From: Bacteroidota bacterium
Lineage (GTDB): Bacteria; Bacteroidota; Bacteroidia; UBA7662; JAIXUI01
NCBI GenBank assembly: GCA_027484125.1
Contig: JAIXUI010000148.1
Location: 1 to 64,000, forward strand
Direction: 5' to 3'
DNA: 64,000 nt
The first letter of the stretch is position 1. Each line of letters starts with the position of its first letter. Position numbers and translations under genes: made by a program. Below, in pieces: positions 1-64,000 of the stretch. Below the pieces are notes generated by a model. It was not told the origin of the DNA. It ran no database searches and saw only the letters and a list, made by a program, of their open reading frames with translations.

Positions 1-2
1 GC

Positions 3-2729
3 GGCGGCGGTGGTGTTGTTATGTTCCGAAATAACATCCCCACAGGTACCTTTATTGACGCTAGCGCGGGCAATCCCGGAATTATTACTAATCCCAATAG
101 CCCTGATTTCGGTACCAGTTACGGCGCTACTGCAGGAACTCAAGGTGGATCCATAACCGGAATTTCAATCCCACGAGCTTCAGTTCGTTGTAGTAATTCT
201 TTTGTATTGGCTATTGATGATGATGTCACCACGTTTGTTAATTTCCCGATAAGCATTCGTCCAAAATTGAATGACTTATTCACCAATCAAGTATTCATGA
301 GGAGATTGAGCGGACCTTTCTTCGGAACCTCCTTCATCAATGCTACCAATGATACAGTTGTTTACACCCCACAAAGTTTTTTCAGTGGAAACGACTCAAT
401 CGTTTATGAGTTATGTGACAATTTTAATGGAATTTGTGATACGGCAGTCATTAGAATTAGGGTTCTTCCACTCATTCTTGTAGCGATCAACGACACAGTA
501 AATGCCTCTGTGAATACGCCTGTATGGATTAATCCGTTCCTTAATGACTTTGTACCCGCTCAAAATAACCTAAGTTTAGGAATCGTTCGTTTGCCTGGAA
601 ATGGCCTTATCACCACCATCCCCGGAACTGACTCTATCCGATATACCCCTAATCCGGGATTCACCGGTAGAGACACGATTGTTTACTCCATTTGTTTTAC
701 TGGCGGTGCAATTCCATTGTGCGATACAGCCCTTATTGTAATTCAGGTCAATCCTATACCCATCAGTGCTGTAAATGACACCATAAGAGCCAATATCAAT
801 ACTCCCATAATAATTCCACCACTTGTCAACGACCAAACAGTTCCCGGAGTATCTATCACCATAACCTGTCCTCCAAAACGTGGTAATGCCGTGGTAATAA
901 CTACAACTGGGATTCAATACACGCCTAACCCTGGTTTCATAGGAAGAGATACCATTTGCTACATGTTGTGTGCCCCAACGCCAACAGTTCCTTTCTGCGA
1001 CACAGCTTTAATCTTCATCAACGTAGAGCCTTATCCAATCAATCTTATCAACGATACGGCAACCACCACGGCTAATACTCCTGTAATTATTGATCCGCGT
1101 GCCAATGATAGCATTCCTCCAGGGCCAACATCTATTCAGATTACTTGTACTCCTAAAAATGGTACAGCACAAATCAGCCAACCCGGAGGTTTAATCAATT
1201 ACGTACCAACCCCAGGTTTCTCTGGATCAGATACCATTTGTTATACCGTTTGCTTGCTACAGCCCAATCCTCAAGTTTGCGATACGGCAATCATTGTAGT
1301 CAATGTTCAGCCAATCAACTTGAATGCAATCAATGACACTGTTATCGTAAAGCGTAACATCAGGAAAAGAATTGACCCAAGGATTAATGACATTTACAAC
1401 AACACCGTTCGGGTAAGTCATGTAAGTGTACCTCAAAATCCTAGGTTGGGCACCATATCAATAATTGGGGATAGTGTCATTCTTTACACGCCAAACCAAA
1501 ATATTACAGGCAACGACACCATACTCTATCAGATTTGTGTGAATACTGCGGTACCATTTTGTGATTCTGCAAAGATTTTCATTACAATTGAGAACCTTGA
1601 ACTAGACTTGCAAGATGACCAAGCGACCACTTTGGTAAATTCTCCTGTCACGGTTTATCAATATGCCAACGATTTAATTGACACCAATACCACTAAAATT
1701 GTTGCCATTGTACCCGGAAGTGGTCCTAAGTTTGGAACAGCTGCACTTGTAGGAGATAGCTTGATTTACTCTCCGTTCAATGGATATATTGGGGGAGATA
1801 CCCTTCGATATGTAGTAGCACTTCAAACAGATGTTTCTCCCATAACAGATACCGCTACCGTTTTCATTCAAGTGTTGAATCCAGGAATCCGTCCGAGAAA
1901 TGATGCTGCCACTACCATTGAAACTACCCCGGTAACCGTACCTTTCTTTAGTAACGATACACGTCCTTCAGCACTTACAACATATTTCAAAACAAACCCA
2001 GCAGTTACCCCAAAGAATGGACTGGTTAATTTTGATTTGAGTGCTGGAACTGCCACCTATACTGCCAATAGCGGTTTTTATGGCAGAGATACGGTTGGAT
2101 ACTACCTCTGCGCAGGATTGCCTAATGGTGAGTTTTGTTTAGAAGCAATCATTGTTATTACGGTAGAGAAACGAATCTTTAACGTAAAAGCCAACAACGA
2201 TACCATCTTTACTCGTACGAACACTCCGGTGGTATTCAATCCAACCATCAACGATAAAGACAGTAATAATGTACTCTTCGCTGGAGTAACCGTATTGAGT
2301 CCTCCCACAAGAGGCTCCTTTACACAAAATCAATTGTTGTTGCGCTATGTTCCTCAAACTGATTTCGTAGGTACAGATCGAATGCGTTACAGAGTTTGTA
2401 ACGGACTTACGCCTCCAGTTTGCGATTCAGCGGATGTCGTCATTTACGTATTGCCGGCTGAGCCTCCCATTATCCCGAATGGATTCTCGCCCAATGGAGA
2501 CAATATCAATGACTTCTTCGTGATTGAAAATATCAAGGAATACTCCAATCCAAAGATTACCATTATTAATCGATGGGGCAACGAAGTATGGGCGGGACAA
2601 CCCTACCGCGATAATTGGAATGGTGTTAACAGAAACAACGAACCGCTTCCCGCAGGCACCTATTTCTATTTGCTTGAATTAGGCCCCGACTTTCCAGTTT
2701 ACCGTGGTTTCATTGTCATTCAACGATAA
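3..2729 (+). CDS. Large surface adhesin-like protein with tandem Ig-like repeats and C-terminal gliding-motility/T9SS type B sorting domain (CHU_C); 5' end truncated by the window
   Basis: Frame is open upstream of the ATG at 21 (GGGGVVMFRNN...). About 8 repeats of the AxNDTxxxxxNTPVxIxPxxND...YTPNxGFxGxDTIxYxxC...CDTAxIxIxV type. C-terminus PNGFSPNGDNINDFFVIENI...NRWGNEVW...PLPAGTYFYLLEL is the CHU_C signature. Confidence 0.85.
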   Translation, partial: GGGGVVMFRNNIPTGTFIDASAGNPGIITNPNSPDFGTSYGATAGTQGGSITGISIPRASVRCSNSFVLAIDDDVTTFVNFPISIRPKLNDLFTNQVFMRRLSGPFFGTSFINATNDTVVYTPQSFFSGNDSIVYELCDNFNGICDTAVIRIRVLPLILVAINDTVNASVNTPVWINPFLNDFVPAQNNLSLGIVRLPGNGLITTIPGTDSIRYTPNPGFTGRDTIVYSICFTGGAIPLCDTALIVIQVNPIPISAVNDTIRANINTPIIIPPLVNDQTVPGVSITITCPPKRGNAVVITTTGIQYTPNPGFIGRDTICYMLCAPTPTVPFCDTALIFINVEPYPINLINDTATTTANTPVIIDPRANDSIPPGPTSIQITCTPKNGTAQISQPGGLINYVPTPGFSGSDTICYTVCLLQPNPQVCDTAIIVVNVQPINLNAINDTVIVKRNIRKRIDPRINDIYNNTVRVSHVSVPQNPRLGTISIIGDSVILYTPNQNITGNDTILYQICVNTAVPFCDSAKIFITIENLELDLQDDQATTLVNSPVTVYQYANDLIDTNTTKIVAIVPGSGPKFGTAALVGDSLIYSPFNGYIGGDTLRYVVALQTDVSPITDTATVFIQVLNPGIRPRNDAATTIETTPVTVPFFSNDTRPSALTTYFKTNPAVTPKNGLVNFDLSAGTATYTANSGFYGRDTVGYYLCAGLPNGEFCLEAIIVITVEKRIFNVKANNDTIFTRTNTPVVFNPTINDKDSNNVLFAGVTVLSPPTRGSFTQNQLLLRYVPQTDFVGTDRMRYRVCNGLTPPVCDSADVVIYVLPAEPPIIPNGFSPNGDNINDFFVIENIKEYSNPKITIINRWGNEVWAGQPYRDNWNGVNRNNEPLPAGTYFYLLELGPDFPVYRGFIVIQR
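210..2456 (+). repeat. About 8 tandem Ig-like protein repeats (roughly 80-100 aa each) within the adhesin
   Basis: Recurrent NDT...NTPV...ND...GFxGxDTIxY...C...CDTA motifs in the 902-aa ORF. Confidence 0.85.
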
Positions 2730-2735
2730 CTAAAC

Positions 2736-3656
2736 ATGAAAAAGAAATTCTTTACCCTCATCATATTGCTTTTCCCAGCCTGGCTTTACGCACAACAGGA
2801 TCAGCTTTACAGTCAGTATTTGTTTAATATGCTGACACTTAATCCTGCCTATGCCGGATCTAAAGAGGAACTAAGCACCGTACTATTCTACCGAAATCAA
2901 TGGATTGGAGTTGATGGAGCGCCAGTAACTCTCAATGCTTCAGCGCATATGCCTTTCAAAGACGTTAATGGTTTTGGAATAAACTTGATGAACGACCGCA
3001 TTGGGGTCGAAAACCGAACCAGCGTTAACTTATCGTATGCCTATAAAATTAGATTCAATCCTACCTCGATTTTAGCTTTTGGGCTTCAAGGCAATATGAA
3101 TTTTTATACCAATGATTTTAGCCAAATCAATACCAATAATCCGGTACCTGATCCAGCTTTCTATCAGGCCAATACGATTCAAACTACCAAACCTAATTTT
3201 GGTGCTGGCGTCTATTTTAGGAATACCAAAGTTGCGTTAGGAGTATCCATACCCAACCTTATTTCTACTAGAATCGCGGAAGACCCTTCAAGACCCTCTG
3301 CTGCATTATTAAAACAACACATTTTGGTAACAGCGGCCTACCACATCAAATTTTCTAAAGATTTTGCTCTCAAGCCAGGCTTTTTTGGACGTTATGTTGA
3401 AAATGCACCACCTCAGTTAGACTTAAACTTAACTGCGATTTTCGGAGAGAGGTTGTGGGTTGGAAGTTCATGGAGGAGTAATTCAGCTATAGCCGTAATG
3501 GCCCAGTTTGCACTGACGCCACACCTTTGGATGGGTTATGGATATGATTACTCTACAAATGTGCTTCGTACCTATCAAGAAGGAAGTCACGAGGTTTTCA
3601 TTGGTTACAATTTCAACTTGGGTAAAACCAAATTTTTAAGTCCACGCTATTTTTAA
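2736..3656 (+). CDS. Type IX secretion system membrane protein, PorP/SprF family
   Basis: QQDQLYSQYLFNMLTLNPAYAGSKEELS...RNQWIGVDGAPVT is the PorP/SprF N-terminal signature; lies directly downstream of a CHU_C protein. Confidence 0.93.
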   Translation: MKKKFFTLIILLFPAWLYAQQDQLYSQYLFNMLTLNPAYAGSKEELSTVLFYRNQWIGVDGAPVTLNASAHMPFKDVNGFGINLMNDRIGVENRTSVNLSYAYKIRFNPTSILAFGLQGNMNFYTNDFSQINTNNPVPDPAFYQANTIQTTKPNFGAGVYFRNTKVALGVSIPNLISTRIAEDPSRPSAALLKQHILVTAAYHIKFSKDFALKPGFFGRYVENAPPQLDLNLTAIFGERLWVGSSWRSNSAIAVMAQFALTPHLWMGYGYDYSTNVLRTYQEGSHEVFIGYNFNLGKTKFLSPRYF

Positions 3657-3660
3657 TTGC

Positions 3661-5841
3661 ATGTTGAGGACCATTTTTTTATTGACTTTGCTCGTAGCCA
3701 ACTTGGTTGCAGCCCATGCTCAGGATCGCTTTTTTCGCAAAGGTCAACGACTTGAAAAAGAACTCAGGCTTAAATCTGCAGTTGAAGCTTACGCTAAAAG
3801 CTATGAGAAAACAGGCAATGTTGATGCCTTAAAACGTGCAGCATTTCTGGCTACAAAAACCAACGATGGACAAACTTCGCTGGATTTATTCAGTAAACTT
3901 TATTTGACCCGTGCCAAAGACCCTGATATTGAATATGGGTATGGTCTAGCGCTTTTAAGATCTCAAAAATATGACGAGGCTAAACGACTTTTTAAACAAT
4001 ATCTTCGATATAAGCCCGAGAGTAGAATAGCACGGAACAAACTTCGATCAGCAGATTTTGCTAAAAAAGCCATTGCTAATCCTACTCGTTTTGAAGTTGT
4101 TCCACTTTCAGTTAATTCTGCTGAAAACGATTTTTCACCTGTTATTACTCCGGATGGTTTGGTTTTTACTTCCAGTAGGAAAAAAGCAGGCATTTCAAGG
4201 CCATTTTATTCTTGGGATCAACAAGGCACTACCTGGATTTTCAAAGCTGCAACGGATTCCATTCTAAGCAATGAAGTTAAGGTGTTTGATAAAGGATTGA
4301 ATTTCGAAGGAAATAACGGACCAATAACTTTCAACAGCGACTTCAATTTAGCCATTACTGCCCATAATCATCCGGATGCAGCCAACCTAAGTTGGAACAA
4401 GGATATTCCGGTCGATTACATGGCTCTCTTTGAGCATAAAAGACTGAAAAACGGTAAATGGTCGGAAGGTGACTTGATTTTCTTTAGTAAAAAAGAGTAT
4501 AACTGCATGCACCCAGCGCTTTATCCCGACGGCAGTAAAATGATTTTTGCCTCTGATATGCCGGGTGGATTAGGGGGAATGGATTTGTATTTATCCCAAA
4601 GAATTGGCCAGACTTGGTCAGAACCAATGAATCTTGGTCCTGGAATAAATACAGAAGGCAATGAGGTTTTTCCATTTTTGCAGGGCGATTCTATTCTTTA
4701 TTTTTCTTCTGATGGCTTGGTTGGGCTTGGTGATTTGGATGTCTTTAATTCTCGTATCAAAGGAGAACTTTTTACTACACCTACCAATATGGGCTTTCCC
4801 ATTAATAGTTCCTTTGATGACTTTGGGTTTTGGATTGCCGCTGGCTCAGAAACGGGTTATGTGAGCAGTAACAGACCCGGTGGTGTAGGTGGTGATGATG
4901 TTTACCGATTCAGAGAACTGAATTGTAACATCAAAGGTCTTATCCTTGATAGTTTAACGTTTGAACCTATAGCTAGAGCAAAAGTAAAATTGGATGACAA
5001 CAATGGGGGAGAGGTTTTTAACCTCATTACCAATGATTTGGGAGAGTTTGAGGTGAAACTTAACCCGGTCTCCAATTATGATATGGTCGTAAATGCAACA
5101 GGTTACTCAACTCGGAGAACCGTTTATGGTTGTAGAATGAAAAATCTTGAATCGGGACGCAGTGCAAATTCTCGATACAACATCATGACAGAAATGGTAA
5201 AAGGCCGTTCAATAATCATGAAAGGTTTGGTCAGAGATGCTGAAACCAAGCTGATTATTGAGGCTGCCTCGGTTCTTACGCAAGATGTTGTGAACCAAAA
5301 TCAGGATAATTTTATTACTGATGCCAATGGTAGATTTGAGTTTACTGCGGATAACCTCAATAAAGTGGTCTTTACAGCGTCTAAAGAAGGGTATTTAACC
5401 AATACTCAAATGATCAACTTCGGCTCATCAACTTTCCGCGCTGATAGCGTGATTGTTATTGATTTAGAGCGTCTTAGATTCGATAAACGCATTAACATTG
5501 AGCCTATTTATTACGATTTGGATAAATGGGAAATTCGTCCGGATGCTGCTGCAAAGCTTGATAGGTTGATTAAAGTGATGAACGATAACCCAACTATTCG
5601 CGTAGAAATGGGTTCCCACACTGACTCCCGCGCTACGGGCCCTTACAACGAAAAACTCTCGGAACAAAGAGCTACAGCCGCAATTGATTACCTGGTTGCA
5701 CGTGGCATTGAACGATTCCGACTCACCTACAAGTATTATGGAGAGTCGCAACTCATTGAACCATGTCCGGATGGAGTACCTTGTACCGAAGAGCAACATC
5801 AACGCAATAGAAGAACAGAATTTAAGGTGGTTGAAAACTGA
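3661..5841 (+). CDS. OmpA-family outer membrane protein with TPR and PD40-like repeats
   Basis: Signal peptide, TPR-like N-terminus, PD40-like repeats, and OmpA C-terminal domain (SHTDSRATGPYNEKLSEQRATAAIDYLVARGI). Confidence 0.9.
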   Translation: MLRTIFLLTLLVANLVAAHAQDRFFRKGQRLEKELRLKSAVEAYAKSYEKTGNVDALKRAAFLATKTNDGQTSLDLFSKLYLTRAKDPDIEYGYGLALLRSQKYDEAKRLFKQYLRYKPESRIARNKLRSADFAKKAIANPTRFEVVPLSVNSAENDFSPVITPDGLVFTSSRKKAGISRPFYSWDQQGTTWIFKAATDSILSNEVKVFDKGLNFEGNNGPITFNSDFNLAITAHNHPDAANLSWNKDIPVDYMALFEHKRLKNGKWSEGDLIFFSKKEYNCMHPALYPDGSKMIFASDMPGGLGGMDLYLSQRIGQTWSEPMNLGPGINTEGNEVFPFLQGDSILYFSSDGLVGLGDLDVFNSRIKGELFTTPTNMGFPINSSFDDFGFWIAAGSETGYVSSNRPGGVGGDDVYRFRELNCNIKGLILDSLTFEPIARAKVKLDDNNGGEVFNLITNDLGEFEVKLNPVSNYDMVVNATGYSTRRTVYGCRMKNLESGRSANSRYNIMTEMVKGRSIIMKGLVRDAETKLIIEAASVLTQDVVNQNQDNFITDANGRFEFTADNLNKVVFTASKEGYLTNTQMINFGSSTFRADSVIVIDLERLRFDKRINIEPIYYDLDKWEIRPDAAAKLDRLIKVMNDNPTIRVEMGSHTDSRATGPYNEKLSEQRATAAIDYLVARGIERFRLTYKYYGESQLIEPCPDGVPCTEEQHQRNRRTEFKVVEN

Positions 5842-5877
5842 GTTTGCTTTATCCCGAATAAGGCAGATTTTTGTGAC

Positions 5878-7365
5878 ATGAGCATCAAAACATGGGCTGC
5901 CCGACTTTGGGCAGCCCGTATAGATCGACAGACTAAGCTGTGGTCCTCCCGTCCGGTGGAATCACAGCTTTCTGTTTTTAATACCCTCATTCAAAAGGCA
6001 GCAAATACTGCTTTTGGTAAGGCACATGATTTCGCTTCTATCAATAGTTATGAGGAGTTCAAGAAACGTGTTCCGGTGATGGATTATGAAGGCAGAAGAG
6101 AGTGGTTCGAACGAAATGCGTCCGGCGAGTTGAATGTTATGTGGCCAGGAAAACCATTGTACCTAGCGAAAACTTCAGGTACAACTTCTGGTGTAAAGTA
6201 CATTCCAATAACCCGAGACTCTATTCCTAATCATATCCATGCAGCTAGAAACGCTATTTTAGCTTACGTTCATGACACTGGTAAAGCTGACTTCCTCGAT
6301 GGTAAGCTTATCTTTCTTTCAGGTAGTCCTGTTTTAGATAAAAAGAATGGTATTCTTACCGGAAGGTTGTCTGGTATCTCCAATCACCATGTCCCATCTT
6401 ATCTTAGGACCAATCAAATGCCTTCCTATCCTACCAATTGTATAGAAGACTGGGAGGAAAAAGTAGAGAAAATTGTGGACGAGACGGTAAAATCCGATAT
6501 GCGTCTTATTTCCGGAATTCCACCTTGGGTGCAGATGTATTTTGACAGGCTTTATTCCAGAACTGGAAAGCTAGCAGGAGAGTTGTTTCCTAACTTTTCT
6601 TTATTCATTTATGGTGGAGTTAACTTTGAACCATATAGACATAAATTAGAGCAAAGCATTGGACGGAAAGTTGACAGCATAGAGTTGTTTCCAGCTTCAG
6701 AAGGCTTCTTTGCCTACCAAAATCAACAGGATGATAATGGATTGTTGCTTTTACTTGATGCCGGAATTTTCTATGAGTTTATTCCTGCAGAAAATTACTT
6801 TGACCCCAATCCTCCCCGTTTGCACATAGGAGAGGTGGAGCTCAATAAGAATTATGCATTGGTCTTAAGCTCTAATGCCGGGCTTTGGGCTTATAGCATC
6901 GGCGACACCGTTCGATTTGTATCAAAAAATCCTTACAAAATCAGGGTTAGTGGACGAATCAAACACTTCATTTCGGCCTTTGGCGAGCATGTTATCGGAG
7001 AAGAAGTGGACGAAGTCATGAAGAAAGCTTCTGCTCAATTTGGATTGGAAGTGTTGGAATTTCATGTAGCTCCACAAGTAGCTCCACCAAGCGGACTTCC
7101 TTATCACGAATGGTTCATTGAAATAGAAAATCCACCTTCAAAAGAAGAGGAGATTGCTGTTTTCATGGACGAACTCATGCGCAGGAAGAACATTTATTAC
7201 GATGATTTGATCTCTGGTAGCATCCTTAGGCCATTGGTTATTCGCTGGCTTAAGCCAGGTAGCTTTGCGGATTACATGAAGTCAGTTGGAAGATTGGGCG
7301 GGCAAAACAAACTACCCCGACTAGCCAATGACCGAGAAATTGCAAACCGTCTGAACCTCTCTTGA
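5878..7365 (+). CDS. GH3 auxin-responsive promoter family protein (acyl-adenylate-forming amido synthetase-like)
   Basis: 495 aa; KTSGTTSGVKYIPITRDSI, FPASEGFFAYQ, HFISAFGEHVIGEEVDEVM are GH3-family motifs. Confidence 0.88.
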   Translation: MSIKTWAARLWAARIDRQTKLWSSRPVESQLSVFNTLIQKAANTAFGKAHDFASINSYEEFKKRVPVMDYEGRREWFERNASGELNVMWPGKPLYLAKTSGTTSGVKYIPITRDSIPNHIHAARNAILAYVHDTGKADFLDGKLIFLSGSPVLDKKNGILTGRLSGISNHHVPSYLRTNQMPSYPTNCIEDWEEKVEKIVDETVKSDMRLISGIPPWVQMYFDRLYSRTGKLAGELFPNFSLFIYGGVNFEPYRHKLEQSIGRKVDSIELFPASEGFFAYQNQQDDNGLLLLLDAGIFYEFIPAENYFDPNPPRLHIGEVELNKNYALVLSSNAGLWAYSIGDTVRFVSKNPYKIRVSGRIKHFISAFGEHVIGEEVDEVMKKASAQFGLEVLEFHVAPQVAPPSGLPYHEWFIEIENPPSKEEEIAVFMDELMRRKNIYYDDLISGSILRPLVIRWLKPGSFADYMKSVGRLGGQNKLPRLANDREIANRLNLS

Positions 7366-7389
7366 TTGCATACGTTGTATTAACATTCC

Positions 7390-8556
7390 ATGAATTTATC
7401 CACCTCACATCGCCGGATTGCGATTCTCGGTTCAACAGGTTCTATAGGAACTCAAGCGCTGGAAGTAATTGAGGCCCATCCTGAACAACTTAGTTTAGAC
7501 ACTTTAGTAGCCAGGGATTCCTGGAAATTGTTAGCAGAACAAGCGAGAAAGTACCAGCCTGACAAAGTAGTCATCGCCAATGAGGCTCATTATCAGGCTT
7601 TAAAGGAAGCATTGGCTGATTTGCCATTAAAGGTTTATGCCGGACAGGCTGCTGTAGAACAGGTGGTAGAAAGTTCTGAGACTGATGTGGTACTTACGGC
7701 CTTAGTTGGTGCTGCTGGCCTTAGTCCTACCATCAAAGCAATAGAAGCAGGTAAAACCATCGCTTTAGCGAACAAAGAAACCTTAGTGGTTGCCGGCTCA
7801 TTGGTGACCAGTCTTGCCCAAGCGCGTGGTGTAAACATTTATCCGGTTGATTCTGAGCATTCTGCCATTTTTCAGTGCTTGGCAGGGGAGTGGCATAATG
7901 AGATTGAGAAAATCATTTTAACAGCTTCCGGTGGTCCATTCCGAGGAAAATCTCGAGTAGATCTTGAGCAGGTTACCTTGGAACAAGCATTAAAGCATCC
8001 TAACTGGAGCATGGGTGCAAAAATCACCATCGATTCGGCCACCTTGATGAATAAAGGACTTGAGGTGATTGAAGCGAAGTGGTTGTTCAATTTAAATCCT
8101 GAGCAGGTTGACGTTATCGTGCATCCTCAATCTATTCTGCATTCCTTGGTTCAGTTTACGGATGGGTCAATGAAAGCCCAGATGGGACTTCCAGACATGA
8201 AATTGCCTATACTTTATGCACTAGCCTATCCCAATAGGTTACAGACCAATTTTCCGAGATTCAACTTTGCCCAATATCCCCAGTTGTCGTTCGAACAGCC
8301 TGATTTAGAAACTTTTGGTTGCTTAAAACTGGCCATAGAAGCCATGAAAATGGGAGGAATAGCCCCCTGTGTTTTGAATGCAGCCAATGAAATTGCAGTT
8401 GAAGCTTTCTTACAAAAGAGAATCAGCTTTTTGGGAATTGAGCAATTGGTGGATCAATGCTTACAAGCCATTCCTAATAGAACTCCTCAGAATTTGGAAG
8501 ATTTTGTGGAAGCCGATAGACAAACCCGTAATTTCGCCCGCACTTTAATCGTTTGA
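7390..8556 (+). CDS. dxr: 1-deoxy-D-xylulose-5-phosphate reductoisomerase
   Basis: AILGSTGSIGTQALEVI, LANKETLVVAG, PVDSEHSAIFQCL, SMGAKITIDSATLMNKGLEVIEA. Confidence 0.97.
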   Translation: MNLSTSHRRIAILGSTGSIGTQALEVIEAHPEQLSLDTLVARDSWKLLAEQARKYQPDKVVIANEAHYQALKEALADLPLKVYAGQAAVEQVVESSETDVVLTALVGAAGLSPTIKAIEAGKTIALANKETLVVAGSLVTSLAQARGVNIYPVDSEHSAIFQCLAGEWHNEIEKIILTASGGPFRGKSRVDLEQVTLEQALKHPNWSMGAKITIDSATLMNKGLEVIEAKWLFNLNPEQVDVIVHPQSILHSLVQFTDGSMKAQMGLPDMKLPILYALAYPNRLQTNFPRFNFAQYPQLSFEQPDLETFGCLKLAIEAMKMGGIAPCVLNAANEIAVEAFLQKRISFLGIEQLVDQCLQAIPNRTPQNLEDFVEADRQTRNFARTLIV

Positions 8557-8566
8557 TCTTCCCTTC

Positions 8567-9895
8567 ATGGAAATATTCATCATGGTATCCCAGTTGATTC
8601 TGGGACTTTCAATCTTAGTTACACTTCACGAATTTGGCCACTTCTGGGCAGCCCGTGCCTTCGGAATAAAAGTGGAGAAATTCTACCTCTTCTTTGATGC
8701 TTGGGGCAAAAAGCTCTTCTCTTTTAATTACAAAGGAACTGAGTACGGAATTGGTTGGCTACCGCTCGGTGGATATGTTAAAATATCCGGAATGGTGGAT
8801 GAGTCACTTGATACCGAACAATTAAAACAACCCGCAAGATCCGATGAATTCCGCTCGAAACCAGCTTGGCAACGCTTAATTGTGATGATAGGTGGGGTAT
8901 TTATCAACGCTTTACTTGGTGTTATCATCTTTACCTGTTTGCTCATATTCTACGGTGAGAAATACATTCCCAATAATCAGCTAAAGAATGGTATTCATGC
9001 TTCTGAGTTGGCAAGAGAAATTGGTCTGAAATCAGGAGATGTTTTGGTTTCAATCAATGGTGAGCCTGTTAGAAGATTTGATGAAATTGTAGGAAGTAAA
9101 GTTTTGCTGGGCCAAAACACAACAATTACTGTAAAACGTGGTAACGATTTAGTTGACATCATTGTCCCTAGAGATTTCACTGCCAAATTGTTGGAATCTG
9201 ATAAGTCAATGTTTGTTATGCCGAGGGTTCGATTCTCTGTAGAGCAAGTATCGAAAGGTAGTCCTGCTGCCGCGGCAGGCCTAAAAGATGGCGACAGCAT
9301 CATCAAAATTGCCGGTAGTCCAGTCTTGTATTTTGATGAGTTACAGACAGGACTAAAGCAAAATGCAGGTAAATCAATAGAATTAGAGGTTTTGCGTTCT
9401 GGAGTCAACACTTTGCTAAAAGTGGAAGTAAGCAAAGACGGAACAATAGGCTTTTATCCGAGAATTGAAACTCTACCTACAGAAACTAAAAAATACGGAG
9501 TAGCAGAGGCTTTACCTGCTGGTTACAACTTGGCTTCGAAAACCATTAACGATAACATCAAGGGTTTTGGGAGGGTTTTCTCAGGCGAAATCCCGGCGTC
9601 TAAAAGTTTCGGTGGGCCCATTGCTATCGCTAAAAAAATGTATGGAGGCGTTTGGGATTGGTATCGCTTCTGGATGACTACCGCTTTGCTATCTATTGTC
9701 CTTGCATTTATGAACATCCTACCTATTCCTGCACTTGATGGTGGGCACGTGTTGTTCCTGTTGTTTGAAATAGTTAGAGGCAAACCCGTAGGCGAAAAAT
9801 TTATGTTAGCGGCTCAATATGTGGGTATGGCCATTCTCATTGCGCTCATGGTATTTATATTCGGCAATGACATTTGGCAACATGTGCTTAAATAA
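8567..9895 (+). CDS. rseP: RIP metalloprotease RseP (site-2 protease) with PDZ domains
   Basis: LHEFGHFWAAR zinc motif and FMNILPIPALDGGHVLF motif; PDZ regions. Confidence 0.95.
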   Translation: MEIFIMVSQLILGLSILVTLHEFGHFWAARAFGIKVEKFYLFFDAWGKKLFSFNYKGTEYGIGWLPLGGYVKISGMVDESLDTEQLKQPARSDEFRSKPAWQRLIVMIGGVFINALLGVIIFTCLLIFYGEKYIPNNQLKNGIHASELAREIGLKSGDVLVSINGEPVRRFDEIVGSKVLLGQNTTITVKRGNDLVDIIVPRDFTAKLLESDKSMFVMPRVRFSVEQVSKGSPAAAAGLKDGDSIIKIAGSPVLYFDELQTGLKQNAGKSIELEVLRSGVNTLLKVEVSKDGTIGFYPRIETLPTETKKYGVAEALPAGYNLASKTINDNIKGFGRVFSGEIPASKSFGGPIAIAKKMYGGVWDWYRFWMTTALLSIVLAFMNILPIPALDGGHVLFLLFEIVRGKPVGEKFMLAAQYVGMAILIALMVFIFGNDIWQHVLK

Positions 9896-9896
9896 G

Positions 9897-10643
9897 ATGT
9901 TTAGGGTCTTTGTAATTCTCCTTCTTCTCCATTCAATTACCCTTCATGCCCAAAAGAGGATTGCGCTTGTAGTTCCTTACAAGCCTAACGAACATTTTTC
10001 TGATGCTGACCACGAAATAGCTCATGGTAGTGAGCTCTCGGCAAGCAGAGTAAGGGAAATTATCAGAGAACGTTTGTCTGCATCTATTGCTCAAAAGCTA
10101 TCTGGCTTTGATAGCACTTTGTACTTTGCTAACCAAACTGCTGATACACAAGAAGACCTTCGTAAAATTTATAACTCCTTGGGATTTAGATTTATTTATT
10201 CGGGATCTGGAAAGAAAAAGGCAGAAGCCGATGAACGTTCTAGAGTTAGCATTAAAAATTTGTTTAGAAAAAAGGAATCCAATCAAGTTGCATACGTGCA
10301 AGATGATAAAGTGCTTCCCAATGAAGCCACTACGCGTTATTACGAAGCCTATATCACCAACAAGAACTTAATGCCTTATCTAGATTCAACTTATCAATTA
10401 GATAGGTTGATATTACTATCCATGTTCGAGTTGAAAACAAGAGCTGATTTATGCTTGGATAAGGCAGCCGGTATTTATCAACGGGAACTTTCTGTTCATT
10501 TCACCGTACTCGATAAAGACGGAAAGTCTAAAGGTGGTGATGTAGTTAGGATGCTTTTTCCTTCTAATTCTAATGATTTGGACGATATTCTGAATCATAC
10601 TCTCCCTGTTATTAGTCAGCATATTGCGCTGGAGGTGAGGTAA
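9897..10643 (+). CDS. Secreted protein of unknown function
   Basis: In-frame ATG at 9897 gives signal peptide MFRVFVILLLLHSITLHAQ (the listed ORF starts earlier, inside rseP); no family recognised. Confidence 0.75.
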   Translation: MFRVFVILLLLHSITLHAQKRIALVVPYKPNEHFSDADHEIAHGSELSASRVREIIRERLSASIAQKLSGFDSTLYFANQTADTQEDLRKIYNSLGFRFIYSGSGKKKAEADERSRVSIKNLFRKKESNQVAYVQDDKVLPNEATTRYYEAYITNKNLMPYLDSTYQLDRLILLSMFELKTRADLCLDKAAGIYQRELSVHFTVLDKDGKSKGGDVVRMLFPSNSNDLDDILNHTLPVISQHIALEVR

Positions 10644-10647
10644 ATCC

Positions 10648-12051
10648 ATGAGAAAAAGCAACAACAGACCGGTTACTTTCGGGCCGTTAATGGCAACTTT
10701 ATGTTTGGCAATTTTCATTGCTTGGCTTGGTTCTTTCATTCCTGAGTCCAATGCATTAGGCCTCAATTTAAAATCCTACAGTTTGTTTTCTGAAATCCAA
10801 CCTAAAAGAGAAAGCAAGGGAACACGACATGTAAGGAAGACAAAAAAACAAGCCACGTCACTTGGATTATCTGATACTTCATCTTCATTAATCGACACAA
10901 CTACCGGCATCGGACTTGCGAAAATCATTCTTCCCGAATATCCTGTTGGACCTATTCCCATTGAAGATTTTGGTGATTCCATACCCAATTTTCAATATTT
11001 GAAATCGGCACTAGATTCACTTCAGACTAATCCTGAAAATAGAAAAGTTCGAATTGGTTATTTTGGTGATAGTGCGATTGAGGGAGATTTGGTTACACAG
11101 GATTTGCGTCGATTTTTTCAAAAGACTTATGGTGGTAACGGGGTTGGATGGGTACCGATTACCAGTCCGGTTGCCGCATTTCGTTCTACAATTAAGCATC
11201 AATTTTCTGACAACTGGTCTTCCTATACTTGGATGTCACCCAAAAAGGTGTCTGCATCTATGGGCTGGGGCGGAACCTTGGCATTGCCCTCTTCCAATGA
11301 AACATCATGGGTGCGATTTAGTCAAAAAGGAGCACCTGCTCCAGCAAACCTCTACCTCAGAAATCGATACTTCCAACATCAACTTGAAATCGGAGATACA
11401 CAGATACAAGTAGATAGTTCTTCAAGGCTTCAGAGTCTAAGCTTGGGTGCCAGCAAAAGCTATTTTATACAATGGCCCGCAGGTGCTCGGGATGAAGTTT
11501 ATGGTGTTAGCTTTGAAAGTAACCGAGGCGTAATTCTCGACAATCTAAGCTTAAGAGGAAATAGTGGTCTGCCGTTGTCCCAGCTCAGCGTTAACTTAAC
11601 CAAGCAGTTCAGCCGACACTTGCCCTATCAATGTTTGGTCCTTCAATATGGACTCAATGTAGCCAGTCCGGAACTTACCTCGCTTTATTGGTATGAAGTA
11701 GGTTTGAGGCGTGCAGTTCGTCATCTGAAAAAGTTGTTTCCCAATACCACTATTCTTATGATAGGTGTTGGAGATAAAAGCGCAAGAATTGAGGGAGAAT
11801 ACAAAACTGACCCCAGTATTCCTCATATCTTGTCCATTCAGCGAAAAATAGCCATGGAAGAGAAAATTTGTTTCTGGAGCCTCTTTCATGCCATGGGTGG
11901 AGAAAATGCTGCACTTGACTGGATTGCACAAAATCCTCCATTACTTGCCAAAGACTATACCCATTTAAGCCCGGCTGGTGCTAGGAAAGTGGCTGGTTTA
12001 ATTGAACAAGCTTTAAAATCGACCCTGAAATCTAATATTACCATGCCATGA
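10648..12051 (+). CDS. SGNH/GDSL-type hydrolase-like protein, membrane anchored or secreted
   Basis: Block I IGYFGDSAIEGDL, block V KDYTHLSPAGARKVA (DxxH); N-terminal hydrophobic segment. Confidence 0.8.
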   Translation: MRKSNNRPVTFGPLMATLCLAIFIAWLGSFIPESNALGLNLKSYSLFSEIQPKRESKGTRHVRKTKKQATSLGLSDTSSSLIDTTTGIGLAKIILPEYPVGPIPIEDFGDSIPNFQYLKSALDSLQTNPENRKVRIGYFGDSAIEGDLVTQDLRRFFQKTYGGNGVGWVPITSPVAAFRSTIKHQFSDNWSSYTWMSPKKVSASMGWGGTLALPSSNETSWVRFSQKGAPAPANLYLRNRYFQHQLEIGDTQIQVDSSSRLQSLSLGASKSYFIQWPAGARDEVYGVSFESNRGVILDNLSLRGNSGLPLSQLSVNLTKQFSRHLPYQCLVLQYGLNVASPELTSLYWYEVGLRRAVRHLKKLFPNTTILMIGVGDKSARIEGEYKTDPSIPHILSIQRKIAMEEKICFWSLFHAMGGENAALDWIAQNPPLLAKDYTHLSPAGARKVAGLIEQALKSTLKSNITMP

Positions 12052-13391
12052 GGTTCCGAGTAGTTCTGTTTTTAATCATGGCGATGTTAGCATTAGGCTT
12101 TACCAATGAAGCCTATGCCGCACGAAAGAAGAAAGCAAAATCCAGCAAATCGACCGGAAAGAAAAAAAGCAAGAAGGGGCGTAAGTATAAAAGAGGAAAG
12201 AAACTAAAACGAGTTCCTTTCCGCCTTCGCAATGATCCATCTCGACATTGGAAAGGAACAATTAAGCGTTTTACAGGATACAATTCCATTGAAAATGACC
12301 CTTATTTGGTGAATTTTCTGACAAAACTTGATACACTTGAATCGAGTAAGCGTGGAATCATCAACATCTTACATGTTGGAGATAGTCATATTCAAGCTGA
12401 TTTATTCACTGGAACTTTACGTCGTAAGCTTCAACAAAAGTTCGGACATGCAGGCCGCGGACTGGTATTCCCTTATCGCGTTGCCGGAACTAATGAACCC
12501 TTCGATTTGCGCTCTGGTTCGGAAAGTTCATGGAGTTCGAAACGAATGGTGCATCCTGAAAAACCACAAGCCATAGGTATAAGCGGAATTACCTTAGAAT
12601 CTACCGGTACAGACTTTTCTCTTTGGTGTGAAACTCGTGCTTTAGAGGATAGTTTCACACGGATACAAGTGTTTTCCAATGGATGTGCAATATCAATTAC
12701 TGACGAACTAGGGCAGTTTGCGGTCAAAAAGTCGGCAGATTTTGAAGAAGTTAGTTTGTTTCAGTTCAAACAACCACTTCGAAAGCTTCAACTTAAATCC
12801 GCCAATGGGAATTGCAGGATGAACTTATATGGGATAAATCTACTCAATGAGCATGAACACGGTATTCGTTATCATGCCGCAGGTGTAAATGGTGCCAGAG
12901 TTGATCATCTAAACATCGCAGAGAAATGGTTGGATCAAACTTTTGCACTTACTCCCGATTTAATCATTGTTTCACTTGGCACTAACGATTCCAATCAACC
13001 TGCTTTCGATGCAGTAAAATTTGCTCAAGAGATTGAAAATCTTTGCTGTAAAATTCGAGAAGTTCACCCCAAAGCAGCTTTGTTGTTTACACTCCCACCT
13101 GATTTTGGGCCTGGACCTAGGAGGAAATCTCGCAGAAGTGGCGGAATTCCTGCTGATCAACCCGCTCAACGTGCTGCTTTAGAGGTAGTAAAAGCCAAGG
13201 CGGCAAGTATCGGTTTTGCCTATTGGGACTTTAGGCGGGTTATGGGTGGCCCAGGCTCAAGGGCTGATTGGGTGAAAAAAGGATTGATGCAGTCTGATCG
13301 CGTGCATCTCACGGCCACTGGTTATGCTTTACAGGCAGAAATGTTATACGAAGCGCTTCTTTCATCTCTTTACCCGGATGCCCGTGATTGA
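12048..13391 (+). CDS. SGNH/GDSL-type hydrolase, paralogue of the upstream gene, with Lys/Arg-rich segment after the signal peptide
   Basis: HVGDSHIQADLFTGTLRRKLQQKFG, SLGTNDSNQ, DRVHLTATGY; 4-bp overlap with upstream gene. Confidence 0.85.
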   Translation: MRFRVVLFLIMAMLALGFTNEAYAARKKKAKSSKSTGKKKSKKGRKYKRGKKLKRVPFRLRNDPSRHWKGTIKRFTGYNSIENDPYLVNFLTKLDTLESSKRGIINILHVGDSHIQADLFTGTLRRKLQQKFGHAGRGLVFPYRVAGTNEPFDLRSGSESSWSSKRMVHPEKPQAIGISGITLESTGTDFSLWCETRALEDSFTRIQVFSNGCAISITDELGQFAVKKSADFEEVSLFQFKQPLRKLQLKSANGNCRMNLYGINLLNEHEHGIRYHAAGVNGARVDHLNIAEKWLDQTFALTPDLIIVSLGTNDSNQPAFDAVKFAQEIENLCCKIREVHPKAALLFTLPPDFGPGPRRKSRRSGGIPADQPAQRAALEVVKAKAASIGFAYWDFRRVMGGPGSRADWVKKGLMQSDRVHLTATGYALQAEMLYEALLSSLYPDARD

Positions 13392-14856
13392 TTGGTCCAA
13401 TGTTGTCAAGCTGTTGCAGTATCACCCACAACAGCCTCTCATGTTCAACACCGGATTGTTTCTGCTTCTTTTTCCGGTTGTTTTCCTGATTTATGTACTG
13501 CTTTCTAACCAAACAAGAAAAGGTGCAATAACGTGGCTTGTTTTTTTCTCTCTATTCTTCTACTATAAATCCAGTGGGATATACTGGACTTTATTACTCG
13601 CTAATGGACTGTTTAACTGGTGGATGGGTGGCGCTATCAGCAAAAGTTCGAGTCAAAAAATGGCTAAGCTTTGGTTAATCATTGCTTTGATTGGTGATTT
13701 GGGACTTTTAGCTGTCTTCAAATACTTCAATTTATTTGGCACCTTATGGAGTGATCTTACCGGAACTTCATTCACTCAGTTAAACTGGGTATTACCGGTA
13801 GGTATTTCCTTTTTTACCTTCGAATCAATCAGTTATGTCGTGGATTTGTATCGAGGTGAAATTAAGCGCACTGAACATAACTTTCTCGATTACGCCTTTT
13901 TCGTGACCTTTTTTCCAAGATTGGTGGCTGGGCCCATTGTGAGGGCGGCTGATGTGCTTCCTCAAGTACGTCAATTAGTTCCGCTAAATCGCGCTGAAGC
14001 CTCGATAGCGTTTTCACTCATTAGCCTTGGTTTAGTTAAGAAAGCAGTGATTTCAGATTACATCTCGGTCAATTTTGTGGACCGTGTCATGGATAGTCCG
14101 ATGCAGTTTTCCGGAGTAGAGAATCTGTTGGCAGTATATGGTTATGCCTTGCAGATTTTTTGTGACTTTTCCGGTTACAGCGATATGGCCATTGGCATTG
14201 CGCTCTTGTTTGGTTTTCGACTTACGGATAACTTCCTTCAGCCATACCAAAGTACTAACATTACCGAATTTTGGAGAAGGTGGCACATTTCGCTATCCTC
14301 CTGGCTTCGAGATTATTTATACATCCCACTTGGTGGAAATCGATGTGCACCTTGGCGACAAAATTTGAACTTGATGATAACCATGTTGCTCGGTGGTTTA
14401 TGGCATGGCGCAAGTTGGAATTTCTTGCTGTGGGGTGGACTTCATGGTACTGCTTTGGTAGTTGAGAAGCGTTTCAAATCATTGTTTGGCTCAACGAAAG
14501 ATGGTTCATTCAAGAAGCTTTTTTCTTGGTTTCTTACTTTTCATTTCGTGTGTTTCTGCTGGATATTCTTCCGCATACCAGATTTTGAATCCGCCATCAA
14601 CCAACTAACCCAAATCACCACTGCTTTTCATCCTGAAATTTTCCTCCAATGGATTCAAGGTTTTCCAATGGTGGCTGTTATGATGCTGTTGGCGATAGGC
14701 ATACAATTTTTACCCGCAACAACATTGAAAAAACGTTCAGAAAGTGAGTTTGCTTGGCCATTATGGGTAAATGGCTTAGCACTTGGCCTGGTAATTTGGT
14801 TGGTTATTCAAACTAAAACCTCTGATATTCAGCCATTTATTTATTTCCAGTTTTAA
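13378..14856 (+). CDS. MBOAT family O-acyltransferase (AlgI/DltB/PatA-like)
   Basis: YSDMAIGIALLFGFRLTDNFLQPYQSTNITEFWRRWHISLSSWLRDYLYIPLGGNR and LGGLWHGASWNFLLWGGLHG; likely start at 13378 (MPVIDWSN), overlapping the upstream gene by 14 bp. Confidence 0.95.
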   Translation: MPVIDWSNVVKLLQYHPQQPLMFNTGLFLLLFPVVFLIYVLLSNQTRKGAITWLVFFSLFFYYKSSGIYWTLLLANGLFNWWMGGAISKSSSQKMAKLWLIIALIGDLGLLAVFKYFNLFGTLWSDLTGTSFTQLNWVLPVGISFFTFESISYVVDLYRGEIKRTEHNFLDYAFFVTFFPRLVAGPIVRAADVLPQVRQLVPLNRAEASIAFSLISLGLVKKAVISDYISVNFVDRVMDSPMQFSGVENLLAVYGYALQIFCDFSGYSDMAIGIALLFGFRLTDNFLQPYQSTNITEFWRRWHISLSSWLRDYLYIPLGGNRCAPWRQNLNLMITMLLGGLWHGASWNFLLWGGLHGTALVVEKRFKSLFGSTKDGSFKKLFSWFLTFHFVCFCWIFFRIPDFESAINQLTQITTAFHPEIFLQWIQGFPMVAVMMLLAIGIQFLPATTLKKRSESEFAWPLWVNGLALGLVIWLVIQTKTSDIQPFIYFQF

Positions 14857-15502
14857 TCGGCCAACTTAAATATACTATCGTGGCTACCAACATACCTATC
14901 GTAGCCCCGGCAATGGTATCATTGAAGAAATGTTGCCCGAGGTATATCCTGGAGTAAGCAGCAAGGGTTGCTAAAATAAAGAATGGAAATGCATAGCGCC
15001 GTTTAGGATTCAAAAGAGCCAACATCCAGAACAGTGCGAATGCTGAAGCAGAATGCCCGGATGGAAAACTATTCATGGCGTGTTGTTCAACACCCGGAAT
15101 GCTTCTTATCATCTCGCCTAATTGTTTGAAATGAAGGGAGGGGCGAGCTACCTCACTGAATGGGCCATGCTTAAGGGATTGAACGACCAAAGAGGTAGCT
15201 ATTCCGGCTAAAGCAAGTCTCCATGCTTTTGGTCGATTGGTAGCGAGATAAACAAGCACTGCTAGCAACAGCATAAATCCATCACCCAGGTACGTGAGGT
15301 TACGCATCAAAACATCCATCCAAGGGCTATGAAAGCTGGTGAGTACTCGAAAGCTTTCTTCCTTAGGCACCAAGGCCATGGTGCTCCAACCCGATAACAA
15401 CAATATCGTGGCCGGTGCCCAAAAACCAGCTTTGGGAATAACTGATTTTATTCCCTGAATATCAGAGAGTTGGGGTGTTGGATTGGATAAATCCACGGCC
15501 AT
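14837..15502 (-). CDS. PAP2-type phosphatase
   Basis: SFPSGHSASAFALF and SRIYLGQHFFNDTIAGATIG (PSGH / SRxxxxxHxxxD). Start uncertain; the ORF overlaps the preceding lyase gene. Confidence 0.88.
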   Translation of the reverse strand: MAVDLSNPTPQLSDIQGIKSVIPKAGFWAPATILLLSGWSTMALVPKEESFRVLTSFHSPWMDVLMRNLTYLGDGFMLLLAVLVYLATNRPKAWRLALAGIATSLVVQSLKHGPFSEVARPSLHFKQLGEMIRSIPGVEQHAMNSFPSGHSASAFALFWMLALLNPKRRYAFPFFILATLAAYSRIYLGQHFFNDTIAGATIGMLVATIVYLSWPIKTGNK

Positions 15503-16952
15503 TATGAATATCTATTGACAAAATACGATCGGTTTCTACTACCGGTACAACCTTCCTCCAGCGCTCCATTACTTGACAGATAGAAGGAGAGGATTGTAGT
15601 GGTTTTCTAAAATGCAAAGCCTGACTGATGTTGAGCATCTCGATGGAAAACAGGCTATAAGTGTTGTCAAGAACGCGATAGAGTTTGGTAGCAGCATTGG
15701 CACCCATGCTCACATGGTCTTCTTGTCCGTTTGAAGAAGGAATGCTATCTACAGAGGCTGGGGTGCAAAGCTGCTTGTTCTGACTAACAATAGAAGCAGC
15801 GGTGTATTGTGGAATCATCAGCCCTGAGTTTAAACCAGGATTGGCTACTAAAAATGGTGGTAATCCACGTTCTCCGCTGATGAGTTTATAAACCCTACGC
15901 TCGCTGATATGACCTAATTCATGAAGGCCAATTGCGAGATAGTCCATAGCCAAAGCCAATGGTTGGCCATGGAAGTTGCCACCGGAGAGTATCGCGTCTT
16001 CTTCGGGGAAAACATTGGGATTGTCAGTAACTGAATTGAGTTCTGTTTCTACAACCTGTCGAACATGTTCTACAACTTGTTTGCTCGCTCCATGAACCTG
16101 AGGCACACACCGGAATGAATAAGGGTCTTGTACGTGGACCTTTTCACTCGCTTGAATTTCACTGCCTTTGAGCCAGTTGAGTATTTGATTGGCCGTGTGA
16201 ATCTGTCCTTTATGAGGCCTAATTCGATGCAATTCAGGTCTGAATGGCTCTGATTTTCCATCGAAGGCATCTAATGCAGCAGCTGCGAGAAAGTCGGCCC
16301 AATGGGCTAAGCGCTCAGTTTCTAACACACACCAACTGGCATAAGCCAGCATGAACTGTGTTCCATTGAGTAAAGCCAGTCCTTCTTTGGCTCCTAATTT
16401 AACGGGTTGAAGTCCTGCTTTTTGAAGCGCTTCGGATGCTTCCATGATTTGTCCATGGGCTTTCACTTTTCCGTCGCCAATCAAGGGAAGGCACAAATGG
16501 GCGAGGGGAGCTAAATCTCCCGAGGCGCCCAAGGAACCTTGGTTATAGACTACTGGAAGAATATTTAGGTTGTATAATTCCAACAAAAGTTGAACTGTAG
16601 CAGGATTAACAGCTGAATGTCCGTAGGATAAGGATTGTACTTTTAAAAACAACATCAGCCTGACCAAGTGGTCAGGAACAAGTTCTCCACATCCGCAGGC
16701 ATGAGAGCGAACAAGGTTGTGTTGAAGTTGGCTTAAGTCTTCTTCCGGGATAGCAATGTTGCATAAAGAGCCAAAGCCTGTATTGATGCCGTAGTACAAG
16801 CGGTCGTTTGACTGTAGCTTGTTCTGAAGGTATTGGTAACTCGCCGCGATATTGGCTTCTGCTTGCGGGCTTAAACTGATTTTAACTTCCCCGAGTGCTA
16901 CTGATCTGATTTGTTCGATGGTGAGCGGAAGTCCTGCCTGAATGACTCGCAT
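15462..16952 (-). CDS. hutH: Aromatic amino acid ammonia-lyase, probably histidine ammonia-lyase
   Basis: YGINTGFGSLCN, MIO-forming ASG in GSLGASGDLAPLAHL, and Ser-His in LVRSHACG at the substrate-selectivity position typical of HAL. Confidence 0.88.
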   Translation of the reverse strand: MRVIQAGLPLTIEQIRSVALGEVKISLSPQAEANIAASYQYLQNKLQSNDRLYYGINTGFGSLCNIAIPEEDLSQLQHNLVRSHACGCGELVPDHLVRLMLFLKVQSLSYGHSAVNPATVQLLLELYNLNILPVVYNQGSLGASGDLAPLAHLCLPLIGDGKVKAHGQIMEASEALQKAGLQPVKLGAKEGLALLNGTQFMLAYASWCVLETERLAHWADFLAAAALDAFDGKSEPFRPELHRIRPHKGQIHTANQILNWLKGSEIQASEKVHVQDPYSFRCVPQVHGASKQVVEHVRQVVETELNSVTDNPNVFPEEDAILSGGNFHGQPLALAMDYLAIGLHELGHISERRVYKLISGERGLPPFLVANPGLNSGLMIPQYTAASIVSQNKQLCTPASVDSIPSSNGQEDHVSMGANAATKLYRVLDNTYSLFSIEMLNISQALHFRKPLQSSPSICQVMERWRKVVPVVETDRILSIDIHNGRGFIQSNTPTL

Positions 16953-16969
16953 GTTCTGATTTTATAGGC

Positions 16970-18346
16970 CTACAAATGGGCTTTGATTTCGGAAACTTGG
17001 TTCATATTAATGGTTACCTGGTTTCCAGATGTTAGGTTTTTGAGTTGAAAAACACCTTGTTCTACTTCTGTCTTCCCTAGTAGAACTACATGATGGGTGC
17101 CACGCTTTTCTGCATAGCTCATCGACTTTTTAAACTTAACCACTTCAGGATACATGTCGGCAGAAATACCGACTTGACGTATTTGCTTCAGTAGTTGAAA
17201 AGCTTCGTTTCGTATGCTTTCGTCTATGGGAATTACTAATATTTCAGCGGCTGAAGTTAGTGACTCAGGGAAAAGATTCAATTGACTCATCACGTCGATG
17301 ATTCTTTCAAAACCGAAAGAGATACCGACACCACTCATGTCTTTCAACCCGAAAACGCCTGTTAGGTTAGCATATCTGCCACCTCCACCCAAGCTTCCCA
17401 TCTGCATTTCGTGAGTGACCACTTCGAACACACAGCCGGTGTAGTAGTCTAAACCTCTCGCTAATTTGAGGTTGAATTTAAGGGAAGCAATGTCTTGGCA
17501 GTACAAGAGCAATTCTTCTAATTCAGCAAAACCTTGGGAGATTAAGTCGTTCAATACTCCGTTTTGTCTGAAGAAATCTAGTAAGGTTTCAATTGAAACT
17601 TCTTCTTGCTCCAGTAAGTCAATGACCGCCTCAATACCAGTTTGGTTGGTAAGCCAACTGCTCCATTCTTCGGCTACTTTTTCTTTCCCGATTTTATCCC
17701 ATTTATCTAAAGTGGTTACGAATCGGATAAACTGCTGATTGTCGGTACAGCCTACACTTGCTGCCAATCCCTGAAGCACCATTCGGTGATTCACATAAAT
17801 GGAAAAGTCATTGAATCCAAGCAATTTAAAGCCTTCGTTATAAAGCGCCACTAAATCTGCTTCCATGAGCACCGATTGGCTACCAATGATGTCAGCATCG
17901 CATTGATAAAACTCTCTGTAACGGCCTTTTTGTGGACGGTCAGCGCGCCATACCGGCTGCATCTGATACCTTCTGAAAGGAAAACTTAGCTGACCGTGAT
18001 TCATGGCCACATACCGGGCAAATGGAATGGTAAGGTCGTATCGCAGGGCTTTTTCAGCAATTTTTCCGGTGAATGACTTGGACTGAGTGGCCAGCGCCTG
18101 ATTGAAATCTTCAATAGAAACATGTTCCAAATAATGACCTGAATTCAGGATTTTGAAGATCAGTCGATCTCCTTCTTCTCCATATTTTCCTGTTAACGTA
18201 TCAAGGTTTTCTACCGCCGGAGTTTCAAGCGGTTGAAAACCATACTTTTTGAAAAGTGATTCAAGAATATTGAAAACATACTGACGTCGCGACATATCTG
18301 CCGGACTGTAATCGCGGGTTCCGCGGGCAAGAGCTGGTTTACTCAC
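16970..18346 (-). CDS. hisS: Histidine-tRNA ligase
   Basis: Class II aaRS motifs; KPALARGTRDYSP, RYDLTIPFARYVA, FRRYQMQPVWRADRPQKGRYREFYQCDADIIG, ARGLDYYTGCVFEV; GTG start. Confidence 0.96.
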   Translation of the reverse strand: MSKPALARGTRDYSPADMSRRQYVFNILESLFKKYGFQPLETPAVENLDTLTGKYGEEGDRLIFKILNSGHYLEHVSIEDFNQALATQSKSFTGKIAEKALRYDLTIPFARYVAMNHGQLSFPFRRYQMQPVWRADRPQKGRYREFYQCDADIIGSQSVLMEADLVALYNEGFKLLGFNDFSIYVNHRMVLQGLAASVGCTDNQQFIRFVTTLDKWDKIGKEKVAEEWSSWLTNQTGIEAVIDLLEQEEVSIETLLDFFRQNGVLNDLISQGFAELEELLLYCQDIASLKFNLKLARGLDYYTGCVFEVVTHEMQMGSLGGGGRYANLTGVFGLKDMSGVGISFGFERIIDVMSQLNLFPESLTSAAEILVIPIDESIRNEAFQLLKQIRQVGISADMYPEVVKFKKSMSYAEKRGTHHVVLLGKTEVEQGVFQLKNLTSGNQVTINMNQVSEIKAHL

Positions 18347-18398
18347 GGCGCAAATTTGCCAATTTCTATTGGACTATTTTGCGCTGATAAAGCGGAAC

Positions 18399-18866
18399 TT
18401 ACTTCTTGAAATACCTTTTGATGCTATCCGGGACAAAAGCGCTGGGATCTCCTTGATTGCGAATGATGTCGCGCACGATGGTGGACGAAATAGGAGAAAG
18501 TGCTGGTTCGGTCATGAAGAACAAGGTATCAACGCCTTCCATGGCTTTGTTGAATTGCGCAATGTTTTTCTCATACTCGAAATCGGGAGCAGAACGCAAC
18601 CCTCGAATGATGTAGGATGCACCAATTTGTTTACAGAAGTTCACCGTAAGTCCCTGGTATTCCTCAACCCTCACTGATTTCAAATCTGAAAACTCTTCTC
18701 TTATCCATTCCAAGCGTTGTTCAACGGTAAAAAGCGAGGACTTTTGGCTGTTGCTTCCTAGGCCAATAACGATTGAATCGAATAATGGTGCGGCTCTTCT
18801 TACAATATCAACATGACCAATGGTAATCGGATCGAAAGATCCCGGAAACAAGGCAATCTTAGGCAT
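18399..18866 (-). CDS. coaD: Pantetheine-phosphate adenylyltransferase
   Basis: MPKIALFPGSFDPITIGHVDIVRRA...LRSAPDFEYEKNIAQFNK; start moved to internal ATG at 18866. Confidence 0.95.
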   Translation of the reverse strand: MPKIALFPGSFDPITIGHVDIVRRAAPLFDSIVIGLGSNSQKSSLFTVEQRLEWIREEFSDLKSVRVEEYQGLTVNFCKQIGASYIIRGLRSAPDFEYEKNIAQFNKAMEGVDTLFFMTEPALSPISSTIVRDIIRNQGDPSAFVPDSIKRYFKK

Positions 18867-19392
18867 TTCGTTCAAAGATGGTAAAAACACTTTGTCCAAA
18901 GCTTCTTTCCTCCATATAGTGAGGCTCTTCTTCGAAAGAATAGGAGCGAGGATGTTCCAGAATAAACCATCCTTCCGGAGCTAACCAATTATTAAGTACA
19001 AGTTGAGGCAACAAACGCAATTGTGCATGTTGATAGGGAGGATCAGCAAAAATGAGGTTGAAAGGTTTTTCAGGCGAACGTTTTAAATAAGAAAAAACGT
19101 CAGCTTGAAAGACCTGAACTGGTAAATCTAACAGGGCTGTGCTCGATTTTATGAAATTACAACAGCCGGCGTGTTGGTCAATTGCTATGGTTTCAGCTCC
19201 TCTTGAAGCAATTTCCAACGCAAAACTTCCGGTACCGCTGAATAAATCTAAGGCTCTGCAGCCTTCAAGCTCCCAGAAATGGTTGATTTTGTTGAATAGA
19301 GCCAACCTTGCTTTGTCTGTGGTTGGGCGAACCGGCAATCCGGCGGGTACTTTTAAAATTCGTCCGCCTGCTTTTCCTCCAATTATTCGCAT
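18859..19392 (-). CDS. rsmD: 16S rRNA (guanine(966)-N(2))-methyltransferase RsmD
   Basis: MRIIGGKAGGRILKVP...RPTTDKARLALFN...ALDLFSGTGSFALEIASRGA...IFADPPY. Confidence 0.94.
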   Translation of the reverse strand: MRIIGGKAGGRILKVPAGLPVRPTTDKARLALFNKINHFWELEGCRALDLFSGTGSFALEIASRGAETIAIDQHAGCCNFIKSSTALLDLPVQVFQADVFSYLKRSPEKPFNLIFADPPYQHAQLRLLPQLVLNNWLAPEGWFILEHPRSYSFEEEPHYMEERSFGQSVFTIFERNA

Positions 19393-20180
19393 GTCAAAAG
19401 CGCCAATGCCTGAAACTGTCCTTCAGAAAAATATTTGATGTGTGCTGGTGAAAACCGAATCTGACCAGCTAAGATTTTCCAATTTATCTGTTGGGGTAAT
19501 GCTGAAAATAAGTTCGAAGTATGAGTGGATCCGCACAGATAAAATTGAATGTCGTTTAAGTTGATAGAGGGAAATGCTTGAATTAACAAGCCGATTTGGT
19601 AATCTAAATCAGCTTGAGAAAATAGGGGTTTCACTTGCATGTTTTGAAGAATTCCGTCATGGAAATGCATGATATGCGCCCGATTATCTTCCACCCATAG
19701 CGAGGTGCCTGCGATCATCTTCTCTGCTAATACTTCATGCAACAAACTGATTTTCGCTTGCGGAAAGGCAATTTTCCAAGCGAGTAAATAGCCTCTGTTT
19801 ATTGGGAAAAGGAATTCGTAAGGAAGAGATGTCGCTTCACTTCTTTGAAGTTCTTCGTCAATGCCCAATTCATCGGTGATGGAAAAATAATCCATTCCTT
19901 CTCCTGCTTTGTACAAATCTTTGGGTACGAGGTTGAGTCGCGAGGCGCTCAGCATGATATGTACGGAAGTATAAGCAAATCCGAAAGCTTCTTCTTCCTG
20001 AATTAACGAATGAACGGCTTCCACTTTCCCGGCACCACTCCAAGGTTTGGCACCCAGAAAGCGAGATTCTCCTTCAGATGTCACTAACCATTGAAGGCTT
20101 TCCGGGCCAACATAGACGAAAAGATGCTGCGCTGAACGGTCTGATTCCTTGAATGAAGCGTCTGCAAGGCGTACTTCCAT
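19383..20180 (-). CDS. DUF3822 family protein
   Basis: 265 aa, size and context (upstream of rsmD/coaD) typical for DUF3822 in Bacteroidota; -7 box TACCTTTG directly upstream. Confidence 0.7.
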   Translation of the reverse strand: MEVRLADASFKESDRSAQHLFVYVGPESLQWLVTSEGESRFLGAKPWSGAGKVEAVHSLIQEEEAFGFAYTSVHIMLSASRLNLVPKDLYKAGEGMDYFSITDELGIDEELQRSEATSLPYEFLFPINRGYLLAWKIAFPQAKISLLHEVLAEKMIAGTSLWVEDNRAHIMHFHDGILQNMQVKPLFSQADLDYQIGLLIQAFPSINLNDIQFYLCGSTHTSNLFSALPQQINWKILAGQIRFSPAHIKYFSEGQFQALALLTCE

Positions 20181-20184
20181 TTGG

Positions 20185-20192
20185 CAAAGGTA
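20185..20192 (-). promoter_or_regulatory. Bacteroidota -7 element TACCTTTG for the DUF3822-rsmD-coaD operon
   Basis: Exact match to TAnnTTTG, 4 nt upstream of the ATG at 20180. Confidence 0.65.
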
Positions 20193-20218
20193 ATTGAATT
20201 GCCGTACCTTAAGGGCCG

Positions 20219-20635
20219 ATGTCGCACCCTAGAGAAGAAGCCATTCGCGAGATGTTGAAAGGTCAGCATTTCATGCACCATTTGGGTTTTCAAATAACCA
20301 ACATTGAAGATGGTTTAGTAATTGGAGCTATGAACCTGGAACAATTTGCTTTTCAACACTTTGGACGGGTTCACGGTGGAGTTATCATGACCGCTGCCGA
20401 CTTGGTTATGGGATTTGCGGCCTATACCCGTGCTCCTGAAACGGCTAAGGTGGTTACCCTCGATTTGCACCAGAACTTTCTCGCTTCCGGAAAGGGCGAT
20501 CAACTCATGGCCATAGGCAGGGTACTAAAAACCGGAAGCCGCATTATCTATTGTGAAGCTGAAATTTTTACTGTTGAACAAAACCACAAGACACTTATAG
20601 GTAAAGCTGCTTCGAACATGGCCGTAATTCCTTAA
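20219..20635 (+). CDS. PaaI-family (hotdog fold) thioesterase
   Basis: HLGFQITNIEDG...FGRVHGGVIMTAADLVMGFAA...LHQNFLASGKGDQLMAIGRVLKTG. Confidence 0.88.
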   Translation: MSHPREEAIREMLKGQHFMHHLGFQITNIEDGLVIGAMNLEQFAFQHFGRVHGGVIMTAADLVMGFAAYTRAPETAKVVTLDLHQNFLASGKGDQLMAIGRVLKTGSRIIYCEAEIFTVEQNHKTLIGKAASNMAVIP

Positions 20636-20699
20636 TCACAAAAGCGATAAAATTATCTATTACTATAAACATTCATAAACTTGGCTTGTTTAATTCTCT

Positions 20700-21602
20700 G
20701 TGCCTCATTTGTATTCAATCAAAGACATAGAAGCCATTGTCGGGATTAAAGCCCATACCATCAGGGCTTGGGAAAACCGATATAAGCTTACTTCACCAGA
20801 TAGGACCGATACCAACATCAGGTTGTATTCGGAAGAAGATTTGCGTAAGCTGTTGAATATAAGCTTGCTATACAACTATGGCTACCGCATTTCCGAATTA
20901 GCAAGGTTAACTGAATTTGAACTGTGCAAGTTGGTTCAGGACTTTACTTTGAAAAACGATGCGGCAACAGGTAAGATGATAGCGCTTACCACTGCAATGC
21001 TGGATTTGAATGAATCTATGTTCGAAAGACTTCTTTCCACCAGCATACTCCAACTTGGTCTTCAAAAAACAATGGAGGAAGTCATCTTCCCGTTTTTTCA
21101 ACAAATCGGCATCATGTGGCAAACCGGAACCATTAATCCGGCGCATGAACACTTTATCACCAACCTGATCCGACAGAAGCTGATTGTAGCCATCGATGGT
21201 CAACCTTTACAAGAAAGCCCCAATGCTCCCAAGTTTCTATTGTTTTTGCCACAAGATGAATGGCATGAAATAGGGCTGTTGTATGCAAGTTTCGTTATTA
21301 GGTCACGCGGGGCTAAATCAATTTATCTTGGTCAAAACGTGCCATATTCTGATTTACAAGTAGTTACGGAGGTTTATAAGCCTCAAGTTATGTTTACGGT
21401 GCTTACTTCACCGGTTACACCAATTCATGCAGAAAACTATCTGCTACAACTTCATAAAGACTTTCCCAAAGTCACCATTTTAGCCGCTGGCAGACAAGCC
21501 TTAGAGGTGAAACACCTGATGCCTTCGAACATCATTGTGCTTGAAAGTTTGAGCGACATGATTAGTAAAATCAATCAAATTCTTAACCTAGGACTTAATT
21601 AA
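20700..21602 (+). CDS. MerR-family regulator with C-terminal cobalamin-binding domain (CarH-like)
   Basis: GTG start; MerR HTH YSIKDIEAIVGIKAHTIRAWENRYKL; W-QTGTINPAH-EH (Wx9EH) and EWHEIG (ExHxxG) motifs in the C-terminal half. Confidence 0.88.
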   Translation: MPHLYSIKDIEAIVGIKAHTIRAWENRYKLTSPDRTDTNIRLYSEEDLRKLLNISLLYNYGYRISELARLTEFELCKLVQDFTLKNDAATGKMIALTTAMLDLNESMFERLLSTSILQLGLQKTMEEVIFPFFQQIGIMWQTGTINPAHEHFITNLIRQKLIVAIDGQPLQESPNAPKFLLFLPQDEWHEIGLLYASFVIRSRGAKSIYLGQNVPYSDLQVVTEVYKPQVMFTVLTSPVTPIHAENYLLQLHKDFPKVTILAAGRQALEVKHLMPSNIIVLESLSDMISKINQILNLGLN

Positions 21603-22275
21603 AAGCTGGCCAGTGTTCGCGTACCAACACTACGGCCTGTCTGATTTGTTTGATTTTTCCTTCTTTTTCAAGGAGTTTAAGAAGCCTTGATATCACCACC
21701 CTGGAACTGTTCAAATCACTCGCAATTTGTTCGTGGGTAAGCGGAATAAGGTCACTTTTAAAGGCTTTACTCTGGCGAATTAGGTAATGAATAAGACGTT
21801 CATCCAAAGATTTAAAGGCGATTTGCTCAAATGATTCTAAAAGCTCTGCAAACCTGGCTCTGAATACGGAAGCAGTGAAGGTTTGCCATTCAGGAAACTT
21901 CGTTGCAATTTCTGATATCAACCGCGCGGGAATAAGCAGTACTTCAGACGTTGCTCCAGCTACTCCAACTATTCGAGTTGCCGCATTGCCATTGATGCAA
22001 AACAAGGACATTGCACAGGCTTGACCTGGTTCTACATGGTACATCCAAGCGGTAGCTTCTTCTTCTTCCAGCTCTCGGCTTAGGATTTTTATTCTACCTG
22101 AAAGCACCAACATCGCAAATTCCGGCTTTTCACCGGGATATAACAACACGTCCTCTTCTGCAAGCTTTTTAACTAAACTATTCTTATTTAAAAATTGAAT
22201 GAGCTCTGGCGAAAATTCAGGGAAAAGCGACCTTAATTGGCTTTCTAATGGGGTGGTGTTAATTGGAGAAGGCAT
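21595..22275 (-). CDS. Crp/Fnr-family transcriptional regulator
   Basis: cNMP-binding-like N-terminal domain and HTH LTHEQIASDLNSSRVVISRLLKLLEKEGKI. Confidence 0.9.
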   Translation of the reverse strand: MPSPINTTPLESQLRSLFPEFSPELIQFLNKNSLVKKLAEEDVLLYPGEKPEFAMLVLSGRIKILSRELEEEEATAWMYHVEPGQACAMSLFCINGNAATRIVGVAGATSEVLLIPARLISEIATKFPEWQTFTASVFRARFAELLESFEQIAFKSLDERLIHYLIRQSKAFKSDLIPLTHEQIASDLNSSRVVISRLLKLLEKEGKIKQIRQAVVLVREHWPAFN

Positions 22276-22921
22276 ATTGAACCAAATTAGCGCCCATCTG
22301 CAGTGCCTTTAATCGGACATCCTGTGGGTCGTTATGAACTTCAGGGTCTTCCCAACCATCGCTTAAATCACACTCATAAGTGTAAACACTTACCAACCTA
22401 CCTTGCCAGTATAAGCCAAAGGCTTGGGCTGGCTTTCCATCGTGTTCATGAATTTTGGGAAGTCCTTTGGGAAAGCTGAATTTCTGTTTGTAGATGGGAT
22501 GACCTGGGCCAAGTTCTTTCCACTCCAGCTCAGGAAAAACTTTTTTCATCTCCCTGCGGATGAATTTGTCCATGCCATAATTGTCGTCGATATGCAGAAA
22601 ACCTCCGCTAATGAGATATTGTCGCAGGTTTTCTGCTTCTTCCCGACTGAAAACTACGTTTCCATGGCCAGTCATGTGAACAAAAGCGATGGTGAAGAGT
22701 TCTGCTGAACCTACTTCCACCACCACTTCGTTCGGATCAATTTTGGTTTGCAATTGCTGGTTGCAAAAACGAGCTAAGTTTCCTACAGCACTCGGATTCG
22801 CATACCAATCGCCACCGCCTTTGTATTTGAGCTTGCCAATTTTAAGAGAATAGGGCTGTGCTTTCGCTATCCCAAGGGACAACAGAAGTAAAAAACAAAC
22901 TCTTATCAAGCGATTTTGCAT
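22259..22921 (-). CDS. DUF4159 domain-containing secreted protein
   Basis: KIGKLKYKGGGDWYANPSAVGNLARFC...FLHIDDNYGMDKFIRREMKKVFPELEW...HPIYKQKFSF; signal peptide from MQNRLIRVC. Confidence 0.85.
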   Translation of the reverse strand: MQNRLIRVCFLLLLSLGIAKAQPYSLKIGKLKYKGGGDWYANPSAVGNLARFCNQQLQTKIDPNEVVVEVGSAELFTIAFVHMTGHGNVVFSREEAENLRQYLISGGFLHIDDNYGMDKFIRREMKKVFPELEWKELGPGHPIYKQKFSFPKGLPKIHEHDGKPAQAFGLYWQGRLVSVYTYECDLSDGWEDPEVHNDPQDVRLKALQMGANLVQYAFSN

Positions 22922-22943
22922 GCTCAAAAATACCTTCAAAAAC

Positions 22944-23582
22944 CTACTTCATGAGCGATTCGCAGTATTCTTTACCCCAAATTGGGTGGATTTTACTTGC
23001 GGGTTTAAAAGCATTGAACTTGTCGATAGCGGTATTCAGGATTGGCATTGCCTTGTCTTTTCCACCGCCAAACTGTTCAGGAGTGAATAAAACACTCTGA
23101 CCTTGGAGCATCCATGGACGCGGATTAGTTGGATCTGCCTCCTTGGCTTTTGCTAAATTCTCTTGGCTTATTCCTCCATACTTCTGCCAGCGTTCCATAG
23201 GATTTACGCGCATACGCATAAAGGAAGACATCGCTTTCAAGGTTAGTAGCTCTGACTCCTGCGGTTTTCTTTTCAAGCCCTCCTCAATGTTTTTATCCGC
23301 TTCATCTAACCATTCATCCAGCTTTTCTGTACCCTTGGTTCTGGTGGTTGCCATAATTTGGCAATACGCAGCATAATAGGAGGGAAGCCATTCCGTTGGT
23401 TCTGCCATGGCAATTCTGGCAAACTGCCCGGCCTTGCTCATCCATTCTTCAGGGTTTTGAATAGAATCTAAATGGAGCAGATTTTTTTCCATAGCTGCCA
23501 AATACTTGGCATTCTGAGCTTGAGAAGCAGTTGGAAAAAGTGCGCTAACAACGAGTGCTGCGACAATTAAAAGTTGTTTCAT
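22944..23582 (-). CDS. Secreted TPR-like protein of unknown function
   Basis: Signal peptide MKQLLIVAALVVSALFPTASQAQ; helical repeat-like body; follows the TonB receptor by 1 bp. Confidence 0.75.
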   Translation of the reverse strand: MKQLLIVAALVVSALFPTASQAQNAKYLAAMEKNLLHLDSIQNPEEWMSKAGQFARIAMAEPTEWLPSYYAAYCQIMATTRTKGTEKLDEWLDEADKNIEEGLKRKPQESELLTLKAMSSFMRMRVNPMERWQKYGGISQENLAKAKEADPTNPRPWMLQGQSVLFTPEQFGGGKDKAMPILNTAIDKFNAFKPASKIHPIWGKEYCESLMK

Positions 23583-23583
23583 G

Positions 23584-25749
23584 CTAGTTATTTTGGTTTA
23601 CGACTTCGTTAGAACGATTTTGCCCCACCGATATGAACAATCCTACAAAAAAGAATCGCGGTGCAGGTGGGCCAACGGCGATTCTTTCCCCAGCGGCATT
23701 AAAGCGGTAGGTAAATACTTGCTCAAGCCCGAGTACATTGGTTACAGAGAGCGCCAATACACAGAATGCGCCTCTTATGGTTTTTAGAATGCTGGCATTT
23801 ACACCAAAGTTGTGCAAGTCAGGGGTTCGTCCGGTAAGAAACCCAGTTTCATAAGGATTGAAGTATGGCCGGCCGGTTGAGTAGCTGTAGGTAAATCCGG
23901 CGGCAGTGTTCAGCTTGGTGAAGAATTTTTTGAATACAAGCGTTGCTGTGTGGGGAGTTGCAAAGGTGGGCATCGCTTGAATCGGGTAATTGAGGTACTG
24001 TCTTCGAGTATCCAGGAAGGAATAAGAAATCCAGTAATCTACGTTTTTAAAGGTTTTTCGATCTCTCCAGAAAAGGTCGATGCCTTGGGCATAACCTCCA
24101 CCTGCTAAATCCCAATTAGGTTCAAAGGTGCGGAGTAATTGGTCGTATTGCTTCCGGTAAGCTTCCACTCGAAAAGTGTAGGCGGGTGTTATCCATTGAT
24201 AATTGAGGATGTAATGAGTGGCTTTTTCAAATCCTTGGTGTGAACGGGTATCGTAAAGCCATTGGGTGACCGGCTTTTGGTAAAAATCTCCATAGGCAAG
24301 CCCTAAAGTGCTGTTGGCACCTGCTTTATAAGAAATAGACACACGCGGAGCAAGATTGGCCTGCGCAAGAATAGAAGAGTATTCATATCGTCCTCCAAAT
24401 CTGAATACTAGTCTGTTGCTTGCATATAAATCGTATTCCGCAAAGGCGCTGCTTAAATAATCCTGAAGGTTTTGAAACAACTTCGGTGTAGAAAAACCAT
24501 TTAAATCTATTTGAAAGCTTCTTCCATCCCCATATTGTTGCCATTCGCCACCAACTCTCAGCGCGCTCAAATCTCCAGTAACTCGAGTAACCATGACCCT
24601 GGTTTGAAGTAGTTCGTTTCTATTGCCCAAGATTAGGCTGTCAGGACGGATGTTGTCTAAATTATAACTGTATGAAATGCCTCCATAGATACTCCATTTA
24701 TCACTAATGATATCCTTGTAAGTGAGGTTAGTATAAACATTGTGATTGTTCAGTCGAAAGTTTGCGGGTAAGCTATCAAGGCGAGGTTGGGAGAGCCCAA
24801 GCCTTCCGTAATTGTAGTAGCCGTAAAACTTCAGCAGTCCATTTTTTCTTAATTGATGGCGATAAAAGGCTGAGCCTCCGAAAAACTCCGGGTACTGTTG
24901 ATAAGTTTGTCGTTGAGGTACCAACTTCATGTAGGGTAAAAGGTTGGTGTAGTTAAGATCGCCTCCCCAGGCTGATTTTTTATCTTTTGATAAATGCACA
25001 TGCCCTCCTCCTAATCCAACCGCAGAAATCGAATAGGTTGAGGCGGTTCTGTCGGGCATGTCTTGGGTTTCCAAGACCAAAGCCGAGGACAAAGCTTGCC
25101 CGTATTGCGCGGAATAACCGCCAGTTGAAAATACGGTTCCTTTGAAAAGAAAGGGGTTGAAGCGTCCTCTTTGTGCAATGTCAGGGGTGGAGGAAAAGAA
25201 GGGATTGTTGACCACCATGCCATCAATAATGGTTTTAGTTTCCGATCCGGCTCCTCCTCTAACAAAAAGTCCTTCTTGTTCTCCTACTTGTTGCGCTCCA
25301 GGCAAGGTTCTCAACGCCCCGAAAATATCGCCTTGTGCATTGGCAGTGGTAACTATGTCTAGGGGTTTCAACACCGTAACTCTACGGCTATCGGAGGCTT
25401 CAATGGTTCCAGCCGATATGGTAACCGCTTTCAGTTCATTCACTTTTTCCTTCATCATGAAGTTGTGTTGCTGGTTACCTCCCTGGAGTATCAGGGTTTT
25501 TCTAAAATCTTTAAAGCCCAGTAAAGTAGCCACAAGCTCTAAAGTTCCAGTATCGCTCGTTGTAAACCGATATTGACCTTTGGCGTCGGTGGTGGCTCCA
25601 TCGTAGGTGCCTTTTAAAAAAACGTTTACGCCTGCAAGCGGATTCTTTTTTTGGTCTGTAACAATCCCGTTGAGTTCGGTTGTTTGTGCCTGGCTGATGA
25701 AAGGATTAGTACATACGAGTACAATTCCAACTAAGAAAAAAAACTTCAT
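23584..25749 (-). CDS. TonB-dependent receptor with N-terminal carboxypeptidase-regulatory-like domain
   Basis: ELNGIVTDQKKNPLAGVNVFLKGTYDGATTDAKGQYRF; plug domain GLFVRGGAGSETKTIIDGMVVNNPFF; beta-barrel. Confidence 0.92.
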   Translation of the reverse strand: MKFFFLVGIVLVCTNPFISQAQTTELNGIVTDQKKNPLAGVNVFLKGTYDGATTDAKGQYRFTTSDTGTLELVATLLGFKDFRKTLILQGGNQQHNFMMKEKVNELKAVTISAGTIEASDSRRVTVLKPLDIVTTANAQGDIFGALRTLPGAQQVGEQEGLFVRGGAGSETKTIIDGMVVNNPFFSSTPDIAQRGRFNPFLFKGTVFSTGGYSAQYGQALSSALVLETQDMPDRTASTYSISAVGLGGGHVHLSKDKKSAWGGDLNYTNLLPYMKLVPQRQTYQQYPEFFGGSAFYRHQLRKNGLLKFYGYYNYGRLGLSQPRLDSLPANFRLNNHNVYTNLTYKDIISDKWSIYGGISYSYNLDNIRPDSLILGNRNELLQTRVMVTRVTGDLSALRVGGEWQQYGDGRSFQIDLNGFSTPKLFQNLQDYLSSAFAEYDLYASNRLVFRFGGRYEYSSILAQANLAPRVSISYKAGANSTLGLAYGDFYQKPVTQWLYDTRSHQGFEKATHYILNYQWITPAYTFRVEAYRKQYDQLLRTFEPNWDLAGGGYAQGIDLFWRDRKTFKNVDYWISYSFLDTRRQYLNYPIQAMPTFATPHTATLVFKKFFTKLNTAAGFTYSYSTGRPYFNPYETGFLTGRTPDLHNFGVNASILKTIRGAFCVLALSVTNVLGLEQVFTYRFNAAGERIAVGPPAPRFFFVGLFISVGQNRSNEVVNQNN

Positions 25750-25753
25750 GGTG

Positions 25754-26056
25754 TTAAGAAGAGGACTTCTTGGGTTTTAAATAACTTTCCAGTTTTTGAA
25801 CGTATGATTCAAAGGCTAATATCCCATTTCTAGTGACTTCACAAGTGGTGAGCGGTTTTTTATCTCGAAAGGATTTAATTACGGTGATGTAATCAGCCGC
25901 TTGTAACTTACTCAATTGAACACTTAAGTTGCCGGGGGTAGATTGAGTTTGTTCTAATAACCAATTGAATTCAGCACTTTCTACCGTCATAAGTAATGAC
26001 ATCACAGCTAGCCTGAGTTGGTTATGAAGTAGTGGATCTAATTCTTCAAACTTCAT
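25754..26056 (-). CDS. Winged-helix transcriptional regulator
   Basis: 100 aa, NQLRLAVMSLLMTVESAEFNWLLEQTQSTPGNLSVQLSKLQAADYITVIKSFRDKKPLTTCEVTRNGILAFESYVQKLE. Confidence 0.88.
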   Translation of the reverse strand: MKFEELDPLLHNQLRLAVMSLLMTVESAEFNWLLEQTQSTPGNLSVQLSKLQAADYITVIKSFRDKKPLTTCEVTRNGILAFESYVQKLESYLKPKKSSS

Positions 26057-26633
26057 TTTTTCTTTCTTCTCTATAAAGCAAAATGCCCGGTATGAGGTAA
26101 CCGGTTACCATAGCAATGGCAATTACTAAGAGCAATTCCGGAAAATCAAGTTTTAAACTTACAACCGCTAGTAACCAATTGATTATTCCTCCAATCTTAA
26201 ATGCTTTGAATGAAATTAAGGAGCCGGAAACATACAAACCCAGCCCATAAAGGCAAAGCAAAAAGGTATAGGCAAGCGACCAATTTCCAGTTATAGATCC
26301 GGCAAAAATCACAATGAGCATGCTGATGGTAAAACCCAGCCAAAGGGCATCACTGGCTTTGTCAATCCATGATTGAAAGGCTTGTTTTTTATGCTGCTTG
26401 TAGCCAAAGTAAATGGCAATAAATCCCGTTAAGGGCATCATGATAGGCCAAACGAGTTCAGCATGGTTGATTGATTTTTTCAATAATATGAAATGCATAA
26501 TGGCAGCTAAACTGACCGAGCTTCCCCAAATAATATAATGAATGGCAGATTTCCCCATTTGCTTTCTCTTGTCTCTAATCATCTGATGGATGAGTTGCAG
26601 AGACTCCTGTGGGTGTACATTCGATGATTCCAT
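26046..26633 (-). CDS. Multi-spanning membrane protein of unknown function
   Basis: Multiple hydrophobic segments; ATG at 26633; 3' end overlaps the winged-helix gene. Confidence 0.8.
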   Translation of the reverse strand: MESSNVHPQESLQLIHQMIRDKRKQMGKSAIHYIIWGSSVSLAAIMHFILLKKSINHAELVWPIMMPLTGFIAIYFGYKQHKKQAFQSWIDKASDALWLGFTISMLIVIFAGSITGNWSLAYTFLLCLYGLGLYVSGSLISFKAFKIGGIINWLLAVVSLKLDFPELLLVIAIAMVTGYLIPGILLYREERKNEV

Positions 26634-26636
26634 GAA

Positions 26637-26644
26637 CAAATATA
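26637..26644 (-). promoter_or_regulatory. -7 element TATATTTG of the membrane protein/winged-helix/TonB receptor operon
   Basis: Exact TAnnTTTG match on the minus strand, 3 nt upstream of ATG 26633. Confidence 0.65.
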
Positions 26645-26665
26645 AAGTACTTTATATTATAAAGT
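26641..26665. promoter_or_regulatory. Putative operator: TATAAAGT-ACTTTATA-t-TATAAAGT
   Basis: 16-bp perfect palindrome TATAAAGTACTTTATA followed by a third half-site, forming a second palindrome with 1-nt spacer; overlaps the -7 box of a regulator-containing operon. Confidence 0.7.
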
Positions 26666-26683
26666 GAAAAGAATAAAAAAAAA

Positions 26684-29062
26684 TTAGAAGGGTAGGCCAA
26701 TCCCTAAGTTGTATCCCCACATTTCATATACACCCAAGCGAGCGCCCGCCGGGTTGGGGATATTCAACTCGTTTTGCCATTGGTTGAATCGCCAATCTGG
26801 ATTGAGCAAATGTTCAATGACCCAACGGTTTCCTTGGGTAAATGCAGGATCATGTAATTTGAGTCCTACATCAAATCGGATGATGAAAAAGGTGAAGTTC
26901 ATCCGGATTCCGAAGCCGGTATTCATAGCTAGCTCATTGAAGGAACGGCCAAAGCTAAAGTTGGTAAACTGTTGCTTATTACTTACAGTGTCTTTGAGGG
27001 TCCAGATGTTGCCTGCATCATAGAAAACAGCTCCCTGAACCGCATATCCATTAGGGAGTTTGATCAGAGGAAATCGATATTCAGCATTCAACTCAAGCTT
27101 AAGTTCTCCAAACTGATCGAATCGGTTGACGCCAAATCCTGAGAAACTTCCGGGGCCGGGCTGTCTGGCTAACCATCCGCGAAGTGAGTTGTTTCCTCCA
27201 ACGAAGTAACGTTTCTCTAAGGGTAAGGTATTGCTGTTTTGTAATGGAAGTCCAATTCCCACAAATGCTCTTGCGGCAAATTCGCTTTGTGGACTAATGG
27301 TCCAATATTTTCTTAAATCGATATCGGCTCTTAAATATTGAAAATAGGGTAATCCGAGCAGCTGCCGTGGATTGCTGGCATCTGGGTCAGCCAATGTTTG
27401 AATGAGGTTGATGATATTCCCGGAAGATTCAAGTGTAACTCTGCTGAATGTTCGTTTAGCCGGATTTTCGTGATTCAGGTTATTGGCTGTATAACTAACT
27501 CTGGTACTGGAAGTAAGGTGGTTAGTAAAGCTGAATCGTAGGAATGGGTCGTTAATCTGGTCTAGTCGCTCCTTCAATACAGAATCTAAATTTCCAGTTC
27601 TGGCTAAGTTGAGTTCAAATGGATAAAATCCCCAACGTTCATTGGCTCTGTTTATCCATTCGTATCCAACACTTAGATTGAGAATTGACCTATTATAGTC
27701 GAATCTATTCTGATTGAAAAAACTTACTTGGAACCTGGTTTTTGGTGCGAAGTAATTGCTCTTGTTAAAGTTCTGAAATGGGAAGAGGAATTTGGGTATC
27801 ACCAAAGAAAGGGAACCTCCATATTCTAAAGTATTGAAGGGCAAGCTGCGGTTGTCGAGTGTGGGGTTGTTGAATTGCTGGGATTCAATACCGCCATTCA
27901 ATCTTAACTCTAGCAATTCTCCTCCCTTGAAGATATTCTTATCGCGAATCAGGTAGCTGCCCGATATCCCGAACAAAGACACTGAGTTGGTAGAGCCTTC
28001 TGCTTCCAGCCTAGTCTCCACTTTTTTGGCTGGAGTAAGAAAGACATCTACGCCCACTTTAGGGACACTATCATTGAGCAAGGGCCTCATTTTAAAGCTT
28101 ATGTTACTGTAAATGCCTAAAGCAGAGAGCCTTGACTGTGAAAATCTGATTTTGTCTTCAGAGAAAAGCTCATTCGGTCTGAATTGAATACATCGTTCCA
28201 ATACTTCATCTTCTACTGACCCGGGAATATTTTGGAGGTATAGCAGTTCATCGGAGTTGCGAAATGGACCTACAAGGCTATCGGAGGAATTGCGATATAA
28301 ATCGACGTTGGAGTTGATTCTTATCTCATCAAAAAGGAAAGGTTTATAGAGATATTCTGCCTGAGGAACCCTTAACTTGGGATAAACATCTACTTGACGA
28401 TTGCCTACCGTTGTATCAAGTTCGAAATATTGAAACTCTCGGCTGAAGTAAAAATAGCCTCGGTTTCGAAGGTATTCAGCCACTCTTGCCCTTTCAAGAT
28501 TCAGAACTTCCAAATCATAGGACTTTTTATTTTGGATAATACTCAAAGGAGATGCTGCATAGATGAGTTGGTCAATTGGACGTTCACCACTCACGTAATG
28601 TATTTTTCTGAAGGTGTACTGAACAGAATCTTTGACTCGGTAGGTTACAGAAGTTCTTCGACCTTTGGTGTTTACTTCAACCTCAATCTTGTTTCTGAAA
28701 TAGCCTCGGTCTTTGAGGTAACGTTGCAAGGCTTGAGCACTTTCCTTGACTTGCATAGAGTCGTATAAGGCGGGTTCTTCACCCAAGGAACGTTTAAGAC
28801 TCCACTTCAATCGGTTTTCTTTTCCCTTGCTCGTCACGAGATACACCCAGGTATTGAATCGCCAGATGAAGAGGAATTTTTTATTGGTCCTGGGTTTTAG
28901 AATTTTTTGCGCTTCGTTTGCTGTTTGGGAGGGGAGACCGCTAATGCTATTTTTGACCAAAAGCGTTTGGTCTTCTTGCAAATGCCGAGTCACATCGCAT
29001 CCGGCAAGTAAGATCAGGAGCGGAATCCACAAGAAATATGAACGACCTGCGTTTTCTGGCAT
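26684..29062 (-). CDS. BamA/TamA-family outer membrane lipoprotein (surface antigen D15-like)
   Basis: Lipobox LLILLAGC, POTRA-like N-terminus, C-terminal RYFVGGNNSLRGWLARQPGPGSF...GELKLELNAEYRFPL...GFGIRMNFTFFIIRFDVGLKLHDP. Confidence 0.9.
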   Translation of the reverse strand: MPENAGRSYFLWIPLLILLAGCDVTRHLQEDQTLLVKNSISGLPSQTANEAQKILKPRTNKKFLFIWRFNTWVYLVTSKGKENRLKWSLKRSLGEEPALYDSMQVKESAQALQRYLKDRGYFRNKIEVEVNTKGRRTSVTYRVKDSVQYTFRKIHYVSGERPIDQLIYAASPLSIIQNKKSYDLEVLNLERARVAEYLRNRGYFYFSREFQYFELDTTVGNRQVDVYPKLRVPQAEYLYKPFLFDEIRINSNVDLYRNSSDSLVGPFRNSDELLYLQNIPGSVEDEVLERCIQFRPNELFSEDKIRFSQSRLSALGIYSNISFKMRPLLNDSVPKVGVDVFLTPAKKVETRLEAEGSTNSVSLFGISGSYLIRDKNIFKGGELLELRLNGGIESQQFNNPTLDNRSLPFNTLEYGGSLSLVIPKFLFPFQNFNKSNYFAPKTRFQVSFFNQNRFDYNRSILNLSVGYEWINRANERWGFYPFELNLARTGNLDSVLKERLDQINDPFLRFSFTNHLTSSTRVSYTANNLNHENPAKRTFSRVTLESSGNIINLIQTLADPDASNPRQLLGLPYFQYLRADIDLRKYWTISPQSEFAARAFVGIGLPLQNSNTLPLEKRYFVGGNNSLRGWLARQPGPGSFSGFGVNRFDQFGELKLELNAEYRFPLIKLPNGYAVQGAVFYDAGNIWTLKDTVSNKQQFTNFSFGRSFNELAMNTGFGIRMNFTFFIIRFDVGLKLHDPAFTQGNRWVIEHLLNPDWRFNQWQNELNIPNPAGARLGVYEMWGYNLGIGLPF

Positions 29063-29805
29063 TGAGCAATGCACAAATAAAGCGAATTAAATCCTTGCAT
29101 CGAAAAGAAGGCAGAGTAGAAGAAGGGATGTTTTTGGTGGAAGGGCTAAAGCCGGTCGCCGAACTTATCGCTTCAGGCTGGGCTATAGGTCAATTATTAG
29201 TGACAGAGCGCATGTGGTTAATGTTCCAGGAGTATGCGCTACCAGTCCTTGATAAGGTTCAAATCATTCCTGATGCACAGATGGAGCGCATTTCATCCCA
29301 TATTACGGCTCCTGGTGTTTTGGCTGTTGCTGATGTTTTATTTCAACCTTTAGTTATTCCTGAAGGTCCTGTGTTGATTGTGGATGACATCCAGGATCCC
29401 GGCAACCTCGGCACCATGATTAGAACCGCAGAATGGTTTGGCTTTTCGCAGGTTTTTGTAACCCCCGGTTGCGTAGAGATGTTTAATCCCAAAGTGGTGG
29501 CTTCGTCTATGGGGAGCTTATTTCGTTTGAAACCGCAAGTCATGGACTCAACTTCTATCGTTCGGGAATTGGTAGATCGGCAAGGGTATCAATTGGTGGT
29601 AAGTACGCTTGATGGAAACATAGCAAAACTCAATTGGCCTACCAAAACGGCTTTGGTCATTGGCTCAGAATCTCATGGTGTTTCTCCTTTTTGGATAGAA
29701 AAGGCCCATCTTTTGGTCAAAATTCCTTCATACGGACAAGCAGAATCGTTGAATGCTGCTATAGCTTTCGGCATTCTTGCTGCTCAGTTTCGGAGTTTAG
29801 CCTAA
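29038..29805 (+). CDS. TrmH-family RNA 2'-O-methyltransferase (SpoU class)
   Basis: LSNAQIKRIKSLHRKEGR...FLVEGLKPVAEL...DDIQDPGNLGTMIRTAEWFG...ALVIGSESHGVS...IPSYGQAESLNAAIAFGI. Confidence 0.93.
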   Translation: MNDLRFLALSNAQIKRIKSLHRKEGRVEEGMFLVEGLKPVAELIASGWAIGQLLVTERMWLMFQEYALPVLDKVQIIPDAQMERISSHITAPGVLAVADVLFQPLVIPEGPVLIVDDIQDPGNLGTMIRTAEWFGFSQVFVTPGCVEMFNPKVVASSMGSLFRLKPQVMDSTSIVRELVDRQGYQLVVSTLDGNIAKLNWPTKTALVIGSESHGVSPFWIEKAHLLVKIPSYGQAESLNAAIAFGILAAQFRSLA

Positions 29806-31103
29806 TTCCGGTTTTGGCTGTTGTTAAGTGAATTAATTTTACTGTAACCAACCAAACGATCGGCGCGTGGATTCTTTAAATCTTGGTAGTAAACAAAAAC
29901 CTCATAATTGTTTTCTGTTTGTTCGTGCGCTCCTTCGGTGATGATGGTTTCTAGCTGTGAACTGTTGTTTTTCTTGAAGGCATACAGGTAATTATAGAGA
30001 CCTTGCTTAAGTAATAGTTTTCCGAAATAGCGCTTTCTGAGTGGATCGTATAGAAGCTTGTTGGCTGGATGGGTGTTCCAATTCGACAGTTCTCCAAAAA
30101 CAAAAAAGTCGCCTTCGGCAGTACGATCTGGAAAGTTCAGGGTAAATTCTACCCAGGCATAATCTGCATCGGTATCCGGATTTTGTGCTCCATCCAGCTG
30201 CCCGATAAAGCATCTTCCGTTGACGTCCTGGTCGAGCGAATACCGCAAATAAGAGCGGTCTTGGTCTTCTAATAACTTAAAAATCAACAAACTATCTAAT
30301 CCAATATCTGCTACTCGCTCCGGTTTAAAGCGTGTAGTTCGAATATCAAATCTTCTGAACTCATTGGAGCCATCAAACACATTGTCGCCTTCGTATTGGT
30401 AAGTAAGCAAGCGGTCACGGACATACAGTGGTTTCAAACTCGTGGAGGCGTTGTCCCAGCGACTGTTTTGCCGAATGACTATTTTTATTTGGTCAAAAGG
30501 ATTAAGCACTTCTTCAGGTCCTGTATTGACGTCTAAGTCGATGGCTTGTTTATAATGAACCATTCCCGCTTGAGTGGTTCGTCTCAAGATTGGTTTTACC
30601 GAAAAGATAGGATGGTAAACCATGAATCTTTTTGAAATGACTATGTCTGATTTGGTGCCGTCTCTGTAAACATAGAGCAAATAGTTTCCAGGAAGCAGAA
30701 ATTGATTGTTTTTTCCCGGTATATCAGCTTGATAATGCACATAAGGCTGGCGGGTTGAAAAAGAGCGTTGATATTGGTTGATAAACTCGTCTTGAAGCCC
30801 TTGATAAAATTGATTAGGAAATAAGTCTGACGGGCTCCAATCTGCATTGCAATAAACCAATGCCCACTGAAAAGTGCTAACTGAGGGTTTTAGCTCATCA
30901 AAAGCCAAGGTTAATGTTTCATTAGTTTGAAATCGAATAACCGGATCGCCAAATTTTTCTCCCTTTCTACCAAGTTGGACTGTTTTTAGCTGCTCTGAAT
31001 AAACAGAATCGGTAAACAATAAATTGGAAGGCCAATCTTGTGCCATCGATGACAGAGCAAGTAGGATCCCCAACAAGAATCCGATTAACTTTTTGTTCAT
31101 CAA
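29802..31103 (-). CDS. Type IX secretion system plug protein (DUF5103)
   Basis: LLFTDSVYSEQLKTVQLGRKGEKFGDPVIRFQTNETLTLAFDEL...FQWALVYCNADWSPSDLFPNQFYQGLQDEFINQYQRSFSTRQPYVHYQ. Confidence 0.88.
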   Translation of the reverse strand: MMNKKLIGFLLGILLALSSMAQDWPSNLLFTDSVYSEQLKTVQLGRKGEKFGDPVIRFQTNETLTLAFDELKPSVSTFQWALVYCNADWSPSDLFPNQFYQGLQDEFINQYQRSFSTRQPYVHYQADIPGKNNQFLLPGNYLLYVYRDGTKSDIVISKRFMVYHPIFSVKPILRRTTQAGMVHYKQAIDLDVNTGPEEVLNPFDQIKIVIRQNSRWDNASTSLKPLYVRDRLLTYQYEGDNVFDGSNEFRRFDIRTTRFKPERVADIGLDSLLIFKLLEDQDRSYLRYSLDQDVNGRCFIGQLDGAQNPDTDADYAWVEFTLNFPDRTAEGDFFVFGELSNWNTHPANKLLYDPLRKRYFGKLLLKQGLYNYLYAFKKNNSSQLETIITEGAHEQTENNYEVFVYYQDLKNPRADRLVGYSKINSLNNSQNRN

Positions 31104-31525
31104 ATCTGCTTAATGATTTCAGCCAAACCCATTCTTATCCGAACCAACTTCTCTGCAAGTTCTGTTTTGTTAAATTTCACGGATGGTTCCGACTGAGTAT
31201 TTATTTCCTTAGGAGAGTTTTCATGGTCAGGTTGAACTGTCTGGATTACAGGGGTTTCTGTTTGCTCAATGGATTCTTTTTTCTTAAGAGCCATTTGAGC
31301 CCCTTTTAGGGTAAAGCCTTGATCTTTAATCAGAAGCTTCAATTTTTTAATCAGTTCAATGTCTTTAGGAGTGTACATCCTGTTCCCCTTTTTTCCTTTT
31401 TTAGGATTTAAGGCGGAAAACTGATTTTCCCAAAAGCGAAGTAAAGAAGGGCTTAATTCCAGCATTTCTGCCACTTCAGTAATGCTGTAGTAGGCTTTTT
31501 CAATGGTTTTAGGCTTGTAAGGCAT
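31100..31525 (-). CDS. MerR-family transcriptional regulator
   Basis: AYYSITEVAEMLELSPSLLRFWENQFSALNPKKGKKGNRMYTPKDIELI. Confidence 0.9.
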   Translation of the reverse strand: MPYKPKTIEKAYYSITEVAEMLELSPSLLRFWENQFSALNPKKGKKGNRMYTPKDIELIKKLKLLIKDQGFTLKGAQMALKKKESIEQTETPVIQTVQPDHENSPKEINTQSEPSVKFNKTELAEKLVRIRMGLAEIIKQI

Positions 31526-32496
31526 TAGTCGAATGATTGGTTAAGTGCGGAAGCCCGCTGTAAGATTTTCTCATATTGGGCAGGACTTAAATCGCTGTAA
31601 AAGAAATTGATTGGATTGATTTTTTCACCTGATTTCAACACTTCATAATGCAAATGCGGGCCGGTAGATTTTCCGCTATTACCCACATAGCCAATGGTTT
31701 CACCTCTTTTAATCTTTTGTCCGGGTTTAATGGCGAATCCGGAAAGGTGAGCGTACAGGGTCTGATATCCAAAACCATGGTCAATAAGGATGTAATTGCC
31801 GTAACCTCGGTCATTTCGAACCACTTGAGCAATTCGTCCATTGCCGGTTGCAAAAACAGGGGTTCGCATTGGCGCATTAAAATCGAGCCCTGAATGGAAT
31901 TTAATGGTCTTGTAGATGGGGTCAATTCGATATCCAAATCCTGACGCCAATTGCGTAAGGTTGCGGTTTCTAACTGGTTGAATAGCTGGAATAGCTGCTA
32001 TGAGTTCTGATTTTCGCTGAATTAACTTGGTTACCTCCTCAAAGGATTTACTCTGAATATACATCTGTCTAGCCAGCCTATCTACTCGTGCGCTGCTCTC
32101 AATCATCAGGCCGGAAGCGCTCATGCCTCTTAATTTTTCGTAACGGTCGGCATTGCCTGGGCCATAAGTGCGAATCTCTGAGGCAATAGGCTCAGCTTCG
32201 AAGATTACTCTGTAAATGTTTTCATCTCGTTCCCCAATATCCGTCATGACTTTCTCCATCAACACCACTTTGTCTTTCAAACCCTCATATTGTTCTTTCA
32301 TCAGATCTAATTCTGATTGAAGTTGTTTTTCTCTGGGAGAATCTAAATACCGATAGGCTAGCGAAATGATTATCAAGGCCAGGGTAGCTGAGGCTGCTAA
32401 AAAACCCAGAATACGCAAAGCCCATTGGCCAGGGCTAAGCCTGACTTGCCTGAATTGCAAACGTTGACGATCGTAGTAATACTTGACTCGGGCCAT
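31525..32496 (-). CDS. M23-family peptidoglycan DD-metallopeptidase
   Basis: ASGFGYRIDPIYKTIKFHSGLDFNAPMRTPVFATGNGRI...GYGNYILIDHGFGYQTLYAHL...STGPHLHYEV. Confidence 0.94.
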   Translation of the reverse strand: MARVKYYYDRQRLQFRQVRLSPGQWALRILGFLAASATLALIIISLAYRYLDSPREKQLQSELDLMKEQYEGLKDKVVLMEKVMTDIGERDENIYRVIFEAEPIASEIRTYGPGNADRYEKLRGMSASGLMIESSARVDRLARQMYIQSKSFEEVTKLIQRKSELIAAIPAIQPVRNRNLTQLASGFGYRIDPIYKTIKFHSGLDFNAPMRTPVFATGNGRIAQVVRNDRGYGNYILIDHGFGYQTLYAHLSGFAIKPGQKIKRGETIGYVGNSGKSTGPHLHYEVLKSGEKINPINFFYSDLSPAQYEKILQRASALNQSFD

Positions 32497-32598
32497 GAGT
32501 TTCGTAGGAATTGCACTAAATTAGCGGCGCTGCCGACTAATGGCAACACTACTTTTACATTCGCTTCTCCAAAATAAAAAGAAAAGCCTGGCAATCAG

Positions 32599-35220
32599 AT
32601 GTTTATGACTTCCAAAGAAATACGGAAAATCTTCCTTGAATTCTTCGCCTCTAAAGGACATGCGGTTTATCCGGCTGCACCTATTGTGGTGAAAGGGGAT
32701 CCAACCCTCATGTTTACCAATGCTGGAATGAATCAGTTTAAAGATTGGTTCCTTGGCCATGAACCCGCAAAAGACACCCGTGTGGCCGATTCACAGCCAT
32801 GTTTACGGGTTTCCGGTAAACACAATGATCTGGAAGATGTAGGTAGAGATACTTATCACCATACACTTTTCGAAATGCTCGGAAATTGGTCTTTTGGTGA
32901 TTATTTCAAGAAAGAAGCCATTGAGTGGGCTTGGGAATTACTTACTGATCGTTATGGACTGCCCAAAGACCGCTTGTATGTAACAGTTTTTGCCGGTGAC
33001 GAAGGCGATGGGCTCCCATTCGATGAAGAGGCTTTTAACGAATGGAAAAAGTGGATCGACGAGGACCGAATTTTGAAGGCTGGTAAAAAAGATAATTTCT
33101 GGGAAATGGGCGACACCGGTCCTTGTGGTCCTTGTACCGAAATTCACATTGACTTACGTTCTGAGGAAGATCGTAAAAAAGTGGACGGAAAAACCCTGGT
33201 CAACGATTCACACCCACAAGTGATTGAAATCTGGAATAATGTATTTATGCAGTTCAATCGCATGGCGGACAGAAGTCTTCAACCTTTACCAGCTCAACAT
33301 GTTGACACAGGAATGGGCTTTGAACGACTTACCATGGCCCTTCAAGGCAAACAGTCGAATTACGATACCGATATATTCACCCCAATAATTGAAGAAATTT
33401 CAAGGCTTTCCGGCATCGCTTACGGAACCTCTGAGAAAACGGACATCGCCATTCGGGTCATTGCAGACCATATTCGAGCAATAACCTTCGTGATTGCTGA
33501 CGGTCAGTTGCCTTCCAATAACAAAGCTGGTTACGTTTGTCGACGCATTCTTCGCAGAGCTTTGCGTTATGGTTATTCGAGCCTTGGTTTGCAGCATCCT
33601 TTCATGCACCAGTTGGTGGATATTCTATCCTGGCAGTTTGAAACAGCTTTCCCTCAGATTCCTGCTCAAAAAGAGTTCATTAAAAAAATCATTCTTGAAG
33701 AAGAAATAAGCTTTTTGAGAACTCTTAGTAATGGATTAAAACGTTTAGACGTTTTGGTGGAAGAAGCCATAAAAGCTGCACAGTCTTCGATTTCCGGCGC
33801 TTCGGCTTTCGAGCTCTATGATACTTTCGGATTTCCGCTTGATTTAACTCAACTTGTTGCTGCTGAAAGCGGACTTCAAGTGGATGAAGAAGGATTTAAG
33901 GCAGAAATGGCGGCTCAGAAAAGCCGTAGTCGGGAGGATGCAGCCAAGGAAACTTCTGACTGGGTTTCAGTAGCCGAAGAAGACCTCGAAATTCGTTTCA
34001 TTGGCTACGATATGCTTGAGGCGGAAGTGGAAGTGGTGAAACACAGAACGCTTAAAATCAAGAATAAAGAAGTATATCAGCTGGTACTCACACCAACACC
34101 TTTTTACGCTGAATCTGGTGGGCAAGTAGGGGATACCGGTGTTCTTGAAATGGACGGTGAGGTGTTGAAAGTTCTGGATACCCAGAAAGAGAACAACCTG
34201 ATAGTTCACCTCGTCGATAAACTACCTTCACACAAACGATACTTCGGAAAAGTTGATGCTCATAAGCGGGAATTGAGCATGCGCAACCACAGTGCAACGC
34301 ATTTGTTGCACGCGGCACTTCGTCAGGTGCTGGGCCAGCATGTTGAGCAAAAAGGCTCATTAGTAACTCCAGAGTTATTACGCTTCGACTTTGCCCACTT
34401 TGGCAAAATGACCAAAGAGGAGCTGAGCCAGGTGAGTCAAATTGTGAATGATAAAATCAAAGCGGGCATCGCCTTAAATGAAGCTCGGTCTATTCCTATT
34501 GAGGAGGCAAAATCTAAAGGAGCTATGGCTTTGTTTGGTGAGAAATACGGCGATTTTGTTCGAGTAATCACCTTTGATTCCGCTTTTTCTGTTGAGCTAT
34601 GTGGGGGTACTCACGTTCAAAATACCAGAGAGATTCAATACTTTCATTTGCTTTCAGAATCTTCTATTTCATCAGGCGTAAGACGCATTGAAGCCATTAC
34701 TTCTGAAGGTGCTTTCCAATTCCTGAATGAACAGGTGGCACAATTGGAAGAAGTCCGGGAGATTCTGCGAAATCCAGCTTCTACCACCCAGGCAGTCCAG
34801 AAGCTTCTCGATGAAAACAGCCAACTCCAGAAACAATGGCAGGCTTCGGAAGACCGTTGGTGCCAAATGTTGGTTCAGGAGCTTAAGAAAGAAGTTCGTA
34901 ACCATGGTCAACTAAATTCCATTGCTGCGGTAGTGGAAGTTCAACAAGCTGACTCTCTGAAGAAAATTGCCTTTGATTTAAGAAAAGACCTCGACAATGT
35001 GGTGATTCTACTTGGTGCTGTCATTGGTGGAAAACCTCAGCTCGCGCTTGCGTGTTCTGATGAACTGGCAGCAAGCATCAATTGTGGGCAAAAAATCAGT
35101 GAAATCGCTAAGGCTATACAAGGCGGCGGGGGAGGGCAACCTTTCTTCGCAACCGCAGGTGGAAACAATGCCGGCGGACTTGCTTCTGTCATTGAATCAT
35201 TTAACCCAAGTAATTTCTGA
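32599..35220 (+). CDS. alaS: Alanine-tRNA ligase
   Basis: FFASKGHAVYPAAPIVVKGDPTLMFTNAGMNQFKDWFLG...HNDLEDVGRDTYHHTLFEMLGNWSFGDYFKKEAI...ELCGGTHV. Confidence 0.97.
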   Translation: MFMTSKEIRKIFLEFFASKGHAVYPAAPIVVKGDPTLMFTNAGMNQFKDWFLGHEPAKDTRVADSQPCLRVSGKHNDLEDVGRDTYHHTLFEMLGNWSFGDYFKKEAIEWAWELLTDRYGLPKDRLYVTVFAGDEGDGLPFDEEAFNEWKKWIDEDRILKAGKKDNFWEMGDTGPCGPCTEIHIDLRSEEDRKKVDGKTLVNDSHPQVIEIWNNVFMQFNRMADRSLQPLPAQHVDTGMGFERLTMALQGKQSNYDTDIFTPIIEEISRLSGIAYGTSEKTDIAIRVIADHIRAITFVIADGQLPSNNKAGYVCRRILRRALRYGYSSLGLQHPFMHQLVDILSWQFETAFPQIPAQKEFIKKIILEEEISFLRTLSNGLKRLDVLVEEAIKAAQSSISGASAFELYDTFGFPLDLTQLVAAESGLQVDEEGFKAEMAAQKSRSREDAAKETSDWVSVAEEDLEIRFIGYDMLEAEVEVVKHRTLKIKNKEVYQLVLTPTPFYAESGGQVGDTGVLEMDGEVLKVLDTQKENNLIVHLVDKLPSHKRYFGKVDAHKRELSMRNHSATHLLHAALRQVLGQHVEQKGSLVTPELLRFDFAHFGKMTKEELSQVSQIVNDKIKAGIALNEARSIPIEEAKSKGAMALFGEKYGDFVRVITFDSAFSVELCGGTHVQNTREIQYFHLLSESSISSGVRRIEAITSEGAFQFLNEQVAQLEEVREILRNPASTTQAVQKLLDENSQLQKQWQASEDRWCQMLVQELKKEVRNHGQLNSIAAVVEVQQADSLKKIAFDLRKDLDNVVILLGAVIGGKPQLALACSDELAASINCGQKISEIAKAIQGGGGGQPFFATAGGNNAGGLASVIESFNPSNF

Positions 35221-36671
35221 TGTCGGCATACGACTTATATGAACCAGTTATTGGTTTAGAGGTACATATTCAGCTAAATACTCAAAGCAAAGCTTTTAGC
35301 TCTGATTCCGCTTCCTATGGAGCAGATCCTAATACTCAAGTTAGTCCAATCACCTTGGGTCATCCTGGAACTTTGCCGCGTTTCAACGAGCAAACTTTGG
35401 AGTATGCGGTTCTTTTGGGATTAGCTACTAAGAGTCAAATTCGTGAATGGAATGAGTTTGCCAGAAAGAATTACTTCTACGCTGACCTTCCTAAAGGATA
35501 TCAAATTACCCAGCATACCACCCCAATCTGTACAGGTGGGCAGATTCATTTTCGTCTAGAAGATGGCTCCGAGAGGGTGGTTAACCTCACCAGAATCCAC
35601 ATGGAAGAGGATGCAGGAAAAAGCATGCACGACCAAGACATCTACGATTCACTGGTAGATTTAAATCGTTGCGGTGTTCCATTGTTAGAGATTGTCTCTG
35701 AACCTGATATTCGTTCAGCTCAGGAAGCATATCTCTATCTTACAGAAATCAGAAAACTGGTTCGTTATCTCGGCATTTGTGATGGAAATATGGAAGAAGG
35801 AAGTTTGCGTTGCGACGCCAACATTTCGGTTCGGAAGAAAGGCGAAGCCAAATTCGGAACCAAGGTGGAAGTGAAAAACATGAACTCCTTCAACAATGTA
35901 CGCCGTGCCATTGAACATGAGATCATCCGCCAGATTGATTTATTGGAAAGTGGTCAAAGTTTTACTTCGGAAACACGCAGTTTCAATGCAGAGAACGGAA
36001 CCACTTTCGCTTTGAGAAGTAAAGAAGAAGCAAACGATTATCGCTATTTTCCTGAACCGGATCTACAGCCCGTTGTAGTTAACGAGGCCTATATCAGTCA
36101 GATAGCTACCATGATGCCTCCTCTGCCACACGAACTGTACGCACGCTACACCAAAGAGTGGGGTTTGTCTGACTTTGATGCAAGAAACCTAACCGATGAT
36201 AAGTCTATTGCTCTGTATTTCAATGAGTTAAGTCAGTTAGTGAGCACAGCTAAATCCGCTGCCAACTGGATGATGGGCCCTGTAAAATCATGGCTCAATC
36301 AAGAAGCGAAAAGTTTGAATGAGTTCCCAATGAGTCCGTCGAAATTGGCGGAGCTGATTGCTTTAGTTGAATCCGGAAAAGTGAGCCATAGTGTGGCCGC
36401 CCAACGCCTTTTTCCGGAGCTCATTCTTCAGCCGAAAGCCAACCCACAATCGCTTGCTGAATCACTCAACCTTATCATGGACTCCGACGAAGAAGGACTT
36501 AAGGCGATGGTCGATGAAATTCTTGCTGCCTGGCCAGAAAAGGTTGCTGAGTTTAAAGCTGGTAAGAAAGGGGTACTCGGCTTGTTCATGGGAGAATTAA
36601 TGAAAAAATCAAAGGGTAAAGCTGACCCCAAAACAGCTACTCAACTTTTTAACAACGCACTTAATGCTTAG
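35220..36671 (+). CDS. gatB: Aspartyl/glutamyl-tRNA amidotransferase subunit B
   Basis: YEPVIGLEVHIQLNTQSKAFS...RKNYFYADLPKGYQITQ...DANISVR...KVEVKNMNSF...YRYFPEPDL. Confidence 0.97.
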   Translation: MSAYDLYEPVIGLEVHIQLNTQSKAFSSDSASYGADPNTQVSPITLGHPGTLPRFNEQTLEYAVLLGLATKSQIREWNEFARKNYFYADLPKGYQITQHTTPICTGGQIHFRLEDGSERVVNLTRIHMEEDAGKSMHDQDIYDSLVDLNRCGVPLLEIVSEPDIRSAQEAYLYLTEIRKLVRYLGICDGNMEEGSLRCDANISVRKKGEAKFGTKVEVKNMNSFNNVRRAIEHEIIRQIDLLESGQSFTSETRSFNAENGTTFALRSKEEANDYRYFPEPDLQPVVVNEAYISQIATMMPPLPHELYARYTKEWGLSDFDARNLTDDKSIALYFNELSQLVSTAKSAANWMMGPVKSWLNQEAKSLNEFPMSPSKLAELIALVESGKVSHSVAAQRLFPELILQPKANPQSLAESLNLIMDSDEEGLKAMVDEILAAWPEKVAEFKAGKKGVLGLFMGELMKKSKGKADPKTATQLFNNALNA

Positions 36672-37809
36672 AAAACTTCAATTATTCCTGCTCGCGGGAG
36701 TATCGCTCATCCTTGCTTCTTGCAGTGGTGTACAGGAAAATGGATATATTATCGACGTTGACTTTCCCGCAGCAGCCGATAGAACCGTTTACTTAATCGA
36801 TTTCAATGATAGCGGGATTGTAGTGCTTGATTCCACCATGCTCTCCGGCGGAAATGCCCAGTTTAAAGGTAAACTCGCAGAAGACGTGGTTTACTACGTG
36901 GGGTTAAGCAGAAACAACCTTGCACCGGTTGTTCTGAAAGCGGGCTATGAGGTTGCGCTAACCTTTAAAGATACCGCCAATGTGAATAAAGGCTATGAGG
37001 TGAAAGGCTCAGAGGAAACCAGAATGCTTCAAACCTTTTTTGACAGCTTTTCTAAAGTTCAGGACGGCGTAAGAGAACTTCAATTGAAAGTGCAAAACGC
37101 CGAACAACAGCAGCTTCCAAATTTAGATTCAATCCGTACGCAAGCACGTGATGAATATTATAAGCTATATGACAACCAGAATAAAACCATCAAAACACTC
37201 ATCGAAAAAGCCGATACTGGAGTTGTTGCGTTGAACCTGGCCATCTTCGCGCTTAACATGCTTGATCCGACACAGGATGCAGCTTATCTCTCAAACCTAC
37301 ACGCAAAATATAAGAAAGCATCGCCCGGTTCCAGGTATTTCAAATCCTTTGATACCATGTTCAGGGCCATGTTTCCAGAGGAGAAAGTGAAACAGAATAT
37401 GGAAGCTCCGGATATCCAACTTCCAGATCCTTCAGGTAAAATAGTGGCACTATCTTCCTTGAAAGGAAAAGTGGTGTTAATCGATTTTTGGGCTTCCTGG
37501 TGCAAGCCATGCCGACAAGAAAGTCCGAACATGGTAAAATTGTATAACCGTTTCAAAGACAAAGGCTTTGAAATCTATGGAGTTTCACTCGATAAGGATA
37601 AAAAAGCTTGGACTGAGGCGATTCAGAAAGATGGACTTAACTGGATTCATGTTTCTGATTTAAAGTTTTGGCAATCAGATGCTGCGGCACTTTACAGCGT
37701 TACTTCTATTCCTGCAACCTACCTTTTAAATGCGCAAGGAAAGGTATTAGCCACCAATTTGAGGGGGCAAGAACTTGAAAAAGCAGTAGAATTGGCGCTT
37801 GGAAAGTAA
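36664..37809 (+). CDS. TlpA-like thiol-disulfide oxidoreductase lipoprotein with DUF4369-like N-terminal domain
   Basis: Lipobox LILASC; LKGKVVLIDFWASWCKPCRQESPNMVKLY. Confidence 0.92.
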   Translation: MLRKLQLFLLAGVSLILASCSGVQENGYIIDVDFPAAADRTVYLIDFNDSGIVVLDSTMLSGGNAQFKGKLAEDVVYYVGLSRNNLAPVVLKAGYEVALTFKDTANVNKGYEVKGSEETRMLQTFFDSFSKVQDGVRELQLKVQNAEQQQLPNLDSIRTQARDEYYKLYDNQNKTIKTLIEKADTGVVALNLAIFALNMLDPTQDAAYLSNLHAKYKKASPGSRYFKSFDTMFRAMFPEEKVKQNMEAPDIQLPDPSGKIVALSSLKGKVVLIDFWASWCKPCRQESPNMVKLYNRFKDKGFEIYGVSLDKDKKAWTEAIQKDGLNWIHVSDLKFWQSDAAALYSVTSIPATYLLNAQGKVLATNLRGQELEKAVELALGK

Positions 37810-37861
37810 TCCAGACTTAATTTTAGGGTAAAATTGGCTTAATTCGCTTAAGGATATCTTT

Positions 37862-38578
37862 ATGGACAACATCTTACCCCTGCCAATGAGTCCCTCACAG
37901 TACAAGATACTGGCCGTTGACGACGAAGAGGATATCCTCGAAATTCTGGAATACAACCTCAGAAAAGAAGGCTTCGAAGTTTATACTGCCGCTAATGGAG
38001 AAGAAGCCATTAAAATCGCGAAGGAAGTCATTCCAGATTTAATCATCCTCGATATCATGATGCCTAAACTAGACGGTATCGAGACCTGTCGCCAAATCCG
38101 CCAAATCAACAAACTCAAGTCAAGCGTGGTGGTGTTTCTCACCGCCCGCTCTGAAGAGTTTTTAGAAATAGCCGGATTTAATGCTGGTGCTGATGATTAC
38201 ATCGCGAAGCCTATCAAGCCTAGGGCTTTACTCAGTCGTATTTATGCCATTCTAAGAAGAATAGAATCTAAAGACGACGACCGAGAGCCAAGAATTGAAA
38301 TCGATGATTTGGTGATTGACCGTGAAACTTTTTCTGTCACCAAGAGTGGTGAAGTAGTGGTTCTCGCTAAAAAAGAATTTGAACTGCTTTATTTGCTGGC
38401 CTCAAAGCCCGGGAAAGTGTTCACCCGTGACATGATTCTTGAACAGATTTGGGGAACAGACGTTGTGGTCATCAACAGAACCATAGATGTGCATATCCGC
38501 AAGTTGAGAGAAAAACTCGGAGAAGATTATATCTCAACTGTTAAAGGCGTAGGTTATAAGTTCGAAAAAGCGAATTGA
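37862..38578 (+). CDS. OmpR/PhoB-type response regulator
   Basis: KILAVDDEEDILEILEYNLRKEGFEV...LIILDIMMPKLDG...winged-helix effector with NRTIDVHIRKLREKLGEDYISTVKGVGYKF. Confidence 0.95.
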   Translation: MDNILPLPMSPSQYKILAVDDEEDILEILEYNLRKEGFEVYTAANGEEAIKIAKEVIPDLIILDIMMPKLDGIETCRQIRQINKLKSSVVVFLTARSEEFLEIAGFNAGADDYIAKPIKPRALLSRIYAILRRIESKDDDREPRIEIDDLVIDRETFSVTKSGEVVVLAKKEFELLYLLASKPGKVFTRDMILEQIWGTDVVVINRTIDVHIRKLREKLGEDYISTVKGVGYKFEKAN

Positions 38579-39612
38579 AAAACCCCACACCCTTTGGTCT
38601 CGCCTTATTGGCTGCCGCTCTCATTACCTTAGTTTCTTTAGCGTTTGGCATTGCCTTCAATCAGGGATGGAAATTCCTCCTGTTTGAAGGCATTGTACTT
38701 TTCTTTCTGTCCTTCACCATATTTTATCAAATCATTGATTTCTTCATCTATCGAAAAATTAAACTCATTTACAAAACCATTTCTACCGCGAAATCAGATA
38801 AGCTTAATTCAAGAGTGAATGATGTAGCCCAAAATGAGTCGCTCCTAGAGGTAGAACAAGATGTAGAAAAATGGGTTAATGAACGTTCACGAGAACTCGC
38901 GCAGTTGTATGAATTAGAGAAGTACCGAAAAGAGTTTTTTGGAAATGTTTCTCATGAATTAAAAACGCCCATATTCAATATTCAAGGGTACATCCACACG
39001 TTACTGGATGGCGCTATGGAAGACCCCGAACAAGCTAGAAAGTTTCTTAATAAAGCAGCGAAGAGCGCCGATCGTATGGAAATGTTGGTGATGGATCTGC
39101 TTACCATTTCAGAGTTGGAGTCAGGAGAAGTAACCCTCGAAATGGAAAATTTTGATGTTTATGAGCTGACCAAGGATGTTTATGAGTCCCTGGAACTCAA
39201 AGCAAGGGAAAAAAATATCTCTATAGGTTTTAAGCAAGGTTGCACGCCTCCTTTTGTGGTTTATGCCGATCGAAAACAAATAAGAGCTGTGCTTGTCAAT
39301 CTAATTGTGAATGCCATAAAATATGGAAAAGAAGGCGGGCAAGTCCTTATTGGCTATTACGACATGGCTGAAAACTATTTGATTGAAGTCTCTGATAATG
39401 GAGAAGGAGTAGAAGAGGAACATCTCCCCAGGTTGTTTGAGCGATTCTACAGAGTTGATAAAGCCCGCTCTCGAAACGTTGGGGGGACCGGTTTAGGATT
39501 AGCCATAGTGAAGCATATTCTGGAAGCCCACAATCAAAACATCAACGTCCGCTCAACACTCGGATTGGGCTCTACTTTTGGCTTTACGCTAACAAAAGCC
39601 AAAGGAAAATAA
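38575..39612 (+). CDS. Sensor histidine kinase (PhoR-like)
   Basis: EFFGNVSHELKTPIFNIQGYIHTLLDG...LVNLIVNAIKYG...GTGLGLAIVKHILEAHN; TTG start overlapping the regulator stop. Confidence 0.93.
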   Translation: MKNPTPFGLALLAAALITLVSLAFGIAFNQGWKFLLFEGIVLFFLSFTIFYQIIDFFIYRKIKLIYKTISTAKSDKLNSRVNDVAQNESLLEVEQDVEKWVNERSRELAQLYELEKYRKEFFGNVSHELKTPIFNIQGYIHTLLDGAMEDPEQARKFLNKAAKSADRMEMLVMDLLTISELESGEVTLEMENFDVYELTKDVYESLELKAREKNISIGFKQGCTPPFVVYADRKQIRAVLVNLIVNAIKYGKEGGQVLIGYYDMAENYLIEVSDNGEGVEEEHLPRLFERFYRVDKARSRNVGGTGLGLAIVKHILEAHNQNINVRSTLGLGSTFGFTLTKAKGK

Positions 39613-39656
39613 GAACTTGATTGGCTAGTCGCATTTATAATGCGAAATTTGCCATA

Positions 39657-40382
39657 GTGCTAAAATTTTCTCCCTTTAAAGACTGGATATTGTATGAGGA
39701 CGACCACTTTATGGTTGTGAACAAACCTCCTATGATGAGCTCGTTAGACGAGCGTGGCGATATGCAAGCCACTAATGTGTTAGCTGAAGCGCGTAAATAT
39801 TGTCCTCAAGCTATGTTATGTCATCGTCTGGATAAGGAAACTTCCGGTGCCTTGATGATTGCTAAAGACGAGGCAACTTACCGGTATGTTTCCATGCAAT
39901 TAGAGCACCGCAGGGTAATAAAAACTTACCATGCGGTGATAGAAGGGGCGCATCGTTTTGATAATCTTGAAGTGGATTTGCCTATTGGTAAAGGAAGGGG
40001 AGGAGCCATGCGGGTAGATTTTCGTGAAGGGAAAGATGCGCTAACCTTTTTCACCAGCATCGACTATTTCAGACATTACACCTTGGTGGCTTGTGTTCCT
40101 ATAACAGGCCGTACTCACCAGATTCGGGTACATTTGGCCTCTCAACAGGCGGTAATTGCCGGAGATACGCTTTACCAAGGTCACCAACCTTTGCTGTCAA
40201 GAATCAAAAGACATTACCACTTCTCTAAATTTGAGGAGGAAAAGCCAATGATCAATCGTTTTGCTTTGCATGCAAAAAAGCTCAAGTTGATGATTGCGGA
40301 CGATAAGATGGTCGAAATTGAGGCCCCTTACCCCAAGGATTTAGAGGTCTTTGTTAAGCAATTAGACAAATACGATCGATAA
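39657..40382 (+). CDS. RluA-family RNA pseudouridine synthase
   Basis: CHRLDKETSGALMIAKDEATYRYVSMQLEHRRVIKTYHAVIEG...GRTHQIRVHLAS; in-frame GTG at 39657 preferred over the listed start at 39621. Confidence 0.9.
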   Translation: MLKFSPFKDWILYEDDHFMVVNKPPMMSSLDERGDMQATNVLAEARKYCPQAMLCHRLDKETSGALMIAKDEATYRYVSMQLEHRRVIKTYHAVIEGAHRFDNLEVDLPIGKGRGGAMRVDFREGKDALTFFTSIDYFRHYTLVACVPITGRTHQIRVHLASQQAVIAGDTLYQGHQPLLSRIKRHYHFSKFEEEKPMINRFALHAKKLKLMIADDKMVEIEAPYPKDLEVFVKQLDKYDR

Positions 40383-40399
40383 AATCAGATTTTTTTTAA

Positions 40400-40906
40400 A
40401 TGATTGCGCCTCCAACACCTCCCAATGAGCAATACCGCCTAAAGGCACTGGAGTCCTATCGGATTTTGGATACACTTCCGGAGCAAGACTTCGATGATAT
40501 CACCCGAATTGCCGCTTATGTCTGCGATACTCCCATATCCTTGGTTTCCCTGTTGGATCCAAACAGACAATGGTTTAAATCTCACTTTGGGCTTCAAGTA
40601 CAAGAGACCCCTCGACAAGTTTCTTTCTGTGGTCATGCTATTTTGGAGCCACTGAAGCCCTTTATTGTAGAAAATGCTAAGTTAGATGCTCGATTTTATG
40701 ACAACCCGCTCATTACCGGAGATCCCTACATTGTCTTTTATGCCGGCATTCCTCTTATTACGAAAGATGGGCACGCCCTTGGAACGCTCAATGTAATCGA
40801 TACGAAATCCAGGAGTTTGAGCTCAGAACAATTAGAAGTCTTAATGGCGCTCTCCCGCCAAGTGATGAATTTGTTCGAGCTAAGAATGCTCATCCATAGG
40901 CAATAA
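40400..40906 (+). CDS. Stand-alone GAF domain protein
   Basis: EQYRLKALESYRILDTLPEQDFDDITRIAAYVCDTPISLVSLLDPNRQWFKSHFGL...SFCGHAIL...FYAGIPLITKDGHALGTLNVID. Confidence 0.88.
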   Translation: MIAPPTPPNEQYRLKALESYRILDTLPEQDFDDITRIAAYVCDTPISLVSLLDPNRQWFKSHFGLQVQETPRQVSFCGHAILEPLKPFIVENAKLDARFYDNPLITGDPYIVFYAGIPLITKDGHALGTLNVIDTKSRSLSSEQLEVLMALSRQVMNLFELRMLIHRQ

Positions 40907-40916
40907 TGAGTGGTAA

Positions 40917-41879
40917 TTACATCTGCTGGATGGCCCACCAATATATCGGAAGTCCTAAGCTGATGTTGAATGGGAAAGTGATTCCCAAAGCCATGGGAAT
41001 ATACAAACCCGGATCTGCTTCAGGTGCAGCCAATCGCATGGCTGCCGGAACGGCAATGTATGAGGCACTAGCAGCTAGTATGCAGAACATGAACCTGTCC
41101 GGTAATGCTTGAGTTACTAATCCGCTGAGGTAAGCTGTAATTAAACCGTTGAATATCGGAATGCCAATCGCCATCAATGCGGCGAATGCCCCATATTGCT
41201 TAAAAGCCGAAAGTCTTTTAACAGTTACCATCCCCATTTCCAGTAAGAATATGGCAAGAAAGCCTTTGAAGATGTCAGTGGTAAATGGTTTAATTCCTTC
41301 AGCTTCTTTGGTATTGGCAATGAGTCCAATGATCAAACTTCCTAACACCATCAATACGCTGCTGTTGGTTAAAGCATGGTGTAGTTGATGATTAATAGAA
41401 GTTCCTTTTTCACTGCTATCTGAGTATTTTCTTAACAGCAACATCCCAACTATGATTGCTGGAGCTTCCATAAAGGCCATCACTGCCACCATATGTCCAC
41501 CAGGGTGTTGGCTAAAGTGCTCCAAAAAAGAAGTAGCTGCAACAAAAGTTACCGCACTTACGCTACCATAGGAGGCCGCAACGGCCGCAGCATTACTGAC
41601 CCCCAGCTTTCTTTTTCCAAGAAAAAAAGTGTACACCGGAACAACAGAAGAAAGCAACAACCCAAATCCTAAGCATGCTAAAGTGGTACTGTTGATGCCT
41701 TCATGCGCTAGTTCCTGACCTCCTTTGAACCCTATAGAAAACAACAGGTATAAACTAATGAATCTAGAAGTAGAGGCCGGAATCTCTAAATCACTTTTGA
41801 CCAAACTTGCTACCATCCCCAATACAAAAAATAAAAGGGTAGGCATGGTGAGGGTGCTAATAAGAAGGCCGGTGTCCAT
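40917..41879 (-). CDS. Sodium-dependent bicarbonate transport family permease (SbtA-like)
   Basis: About 10 hydrophobic segments; SIGFKGGQEL, ASYGSVSAVTFVAA, FLLEMGMV. Start set at ATG 41879 because the upstream GTG (41885) falls inside the -7 box. Confidence 0.85.
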   Translation of the reverse strand: MDTGLLISTLTMPTLLFFVLGMVASLVKSDLEIPASTSRFISLYLLFSIGFKGGQELAHEGINSTTLACLGFGLLLSSVVPVYTFFLGKRKLGVSNAAAVAASYGSVSAVTFVAATSFLEHFSQHPGGHMVAVMAFMEAPAIIVGMLLLRKYSDSSEKGTSINHQLHHALTNSSVLMVLGSLIIGLIANTKEAEGIKPFTTDIFKGFLAIFLLEMGMVTVKRLSAFKQYGAFAALMAIGIPIFNGLITAYLSGLVTQALPDRFMFCILAASASYIAVPAAMRLAAPEADPGLYIPMALGITFPFNISLGLPIYWWAIQQM

Positions 41880-41917
41880 ATTCACAAATGTATGAGGTGA
41901 ATATGGACGCCGGCCTT
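41865..41917. repeat. 21-bp inverted repeat (1 mismatch) with 11-nt loop spanning the sbtA start and promoter
   Basis: AAGGCCGGTGTCCATATTCAC (41865-41885) / aaatgtatgag / GTGAATATGGACGCCGGCCTT (41897-41917). Confidence 0.95.
41885..41892 (-). promoter_or_regulatory. -7 element TACATTTG of sbtA
   Basis: Exact TAnnTTTG match, 5 nt upstream of ATG 41879. Confidence 0.6.
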
Positions 41918-41941
41918 TCTAATTAAAATCTCAGGGAAGGA

Positions 41942-44878
41942 TTAGTATCCTAAGATTTGCTCAGCTGTAAGTTTAGTGACTTTACCATAACGTTGTAAAT
42001 CAGTGTCTTTTATCTTTTTGGGAGAAGCAATTACACATTTGGCCATCGGCTTTCCTGAAAAGCCATTCTCCCAAACAGGCTTCAAACTATCGAAGGATAA
42101 GGAGGGCAATTGCGTCATGACCCATGTTCTGGGGTCTTGGTTGAAGCCTTGTTTTTCCCAAGCTAACCAGCGTTCTAATCCCTGAATACCAGGATAACGC
42201 TCTGATCCTTTGATTTTTAATAGACTTTCTTTACAAGTATTCAATAAGTTGGTGTTGGTAGGGACATAGTTGATGAGTGAGTCCATGCCTTGGATGGCTT
42301 CATGGAATTTGTCAGCCTGACAGCCGATGTAAGCTTGGAAAGTAAAAGGATGATCCCAATACCTTGGTGAAGTGTAATCGGCATAAGTAGAATAAGCTAA
42401 GGCTTTCGATTCCCTTAATGTTTGGAATACTATGGAAGCCATTCCGCCACCAAAATACTGGTTGAATAGTTGAGCTTTTGCCAGAATTTCTTGGTTGAGT
42501 GAGGTTCCGCTTCTAACCCATTTGATTTCAGATTGAACCATATCAAAGGTGGTGAAATACACCTCTTCTTCTTTTATCGTTCTCGGTGTAAAAACATGAA
42601 GTTGCGCTGATTTTGATGGACTAAGGTTGTTGGTCCATGCTTTTGAAAGCATCGTTTGCATGGACAGAATATCCTCATTACTGCTGGCGGTGATGGTGAG
42701 TGAATCTTGGAGTAACGATTGTACCAAGTTTAATAAAAAGCGACTTTTTACTGCCTTTAGTGATTGGTTATCAGGGATAAATTTGGTTGGATTATCATCG
42801 CCATACAAAGCGTAGTCGGTCAGAGCTTCCAATAACTGGTCTTTGTCCTGCTTATTATTTTCTCTTTCCTCAAGTTCATTTGCTATCAATTGTTTGAAGG
42901 CGCTTTCATCGGGAATGACCTGTTTCACCCATTCCTGAAATAAAACGATACCTTCTTCCATTTTACTGGCTAACCCAGTAATACTTACGATTACTTCTCT
43001 TTCATCGCAACCCATTTGGTATTGAATTCCTTTAGAATAAAATTCTTGGCTGATGGCTTTGGCACTTTTAGTTGTAGTGCCGCAAAACTTGAAGTAATCC
43101 AATGCTAAAGGCAGCCATTTTTCGTGGTACTTTCCTTTTTTGAAATGTAAATTGATTCGTGCCGGAACAGGATTCTCTTCTTTTCTGATTAACATCCTAA
43201 TTGGGCCTGAGTGGACATCTTTAAAATCCGTTCCTGGTATAAGGTATTGGCTTTCAATTTTCGGCATTGGCATGGAATTAACTGACTTAAGAAAGTCACT
43301 TTGCGCAGTTGCATTCAAACTAACCGGAGTTATGGCAGGTTTCTCAACACTTTTTCCGGATGGGTCAATGCCTGTTTTCTTGTAAACGGTAACACTACCA
43401 CTCGAGAAGTACTTTTTGGCAAAATCAATCACTTGATCTCTTGAGACTTTCTTAAGCCTATCAATAAATCCAACTACAGCAGGGTAATTTTCCCCACGGC
43501 TGAGGATGAAACTCTCCATCAGCTCACTGGCTTTCCCTTGCTGCGATTCCCATTTCTCCAATTGTTCTCTTTCGGCATTAAGAATGATAGCTTTCATGAG
43601 TTGGTCGGAGAACTTTCCAGCTTTCAGCTTTTCAATTTCTTTTAGTAAAAGTGCTCTGGTAGCTTCTAACTTTTGGCCTTTTAAAGGCCTTCCAAGCAAG
43701 CTGATTACACTGTAATCCTTAAGAAACTCTGCATTGACGTTCGATTCTAATACAAGCTGAGGTTGGTTGAGGTTTTGATCCAATAACCCGGCTTGGCCGT
43801 TATAAAGAATTTTAGATACCATGTATGCAATAGGATAGCTCGGGTCGAGCACAGAAGGGATTCGGTACCCGATCATTACATTGGCCGGGTTAGGTCCGGT
43901 CACGGTTTTAATAATGGGTTTCAAGAGCGGTTTTTCCGGTTTTGGCTGATAGTCAATTTTAAAATCAGCGCTTGGAATCTGACCAATCGTATTGTCAATT
44001 TTCTCTATAACCTCCTCAAAATCAAAATCACCCACCATTACTAAAGCCATGTTAGCAGGTACATAAAATTTTTTGAAGTATTTTTTGATTTCTAGCAGTG
44101 AAGGATTTTTAAGATGCTCGATGGTTCCAATGGTGGTTTGCTGCCCATAATTGTGTGTAGGAAACAAGGCTTTCATCATCACTTCATAAGATTTCCAATC
44201 ATCTTCATCTAAAGAACGATTTTTCTCCTCATACACCGCTTCCAACTCAGTGTGGAAAATTCGAAAAACAGGCTTTGAAAAACGCTCAGCCTGCACTTTT
44301 AAAAACCGATCAATGGCATTGGAAGGAATATCCTCCAAGTAAACCGTTTGCTCATACCAAGTAAATGCGTTAGTACCTTTTGCACCCATGTCCGCCATCA
44401 TTTTATCGTATTCGTTTCCGATGGCCCATTGGGCAGCTAAGCCGGAAACACTATCGATTTCCCGGTATATTTTCTTTCTGGCCAACGGATTTTTGGTTTG
44501 ATTGTACTTTTCGAATAGCCGATCTATCTGATCCAAATAGGGTTTCTCCTTAGCATAATCCACCGTTCCGAATGATTCAGAACCTTTGAATAGCATGTGT
44601 TCCAGATAGTGAGCCAAGCCTGTATGGGTAGCAGGATCAGTATTTGAACCGGCACGGACTGGTATATAAGTGTAAATTCTTGGTTGAGTTACATCTTTGG
44701 CAAGAAATACTTTAAATCCATTTTTCAATTCATAGAATCTTGCCTGTAGTGGATCTGCTTCGTAGGTTTTCCACTTAAAGCGTCCTTGTTGATGTTCTTT
44801 CCATTGTGCATGGCTTTGGTGAGAAACACCAAAACTGATGACCAGTATTAAAGCAAACAGTATAACTCGCATGTACAA
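41942..44878 (-). CDS. M16-family (pitrilysin/insulinase-like) metallopeptidase
   Basis: GLAHYLEHMLFKGSESFG (HxxEH) with downstream AVYEEKNRSLDEDDWKSYEVM; two M16 halves. Confidence 0.94.
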   Translation of the reverse strand: MYMRVILFALILVISFGVSHQSHAQWKEHQQGRFKWKTYEADPLQARFYELKNGFKVFLAKDVTQPRIYTYIPVRAGSNTDPATHTGLAHYLEHMLFKGSESFGTVDYAKEKPYLDQIDRLFEKYNQTKNPLARKKIYREIDSVSGLAAQWAIGNEYDKMMADMGAKGTNAFTWYEQTVYLEDIPSNAIDRFLKVQAERFSKPVFRIFHTELEAVYEEKNRSLDEDDWKSYEVMMKALFPTHNYGQQTTIGTIEHLKNPSLLEIKKYFKKFYVPANMALVMVGDFDFEEVIEKIDNTIGQIPSADFKIDYQPKPEKPLLKPIIKTVTGPNPANVMIGYRIPSVLDPSYPIAYMVSKILYNGQAGLLDQNLNQPQLVLESNVNAEFLKDYSVISLLGRPLKGQKLEATRALLLKEIEKLKAGKFSDQLMKAIILNAEREQLEKWESQQGKASELMESFILSRGENYPAVVGFIDRLKKVSRDQVIDFAKKYFSSGSVTVYKKTGIDPSGKSVEKPAITPVSLNATAQSDFLKSVNSMPMPKIESQYLIPGTDFKDVHSGPIRMLIRKEENPVPARINLHFKKGKYHEKWLPLALDYFKFCGTTTKSAKAISQEFYSKGIQYQMGCDEREVIVSITGLASKMEEGIVLFQEWVKQVIPDESAFKQLIANELEERENNKQDKDQLLEALTDYALYGDDNPTKFIPDNQSLKAVKSRFLLNLVQSLLQDSLTITASSNEDILSMQTMLSKAWTNNLSPSKSAQLHVFTPRTIKEEEVYFTTFDMVQSEIKWVRSGTSLNQEILAKAQLFNQYFGGGMASIVFQTLRESKALAYSTYADYTSPRYWDHPFTFQAYIGCQADKFHEAIQGMDSLINYVPTNTNLLNTCKESLLKIKGSERYPGIQGLERWLAWEKQGFNQDPRTWVMTQLPSLSFDSLKPVWENGFSGKPMAKCVIASPKKIKDTDLQRYGKVTKLTAEQILGY

Positions 44879-44944
44879 ACCTACAAATAAGCTTCTTTTG
44901 TCTTCTTCTTCTATTCGATTACTACGTGTAACTTACGCCAACAG

Positions 44945-46831
44945 TTGATGATTATGCGAAAGCTGCTTTTTGCCCTCCTTCTTTTACCATTCACGGCTTT
45001 AGCCGGTGTAACAGAAGATTCTTTGTACACGTTGGAGCACTACCGGAAAGAAGAAGTCTATATCCCAATGAGGGATGGAATCAAGCTGTTTACAGCCATT
45101 TATTCTCCTAAAAATGCGAACGGCAAAAGCCCGATTCTCATCACCAGAACGCCATATTCCGTGAGTCCATATGGAGCCGCATTTCGAAACTTCTGGAGAA
45201 ACCATTGGATGCATTACATTCGAAACGGCTACATCTTGGTGCTTCAAGATGTCAGAGGTAGGTACATGAGCGAAGGCGAATTCGTAGATGTTAGGCCAGT
45301 TAACACTAAGCCCAAGGCCAAGGAAATAGATGAAACTACCGACAGCCATGACACATTTGATTGGCTCTTGAAAAATGTAAAAGGAAATAACGGACGAGTT
45401 GGCATTACCGGAAGTTCTTATCCGGGATTTTATGCAGCCATGGGAGCTATGAGCGGCCATCCGGCATTGAAAGCCTCTATTCCACAAGCGCCTGTTACAG
45501 ATTGGTTCATGGGAGATGATTTCCATCACAATGGAGCATTTTTCTTATTAGATGCTTTCCAATTTTACAGCAGTTTTGGCCAACCACGACCCACCCCAAC
45601 CACTCAACATGCTAAAGGATTTCAGTTTAAAGGTCAAGATAACTATGACTTTTTCCTAAAGGCGGGCTCTTTGAGCAACATTCTACCCTTACTTGGAGAT
45701 GCTAGTGGCTTTTGGAAAGATCTCTTTAACCATCCCAACTACGATGAGTTTTGGCAAGCAAGAAACTCCCGCAATCATGTGAACAGGATTAAACCTCATA
45801 CCGCTACGCTGGTAGTGGGTGGTTCTTACGATGCGGAAGATGTATTTGGAGCGTATCGGCTTTCAGAATCGATTCAGAAAACAGGTAAAAAAAACCACAC
45901 CCTGTGTATCGGACCTTGGTCGCATGGTCAATGGTACCGCGACAGCATCGGAAATCGGTTGGGGAACGTCTGGTTCGAGGAAGCCACTTGCAAGTTTTAC
46001 CAGGATAGCATCGAGATTCCTTTTTTGGATCATCATTTACTCGGAAAAACTTTGCCGAATAGTTGGAAAGCAGCCAATGTATTCCTTAGCGGCATCAACC
46101 AATGGTACCGAGCCCCAACCTGGCCGCCTGTAAATGCCAACAGTTCTAACCTCTTTTTAACGGCTAGTGAGAAGCTTAGTTTGAATCCTGATGCTACATC
46201 TACTTCTTCTGTTTACCGTTCAGATCCAACTAAACCTGTCCCTTATACAGAAGATGTTCATTTGGCGAGAACAAGAGAATACATGACGGATGATCAACGT
46301 TTTGCTTCCAGAAGACCTGATGTATTGGTTTACCGAACTGCACCACTCGATTCTATGCTTTGCATTACGGGTCCGGTTCAGGCGAGCCTGAATCTCAGCT
46401 TAACCACTTCTGATGCAGATGTTGTTGTTAAAATTATTGATGAATATCCTGAACATTATCGCCATCCTGAGGCGGCTATAAAAGCAGGGGTAAAATATCC
46501 CATGGGTGGATACCAACAACTGGTGAGGGGGGAAGTGATGAGAAGCCGCTTTAGAAATAGTTTTTCGAAGCCTGAGCCTATAGTCCCCAATCAGCCTACT
46601 TTAGTTTCCTACACGCTGCCTGATGTGGCGCATTGCTGGATGCCAGGCCATAAGTTGATGGTGCAAATCCAAAGTACTTGGTTTCCACTCGTGGACCGCA
46701 ATCCGCAACAATTTGTAAATCCGTACCAGTGCAAGGACGAGGATTTTATTCCCACCGAAGTAAGGATACATCAGTCCGAAAAATGGCCTTCTAAAATTAG
46801 TTTTTTTCAATTCTCACCTTCCTTCAAGTAA
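44945..46831 (+). CDS. CocE/NonD-family hydrolase (X-Pro dipeptidyl-peptidase-like)
   Basis: EEVYIPMRDGIKLFTAIYSPK...ILITRTPYS...VLQDVRGRYMSEGEF...GRVGITGSSYPGFYAAMGA; signal peptide. Confidence 0.93.
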   Translation: MMIMRKLLFALLLLPFTALAGVTEDSLYTLEHYRKEEVYIPMRDGIKLFTAIYSPKNANGKSPILITRTPYSVSPYGAAFRNFWRNHWMHYIRNGYILVLQDVRGRYMSEGEFVDVRPVNTKPKAKEIDETTDSHDTFDWLLKNVKGNNGRVGITGSSYPGFYAAMGAMSGHPALKASIPQAPVTDWFMGDDFHHNGAFFLLDAFQFYSSFGQPRPTPTTQHAKGFQFKGQDNYDFFLKAGSLSNILPLLGDASGFWKDLFNHPNYDEFWQARNSRNHVNRIKPHTATLVVGGSYDAEDVFGAYRLSESIQKTGKKNHTLCIGPWSHGQWYRDSIGNRLGNVWFEEATCKFYQDSIEIPFLDHHLLGKTLPNSWKAANVFLSGINQWYRAPTWPPVNANSSNLFLTASEKLSLNPDATSTSSVYRSDPTKPVPYTEDVHLARTREYMTDDQRFASRRPDVLVYRTAPLDSMLCITGPVQASLNLSLTTSDADVVVKIIDEYPEHYRHPEAAIKAGVKYPMGGYQQLVRGEVMRSRFRNSFSKPEPIVPNQPTLVSYTLPDVAHCWMPGHKLMVQIQSTWFPLVDRNPQQFVNPYQCKDEDFIPTEVRIHQSEKWPSKISFFQFSPSFK

Positions 46832-47011
46832 ATGATTAAATGACATTTGGCCGAATTTGCCCAGCTGTTGAGCCAAGGTGATTGTATCACGAAACCAAGT
46901 TGTTTTCGCGATTTTAAACTTTAACAATGACTTTAAATGCTCATACGAAGCATTTCGGAACTACCTCAACATCTTACATTTTTATACAGGCTATATCCAT
47001 TTACCTAATTC

Positions 47012-47027
47012 AAGAATCCTGATTCTT
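47012..47027. promoter_or_regulatory. Palindrome AAGAATC-ct-GATTCTT upstream of the fabG -7 box
   Basis: Perfect 7-bp arms, 2-nt spacer, ends 4 nt before TACCTTCG. Confidence 0.5.
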
Positions 47028-47031
47028 ATAC

Positions 47032-47039
47032 TACCTTCG
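47032..47039 (+). promoter_or_regulatory. -7-like element TACCTTCG of fabG
   Basis: 7/8 match to TAnnTTTG. Confidence 0.5.
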
Positions 47040-47049
47040 CAGAAACGTT

Positions 47050-47799
47050 TTGATTGTGTTATTGAAAGATAAAGTTGCGCTCATAACAGGAGCAAGCAGA
47101 GGAATAGGATACGGCATAGCAAAAGAGTTTGCAGCCCAAGGTGCCCACATTGCTTTCACCTATTTGTCTTCAGAAGATAAGGCCAGAGCCCTGGAAAACG
47201 AACTTCAGGCCTCGGGAATTAAGGCAAAGGGATACCGCTCTGATGCGTCAGATTTTGCTCAGGCAGAAGCACTCATTAACCAAGTAGTAGCTGATTTTGG
47301 TCAGCTAGATGTTTTGGTAAACAATGCAGGTATTACCCGTGATACGTTAATCCTCAGAATGACCGAAACGCAATGGGACGAAGTGATGAACACCAACCTA
47401 AAGTCTGTTTTCAACCTTACGAAACACGCTGTAAGGGTGATGATGAAAGCAAGGAAAGGTTCAATCATTAACATGAGTTCTATTGTAGGGCGTCAAGGAA
47501 ATGCGGGTCAAGCCAATTATGCAGCCTCCAAAGCTGGGATTATCGGCTTCACTCAAAGCTTAGCTAAAGAGTTAGGTTCAAGAAACATAAGATGCAATGC
47601 AGTTGCTCCCGGCTTTATTGCTACCGAAATGACTGGTGCACTCGATGAGGCAGTTATTGCTGAGTGGAATAAAATGATTCCTCTCGGAAGACCCGGTTCT
47701 GCCAAAGATGTGGCCGATCTATGCGTATTCTTGGGGTCAGATAATTCTGCCTACATCACCGGCCAGGTGATCAATGTTTGTGGTGGATTACACATGTAA
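47050..47799 (+). CDS. fabG: 3-oxoacyl-[acyl-carrier-protein] reductase
   Basis: KDKVALITGASRGIGYGIAKEFA...LVNNAGITRDTLILRM...NYAASKAGIIGFTQSLAKEL; start codon uncertain (TTG 47050, GTG 47056 or TTG 47062). Confidence 0.95.
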   Translation: MIVLLKDKVALITGASRGIGYGIAKEFAAQGAHIAFTYLSSEDKARALENELQASGIKAKGYRSDASDFAQAEALINQVVADFGQLDVLVNNAGITRDTLILRMTETQWDEVMNTNLKSVFNLTKHAVRVMMKARKGSIINMSSIVGRQGNAGQANYAASKAGIIGFTQSLAKELGSRNIRCNAVAPGFIATEMTGALDEAVIAEWNKMIPLGRPGSAKDVADLCVFLGSDNSAYITGQVINVCGGLHM

Positions 47800-47823
47800 T
47801 TGTTGGGAGGCTGCCTTTAGACC

Positions 47824-49911
47824 ATGCGTCTGATTGCTACGCATCCATTTGTGATGATATTGGTGGCACTTTTAATAGGTGCCGCCTTTTCTTATTTACG
47901 ATATAGCCGTTTATTTAAGCAAACAGAATCCCGCAAGGTTGTTCTTTGGTTAGCCTTTTTTAGAGGCTTTGCGGTTTTTCTTATTGCTTTATTGTTGTTT
48001 AGTCCGTGGTTGGTGCGTCAAACCGAGCAAATTAAACCACCTATCGTGGTTTTGCTTCAGGATAACTCCAGTTCTCTGATTCAATCTTCAGATGGAGAAA
48101 AAATAAAAAAAGATTGGCCAGCCATTCGGGAAAAATTTGCAGCTGCTTTTGGTAATAATGCCAAGGTAGAAATGCTTGACTTCAGTGATAGACTTTATGA
48201 TTCTATATCTAATACTTACAGTGGAAAATCGACCGCTCTAGATCAACCGCTTGCAGATGTTTTTGAACGATATGCTGATGCCAATCTTGGTGCTGTAGTG
48301 TTGATGTCTGATGGCATCTACAACCGAGGAAGCCACCCCATGTTGGAAGCGTCGCGTTTAAGGGTGCCTATTTATGGACTCTTAGCAGGAGATACGGTTG
48401 CGATTAAAGATTTAGCTGTTGGGGCCATTAGAAGCAATGAAGTAGTGTTTGTGGGCAATCAATTCAATGTTGAATTTGGAATCAAAGAAGAAGGATTTGG
48501 CCAGGGGATAAACACCAATTACTTCCTAGAAGAAATCACTTCAAACGGAAGCAAGCGGCTCAAATCTGAGTCCATACTTGCCAAAGGTTATCGCAAGCTC
48601 AGCACTTTGCTTACAGCTGAATCTAAGGGCATCCATCACTACCGGATTGTGGTAGAAGGGGTGAAAGGTGAGCGTAACCTTAGCAACAACCAGCGTGACT
48701 TTTACGTAGAAGTAGTAGATACCAAAAGTCGAATTCTTATTTGGGCGCAAGCGCCACATCCAGATTTAGCGGCGATTAGGCAAGCTTTGGCCAATAATCC
48801 GCAATACGAGATAGAAACGGTCTTTTCTTTTGGTAATAGACCTGATTTTCAGCCTTATTCATTAATAATTACCCACAACATCCCAACCAGCCAGGAACAA
48901 CGGGCACTACTTAAACCATTACTGGATAGTGGTAAGTCTGTTTGGTTCTTGGGTTCGAAAATCAATTTCAGTCTATTGAATGGCCTTCAGCCTATTTTTA
49001 AGGCACTTCCAAACGGAGTTATCCCTCAGTATGTAAATGCTCGCCCGGCTAGCACATTTTATTCATTTGGCTTGCCGGCTTCTCTTTTGCCAATCCTTAA
49101 TGATTTACCCCCCTTAGAGTCACCTGATTTAGCATTTCCGGGAAATAATGCCTTAGATGTAGCACTGCTTCAACAAATCGGTCAAGTGGCGACTCCTTAT
49201 CCATTGTTGGCTTTTGGATCTTCTGCCTCATGTCGAATGGGATTTTTGATAGGAGAGGGCATTTGGCGCTGGAGAATGTCAGTTTTCGAAAGAAACAATA
49301 ACCATGAGGCATTTGATGAACTCATAAAGAAATCCGTTCAATACCTCTTAGTGAGAGAAGACAAGCGACCACTCCGAGTGTGGACGGATAAAAATCTTTA
49401 TGAAACCACTGAAGAGATTCAGTTTGCCGGACGTTTGCTGAATCAATCACTAGAGCCTGTCCTCAACGCGGAAATCAAACTCACAGTAACTTCCTCAGAT
49501 AAAGTTAAATATCAGTTTAAATTATTACCCGACCAGCAAGGTTATTCCTTGTCTATTGGATCTTTACCAAAAGGAAATTACCAATGGACAGCCTCTACTA
49601 CCTTAGGAAAAGAAGCCTTTAATTCTAGCGGAGCTTTTGAAGTCAAAGAAACCGACTGGGAAGGTCTTGAAATAACCGCCAGACACGATGTTTTGAAGCA
49701 ACTGGCCCAAGCCACTGGAGGAGTTACCACACCTTGGACAAAAGCTGAGGCTATGGCTGATTCAATTAAAAAATCTCCTTTGTTTAAGCCGGTGTATTTG
49801 ACCGAAACAGACTCAAGCCCGCTCGCGCAATGGTGGCCTTTGCTACTTTTAATTGGCATGTTGTTGAGCGTTGAATGGTTGGTTGCACGTTATTATGGTT
49901 TAGACCAATGA
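47824..49911 (+). CDS. Membrane protein with vWA-like domain (BatA-like architecture)
   Basis: Two N-terminal TM segments, [19 protein letters not shown] vWA-like stretch, C-terminal TM segment. Confidence 0.8.
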
Positions 49912-49966
49912 AAGCGGACGCGAATCCCATGTTTTTATTAACTATTTTCGCAAATCTCTTACCCAC

Positions 49967-52912
<2,946 letters not shown>

Positions 52913-52913
52913 T

Positions 52914-52921
52914 TATATTTG
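52914..52921 (+). promoter_or_regulatory. -7 element TATATTTG upstream of queD-like gene
   Basis: Exact TAnnTTTG match, 15 nt upstream of ATG 52937. Confidence 0.5.
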
Positions 52922-52936
52922 CGGAAATTTTTCTGA

Positions 52937-53353
52937 ATGATTTACGTCACGCGAAAGGAGCACTTCAATGCCGCCCACAGGGTTTATAATCCCAATTGGT
53001 CAGAGGAAAAAAACTTAGAGGTGTTCGGTAAATGTGCGCACCAGCACTGGCATGGGCATAATTTTGAATTGCATGTGACGGTAAAAGGTACCGTGAATCC
53101 TGATACCGGATTCGTTATTGATCTCAAAAAGCTAAAAGACATTATCCGTGATTCTGTCATTGAAAAACTGGATCACCGCAACCTAAACCTTGATGTGGAT
53201 TTTCTCCAAGGAAAAATGGCCTCAACCGAGAACCTAGCCATCGGTATTTGGGACGAGCTTTTTCCTTTGCTAAAATCTCCCAATCATCAGCTTCATTCCA
53301 TCAGACTTTACGAAACCGACAATAACTACGTCGATTACTACGGAGGTAACTAA
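52937..53353 (+). CDS. queD: 6-pyruvoyl tetrahydropterin synthase / 6-carboxytetrahydropterin synthase family
   Basis: KEHFNAAHRVYNP...CAHQHWHGHNFELHVTVKG...LDHRNLN...STENLAIGIWD. Confidence 0.88.
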   Translation: MIYVTRKEHFNAAHRVYNPNWSEEKNLEVFGKCAHQHWHGHNFELHVTVKGTVNPDTGFVIDLKKLKDIIRDSVIEKLDHRNLNLDVDFLQGKMASTENLAIGIWDELFPLLKSPNHQLHSIRLYETDNNYVDYYGGN

Positions 53354-53356
53354 CTC

Positions 53357-54241
53357 ATGAAAGCATACGTTTTTCCCGGACAGGGAGCACAGTTTCCCGG
53401 AATGGGAAAAGACCTTTACGAGCAAGATGCTCAGGCCAAGGAGTTGTTTGAAAAAGCCAATGAAATCCTAGGCTTTAGAATCACCGACATCATGTTTGAG
53501 GGAACGGAGGAGCAACTGCGTCAAACCAATGTGACACAGCCTGCGGTTTTTCTTCACTCGGTTATTCTTGCATTAAGGCTTCCCGGATTCAAGCCAGACA
53601 TGGTTGCAGGTCACTCTTTAGGTGAATTTTCTGCATTAGTGGCTGCCGGTGCACTTAGCTTTGAGGAAGGGTTGAAATTAGTTGCTGCCCGTGCTGCAGC
53701 TATGCAAAAAGCCTGCGAATTACAACCTTCTACCATGGCTGCTGTACTTGGCTTGGCTGATGATGCAGTTGAGAAAGTTTGTACTGAAATTTCAGGTGTG
53801 GTTGTGCCAGCTAACTACAATTGTCCTGGTCAGCTAGTTATATCAGGTGAAATTCCTGCTGTGGAACAAGCTTGCAAGGAGATGCAAGCGGCTGGAGCCA
53901 TGAAAACCGTGATGTTGAGCGTTGGTGGGGCCTTTCATTCACCTTTGATGCAACCTGCCCAGGAAGTACTTGCTCAAGCCATAGCAAATGCTGAAATCAA
54001 GAAGCCTTCTTGTCCTGTTTATCAGAATGTGGTGGCTAGAGGGGTCTCCAATCCTGATGAAATTAGAGCTAATCTCAATGCACAATTAACAGGTGCAGTT
54101 CGTTGGACTCAAAGTGTGCAGGCTATGCTCGCCGATGGTGCAACTGAGTTTGTGGAAGTTGGTCCAGGAAAAGTGCTTCAGGGACTTGTGAAAAAGGTGA
54201 ATCGCCAAATACCGGTATCAAGCGCCCAGTTGGGAAGCTAA
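53357..54241 (+). CDS. fabD: [acyl-carrier-protein] S-malonyltransferase
   Basis: YVFPGQGAQFPGMGKDLYE...VAGHSLGEFSALVAAGALSFEEGLKLV...GGAFHSPLM. Confidence 0.97.
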   Translation: MKAYVFPGQGAQFPGMGKDLYEQDAQAKELFEKANEILGFRITDIMFEGTEEQLRQTNVTQPAVFLHSVILALRLPGFKPDMVAGHSLGEFSALVAAGALSFEEGLKLVAARAAAMQKACELQPSTMAAVLGLADDAVEKVCTEISGVVVPANYNCPGQLVISGEIPAVEQACKEMQAAGAMKTVMLSVGGAFHSPLMQPAQEVLAQAIANAEIKKPSCPVYQNVVARGVSNPDEIRANLNAQLTGAVRWTQSVQAMLADGATEFVEVGPGKVLQGLVKKVNRQIPVSSAQLGS

Positions 54242-54262
54242 GCTGATTTTTTTATCCGATAT

Positions 54263-55372
54263 TTGGATATGAAAAGATGGTATTGGATACTACTTGTTTG
54301 TTGCTTATTCAAAGAAAATCTTAGCGCACAAAGTAGCGTTCAAGAATTCATGAGTCTTGGCTTTCGGGATGCTACTTTGCTTGCTTCTGCCTATCTATCA
54401 CCGTTAACTAAGACCTATGGCTTAAGCGCCAATGCCAATTGGGTTCAGTCAGCGGAGCCTTTAAAGCCATTTCGAGTTAGCCTGATGGCTAGTTTCAATG
54501 GGTTAGAGGTAAAAGATGCCATGACGTTCTTCAATCCTTCTACGCTTGGATTGACGCAAGTAAGGTTTCAATCTCCTAATGCGCGTATTCCTACTGTATT
54601 TGGTACCGCTTTTCCTGAAGGTTTGCTAAGTGTTTATGGCAAAAGTCCTGTGAATGGTCAAGAGGAATTGTGGGTTGAATCGCCACCTCCGCCGGGAATT
54701 GCTTTTACTTTTTTTGCTACGCCTATGATCCAAGCTTCAGTTGGGGTTGGTGGTGGAACCGAAGTGATGTTCCGTTATTTCCCTAAAAACAAGTTTGTAT
54801 TGTTTGACAATATGGAAGGCGCAGTGGATTTATGGGGAGGCGGCATTAAGCATAGCATCAGTCAGTACTTTTTTAACCTAAGAGATCCAAAAAGGCTGTT
54901 TGATTGGTCGGTATTTACTTCTCTTAGTAGGCTTAATTCTTCCATTGGCTTATACTTCAATCCAGATTTTTCTAATCTGGACGTAGTCTATAAAGGTCCG
55001 CCAACACCTGTAAAAAATCAGTCTGTAGGAATTACCTCTACCAATTGGCAAATTGGCACTAACGTGTCTAAAGAGCTCGGTGTTTTCACTTTTTATGGGG
55101 CTGTGAACTATCAATTTAGTTCCACCAATGTGTCACTTGAAGGTCCATTTCCTTATATTGAAGGTTACGAAACCACACAAGGTCCCAATTTTGGAAAGGT
55201 TGTAGTGAATGTAAAGGATAATCCCATTGCGTTTGCGAATACTTACACAGGTCTAGGTTATCAATTAGGGTTGAGGTTTAGGTTTTTATACATCTTGTCG
55301 CTTTATGGCGAGTATGCCTACGCACAATCACTCAATACCGTGAATGCAGGACTGGGTATTTTAATCGACTAA
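54263..55372 (+). CDS. DUF6588-like outer membrane beta-barrel protein
   Basis: Signal peptide; repeated amphipathic beta strands; resembles DUF6588 family. Confidence 0.65.
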
Positions 55373-55374
55373 TC

Positions 55375-56394
55375 ATGATTCTACATAATAGAGTTAATCG
55401 GAATGAACTTCGTGAAAGGTTAATGAAAGAGCCATTTCACCGGGTTACGTTGTCATTTTACCGTTATTTTACTATTGAAAATCCTGAGGAATATCGGGAT
55501 CAACTGTATGTAATGTGGGTAAAATGGTCTTGTTTCGGGCGGATTTATGTGGCAAGAGAAGGAATCAATGCTCAAATGAGCATTCCTGAGCATCATTTTG
55601 ACGCATTTAAAGAAGGATTGCAATCATTTTCCGGTCTTCAGGATATGCCACTTAAAATCGCTGTTGAAGACGATGGAAAATCATTCTTCAAACTTGACGT
55701 AAAAGTGCGGTCTAAAATTGTCGCTGATGGTCTTAATGATGATGCTTTTGATACAAGCAACGTGGGTAATCATTTAACAGCTGAAGCTTTTAATGCAGCT
55801 TTAGATTTGCCGGAAACTGTTGTGGTGGACATGCGAAATGCTTATGAAAGCGAAGTTGGTCACTTTGAAAAGGCCATTTGTCCTCCAGTAGATACCTTCA
55901 GAGAAGAGCTTCCTTGGGTGGCTTCTGAATTGGCGGATAAAAAGGATAAGAAAATTCTTCTTTATTGTACGGGTGGAATTCGTTGTGAAAAAGCGAGTGC
56001 TTACCTCAAACATTTAGGTTTTCAGGATGTCAATCAATTGCATGGTGGAATCATTGATTATGCGCGTCAAATCAAAGAAAAGGGTCTGCCCAATCGATTT
56101 AAAGGAAAGAATTTTGTCTTTGATGAAAGATTAGGGGAACGAATTTCCGATGAAGTTATCAGCCAATGTCATCAGTGTGGCGAGAAGAGCGACCGCCAAC
56201 TTAATTGCGCCAATGCACTTTGTCACACCTTATTCATTCAATGTGAAAAATGTGCTGCTCAATATGAATCTTGCTGTAGCAGCGATTGCCAGCACGAACT
56301 GCATCTTAATGAAGATGAAAAGCACGAGTTGCTTAAGCTAAGAGGCATGAAACCTTTTAGAAGAACCAGACATTTTAAACCACTCAATAGCTAA
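55375..56394 (+). CDS. trhO: Rhodanese-domain tRNA uridine hydroxylase TrhO/YceA family
   Basis: [17 protein letters not shown]...[21 protein letters not shown]...[36 protein letters not shown]. Confidence 0.93.
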
Positions 56395-56409
56395 ACCCCA
56401 CAGCACTAT

Positions 56410-56455
56410 CCAACAATAAAAAAAGCCCCGATTTCGGGGCTTTTTTTATTGTTGG
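56410..56455. terminator. Bidirectional intrinsic terminator, perfect 22-bp arms with 2-nt loop
   Basis: CCAACAATAAAAAAAGCCCCGA-tt-TCGGGGCTTTTTTTATTGTTGG between convergent trhO and the M43 protease gene; GC core flanked by A7/T7. Confidence 0.95.
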
Positions 56456-56469
56456 AGCATTTGAACTTC

Positions 56470-57999
56470 TTATCGAACGACTACTCTTTGGGTCATGGTT
56501 CCTGCCTCAGTTTGAACTCTAACGAGGTAAAGTCCTTGAGACATTCCGAACATTCCCATGGTAAATTCTGTTTGATTTTGGCCTTCAAAGGCTTCTGTAC
56601 GAATAAGTCTTCCGTTCATATCAATCACTTGAGCTTGGAAGTAACCAGACATGGGGTTTTTAAACTGAATTTTGGTTGATTCTCCGTTTTGAACAACATT
56701 GGGGTAAATTCCCATTTCACTATCTAAGTTCTGTGTTCCTACAAATCCAGCCCTGAAACGGGTAGCTGGAGAGAAAGGTGTACATAGAACTGCATGATTG
56801 TAAGGTTTTACCGACCAGGAGTAGTTTACATTCGGTATAAATTTAGTAGCACCAGTAACAAAATACCTGAATGAAGTGTCGCCAGTTACAATAGTTTCAA
56901 AATCAATCGTATTGAAAGTAGGAGATCTGGAAATGCGCACTGCATAAGCAGTTGCACCGTTAATCTTGTTCCAACGAAGTGTAAAATCTTGTGGATTCAC
57001 AAGTTGGGTGTTATTAGCAGGCTCAACGTTGGAGGTAGTAGTCAGAATAGTATCGAAAGGTTCCATAGGGGGAGACTTTAGATAAGCTCTGCTCGTATTC
57101 CCAGTAGTTCGCATCAGCGCGATTTGCTGTGGGGAGAACCTTGATTGACACGCATCATCTGCATAACCCATATAAAGGGTAGCGTCAGGCCTAATGGTGT
57201 CGTTATTCAAGTCTGTTTGTACCGGCTGAGCTACATTACAATTCCAACGGTCGCCAATCCAGTCAGTTGGAGTGTCGCAAAGCTGATCACCGGCAGTGTT
57301 GCAGTTGGCATTTAATCTGGGTGAGATTTCATTGAAATTGCGGGTCACACGTTCGAAGGAAGGAGAAAATTTATTGAGAGAAGAAGTGCCTTGGAAAGGG
57401 TGCATTAATTGGAAATAATGTCCCATTTCATGAGCAAAGGTGGTGTTTCCATTGCTGGAACAGTTTCCGTTGGTTCCCATGAATAAGCCACCTTGTCGGA
57501 AAGTAGTACCGGGACCTGTCCCTGGGAAATAAGCGTAACCACAAAGAGGAGGATTGAGCTGAGAAAGGTCGGTGAAATACACGTTAATAACTCGGTTAAC
57601 ATTATGTTGGAGCATAATCTGATCTCCTACTGTTTTACTTGGGAGAGTTGCCCAAGCGTTGTTGGAAATATAATTGATATCACCTCTTAAAAAGAACCTG
57701 AATCGAACCGGTGCATAACGATCATTGAGCTCGCAAATGGTAGAAATAAGCGTTCCCTGGCTGATTCTTATGGTCTGATTGAGGTCAGTAATCACGTGAA
57801 GTTGGATAGGGAAATTCATGAAGGTGTCGAGCTGTGTGCTTCCTGGACGTTGCTGAACAGAAAGGAAAGCAGCATAATCTTGCATGATTTGCGCATTGGT
57901 TTCAGTTCCGCACCAATGTTGCCCGCGTGTTTGTCCGGTTTGTGCCATCGCGGCAGTACTCCAGAGCAATAAGGCAAAGAGTAGAATTTTTCGCGTCAT
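56470..57999 (-). CDS. Secreted M43-like (pappalysin/cytophagalysin) zinc metalloprotease with T9SS type A C-terminal sorting domain
   Basis: TFAHEMGHYFQLMHPF, YMGYADDACQSRFSPQQIALM Met-turn region; C-term MGIYPNVVQNGESTKIQF...GLYLVRVQTEAGTMTQRVVVR. Confidence 0.9.
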   Translation of the reverse strand: MTRKILLFALLLWSTAAMAQTGQTRGQHWCGTETNAQIMQDYAAFLSVQQRPGSTQLDTFMNFPIQLHVITDLNQTIRISQGTLISTICELNDRYAPVRFRFFLRGDINYISNNAWATLPSKTVGDQIMLQHNVNRVINVYFTDLSQLNPPLCGYAYFPGTGPGTTFRQGGLFMGTNGNCSSNGNTTFAHEMGHYFQLMHPFQGTSSLNKFSPSFERVTRNFNEISPRLNANCNTAGDQLCDTPTDWIGDRWNCNVAQPVQTDLNNDTIRPDATLYMGYADDACQSRFSPQQIALMRTTGNTSRAYLKSPPMEPFDTILTTTSNVEPANNTQLVNPQDFTLRWNKINGATAYAVRISRSPTFNTIDFETIVTGDTSFRYFVTGATKFIPNVNYSWSVKPYNHAVLCTPFSPATRFRAGFVGTQNLDSEMGIYPNVVQNGESTKIQFKNPMSGYFQAQVIDMNGRLIRTEAFEGQNQTEFTMGMFGMSQGLYLVRVQTEAGTMTQRVVVR

Positions 58000-58054
58000 G
58001 GGTAGTTTTTTATGATCCTGTCTCTCAAATATCTGCCATTTAAGGTGCTTCTCC

Positions 58055-58062
58055 TAACTTTG
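58055..58062 (+). promoter_or_regulatory. -7 element TAACTTTG of mdh
   Basis: Exact TAnnTTTG match, 35 nt upstream of ATG 58098. Confidence 0.55.
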
Positions 58063-58097
58063 CACATCATTTTAACAAACTCAAATTTCAACAGGCA

Positions 58098-59039
58098 ATG
58101 AAAATCACCGTAGTAGGTGCAGGTAATGTGGGAGCAACCTGCGCTAATGTAATCGCTCACCGCGAGTTAGCCAATGAAGTCGTATTGGTGGACATCAAAG
58201 AAGGTACTGCCGAAGGCAAGTCACTTGACATGTGGCAAACTGCCCCTATCAACCTCTATGATACTCGTATGACTGGGTCAACCAATGATTATGCAAAAAC
58301 TGCAGGATCTGATGTGGTGGTGATTACTTCCGGTCTGCCACGCAAACCTGGTATGTCACGTGATGACCTCATTTCTACCAATGCGGCTATCGTGAAAACA
58401 GTCACAGAAAATGCCATTAAGTATTCCCCTGACGCCATTTTCATTGTGGTTTCTAACCCACTTGATGTTATGACTTATTGCGCTTATCTGACCGCCAAGG
58501 TGGATAGTCGTAAAGTGTTTGGGATGGCAGGTATTCTCGACACTGCCCGCTATCGCGCATTTTTAGCAGAAGCTTTGGATGTGTCTCCAAAAGATATCCA
58601 AGCCATGTTGTTAGGTGGTCATGGCGATACCATGGTACCACTTCCTCGTTACACCACGGTTTCAGGAATTCCTGTAACTGAGTTAATCAGTGACGAAAAA
58701 TTAGAGGCTATCGTGCAGCGCACGAAAGTGGGCGGTGGTGAATTGGTGAATCTGATGGGCACTTCTGCTTGGTATGCACCAGGTGCTGCCGCAGCTCAAA
58801 TGGTTGAATCAATTGTTCGTGACCAAAAACGTATTTTCCCTGTTTGTGCTTGGTTAAATGGCGAATATGGCTTGAAAGATATTTACCTCGGTGTTCCTGT
58901 TAAACTTGGAAAAAATGGAATCGAGGAAATTATTGAACTCCAATTGAATGACGCGGAAATGCAACTCCTGAAGGATTCGGCTAAAGCCGTGAAGGAAGTC
59001 ATGGATGTGCTCGATAGAATGAATAATCAAAATAGCTAA
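58098..59039 (+). CDS. mdh: Malate dehydrogenase (LDH-like type)
   Basis: MKITVVGAGNVGATCANVIA...VITSGLPRKPGMSRDDLISTNAAIV...GHGDTMVPLPRYTTV. Confidence 0.96.
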   Translation: MKITVVGAGNVGATCANVIAHRELANEVVLVDIKEGTAEGKSLDMWQTAPINLYDTRMTGSTNDYAKTAGSDVVVITSGLPRKPGMSRDDLISTNAAIVKTVTENAIKYSPDAIFIVVSNPLDVMTYCAYLTAKVDSRKVFGMAGILDTARYRAFLAEALDVSPKDIQAMLLGGHGDTMVPLPRYTTVSGIPVTELISDEKLEAIVQRTKVGGGELVNLMGTSAWYAPGAAAAQMVESIVRDQKRIFPVCAWLNGEYGLKDIYLGVPVKLGKNGIEEIIELQLNDAEMQLLKDSAKAVKEVMDVLDRMNNQNS

Positions 59040-59042
59040 TTA

Positions 59043-59471
59043 GTGCTGATTGCTCCGCTTCAAAGGGTCTCCATTCCGGCTAATGGTTTCCATTGGCTGA
59101 TTGAAGTTCAAATTGAGGCGGTCAGTTTCTTTTTGGTGGTTGATACTGGTGCGTCTCGAACTACTTTCGATTTGAATGCAATTCGAAATTATTTTCCTCA
59201 CAGAAACGTACAAGCTACCGATGAAAAATCTGCCTCAGTGGGCGCTGTTGATCTCGACAGCGCCCTTTGTGTTTTTCCTGAACTCAATTTCGGAAGTCAG
59301 GTCTTTTGCGATGCTATCATTGCCCTCCTCGATTTAACCCACGTCAGACAGGCTTATGAACAACTTGGTTTGCCGGAAGTGTTAGGTGTCTTAGGTGCTG
59401 ATTTATTGGTAAAGGGAAATGCCTCCGTTGACTGTTCGAAAAACCTAATTAAATGGAGAAAAAGGAAGTAA
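59043..59471 (+). CDS. Retropepsin-like aspartic protease
   Basis: FFLVVDTGASRTTFD (DTGA) and GVLGADLLVKGNASVDCSKNLIKW; GTG start. Confidence 0.8.
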   Translation: MLIAPLQRVSIPANGFHWLIEVQIEAVSFFLVVDTGASRTTFDLNAIRNYFPHRNVQATDEKSASVGAVDLDSALCVFPELNFGSQVFCDAIIALLDLTHVRQAYEQLGLPEVLGVLGADLLVKGNASVDCSKNLIKWRKRK

Positions 59472-60652
59472 AGCGCTTCTTTAAGTCTATAAAAGATTGG
59501 CTTACTCCTTACTTAAAGCCTGAAACTCCTTTTTTATTAGCTTGCAGTGCGGGCAAAGATTCGATGTTATTAGCTCATGTTTTACTTGAGCTGAAGATAG
59601 AGTTTGCGCTGATTCACATTAATTACGGATGGAGAGAGGAGTCAGACGATGATCAACAATGGTTGGAAAATTGGGCCGAACAAAATCAGATTCCAATCCA
59701 CATTTACAAGGCTCAATCTAAGTCTGAGTTGCTGGCTTCTTTTCCCGGAAAATCTGCTCAAGAAATTGCTCGAATCATTCGATATCGATATTTCTCCAGT
59801 GTTTCAGCTTCTAATCGGAACGCGTGGGTGCTTACAGCACACCATCTTGGTGACCAACGAGAAACTTTGTTCATGAGGATATTGGAAGGCCGCGCTGTAA
59901 ATCCAATTCCCCAGGTAAGAAAGCCATTCCTTCGGCCTCTATTAAATGCTGCCCCCGATTTCCTAGAAAAACTAAGGGCAGCGCTTCACGTTAGTTGGAG
60001 GGAAGATTCCAGCAATGCTTCCCTTGATTATCGTCGTAATCAACTTCGACATCAAATTATTCCCCAACTCAATCAGCTGCCTTTCAATTGGAAGGTAGGC
60101 TTCGATCTGTTTATTCAACACCATACAAACGCAGTACTTGCTGAAAAAAAGTGGATAGAACAGCTAAAGTCACAAATGCTGATAGAGTCCGGTTTGATTG
60201 TTTTTCCGGTGGCTCTTCTTGAAAAGCATACCTCTATGTTAAGCCTTCTGTTTCGAGCTTTTGAAATTCAGCTATCAGAAAAGGAATTGCCGCAGATTGT
60301 GAGGTTGCTATCGGCTCAAAAAGGCAAAAAAATGCTCTTGGCGAATGGTGTACTTTGGAGAGAAAAACATGCTTTTGTATTTGTATCGAATGATTTAAGC
60401 ACCAAACAAATTGTAAGTTATCCCAAAGACTTTAGTCATCACTTTCATAGAAAATGGAAGCCCGGTGATTACTTAACCAAGCCGGATGGGCATTCTAGAA
60501 AACTTAGCGATTGGCTTACAGATCATGCAATGCCTTCTTTCTTAAAACCTGAGTTTCTGGTTATCTTGGATAATGAGAAAATGATTTGGCCACAGTACCA
60601 CTCAAAGCTTGAATTACAATTAACTTCGGCCTTCCTTGAACTCGTTTCATGA
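59453..60652 (+). CDS. tilS: tRNA(Ile)-lysidine synthetase
   Basis: FLLACSAGKDSMLLAHVLLEL (PP-loop), ALIHINYGWREESDDDQQWLENWA, RYRYFSSV, LTAHHLGDQRETLFMRILEG. Confidence 0.95.
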   Translation: MEKKEVKRFFKSIKDWLTPYLKPETPFLLACSAGKDSMLLAHVLLELKIEFALIHINYGWREESDDDQQWLENWAEQNQIPIHIYKAQSKSELLASFPGKSAQEIARIIRYRYFSSVSASNRNAWVLTAHHLGDQRETLFMRILEGRAVNPIPQVRKPFLRPLLNAAPDFLEKLRAALHVSWREDSSNASLDYRRNQLRHQIIPQLNQLPFNWKVGFDLFIQHHTNAVLAEKKWIEQLKSQMLIESGLIVFPVALLEKHTSMLSLLFRAFEIQLSEKELPQIVRLLSAQKGKKMLLANGVLWREKHAFVFVSNDLSTKQIVSYPKDFSHHFHRKWKPGDYLTKPDGHSRKLSDWLTDHAMPSFLKPEFLVILDNEKMIWPQYHSKLELQLTSAFLELVS

Positions 60653-61707
60653 ATTTGAGCCAGGAAGAATTGCAGGATGACCTTGAAACCGAAGGTCAAG
60701 ATGATTTATATGAGCATCACCGGATCGTTATCGACCCGGGACAATCGTTGTTGAGAATAGATAAATTTCTAATCGATCGACTCCCCAATGTTTCTAGAAA
60801 CCGAATTCAAACTGCTGCTAAGGCAGGGACAATTTTGGTAGATAGTAAGCCCGTTAAGCCCAGTTTTCGAGTAAAACCCGGACAGGTGGTTAGTGTGGTT
60901 ATGGCTCATCCACCTCGTGAGAAGGTGCTTTTAGCAGAAAACCTCGACTTAAACATCGTTTATGAAGATGCTCATTTGCTACTGGTTAACAAAGCAGCGG
61001 GCATGGTGGTGCATCCTGCCTTTGGTCATTATTCCGGAACGCTTGTTAATGGTTTGGTTTACCATTTCAGCCAATTGCCTACCGGAAGAAATGGCGATAT
61101 ACGCCCGGGTTTAGTGCATCGAATTGATAAAGACACTTCCGGATTGCTGGTGATTGCGAAAAATGAAGAAGCAATGACCATGTTAGCTGCCCAGTTTTTT
61201 AATCACACTATTGAGCGAGAATATTACGCGCTTGTTTGGGGTGATATGCCGGAAAATGAGGGAACAATAACAGGCCACATTGATAGGAGTATCAAAGATA
61301 GAAAAGTAAGAGCCGTATATCCGGATGGATCACGCGGTAAACGCGCGGTTACTCATTATCGGGTGCTCAAACGATGGGGTTTTGTAACGCTCTGTGCCTT
61401 CAAATTAGAAACAGGAAGAACACATCAAATTAGGGTGCATTGTCAATATATAGGACATCCCATTTTTGCAGATCCTATTTATGGTGGTGACAAACTTAGA
61501 GCGGGTAATCCGGTAGGTTCTTACAAGAAATTTGCAGAAAACACCTTGGAAGAAATGGGCAGATTGGCATTACACGCAAGAACATTGGGCTTTAGCCATC
61601 CGGCGAATGGCAACTTTATTCGTTTTGAAGCGCCATTGCCAGAAGATTTTAGTCATTTACTTCAACGTTGGGATACCTATTTGCAAGGTTTACAAGCTAA
61701 TGGATAA
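60649..61707 (+). CDS. RluD-like 23S rRNA pseudouridine synthase (S4 + RluA domains)
   Basis: LLRIDKFLIDRLPNVSRNRIQTAAKAGTILVDSKPVK S4 domain; VHRIDKDTSGLLVIAKNEEAM; GRTHQIRVHCQYIGHPIFADPIYGG. Confidence 0.95.
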   Translation: MNLSQEELQDDLETEGQDDLYEHHRIVIDPGQSLLRIDKFLIDRLPNVSRNRIQTAAKAGTILVDSKPVKPSFRVKPGQVVSVVMAHPPREKVLLAENLDLNIVYEDAHLLLVNKAAGMVVHPAFGHYSGTLVNGLVYHFSQLPTGRNGDIRPGLVHRIDKDTSGLLVIAKNEEAMTMLAAQFFNHTIEREYYALVWGDMPENEGTITGHIDRSIKDRKVRAVYPDGSRGKRAVTHYRVLKRWGFVTLCAFKLETGRTHQIRVHCQYIGHPIFADPIYGGDKLRAGNPVGSYKKFAENTLEEMGRLALHARTLGFSHPANGNFIRFEAPLPEDFSHLLQRWDTYLQGLQANG

Positions 61708-63600
61708 TCCTCCCATCCACCAACGCCCAGGCATGTCGGCTCCGTTAAAATCTTGAATCGAATTATTAGATAAATTCAAACATTGTATATTGAAAATGAG
61801 TGTTTTATTTGCCTTTATATCAATCTTGGCATTAACCTGGTGAACTTCTGCTGGAAGTGAAACATTCAAAGTGCTTGAGCGAATAGAAGCGCGCTGTTTC
61901 CACAGATAATTCACGCCTACATTGATCCATTTGCTTCTCCACTGTAACTGACTATTGAGTACTTGATTCGCATGCGCAATGAGGTAAGCCGAAATCACTT
62001 GTTCTGCAGCTTCTGAGTAAACGTTTAAGTATCCTACTTTAAGAATCAATTGGTTAGAATTAGACCAGCTTTTTCGATATTCCATATCTAGCTCAAAGCC
62101 TTGGGTGTAGGTGCTTCTTAAGTTTTGAGCATAGTTGTAAGAACGGCCAGTAACTAAATTGAAGTTTCTAGGGATTTCGCTCATCGGTGTTAAGACCCAG
62201 TCAATCAGGTTGGTGCTTGCTCTCCTGAATACCGTTCCGCCAAATTTTAACCCAAAGTTTGTGTGTAAGTCTATTCCTGATTCATAACTCCAACTTCTTT
62301 CTGCTTCAAGATTCGGATTTCCGATGCTGCCACCGGCAACTAAAGATTTATTGTAATTATTGAACCGCTCGGTAAACTCAGCCGCTCTAATTCCTCTCCC
62401 AACCCCACCACGAAAGTGAAGCATGCCTTTTCTATAGGCAACAAAAAATTGGGGTAACCATTCTAGTCCATAGTTATCGTCTGCATCTGCCCTTAACCCA
62501 GTGTTTAAGGTCAGACCTTGGATTGGCGTATAAACGTGATGAACGAATATGGCGCCATGATTAGTAATGTGATTTCCTCGGTCATTAGAAAGGATAGATC
62601 GTTGGTCTGCCTGAATTCCCAGATTCAAGCGATGTTTCTTGAATTGATGGAAGTGAAGCACCTGCATGTTAGCTAACCTTGTAACATGTTCATTGGGTGT
62701 AGCAATGGGGTTAAAACGATAGAAATCAGTGGTGTATTTGAACACTGCATCAGCCACTGTACTGCTTTTTTCATCATGTTTCCAGGTTATTCGGGCTTGG
62801 TTCCACCATTGAGTCACTTGTTCCATTGCCGTATCCGATAGGAGAGAGGTGTAGAAGTTTCTTGCGCTAAAATCCCTGTAATCAGCAGAACTACGAATAC
62901 TTAGGTAAAGTTTAGGTTTAAGCTGAAATTTAGCTGAAAGACTTCCACTATTCAACCTAAAGAAGTTTCTTCTTCCATCTCTAGCCGGAAAGCCGTCACT
63001 GCTTTGTGTGCTCAATCCAGTAAAAAGTGTCGCTTTTTTCCAACCTGCGGTAGCTCCAATTTCCTGTGATTGATAACCATAATCGCCTACTTTTCCATTG
63101 AAGGTGGCTGAGTGGGTGTTATTGATGGGTTCGTTATGATTGAAAGATTTGGTGATGATATGAATAACTCCACCTACTGCATCTGGTCCATAAACGGCAG
63201 CCGCAGGGCCTTTCAGTACCTCTATTCGCTCTATCTCCGAAAGTGGTAAGGGTAAATAGCTGCTAAAATGTCCGGTCAAAGGATCATTCAATCGCATTTG
63301 ATCTAACAGAACTAAGACCTGTTGAAAGGTGCCTCCACGAATCAAAAAATTAGCTTGTGTGCCCATTGGACCGCGTTGTTGCACTTCGATTCCGCCTACA
63401 TACCTCAACAATTCATCAAAAGATTGAACAGGTAGGGCTGCAATATCTCTTGCGGTTAAGGTGAGAACTTGGTGACCTATCTCTTCTGATTTTACAGGTG
63501 TTCTCGCTGACGTTATAAAGGTTTCAGGAAGTGTTTTTCCCGATTGTCCCCATAAACCCAATGGAATGAAACAAGAAAGTAATAGTGCAATTTTTTTCAT
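61690..63600 (-). CDS. TonB-dependent receptor (BtuB-like plug and barrel)
   Basis: TFITSARTPVKSEEIGHQVLTLTARDIAALPVQSFDELLRYVGGIEVQQRG...FLIRGGTFQQVLVLLDQMRLNDP...ERIEVLKGPAAAVYGPDAVGGVIHIITK; start at ATG 63600. Confidence 0.92.
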   Translation of the reverse strand: MKKIALLLSCFIPLGLWGQSGKTLPETFITSARTPVKSEEIGHQVLTLTARDIAALPVQSFDELLRYVGGIEVQQRGPMGTQANFLIRGGTFQQVLVLLDQMRLNDPLTGHFSSYLPLPLSEIERIEVLKGPAAAVYGPDAVGGVIHIITKSFNHNEPINNTHSATFNGKVGDYGYQSQEIGATAGWKKATLFTGLSTQSSDGFPARDGRRNFFRLNSGSLSAKFQLKPKLYLSIRSSADYRDFSARNFYTSLLSDTAMEQVTQWWNQARITWKHDEKSSTVADAVFKYTTDFYRFNPIATPNEHVTRLANMQVLHFHQFKKHRLNLGIQADQRSILSNDRGNHITNHGAIFVHHVYTPIQGLTLNTGLRADADDNYGLEWLPQFFVAYRKGMLHFRGGVGRGIRAAEFTERFNNYNKSLVAGGSIGNPNLEAERSWSYESGIDLHTNFGLKFGGTVFRRASTNLIDWVLTPMSEIPRNFNLVTGRSYNYAQNLRSTYTQGFELDMEYRKSWSNSNQLILKVGYLNVYSEAAEQVISAYLIAHANQVLNSQLQWRSKWINVGVNYLWKQRASIRSSTLNVSLPAEVHQVNAKIDIKANKTLIFNIQCLNLSNNSIQDFNGADMPGRWWMGGLSISL

Positions 63601-63607
63601 GAGGGCG

Positions 63608-63615
63608 CAAAAATA
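63608..63615 (-). promoter_or_regulatory. -7 element TATTTTTG of the TonB receptor gene
   Basis: Exact TAnnTTTG match, 7 nt upstream of ATG 63600. Confidence 0.6.
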
Positions 63616-63648
63616 GAATCTCAGCGATTCTTTCCTCATTTTTGGGAT

Positions 63649-64000
63649 ATGCCAAAAAATACCGAATCGCTGGAATCAGCTTTTGAATTGGTTGCCAAAC
63701 TGCTTGAATTACATGATGATAATCCGTTTAAAATTAAGTCTTTTACATCAGCTGCAAGAGCTATAGATGGATTAGGTCCTCAAGCTGAAACCTTAACAGA
63801 AGAGGAATGGAAAACAGTCCCTGGTATTGGCGCTTCTCATCTCAAGCGCATTCAATCATTTAAATCGACCGGCACTTTTTCGGAACTACAGGAAATGCTT
63901 GATCTAACGCCACATGGGGTCTTAGAAATGCTCTCTATCCGTGGTCTAGGCGCTAAAAAAGTGCGGATTCTTTGGAAATCACTTGGAATAGAAACTCTTA
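63649..64000 (+). CDS. DNA polymerase/3'-5' exonuclease PolX-like N-terminal (helix-hairpin-helix) region, truncated at window end
   Basis: My own translation: MPKNTESLESAFELVAKLLELHDDNPFKIKSFTSAARAIDGLGPQAETLTEEEWKTVPGIGASHLKRIQSF...MLSIRGLGAKKVRILWKSLGIETL; not in the ORF track. Confidence 0.8.
   Translation, partial: MPKNTESLESAFELVAKLLELHDDNPFKIKSFTSAARAIDGLGPQAETLTEEEWKTVPGIGASHLKRIQSFKSTGTFSELQEMLDLTPHGVLEMLSIRGLGAKKVRILWKSLGIETL

Follow-up and report, generated by a model that had tools for sequence, protein, structure and literature searches.

The question posed by this locus is how the start codon of a putative bicarbonate transporter gene came to be folded into one arm of a long inverted repeat around what appears to be its own promoter, and what this arrangement does to expression of the gene. 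Throughout, "the window" refers to the whole 64-kb stretch of DNA that was analyzed, and genome-wide counts come from a 1.76-Mb sample of the same genome. The minus-strand frame at 41879–40917 is an intact member of the SbtA family and, by family, a putative Na+-dependent bicarbonate transporter. Its product (320 aa from the ATG, 322 aa from a GTG at 41885) matches Pfam Sbt_1 (PF05982, E=4e-108) over residues 15–319 of 322, covering profile positions 1–307 of 308. The start codon is the ATG at 41877–41879 (minus strand; ATGGACACCGGCCTT begins at 41879), from which the N terminus aligns with those of relatives: Relatives of 67% identity align with SbtA from residue 1, and the N-terminal pattern M-D/N-x-x-x-L-I/L-S is common to them. 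A second in-frame ATG at codon 14 (41846) is not part of the hairpin described below and could rescue translation, giving a slightly shorter protein, a point that weighs against the account favored below. Upstream on the same strand is an M16-family peptidase gene (41942–44872, minus strand, identified by its Pfam M16 domains), 62 nt from the sbtA start, with TAGGTTTG standing 3 nt before its own ATG. Folding of the read-through RNA places a weak 10-bp hairpin across the M16 stop codon (41926–41958, minus strand), upstream of the inverted repeat and with no clear U-tract, and a search for intrinsic terminators between 41600 and 42200 returned 0 terminator-like sites.

Read 5′ to 3′ on the minus strand, the quasi-palindrome has the order AAGGCCGGCGTCCATATTCAC - CTCATACATTT - GTGAATATGGACACCGGCCTT, corresponding to an upstream arm (41897–41917), an 11-nt loop (41886–41896, placed by inverted-repeat analysis and folding), and a gene-side arm (41865–41885) that holds the ATG and the first sbtA codons. 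The arms are 21 nt each, with 20 of 21 positions paired; the lone mismatch is A·C in sbtA-sense RNA and G·U in antisense RNA. On the plus strand the upstream arm reads GTGAATATGGACGCCGGCCTT, which repeats the sbtA start in inverted form and translates as (V/M)NMDAGLSN*. A sequence-only reading of this DNA had described two 21-bp arms with one G·U-compatible mismatch, an 11-nt loop, and a plus-strand inverted copy of the first sbtA codons, and the coordinates, arm length, mismatch, and loop it gave proved exact. Weaker similarity continues from the upstream arm to about 41925, and allowing one gap extends the match to 28 of 29 nt; this extension past 21 nt is suggestive only, as 8% of random flank pairs match it.

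Near-perfect arms of 21 nt are far beyond chance. With matches scored +1 and mismatches –2, the sbtA repeat scores 18, while the maximum in five second-order Markov simulations of the window was at most 11. Just one other inverted repeat in the window scores this high, and it is stronger: a bidirectional terminator at 56409–56456, formed by a perfect 23-bp palindrome where two genes converge. Many pairs of convergent genes elsewhere in this genome are likewise separated by very long perfect palindromes. Other origins for such a repeat were considered and set aside. A dispersed or REP-like element is ruled out by a BLAST search of the region against its own genome, which returned the site itself, its reverse complement, and short matches at chance level. 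Rfam gave sub-threshold matches only, mostly to microRNA precursors, which any strong hairpin would be expected to hit. Nor is the upstream arm the remnant of a divergent gene: The plus-strand frame ends after nine codons, and the M16 coding sequence ends 15 nt beyond.

The loop holds most of a promoter box. TACATTTG, at 41892–41885 on the minus strand, is an exact match to the Bacteroidota –7 element TAnnTTTG that ends 5 nt before the ATG, and it comprises seven loop bases and the first base of the gene-side arm, just as had been claimed from the sequence alone (an exact –7 consensus in the loop plus one arm base). Across the window the motif occurs fewer times than expected by chance (37 copies versus 61 in shuffles). 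Upstream of 1237 genes, it piles up 3–9 nt before the start with a peak at 4 nt; 53 genes carry it at this distance, compared with roughly one or two at each position far upstream. Measured against internal in-frame ATGs, the enrichment at 3–9 nt is approximately 49-fold (50/1166 ATG starts versus 8/9194 internal codons), and 29 permuted motifs used as controls average 4 at starts, with a maximum of 10. Within the window, further example boxes are found at 20192–20185 and 44883–44876 (both minus strand). Because boxes at such a distance from the ATG are strongly enriched in this genome, the –7 box before sbtA is very probably a real promoter element, and the clustering before ATGs suggests that many mRNAs of this lineage of Bacteroidota have no leader. 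In Flavobacterium johnsoniae, transcription starts 4 or 5 nt downstream of the –7 box (PMC6847099). Given this published spacing and the position of the box, transcription of sbtA is predicted to start at 41879–41880 (minus strand), and therefore the mRNA would be leaderless and would lack the upstream arm.

Three observations bear on how this promoter should be read. No TTTG or TTG is found 17–23 nt upstream as a –33 element at sbtA; a –33 box is likewise undetectable at the other TAnnTTTG boxes near gene starts in this genome, and in F. johnsoniae the –33 box is weak (PMC6847099). Short leaders are a minority in the relatives that have been studied, with 87% of leaders exceeding 10 nt in F. 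johnsoniae (PMC6847099) and about 3.7% falling below 10 nt in Bacteroides thetaiotaomicron (PMC7366714). Finally, F. johnsoniae promoters are AT-rich around –28 (PMC6847099), whereas the upstream arm makes the –28 region of sbtA GC-rich, a feature of the sequence that counts against the explanation that we prefer below.

To describe how the choice of transcription start would affect the start codon, we folded model RNAs. The segment 41855–41927 folds at –37.5 kcal/mol on the sbtA strand (z = –9.4 versus shuffles) and at –41.1 kcal/mol on the opposite strand, also about nine s.d. below shuffles. Among 1249 gene starts, the start-region energy of sbtA is the lowest (–37.5 versus a mean of –11.9, s.d. 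5.4 kcal/mol); the runner-up (L148:7438) folds nearly as strongly and was set aside, as its start codon looks mis-called. In read-through RNAs with 81, 121, or 201 nt ahead of the start codon, the unpaired probability of the AUG was 0.00 in every case, and shuffling the upstream arm restored the open start state. The earlier proposal that read-through from the M16 gene would hide the start codon is thus borne out in silico. Its counterpart, that RNA from the loop promoter leaves the start codon free, holds in part. Such RNA would lack the upstream arm, and in RNAs beginning at 41879–41890 the A of the AUG is open (0.95–0.99), with U and G less so; in the leaderless RNA itself the unpaired probabilities are 0.99, 0.33, and 0.08 for A, U, and G. 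The last two bases are therefore predicted to be mostly paired, with more distant downstream sequence as their partner, which counts against the explanation preferred below. The earlier proposal also needs correcting in that the predicted RNA is leaderless, beyond simply having its start codon free. Full pairing of the AUG occurs only with the upstream arm, while U and G are partly paired even without it. We conclude that the physical logic of promoter-dependent hiding of the start codon holds in silico.

Comparison with relatives places the arrangement in this lineage. Among 57 sbtA relatives with a usable start (38–67% amino-acid identity), the hairpin is absent from all, exact inverted repeats near the start reaching 9 nt at most, and TAnnTTTG occurs within 60 nt upstream in just 2 of the 57, at 19 and 22 nt. 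The M16 gene adjoins sbtA in none of the relative loci fetched. Relatives of 54–67% identity are nearly all Bacteroidota, with a few records labeled otherwise, which places this uncultured organism in the same phylum. Searches at the order and class levels gave best matches of 62–65% (amino acid) and 65–70% (DNA) over long stretches; neither matched the start-site region, the class-wide DNA matches ending short of it. Because the first residues encoded by the gene-side arm are homologous to those of relatives, the alignment identifies the gene-side arm as the putative original and the upstream arm as the derived copy.

We propose, with moderate confidence, that the quasi-palindrome arose when a template switch duplicated the sbtA start in inverted orientation, leaving a leaderless promoter in the loop, and that it passively shields the gene from translation of read-through RNA. 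One template switch (fold-back) in the course of replication probably copied the 5′ end of sbtA, in inverted orientation, to a position upstream; the copy would have been 21 nt long, perhaps 28. The near-perfect inverted copy adjoins its source, as expected of a template switch, and template switching is documented to create perfect hairpin stems in one event (PMC8794818). The copy would have been placed upstream of an existing leaderless promoter, so that the presumably active TACATTTG box became the loop of the quasi-palindrome. Transcripts from this promoter, judged by its spacing, would begin at the ATG or one base earlier, making the hairpin impossible. RNA reading in from the M16 gene would, as computed, bury the AUG in a hairpin of about –37 kcal/mol, and should yield little SbtA through a block to translation. 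The net effect would be insulation, with the gene's own promoter, not read-through, supplying the mRNA from which SbtA is made, an effect that may be neutral or mildly useful. A fold-back mutation had been offered from the sequence as an alternative to a switch; it fits best among the alternatives named there, and a fold-back origin and an insulating effect can both hold.

We favor this insulating duplication over two readings with which it partly overlaps, through shared origin or geometry. The duplication could be a neutral scar with no effect on expression, either where read-through is negligible and the loop promoter dominant or where translation starts at Met14. The repeat is a one-off in this genome and specific to the lineage, the Pfam match begins at residue 15, and the codon-14 ATG is outside the stem, all of which suit a scar; the residues before Met14 are, however, conserved in relatives, which favors the upstream ATG, and we regard the scar as possible, if rather unlikely. 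The second overlapping reading, and the main proposal made from the sequence alone, is a selected promoter-choice translational switch for the bicarbonate transporter, in which the balance between regulated M16 read-through and initiation in the loop sets SbtA output. The geometry is right for it: The promoter lies in the loop, the start codon in the downstream arm, and a same-strand gene 62 nt upstream with no good terminator between, and in phage T4 genes e, soc, 49, and I-TevI the start site is similarly concealed in a helix. Against it, the 57 relatives hold no trace of the hairpin, and the M16 gene and sbtA have no functional link and are not neighbors in any relative locus fetched. The sole arm mismatch, as A·C, weakens the sense RNA and is tolerated, as G·U, only in the antisense RNA, a pattern that would argue mildly against selection on the sense hairpin. 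A regulated switch is thus unsupported, and we consider it doubtful.

A transcription terminator or 3′-end stabilizer of the M16 gene is improbable. Its stem is GC-rich, and many inverted repeats this strong in the genome sit between convergent genes in the form of A/T-tract terminators, yet here no U-tract follows the stem on either strand, the loop is unusually long, and the site overlaps a start codon rather than filling a gap between convergent genes. A dyad operator for a transcription factor, also raised in the sequence-only reading, is very improbable: A TTCAC-N11-GTGAA core is symmetrical around the –7 box, but this core occurs just four times in 1.76 Mb, the longer TATTCAC/GTGAATA dyad is found only here, and the arms are far longer than a typical operator. 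An assembly artifact is scarcely credible, even in a draft genome of 167 contigs, because the site is about 41.9 kb into its contig with intact, correctly oriented genes on both sides, a fold-back chimera would switch strand without returning, and the arms differ by one base.

In the genome as a whole, 68 inverted repeats score at least 14 in 1.76 Mb, the largest group (31) lying between convergent genes, with many terminator-like. In only two of the 68 does an arm contain the start codon: sbtA, with a score of 18, and a fumarase gene, with a score of 14. In this fumarase-like gene (L075:3636–3687), the start codon is part of a perfect 14-bp inverted repeat whose other arm lies upstream, and the 24-nt loop holds TAAATTCG, one mismatch from the –7 box. 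At a score of at least 10, start codons paired with upstream sequence number 8 genome-wide versus 1–3 in each of three controls, which hints at a slight excess of start-pairing inverted repeats, some of them shared between divergent genes. One divergent gene pair (L117:14921–15644) has mirrored starts, ATGAAAGCAAT, that form an inverted repeat across the shared promoter region. A general form of our proposal, that in leaderless-rich bacteria a gene can gain an insulator in a single evolutionary step through an inverted self-copy of its start around a loop promoter, so that translatable mRNA comes from its own promoter alone, with sbtA the clearest case and the fumarase gene a weaker one, is speculative and, in our view, unlikely to hold.

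If the proposed origin and effect are correct, a single copying error would have equipped a chromosomal gene with full promoter-choice control of its translation, of the sort known from phage T4. Bacteroidota lack Shine–Dalgarno signals, and in such a phylum the folding of the start codon is a principal means of controlling translation. The strong surplus of promoter boxes at a distance that suits leaderless mRNAs also matters for the annotation of gene starts in this lineage.

The closest known systems are those of phage T4. In gene e, the start is buried in the longer early transcripts but open in those made from late promoters that lie inside the structure, and the geometry lowers translation about 100-fold (PMC3014915). 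As in gene e and I-TevI, long upstream RNA at sbtA would fold the start into a helix, and a promoter inside the structure would give RNA without the 5′ strand; unlike them, sbtA is a bacterial chromosomal gene with a σABfr-type promoter, a predicted leaderless RNA, long arms (21 bp), no known timing signal, and no conservation seen. Transposase genes offer a second parallel, the IS10 transposase being protected from read-through by a 5′ hairpin. In IS200, a stem-loop sequesters the translation start region and inhibits tnpA translation (PMC12594629). The sbtA stem-loop would likewise sequester the translation start region, but the site is not mobile, has no transposase, and is single copy. Compared with Bacteroidota σABfr promoters, sbtA lacks the TTTG –33 and has TAnnTTTG as a –7 element at the enriched spacing. 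Finally, the site resembles quasipalindrome or template-switch mutations (PMC8794818) in that adjacent sequence is repeated in inverted orientation, nearly perfectly and across a short loop, and it differs from others of that kind in that the repeat, if such an event made it, involves a start codon and encloses a promoter box.
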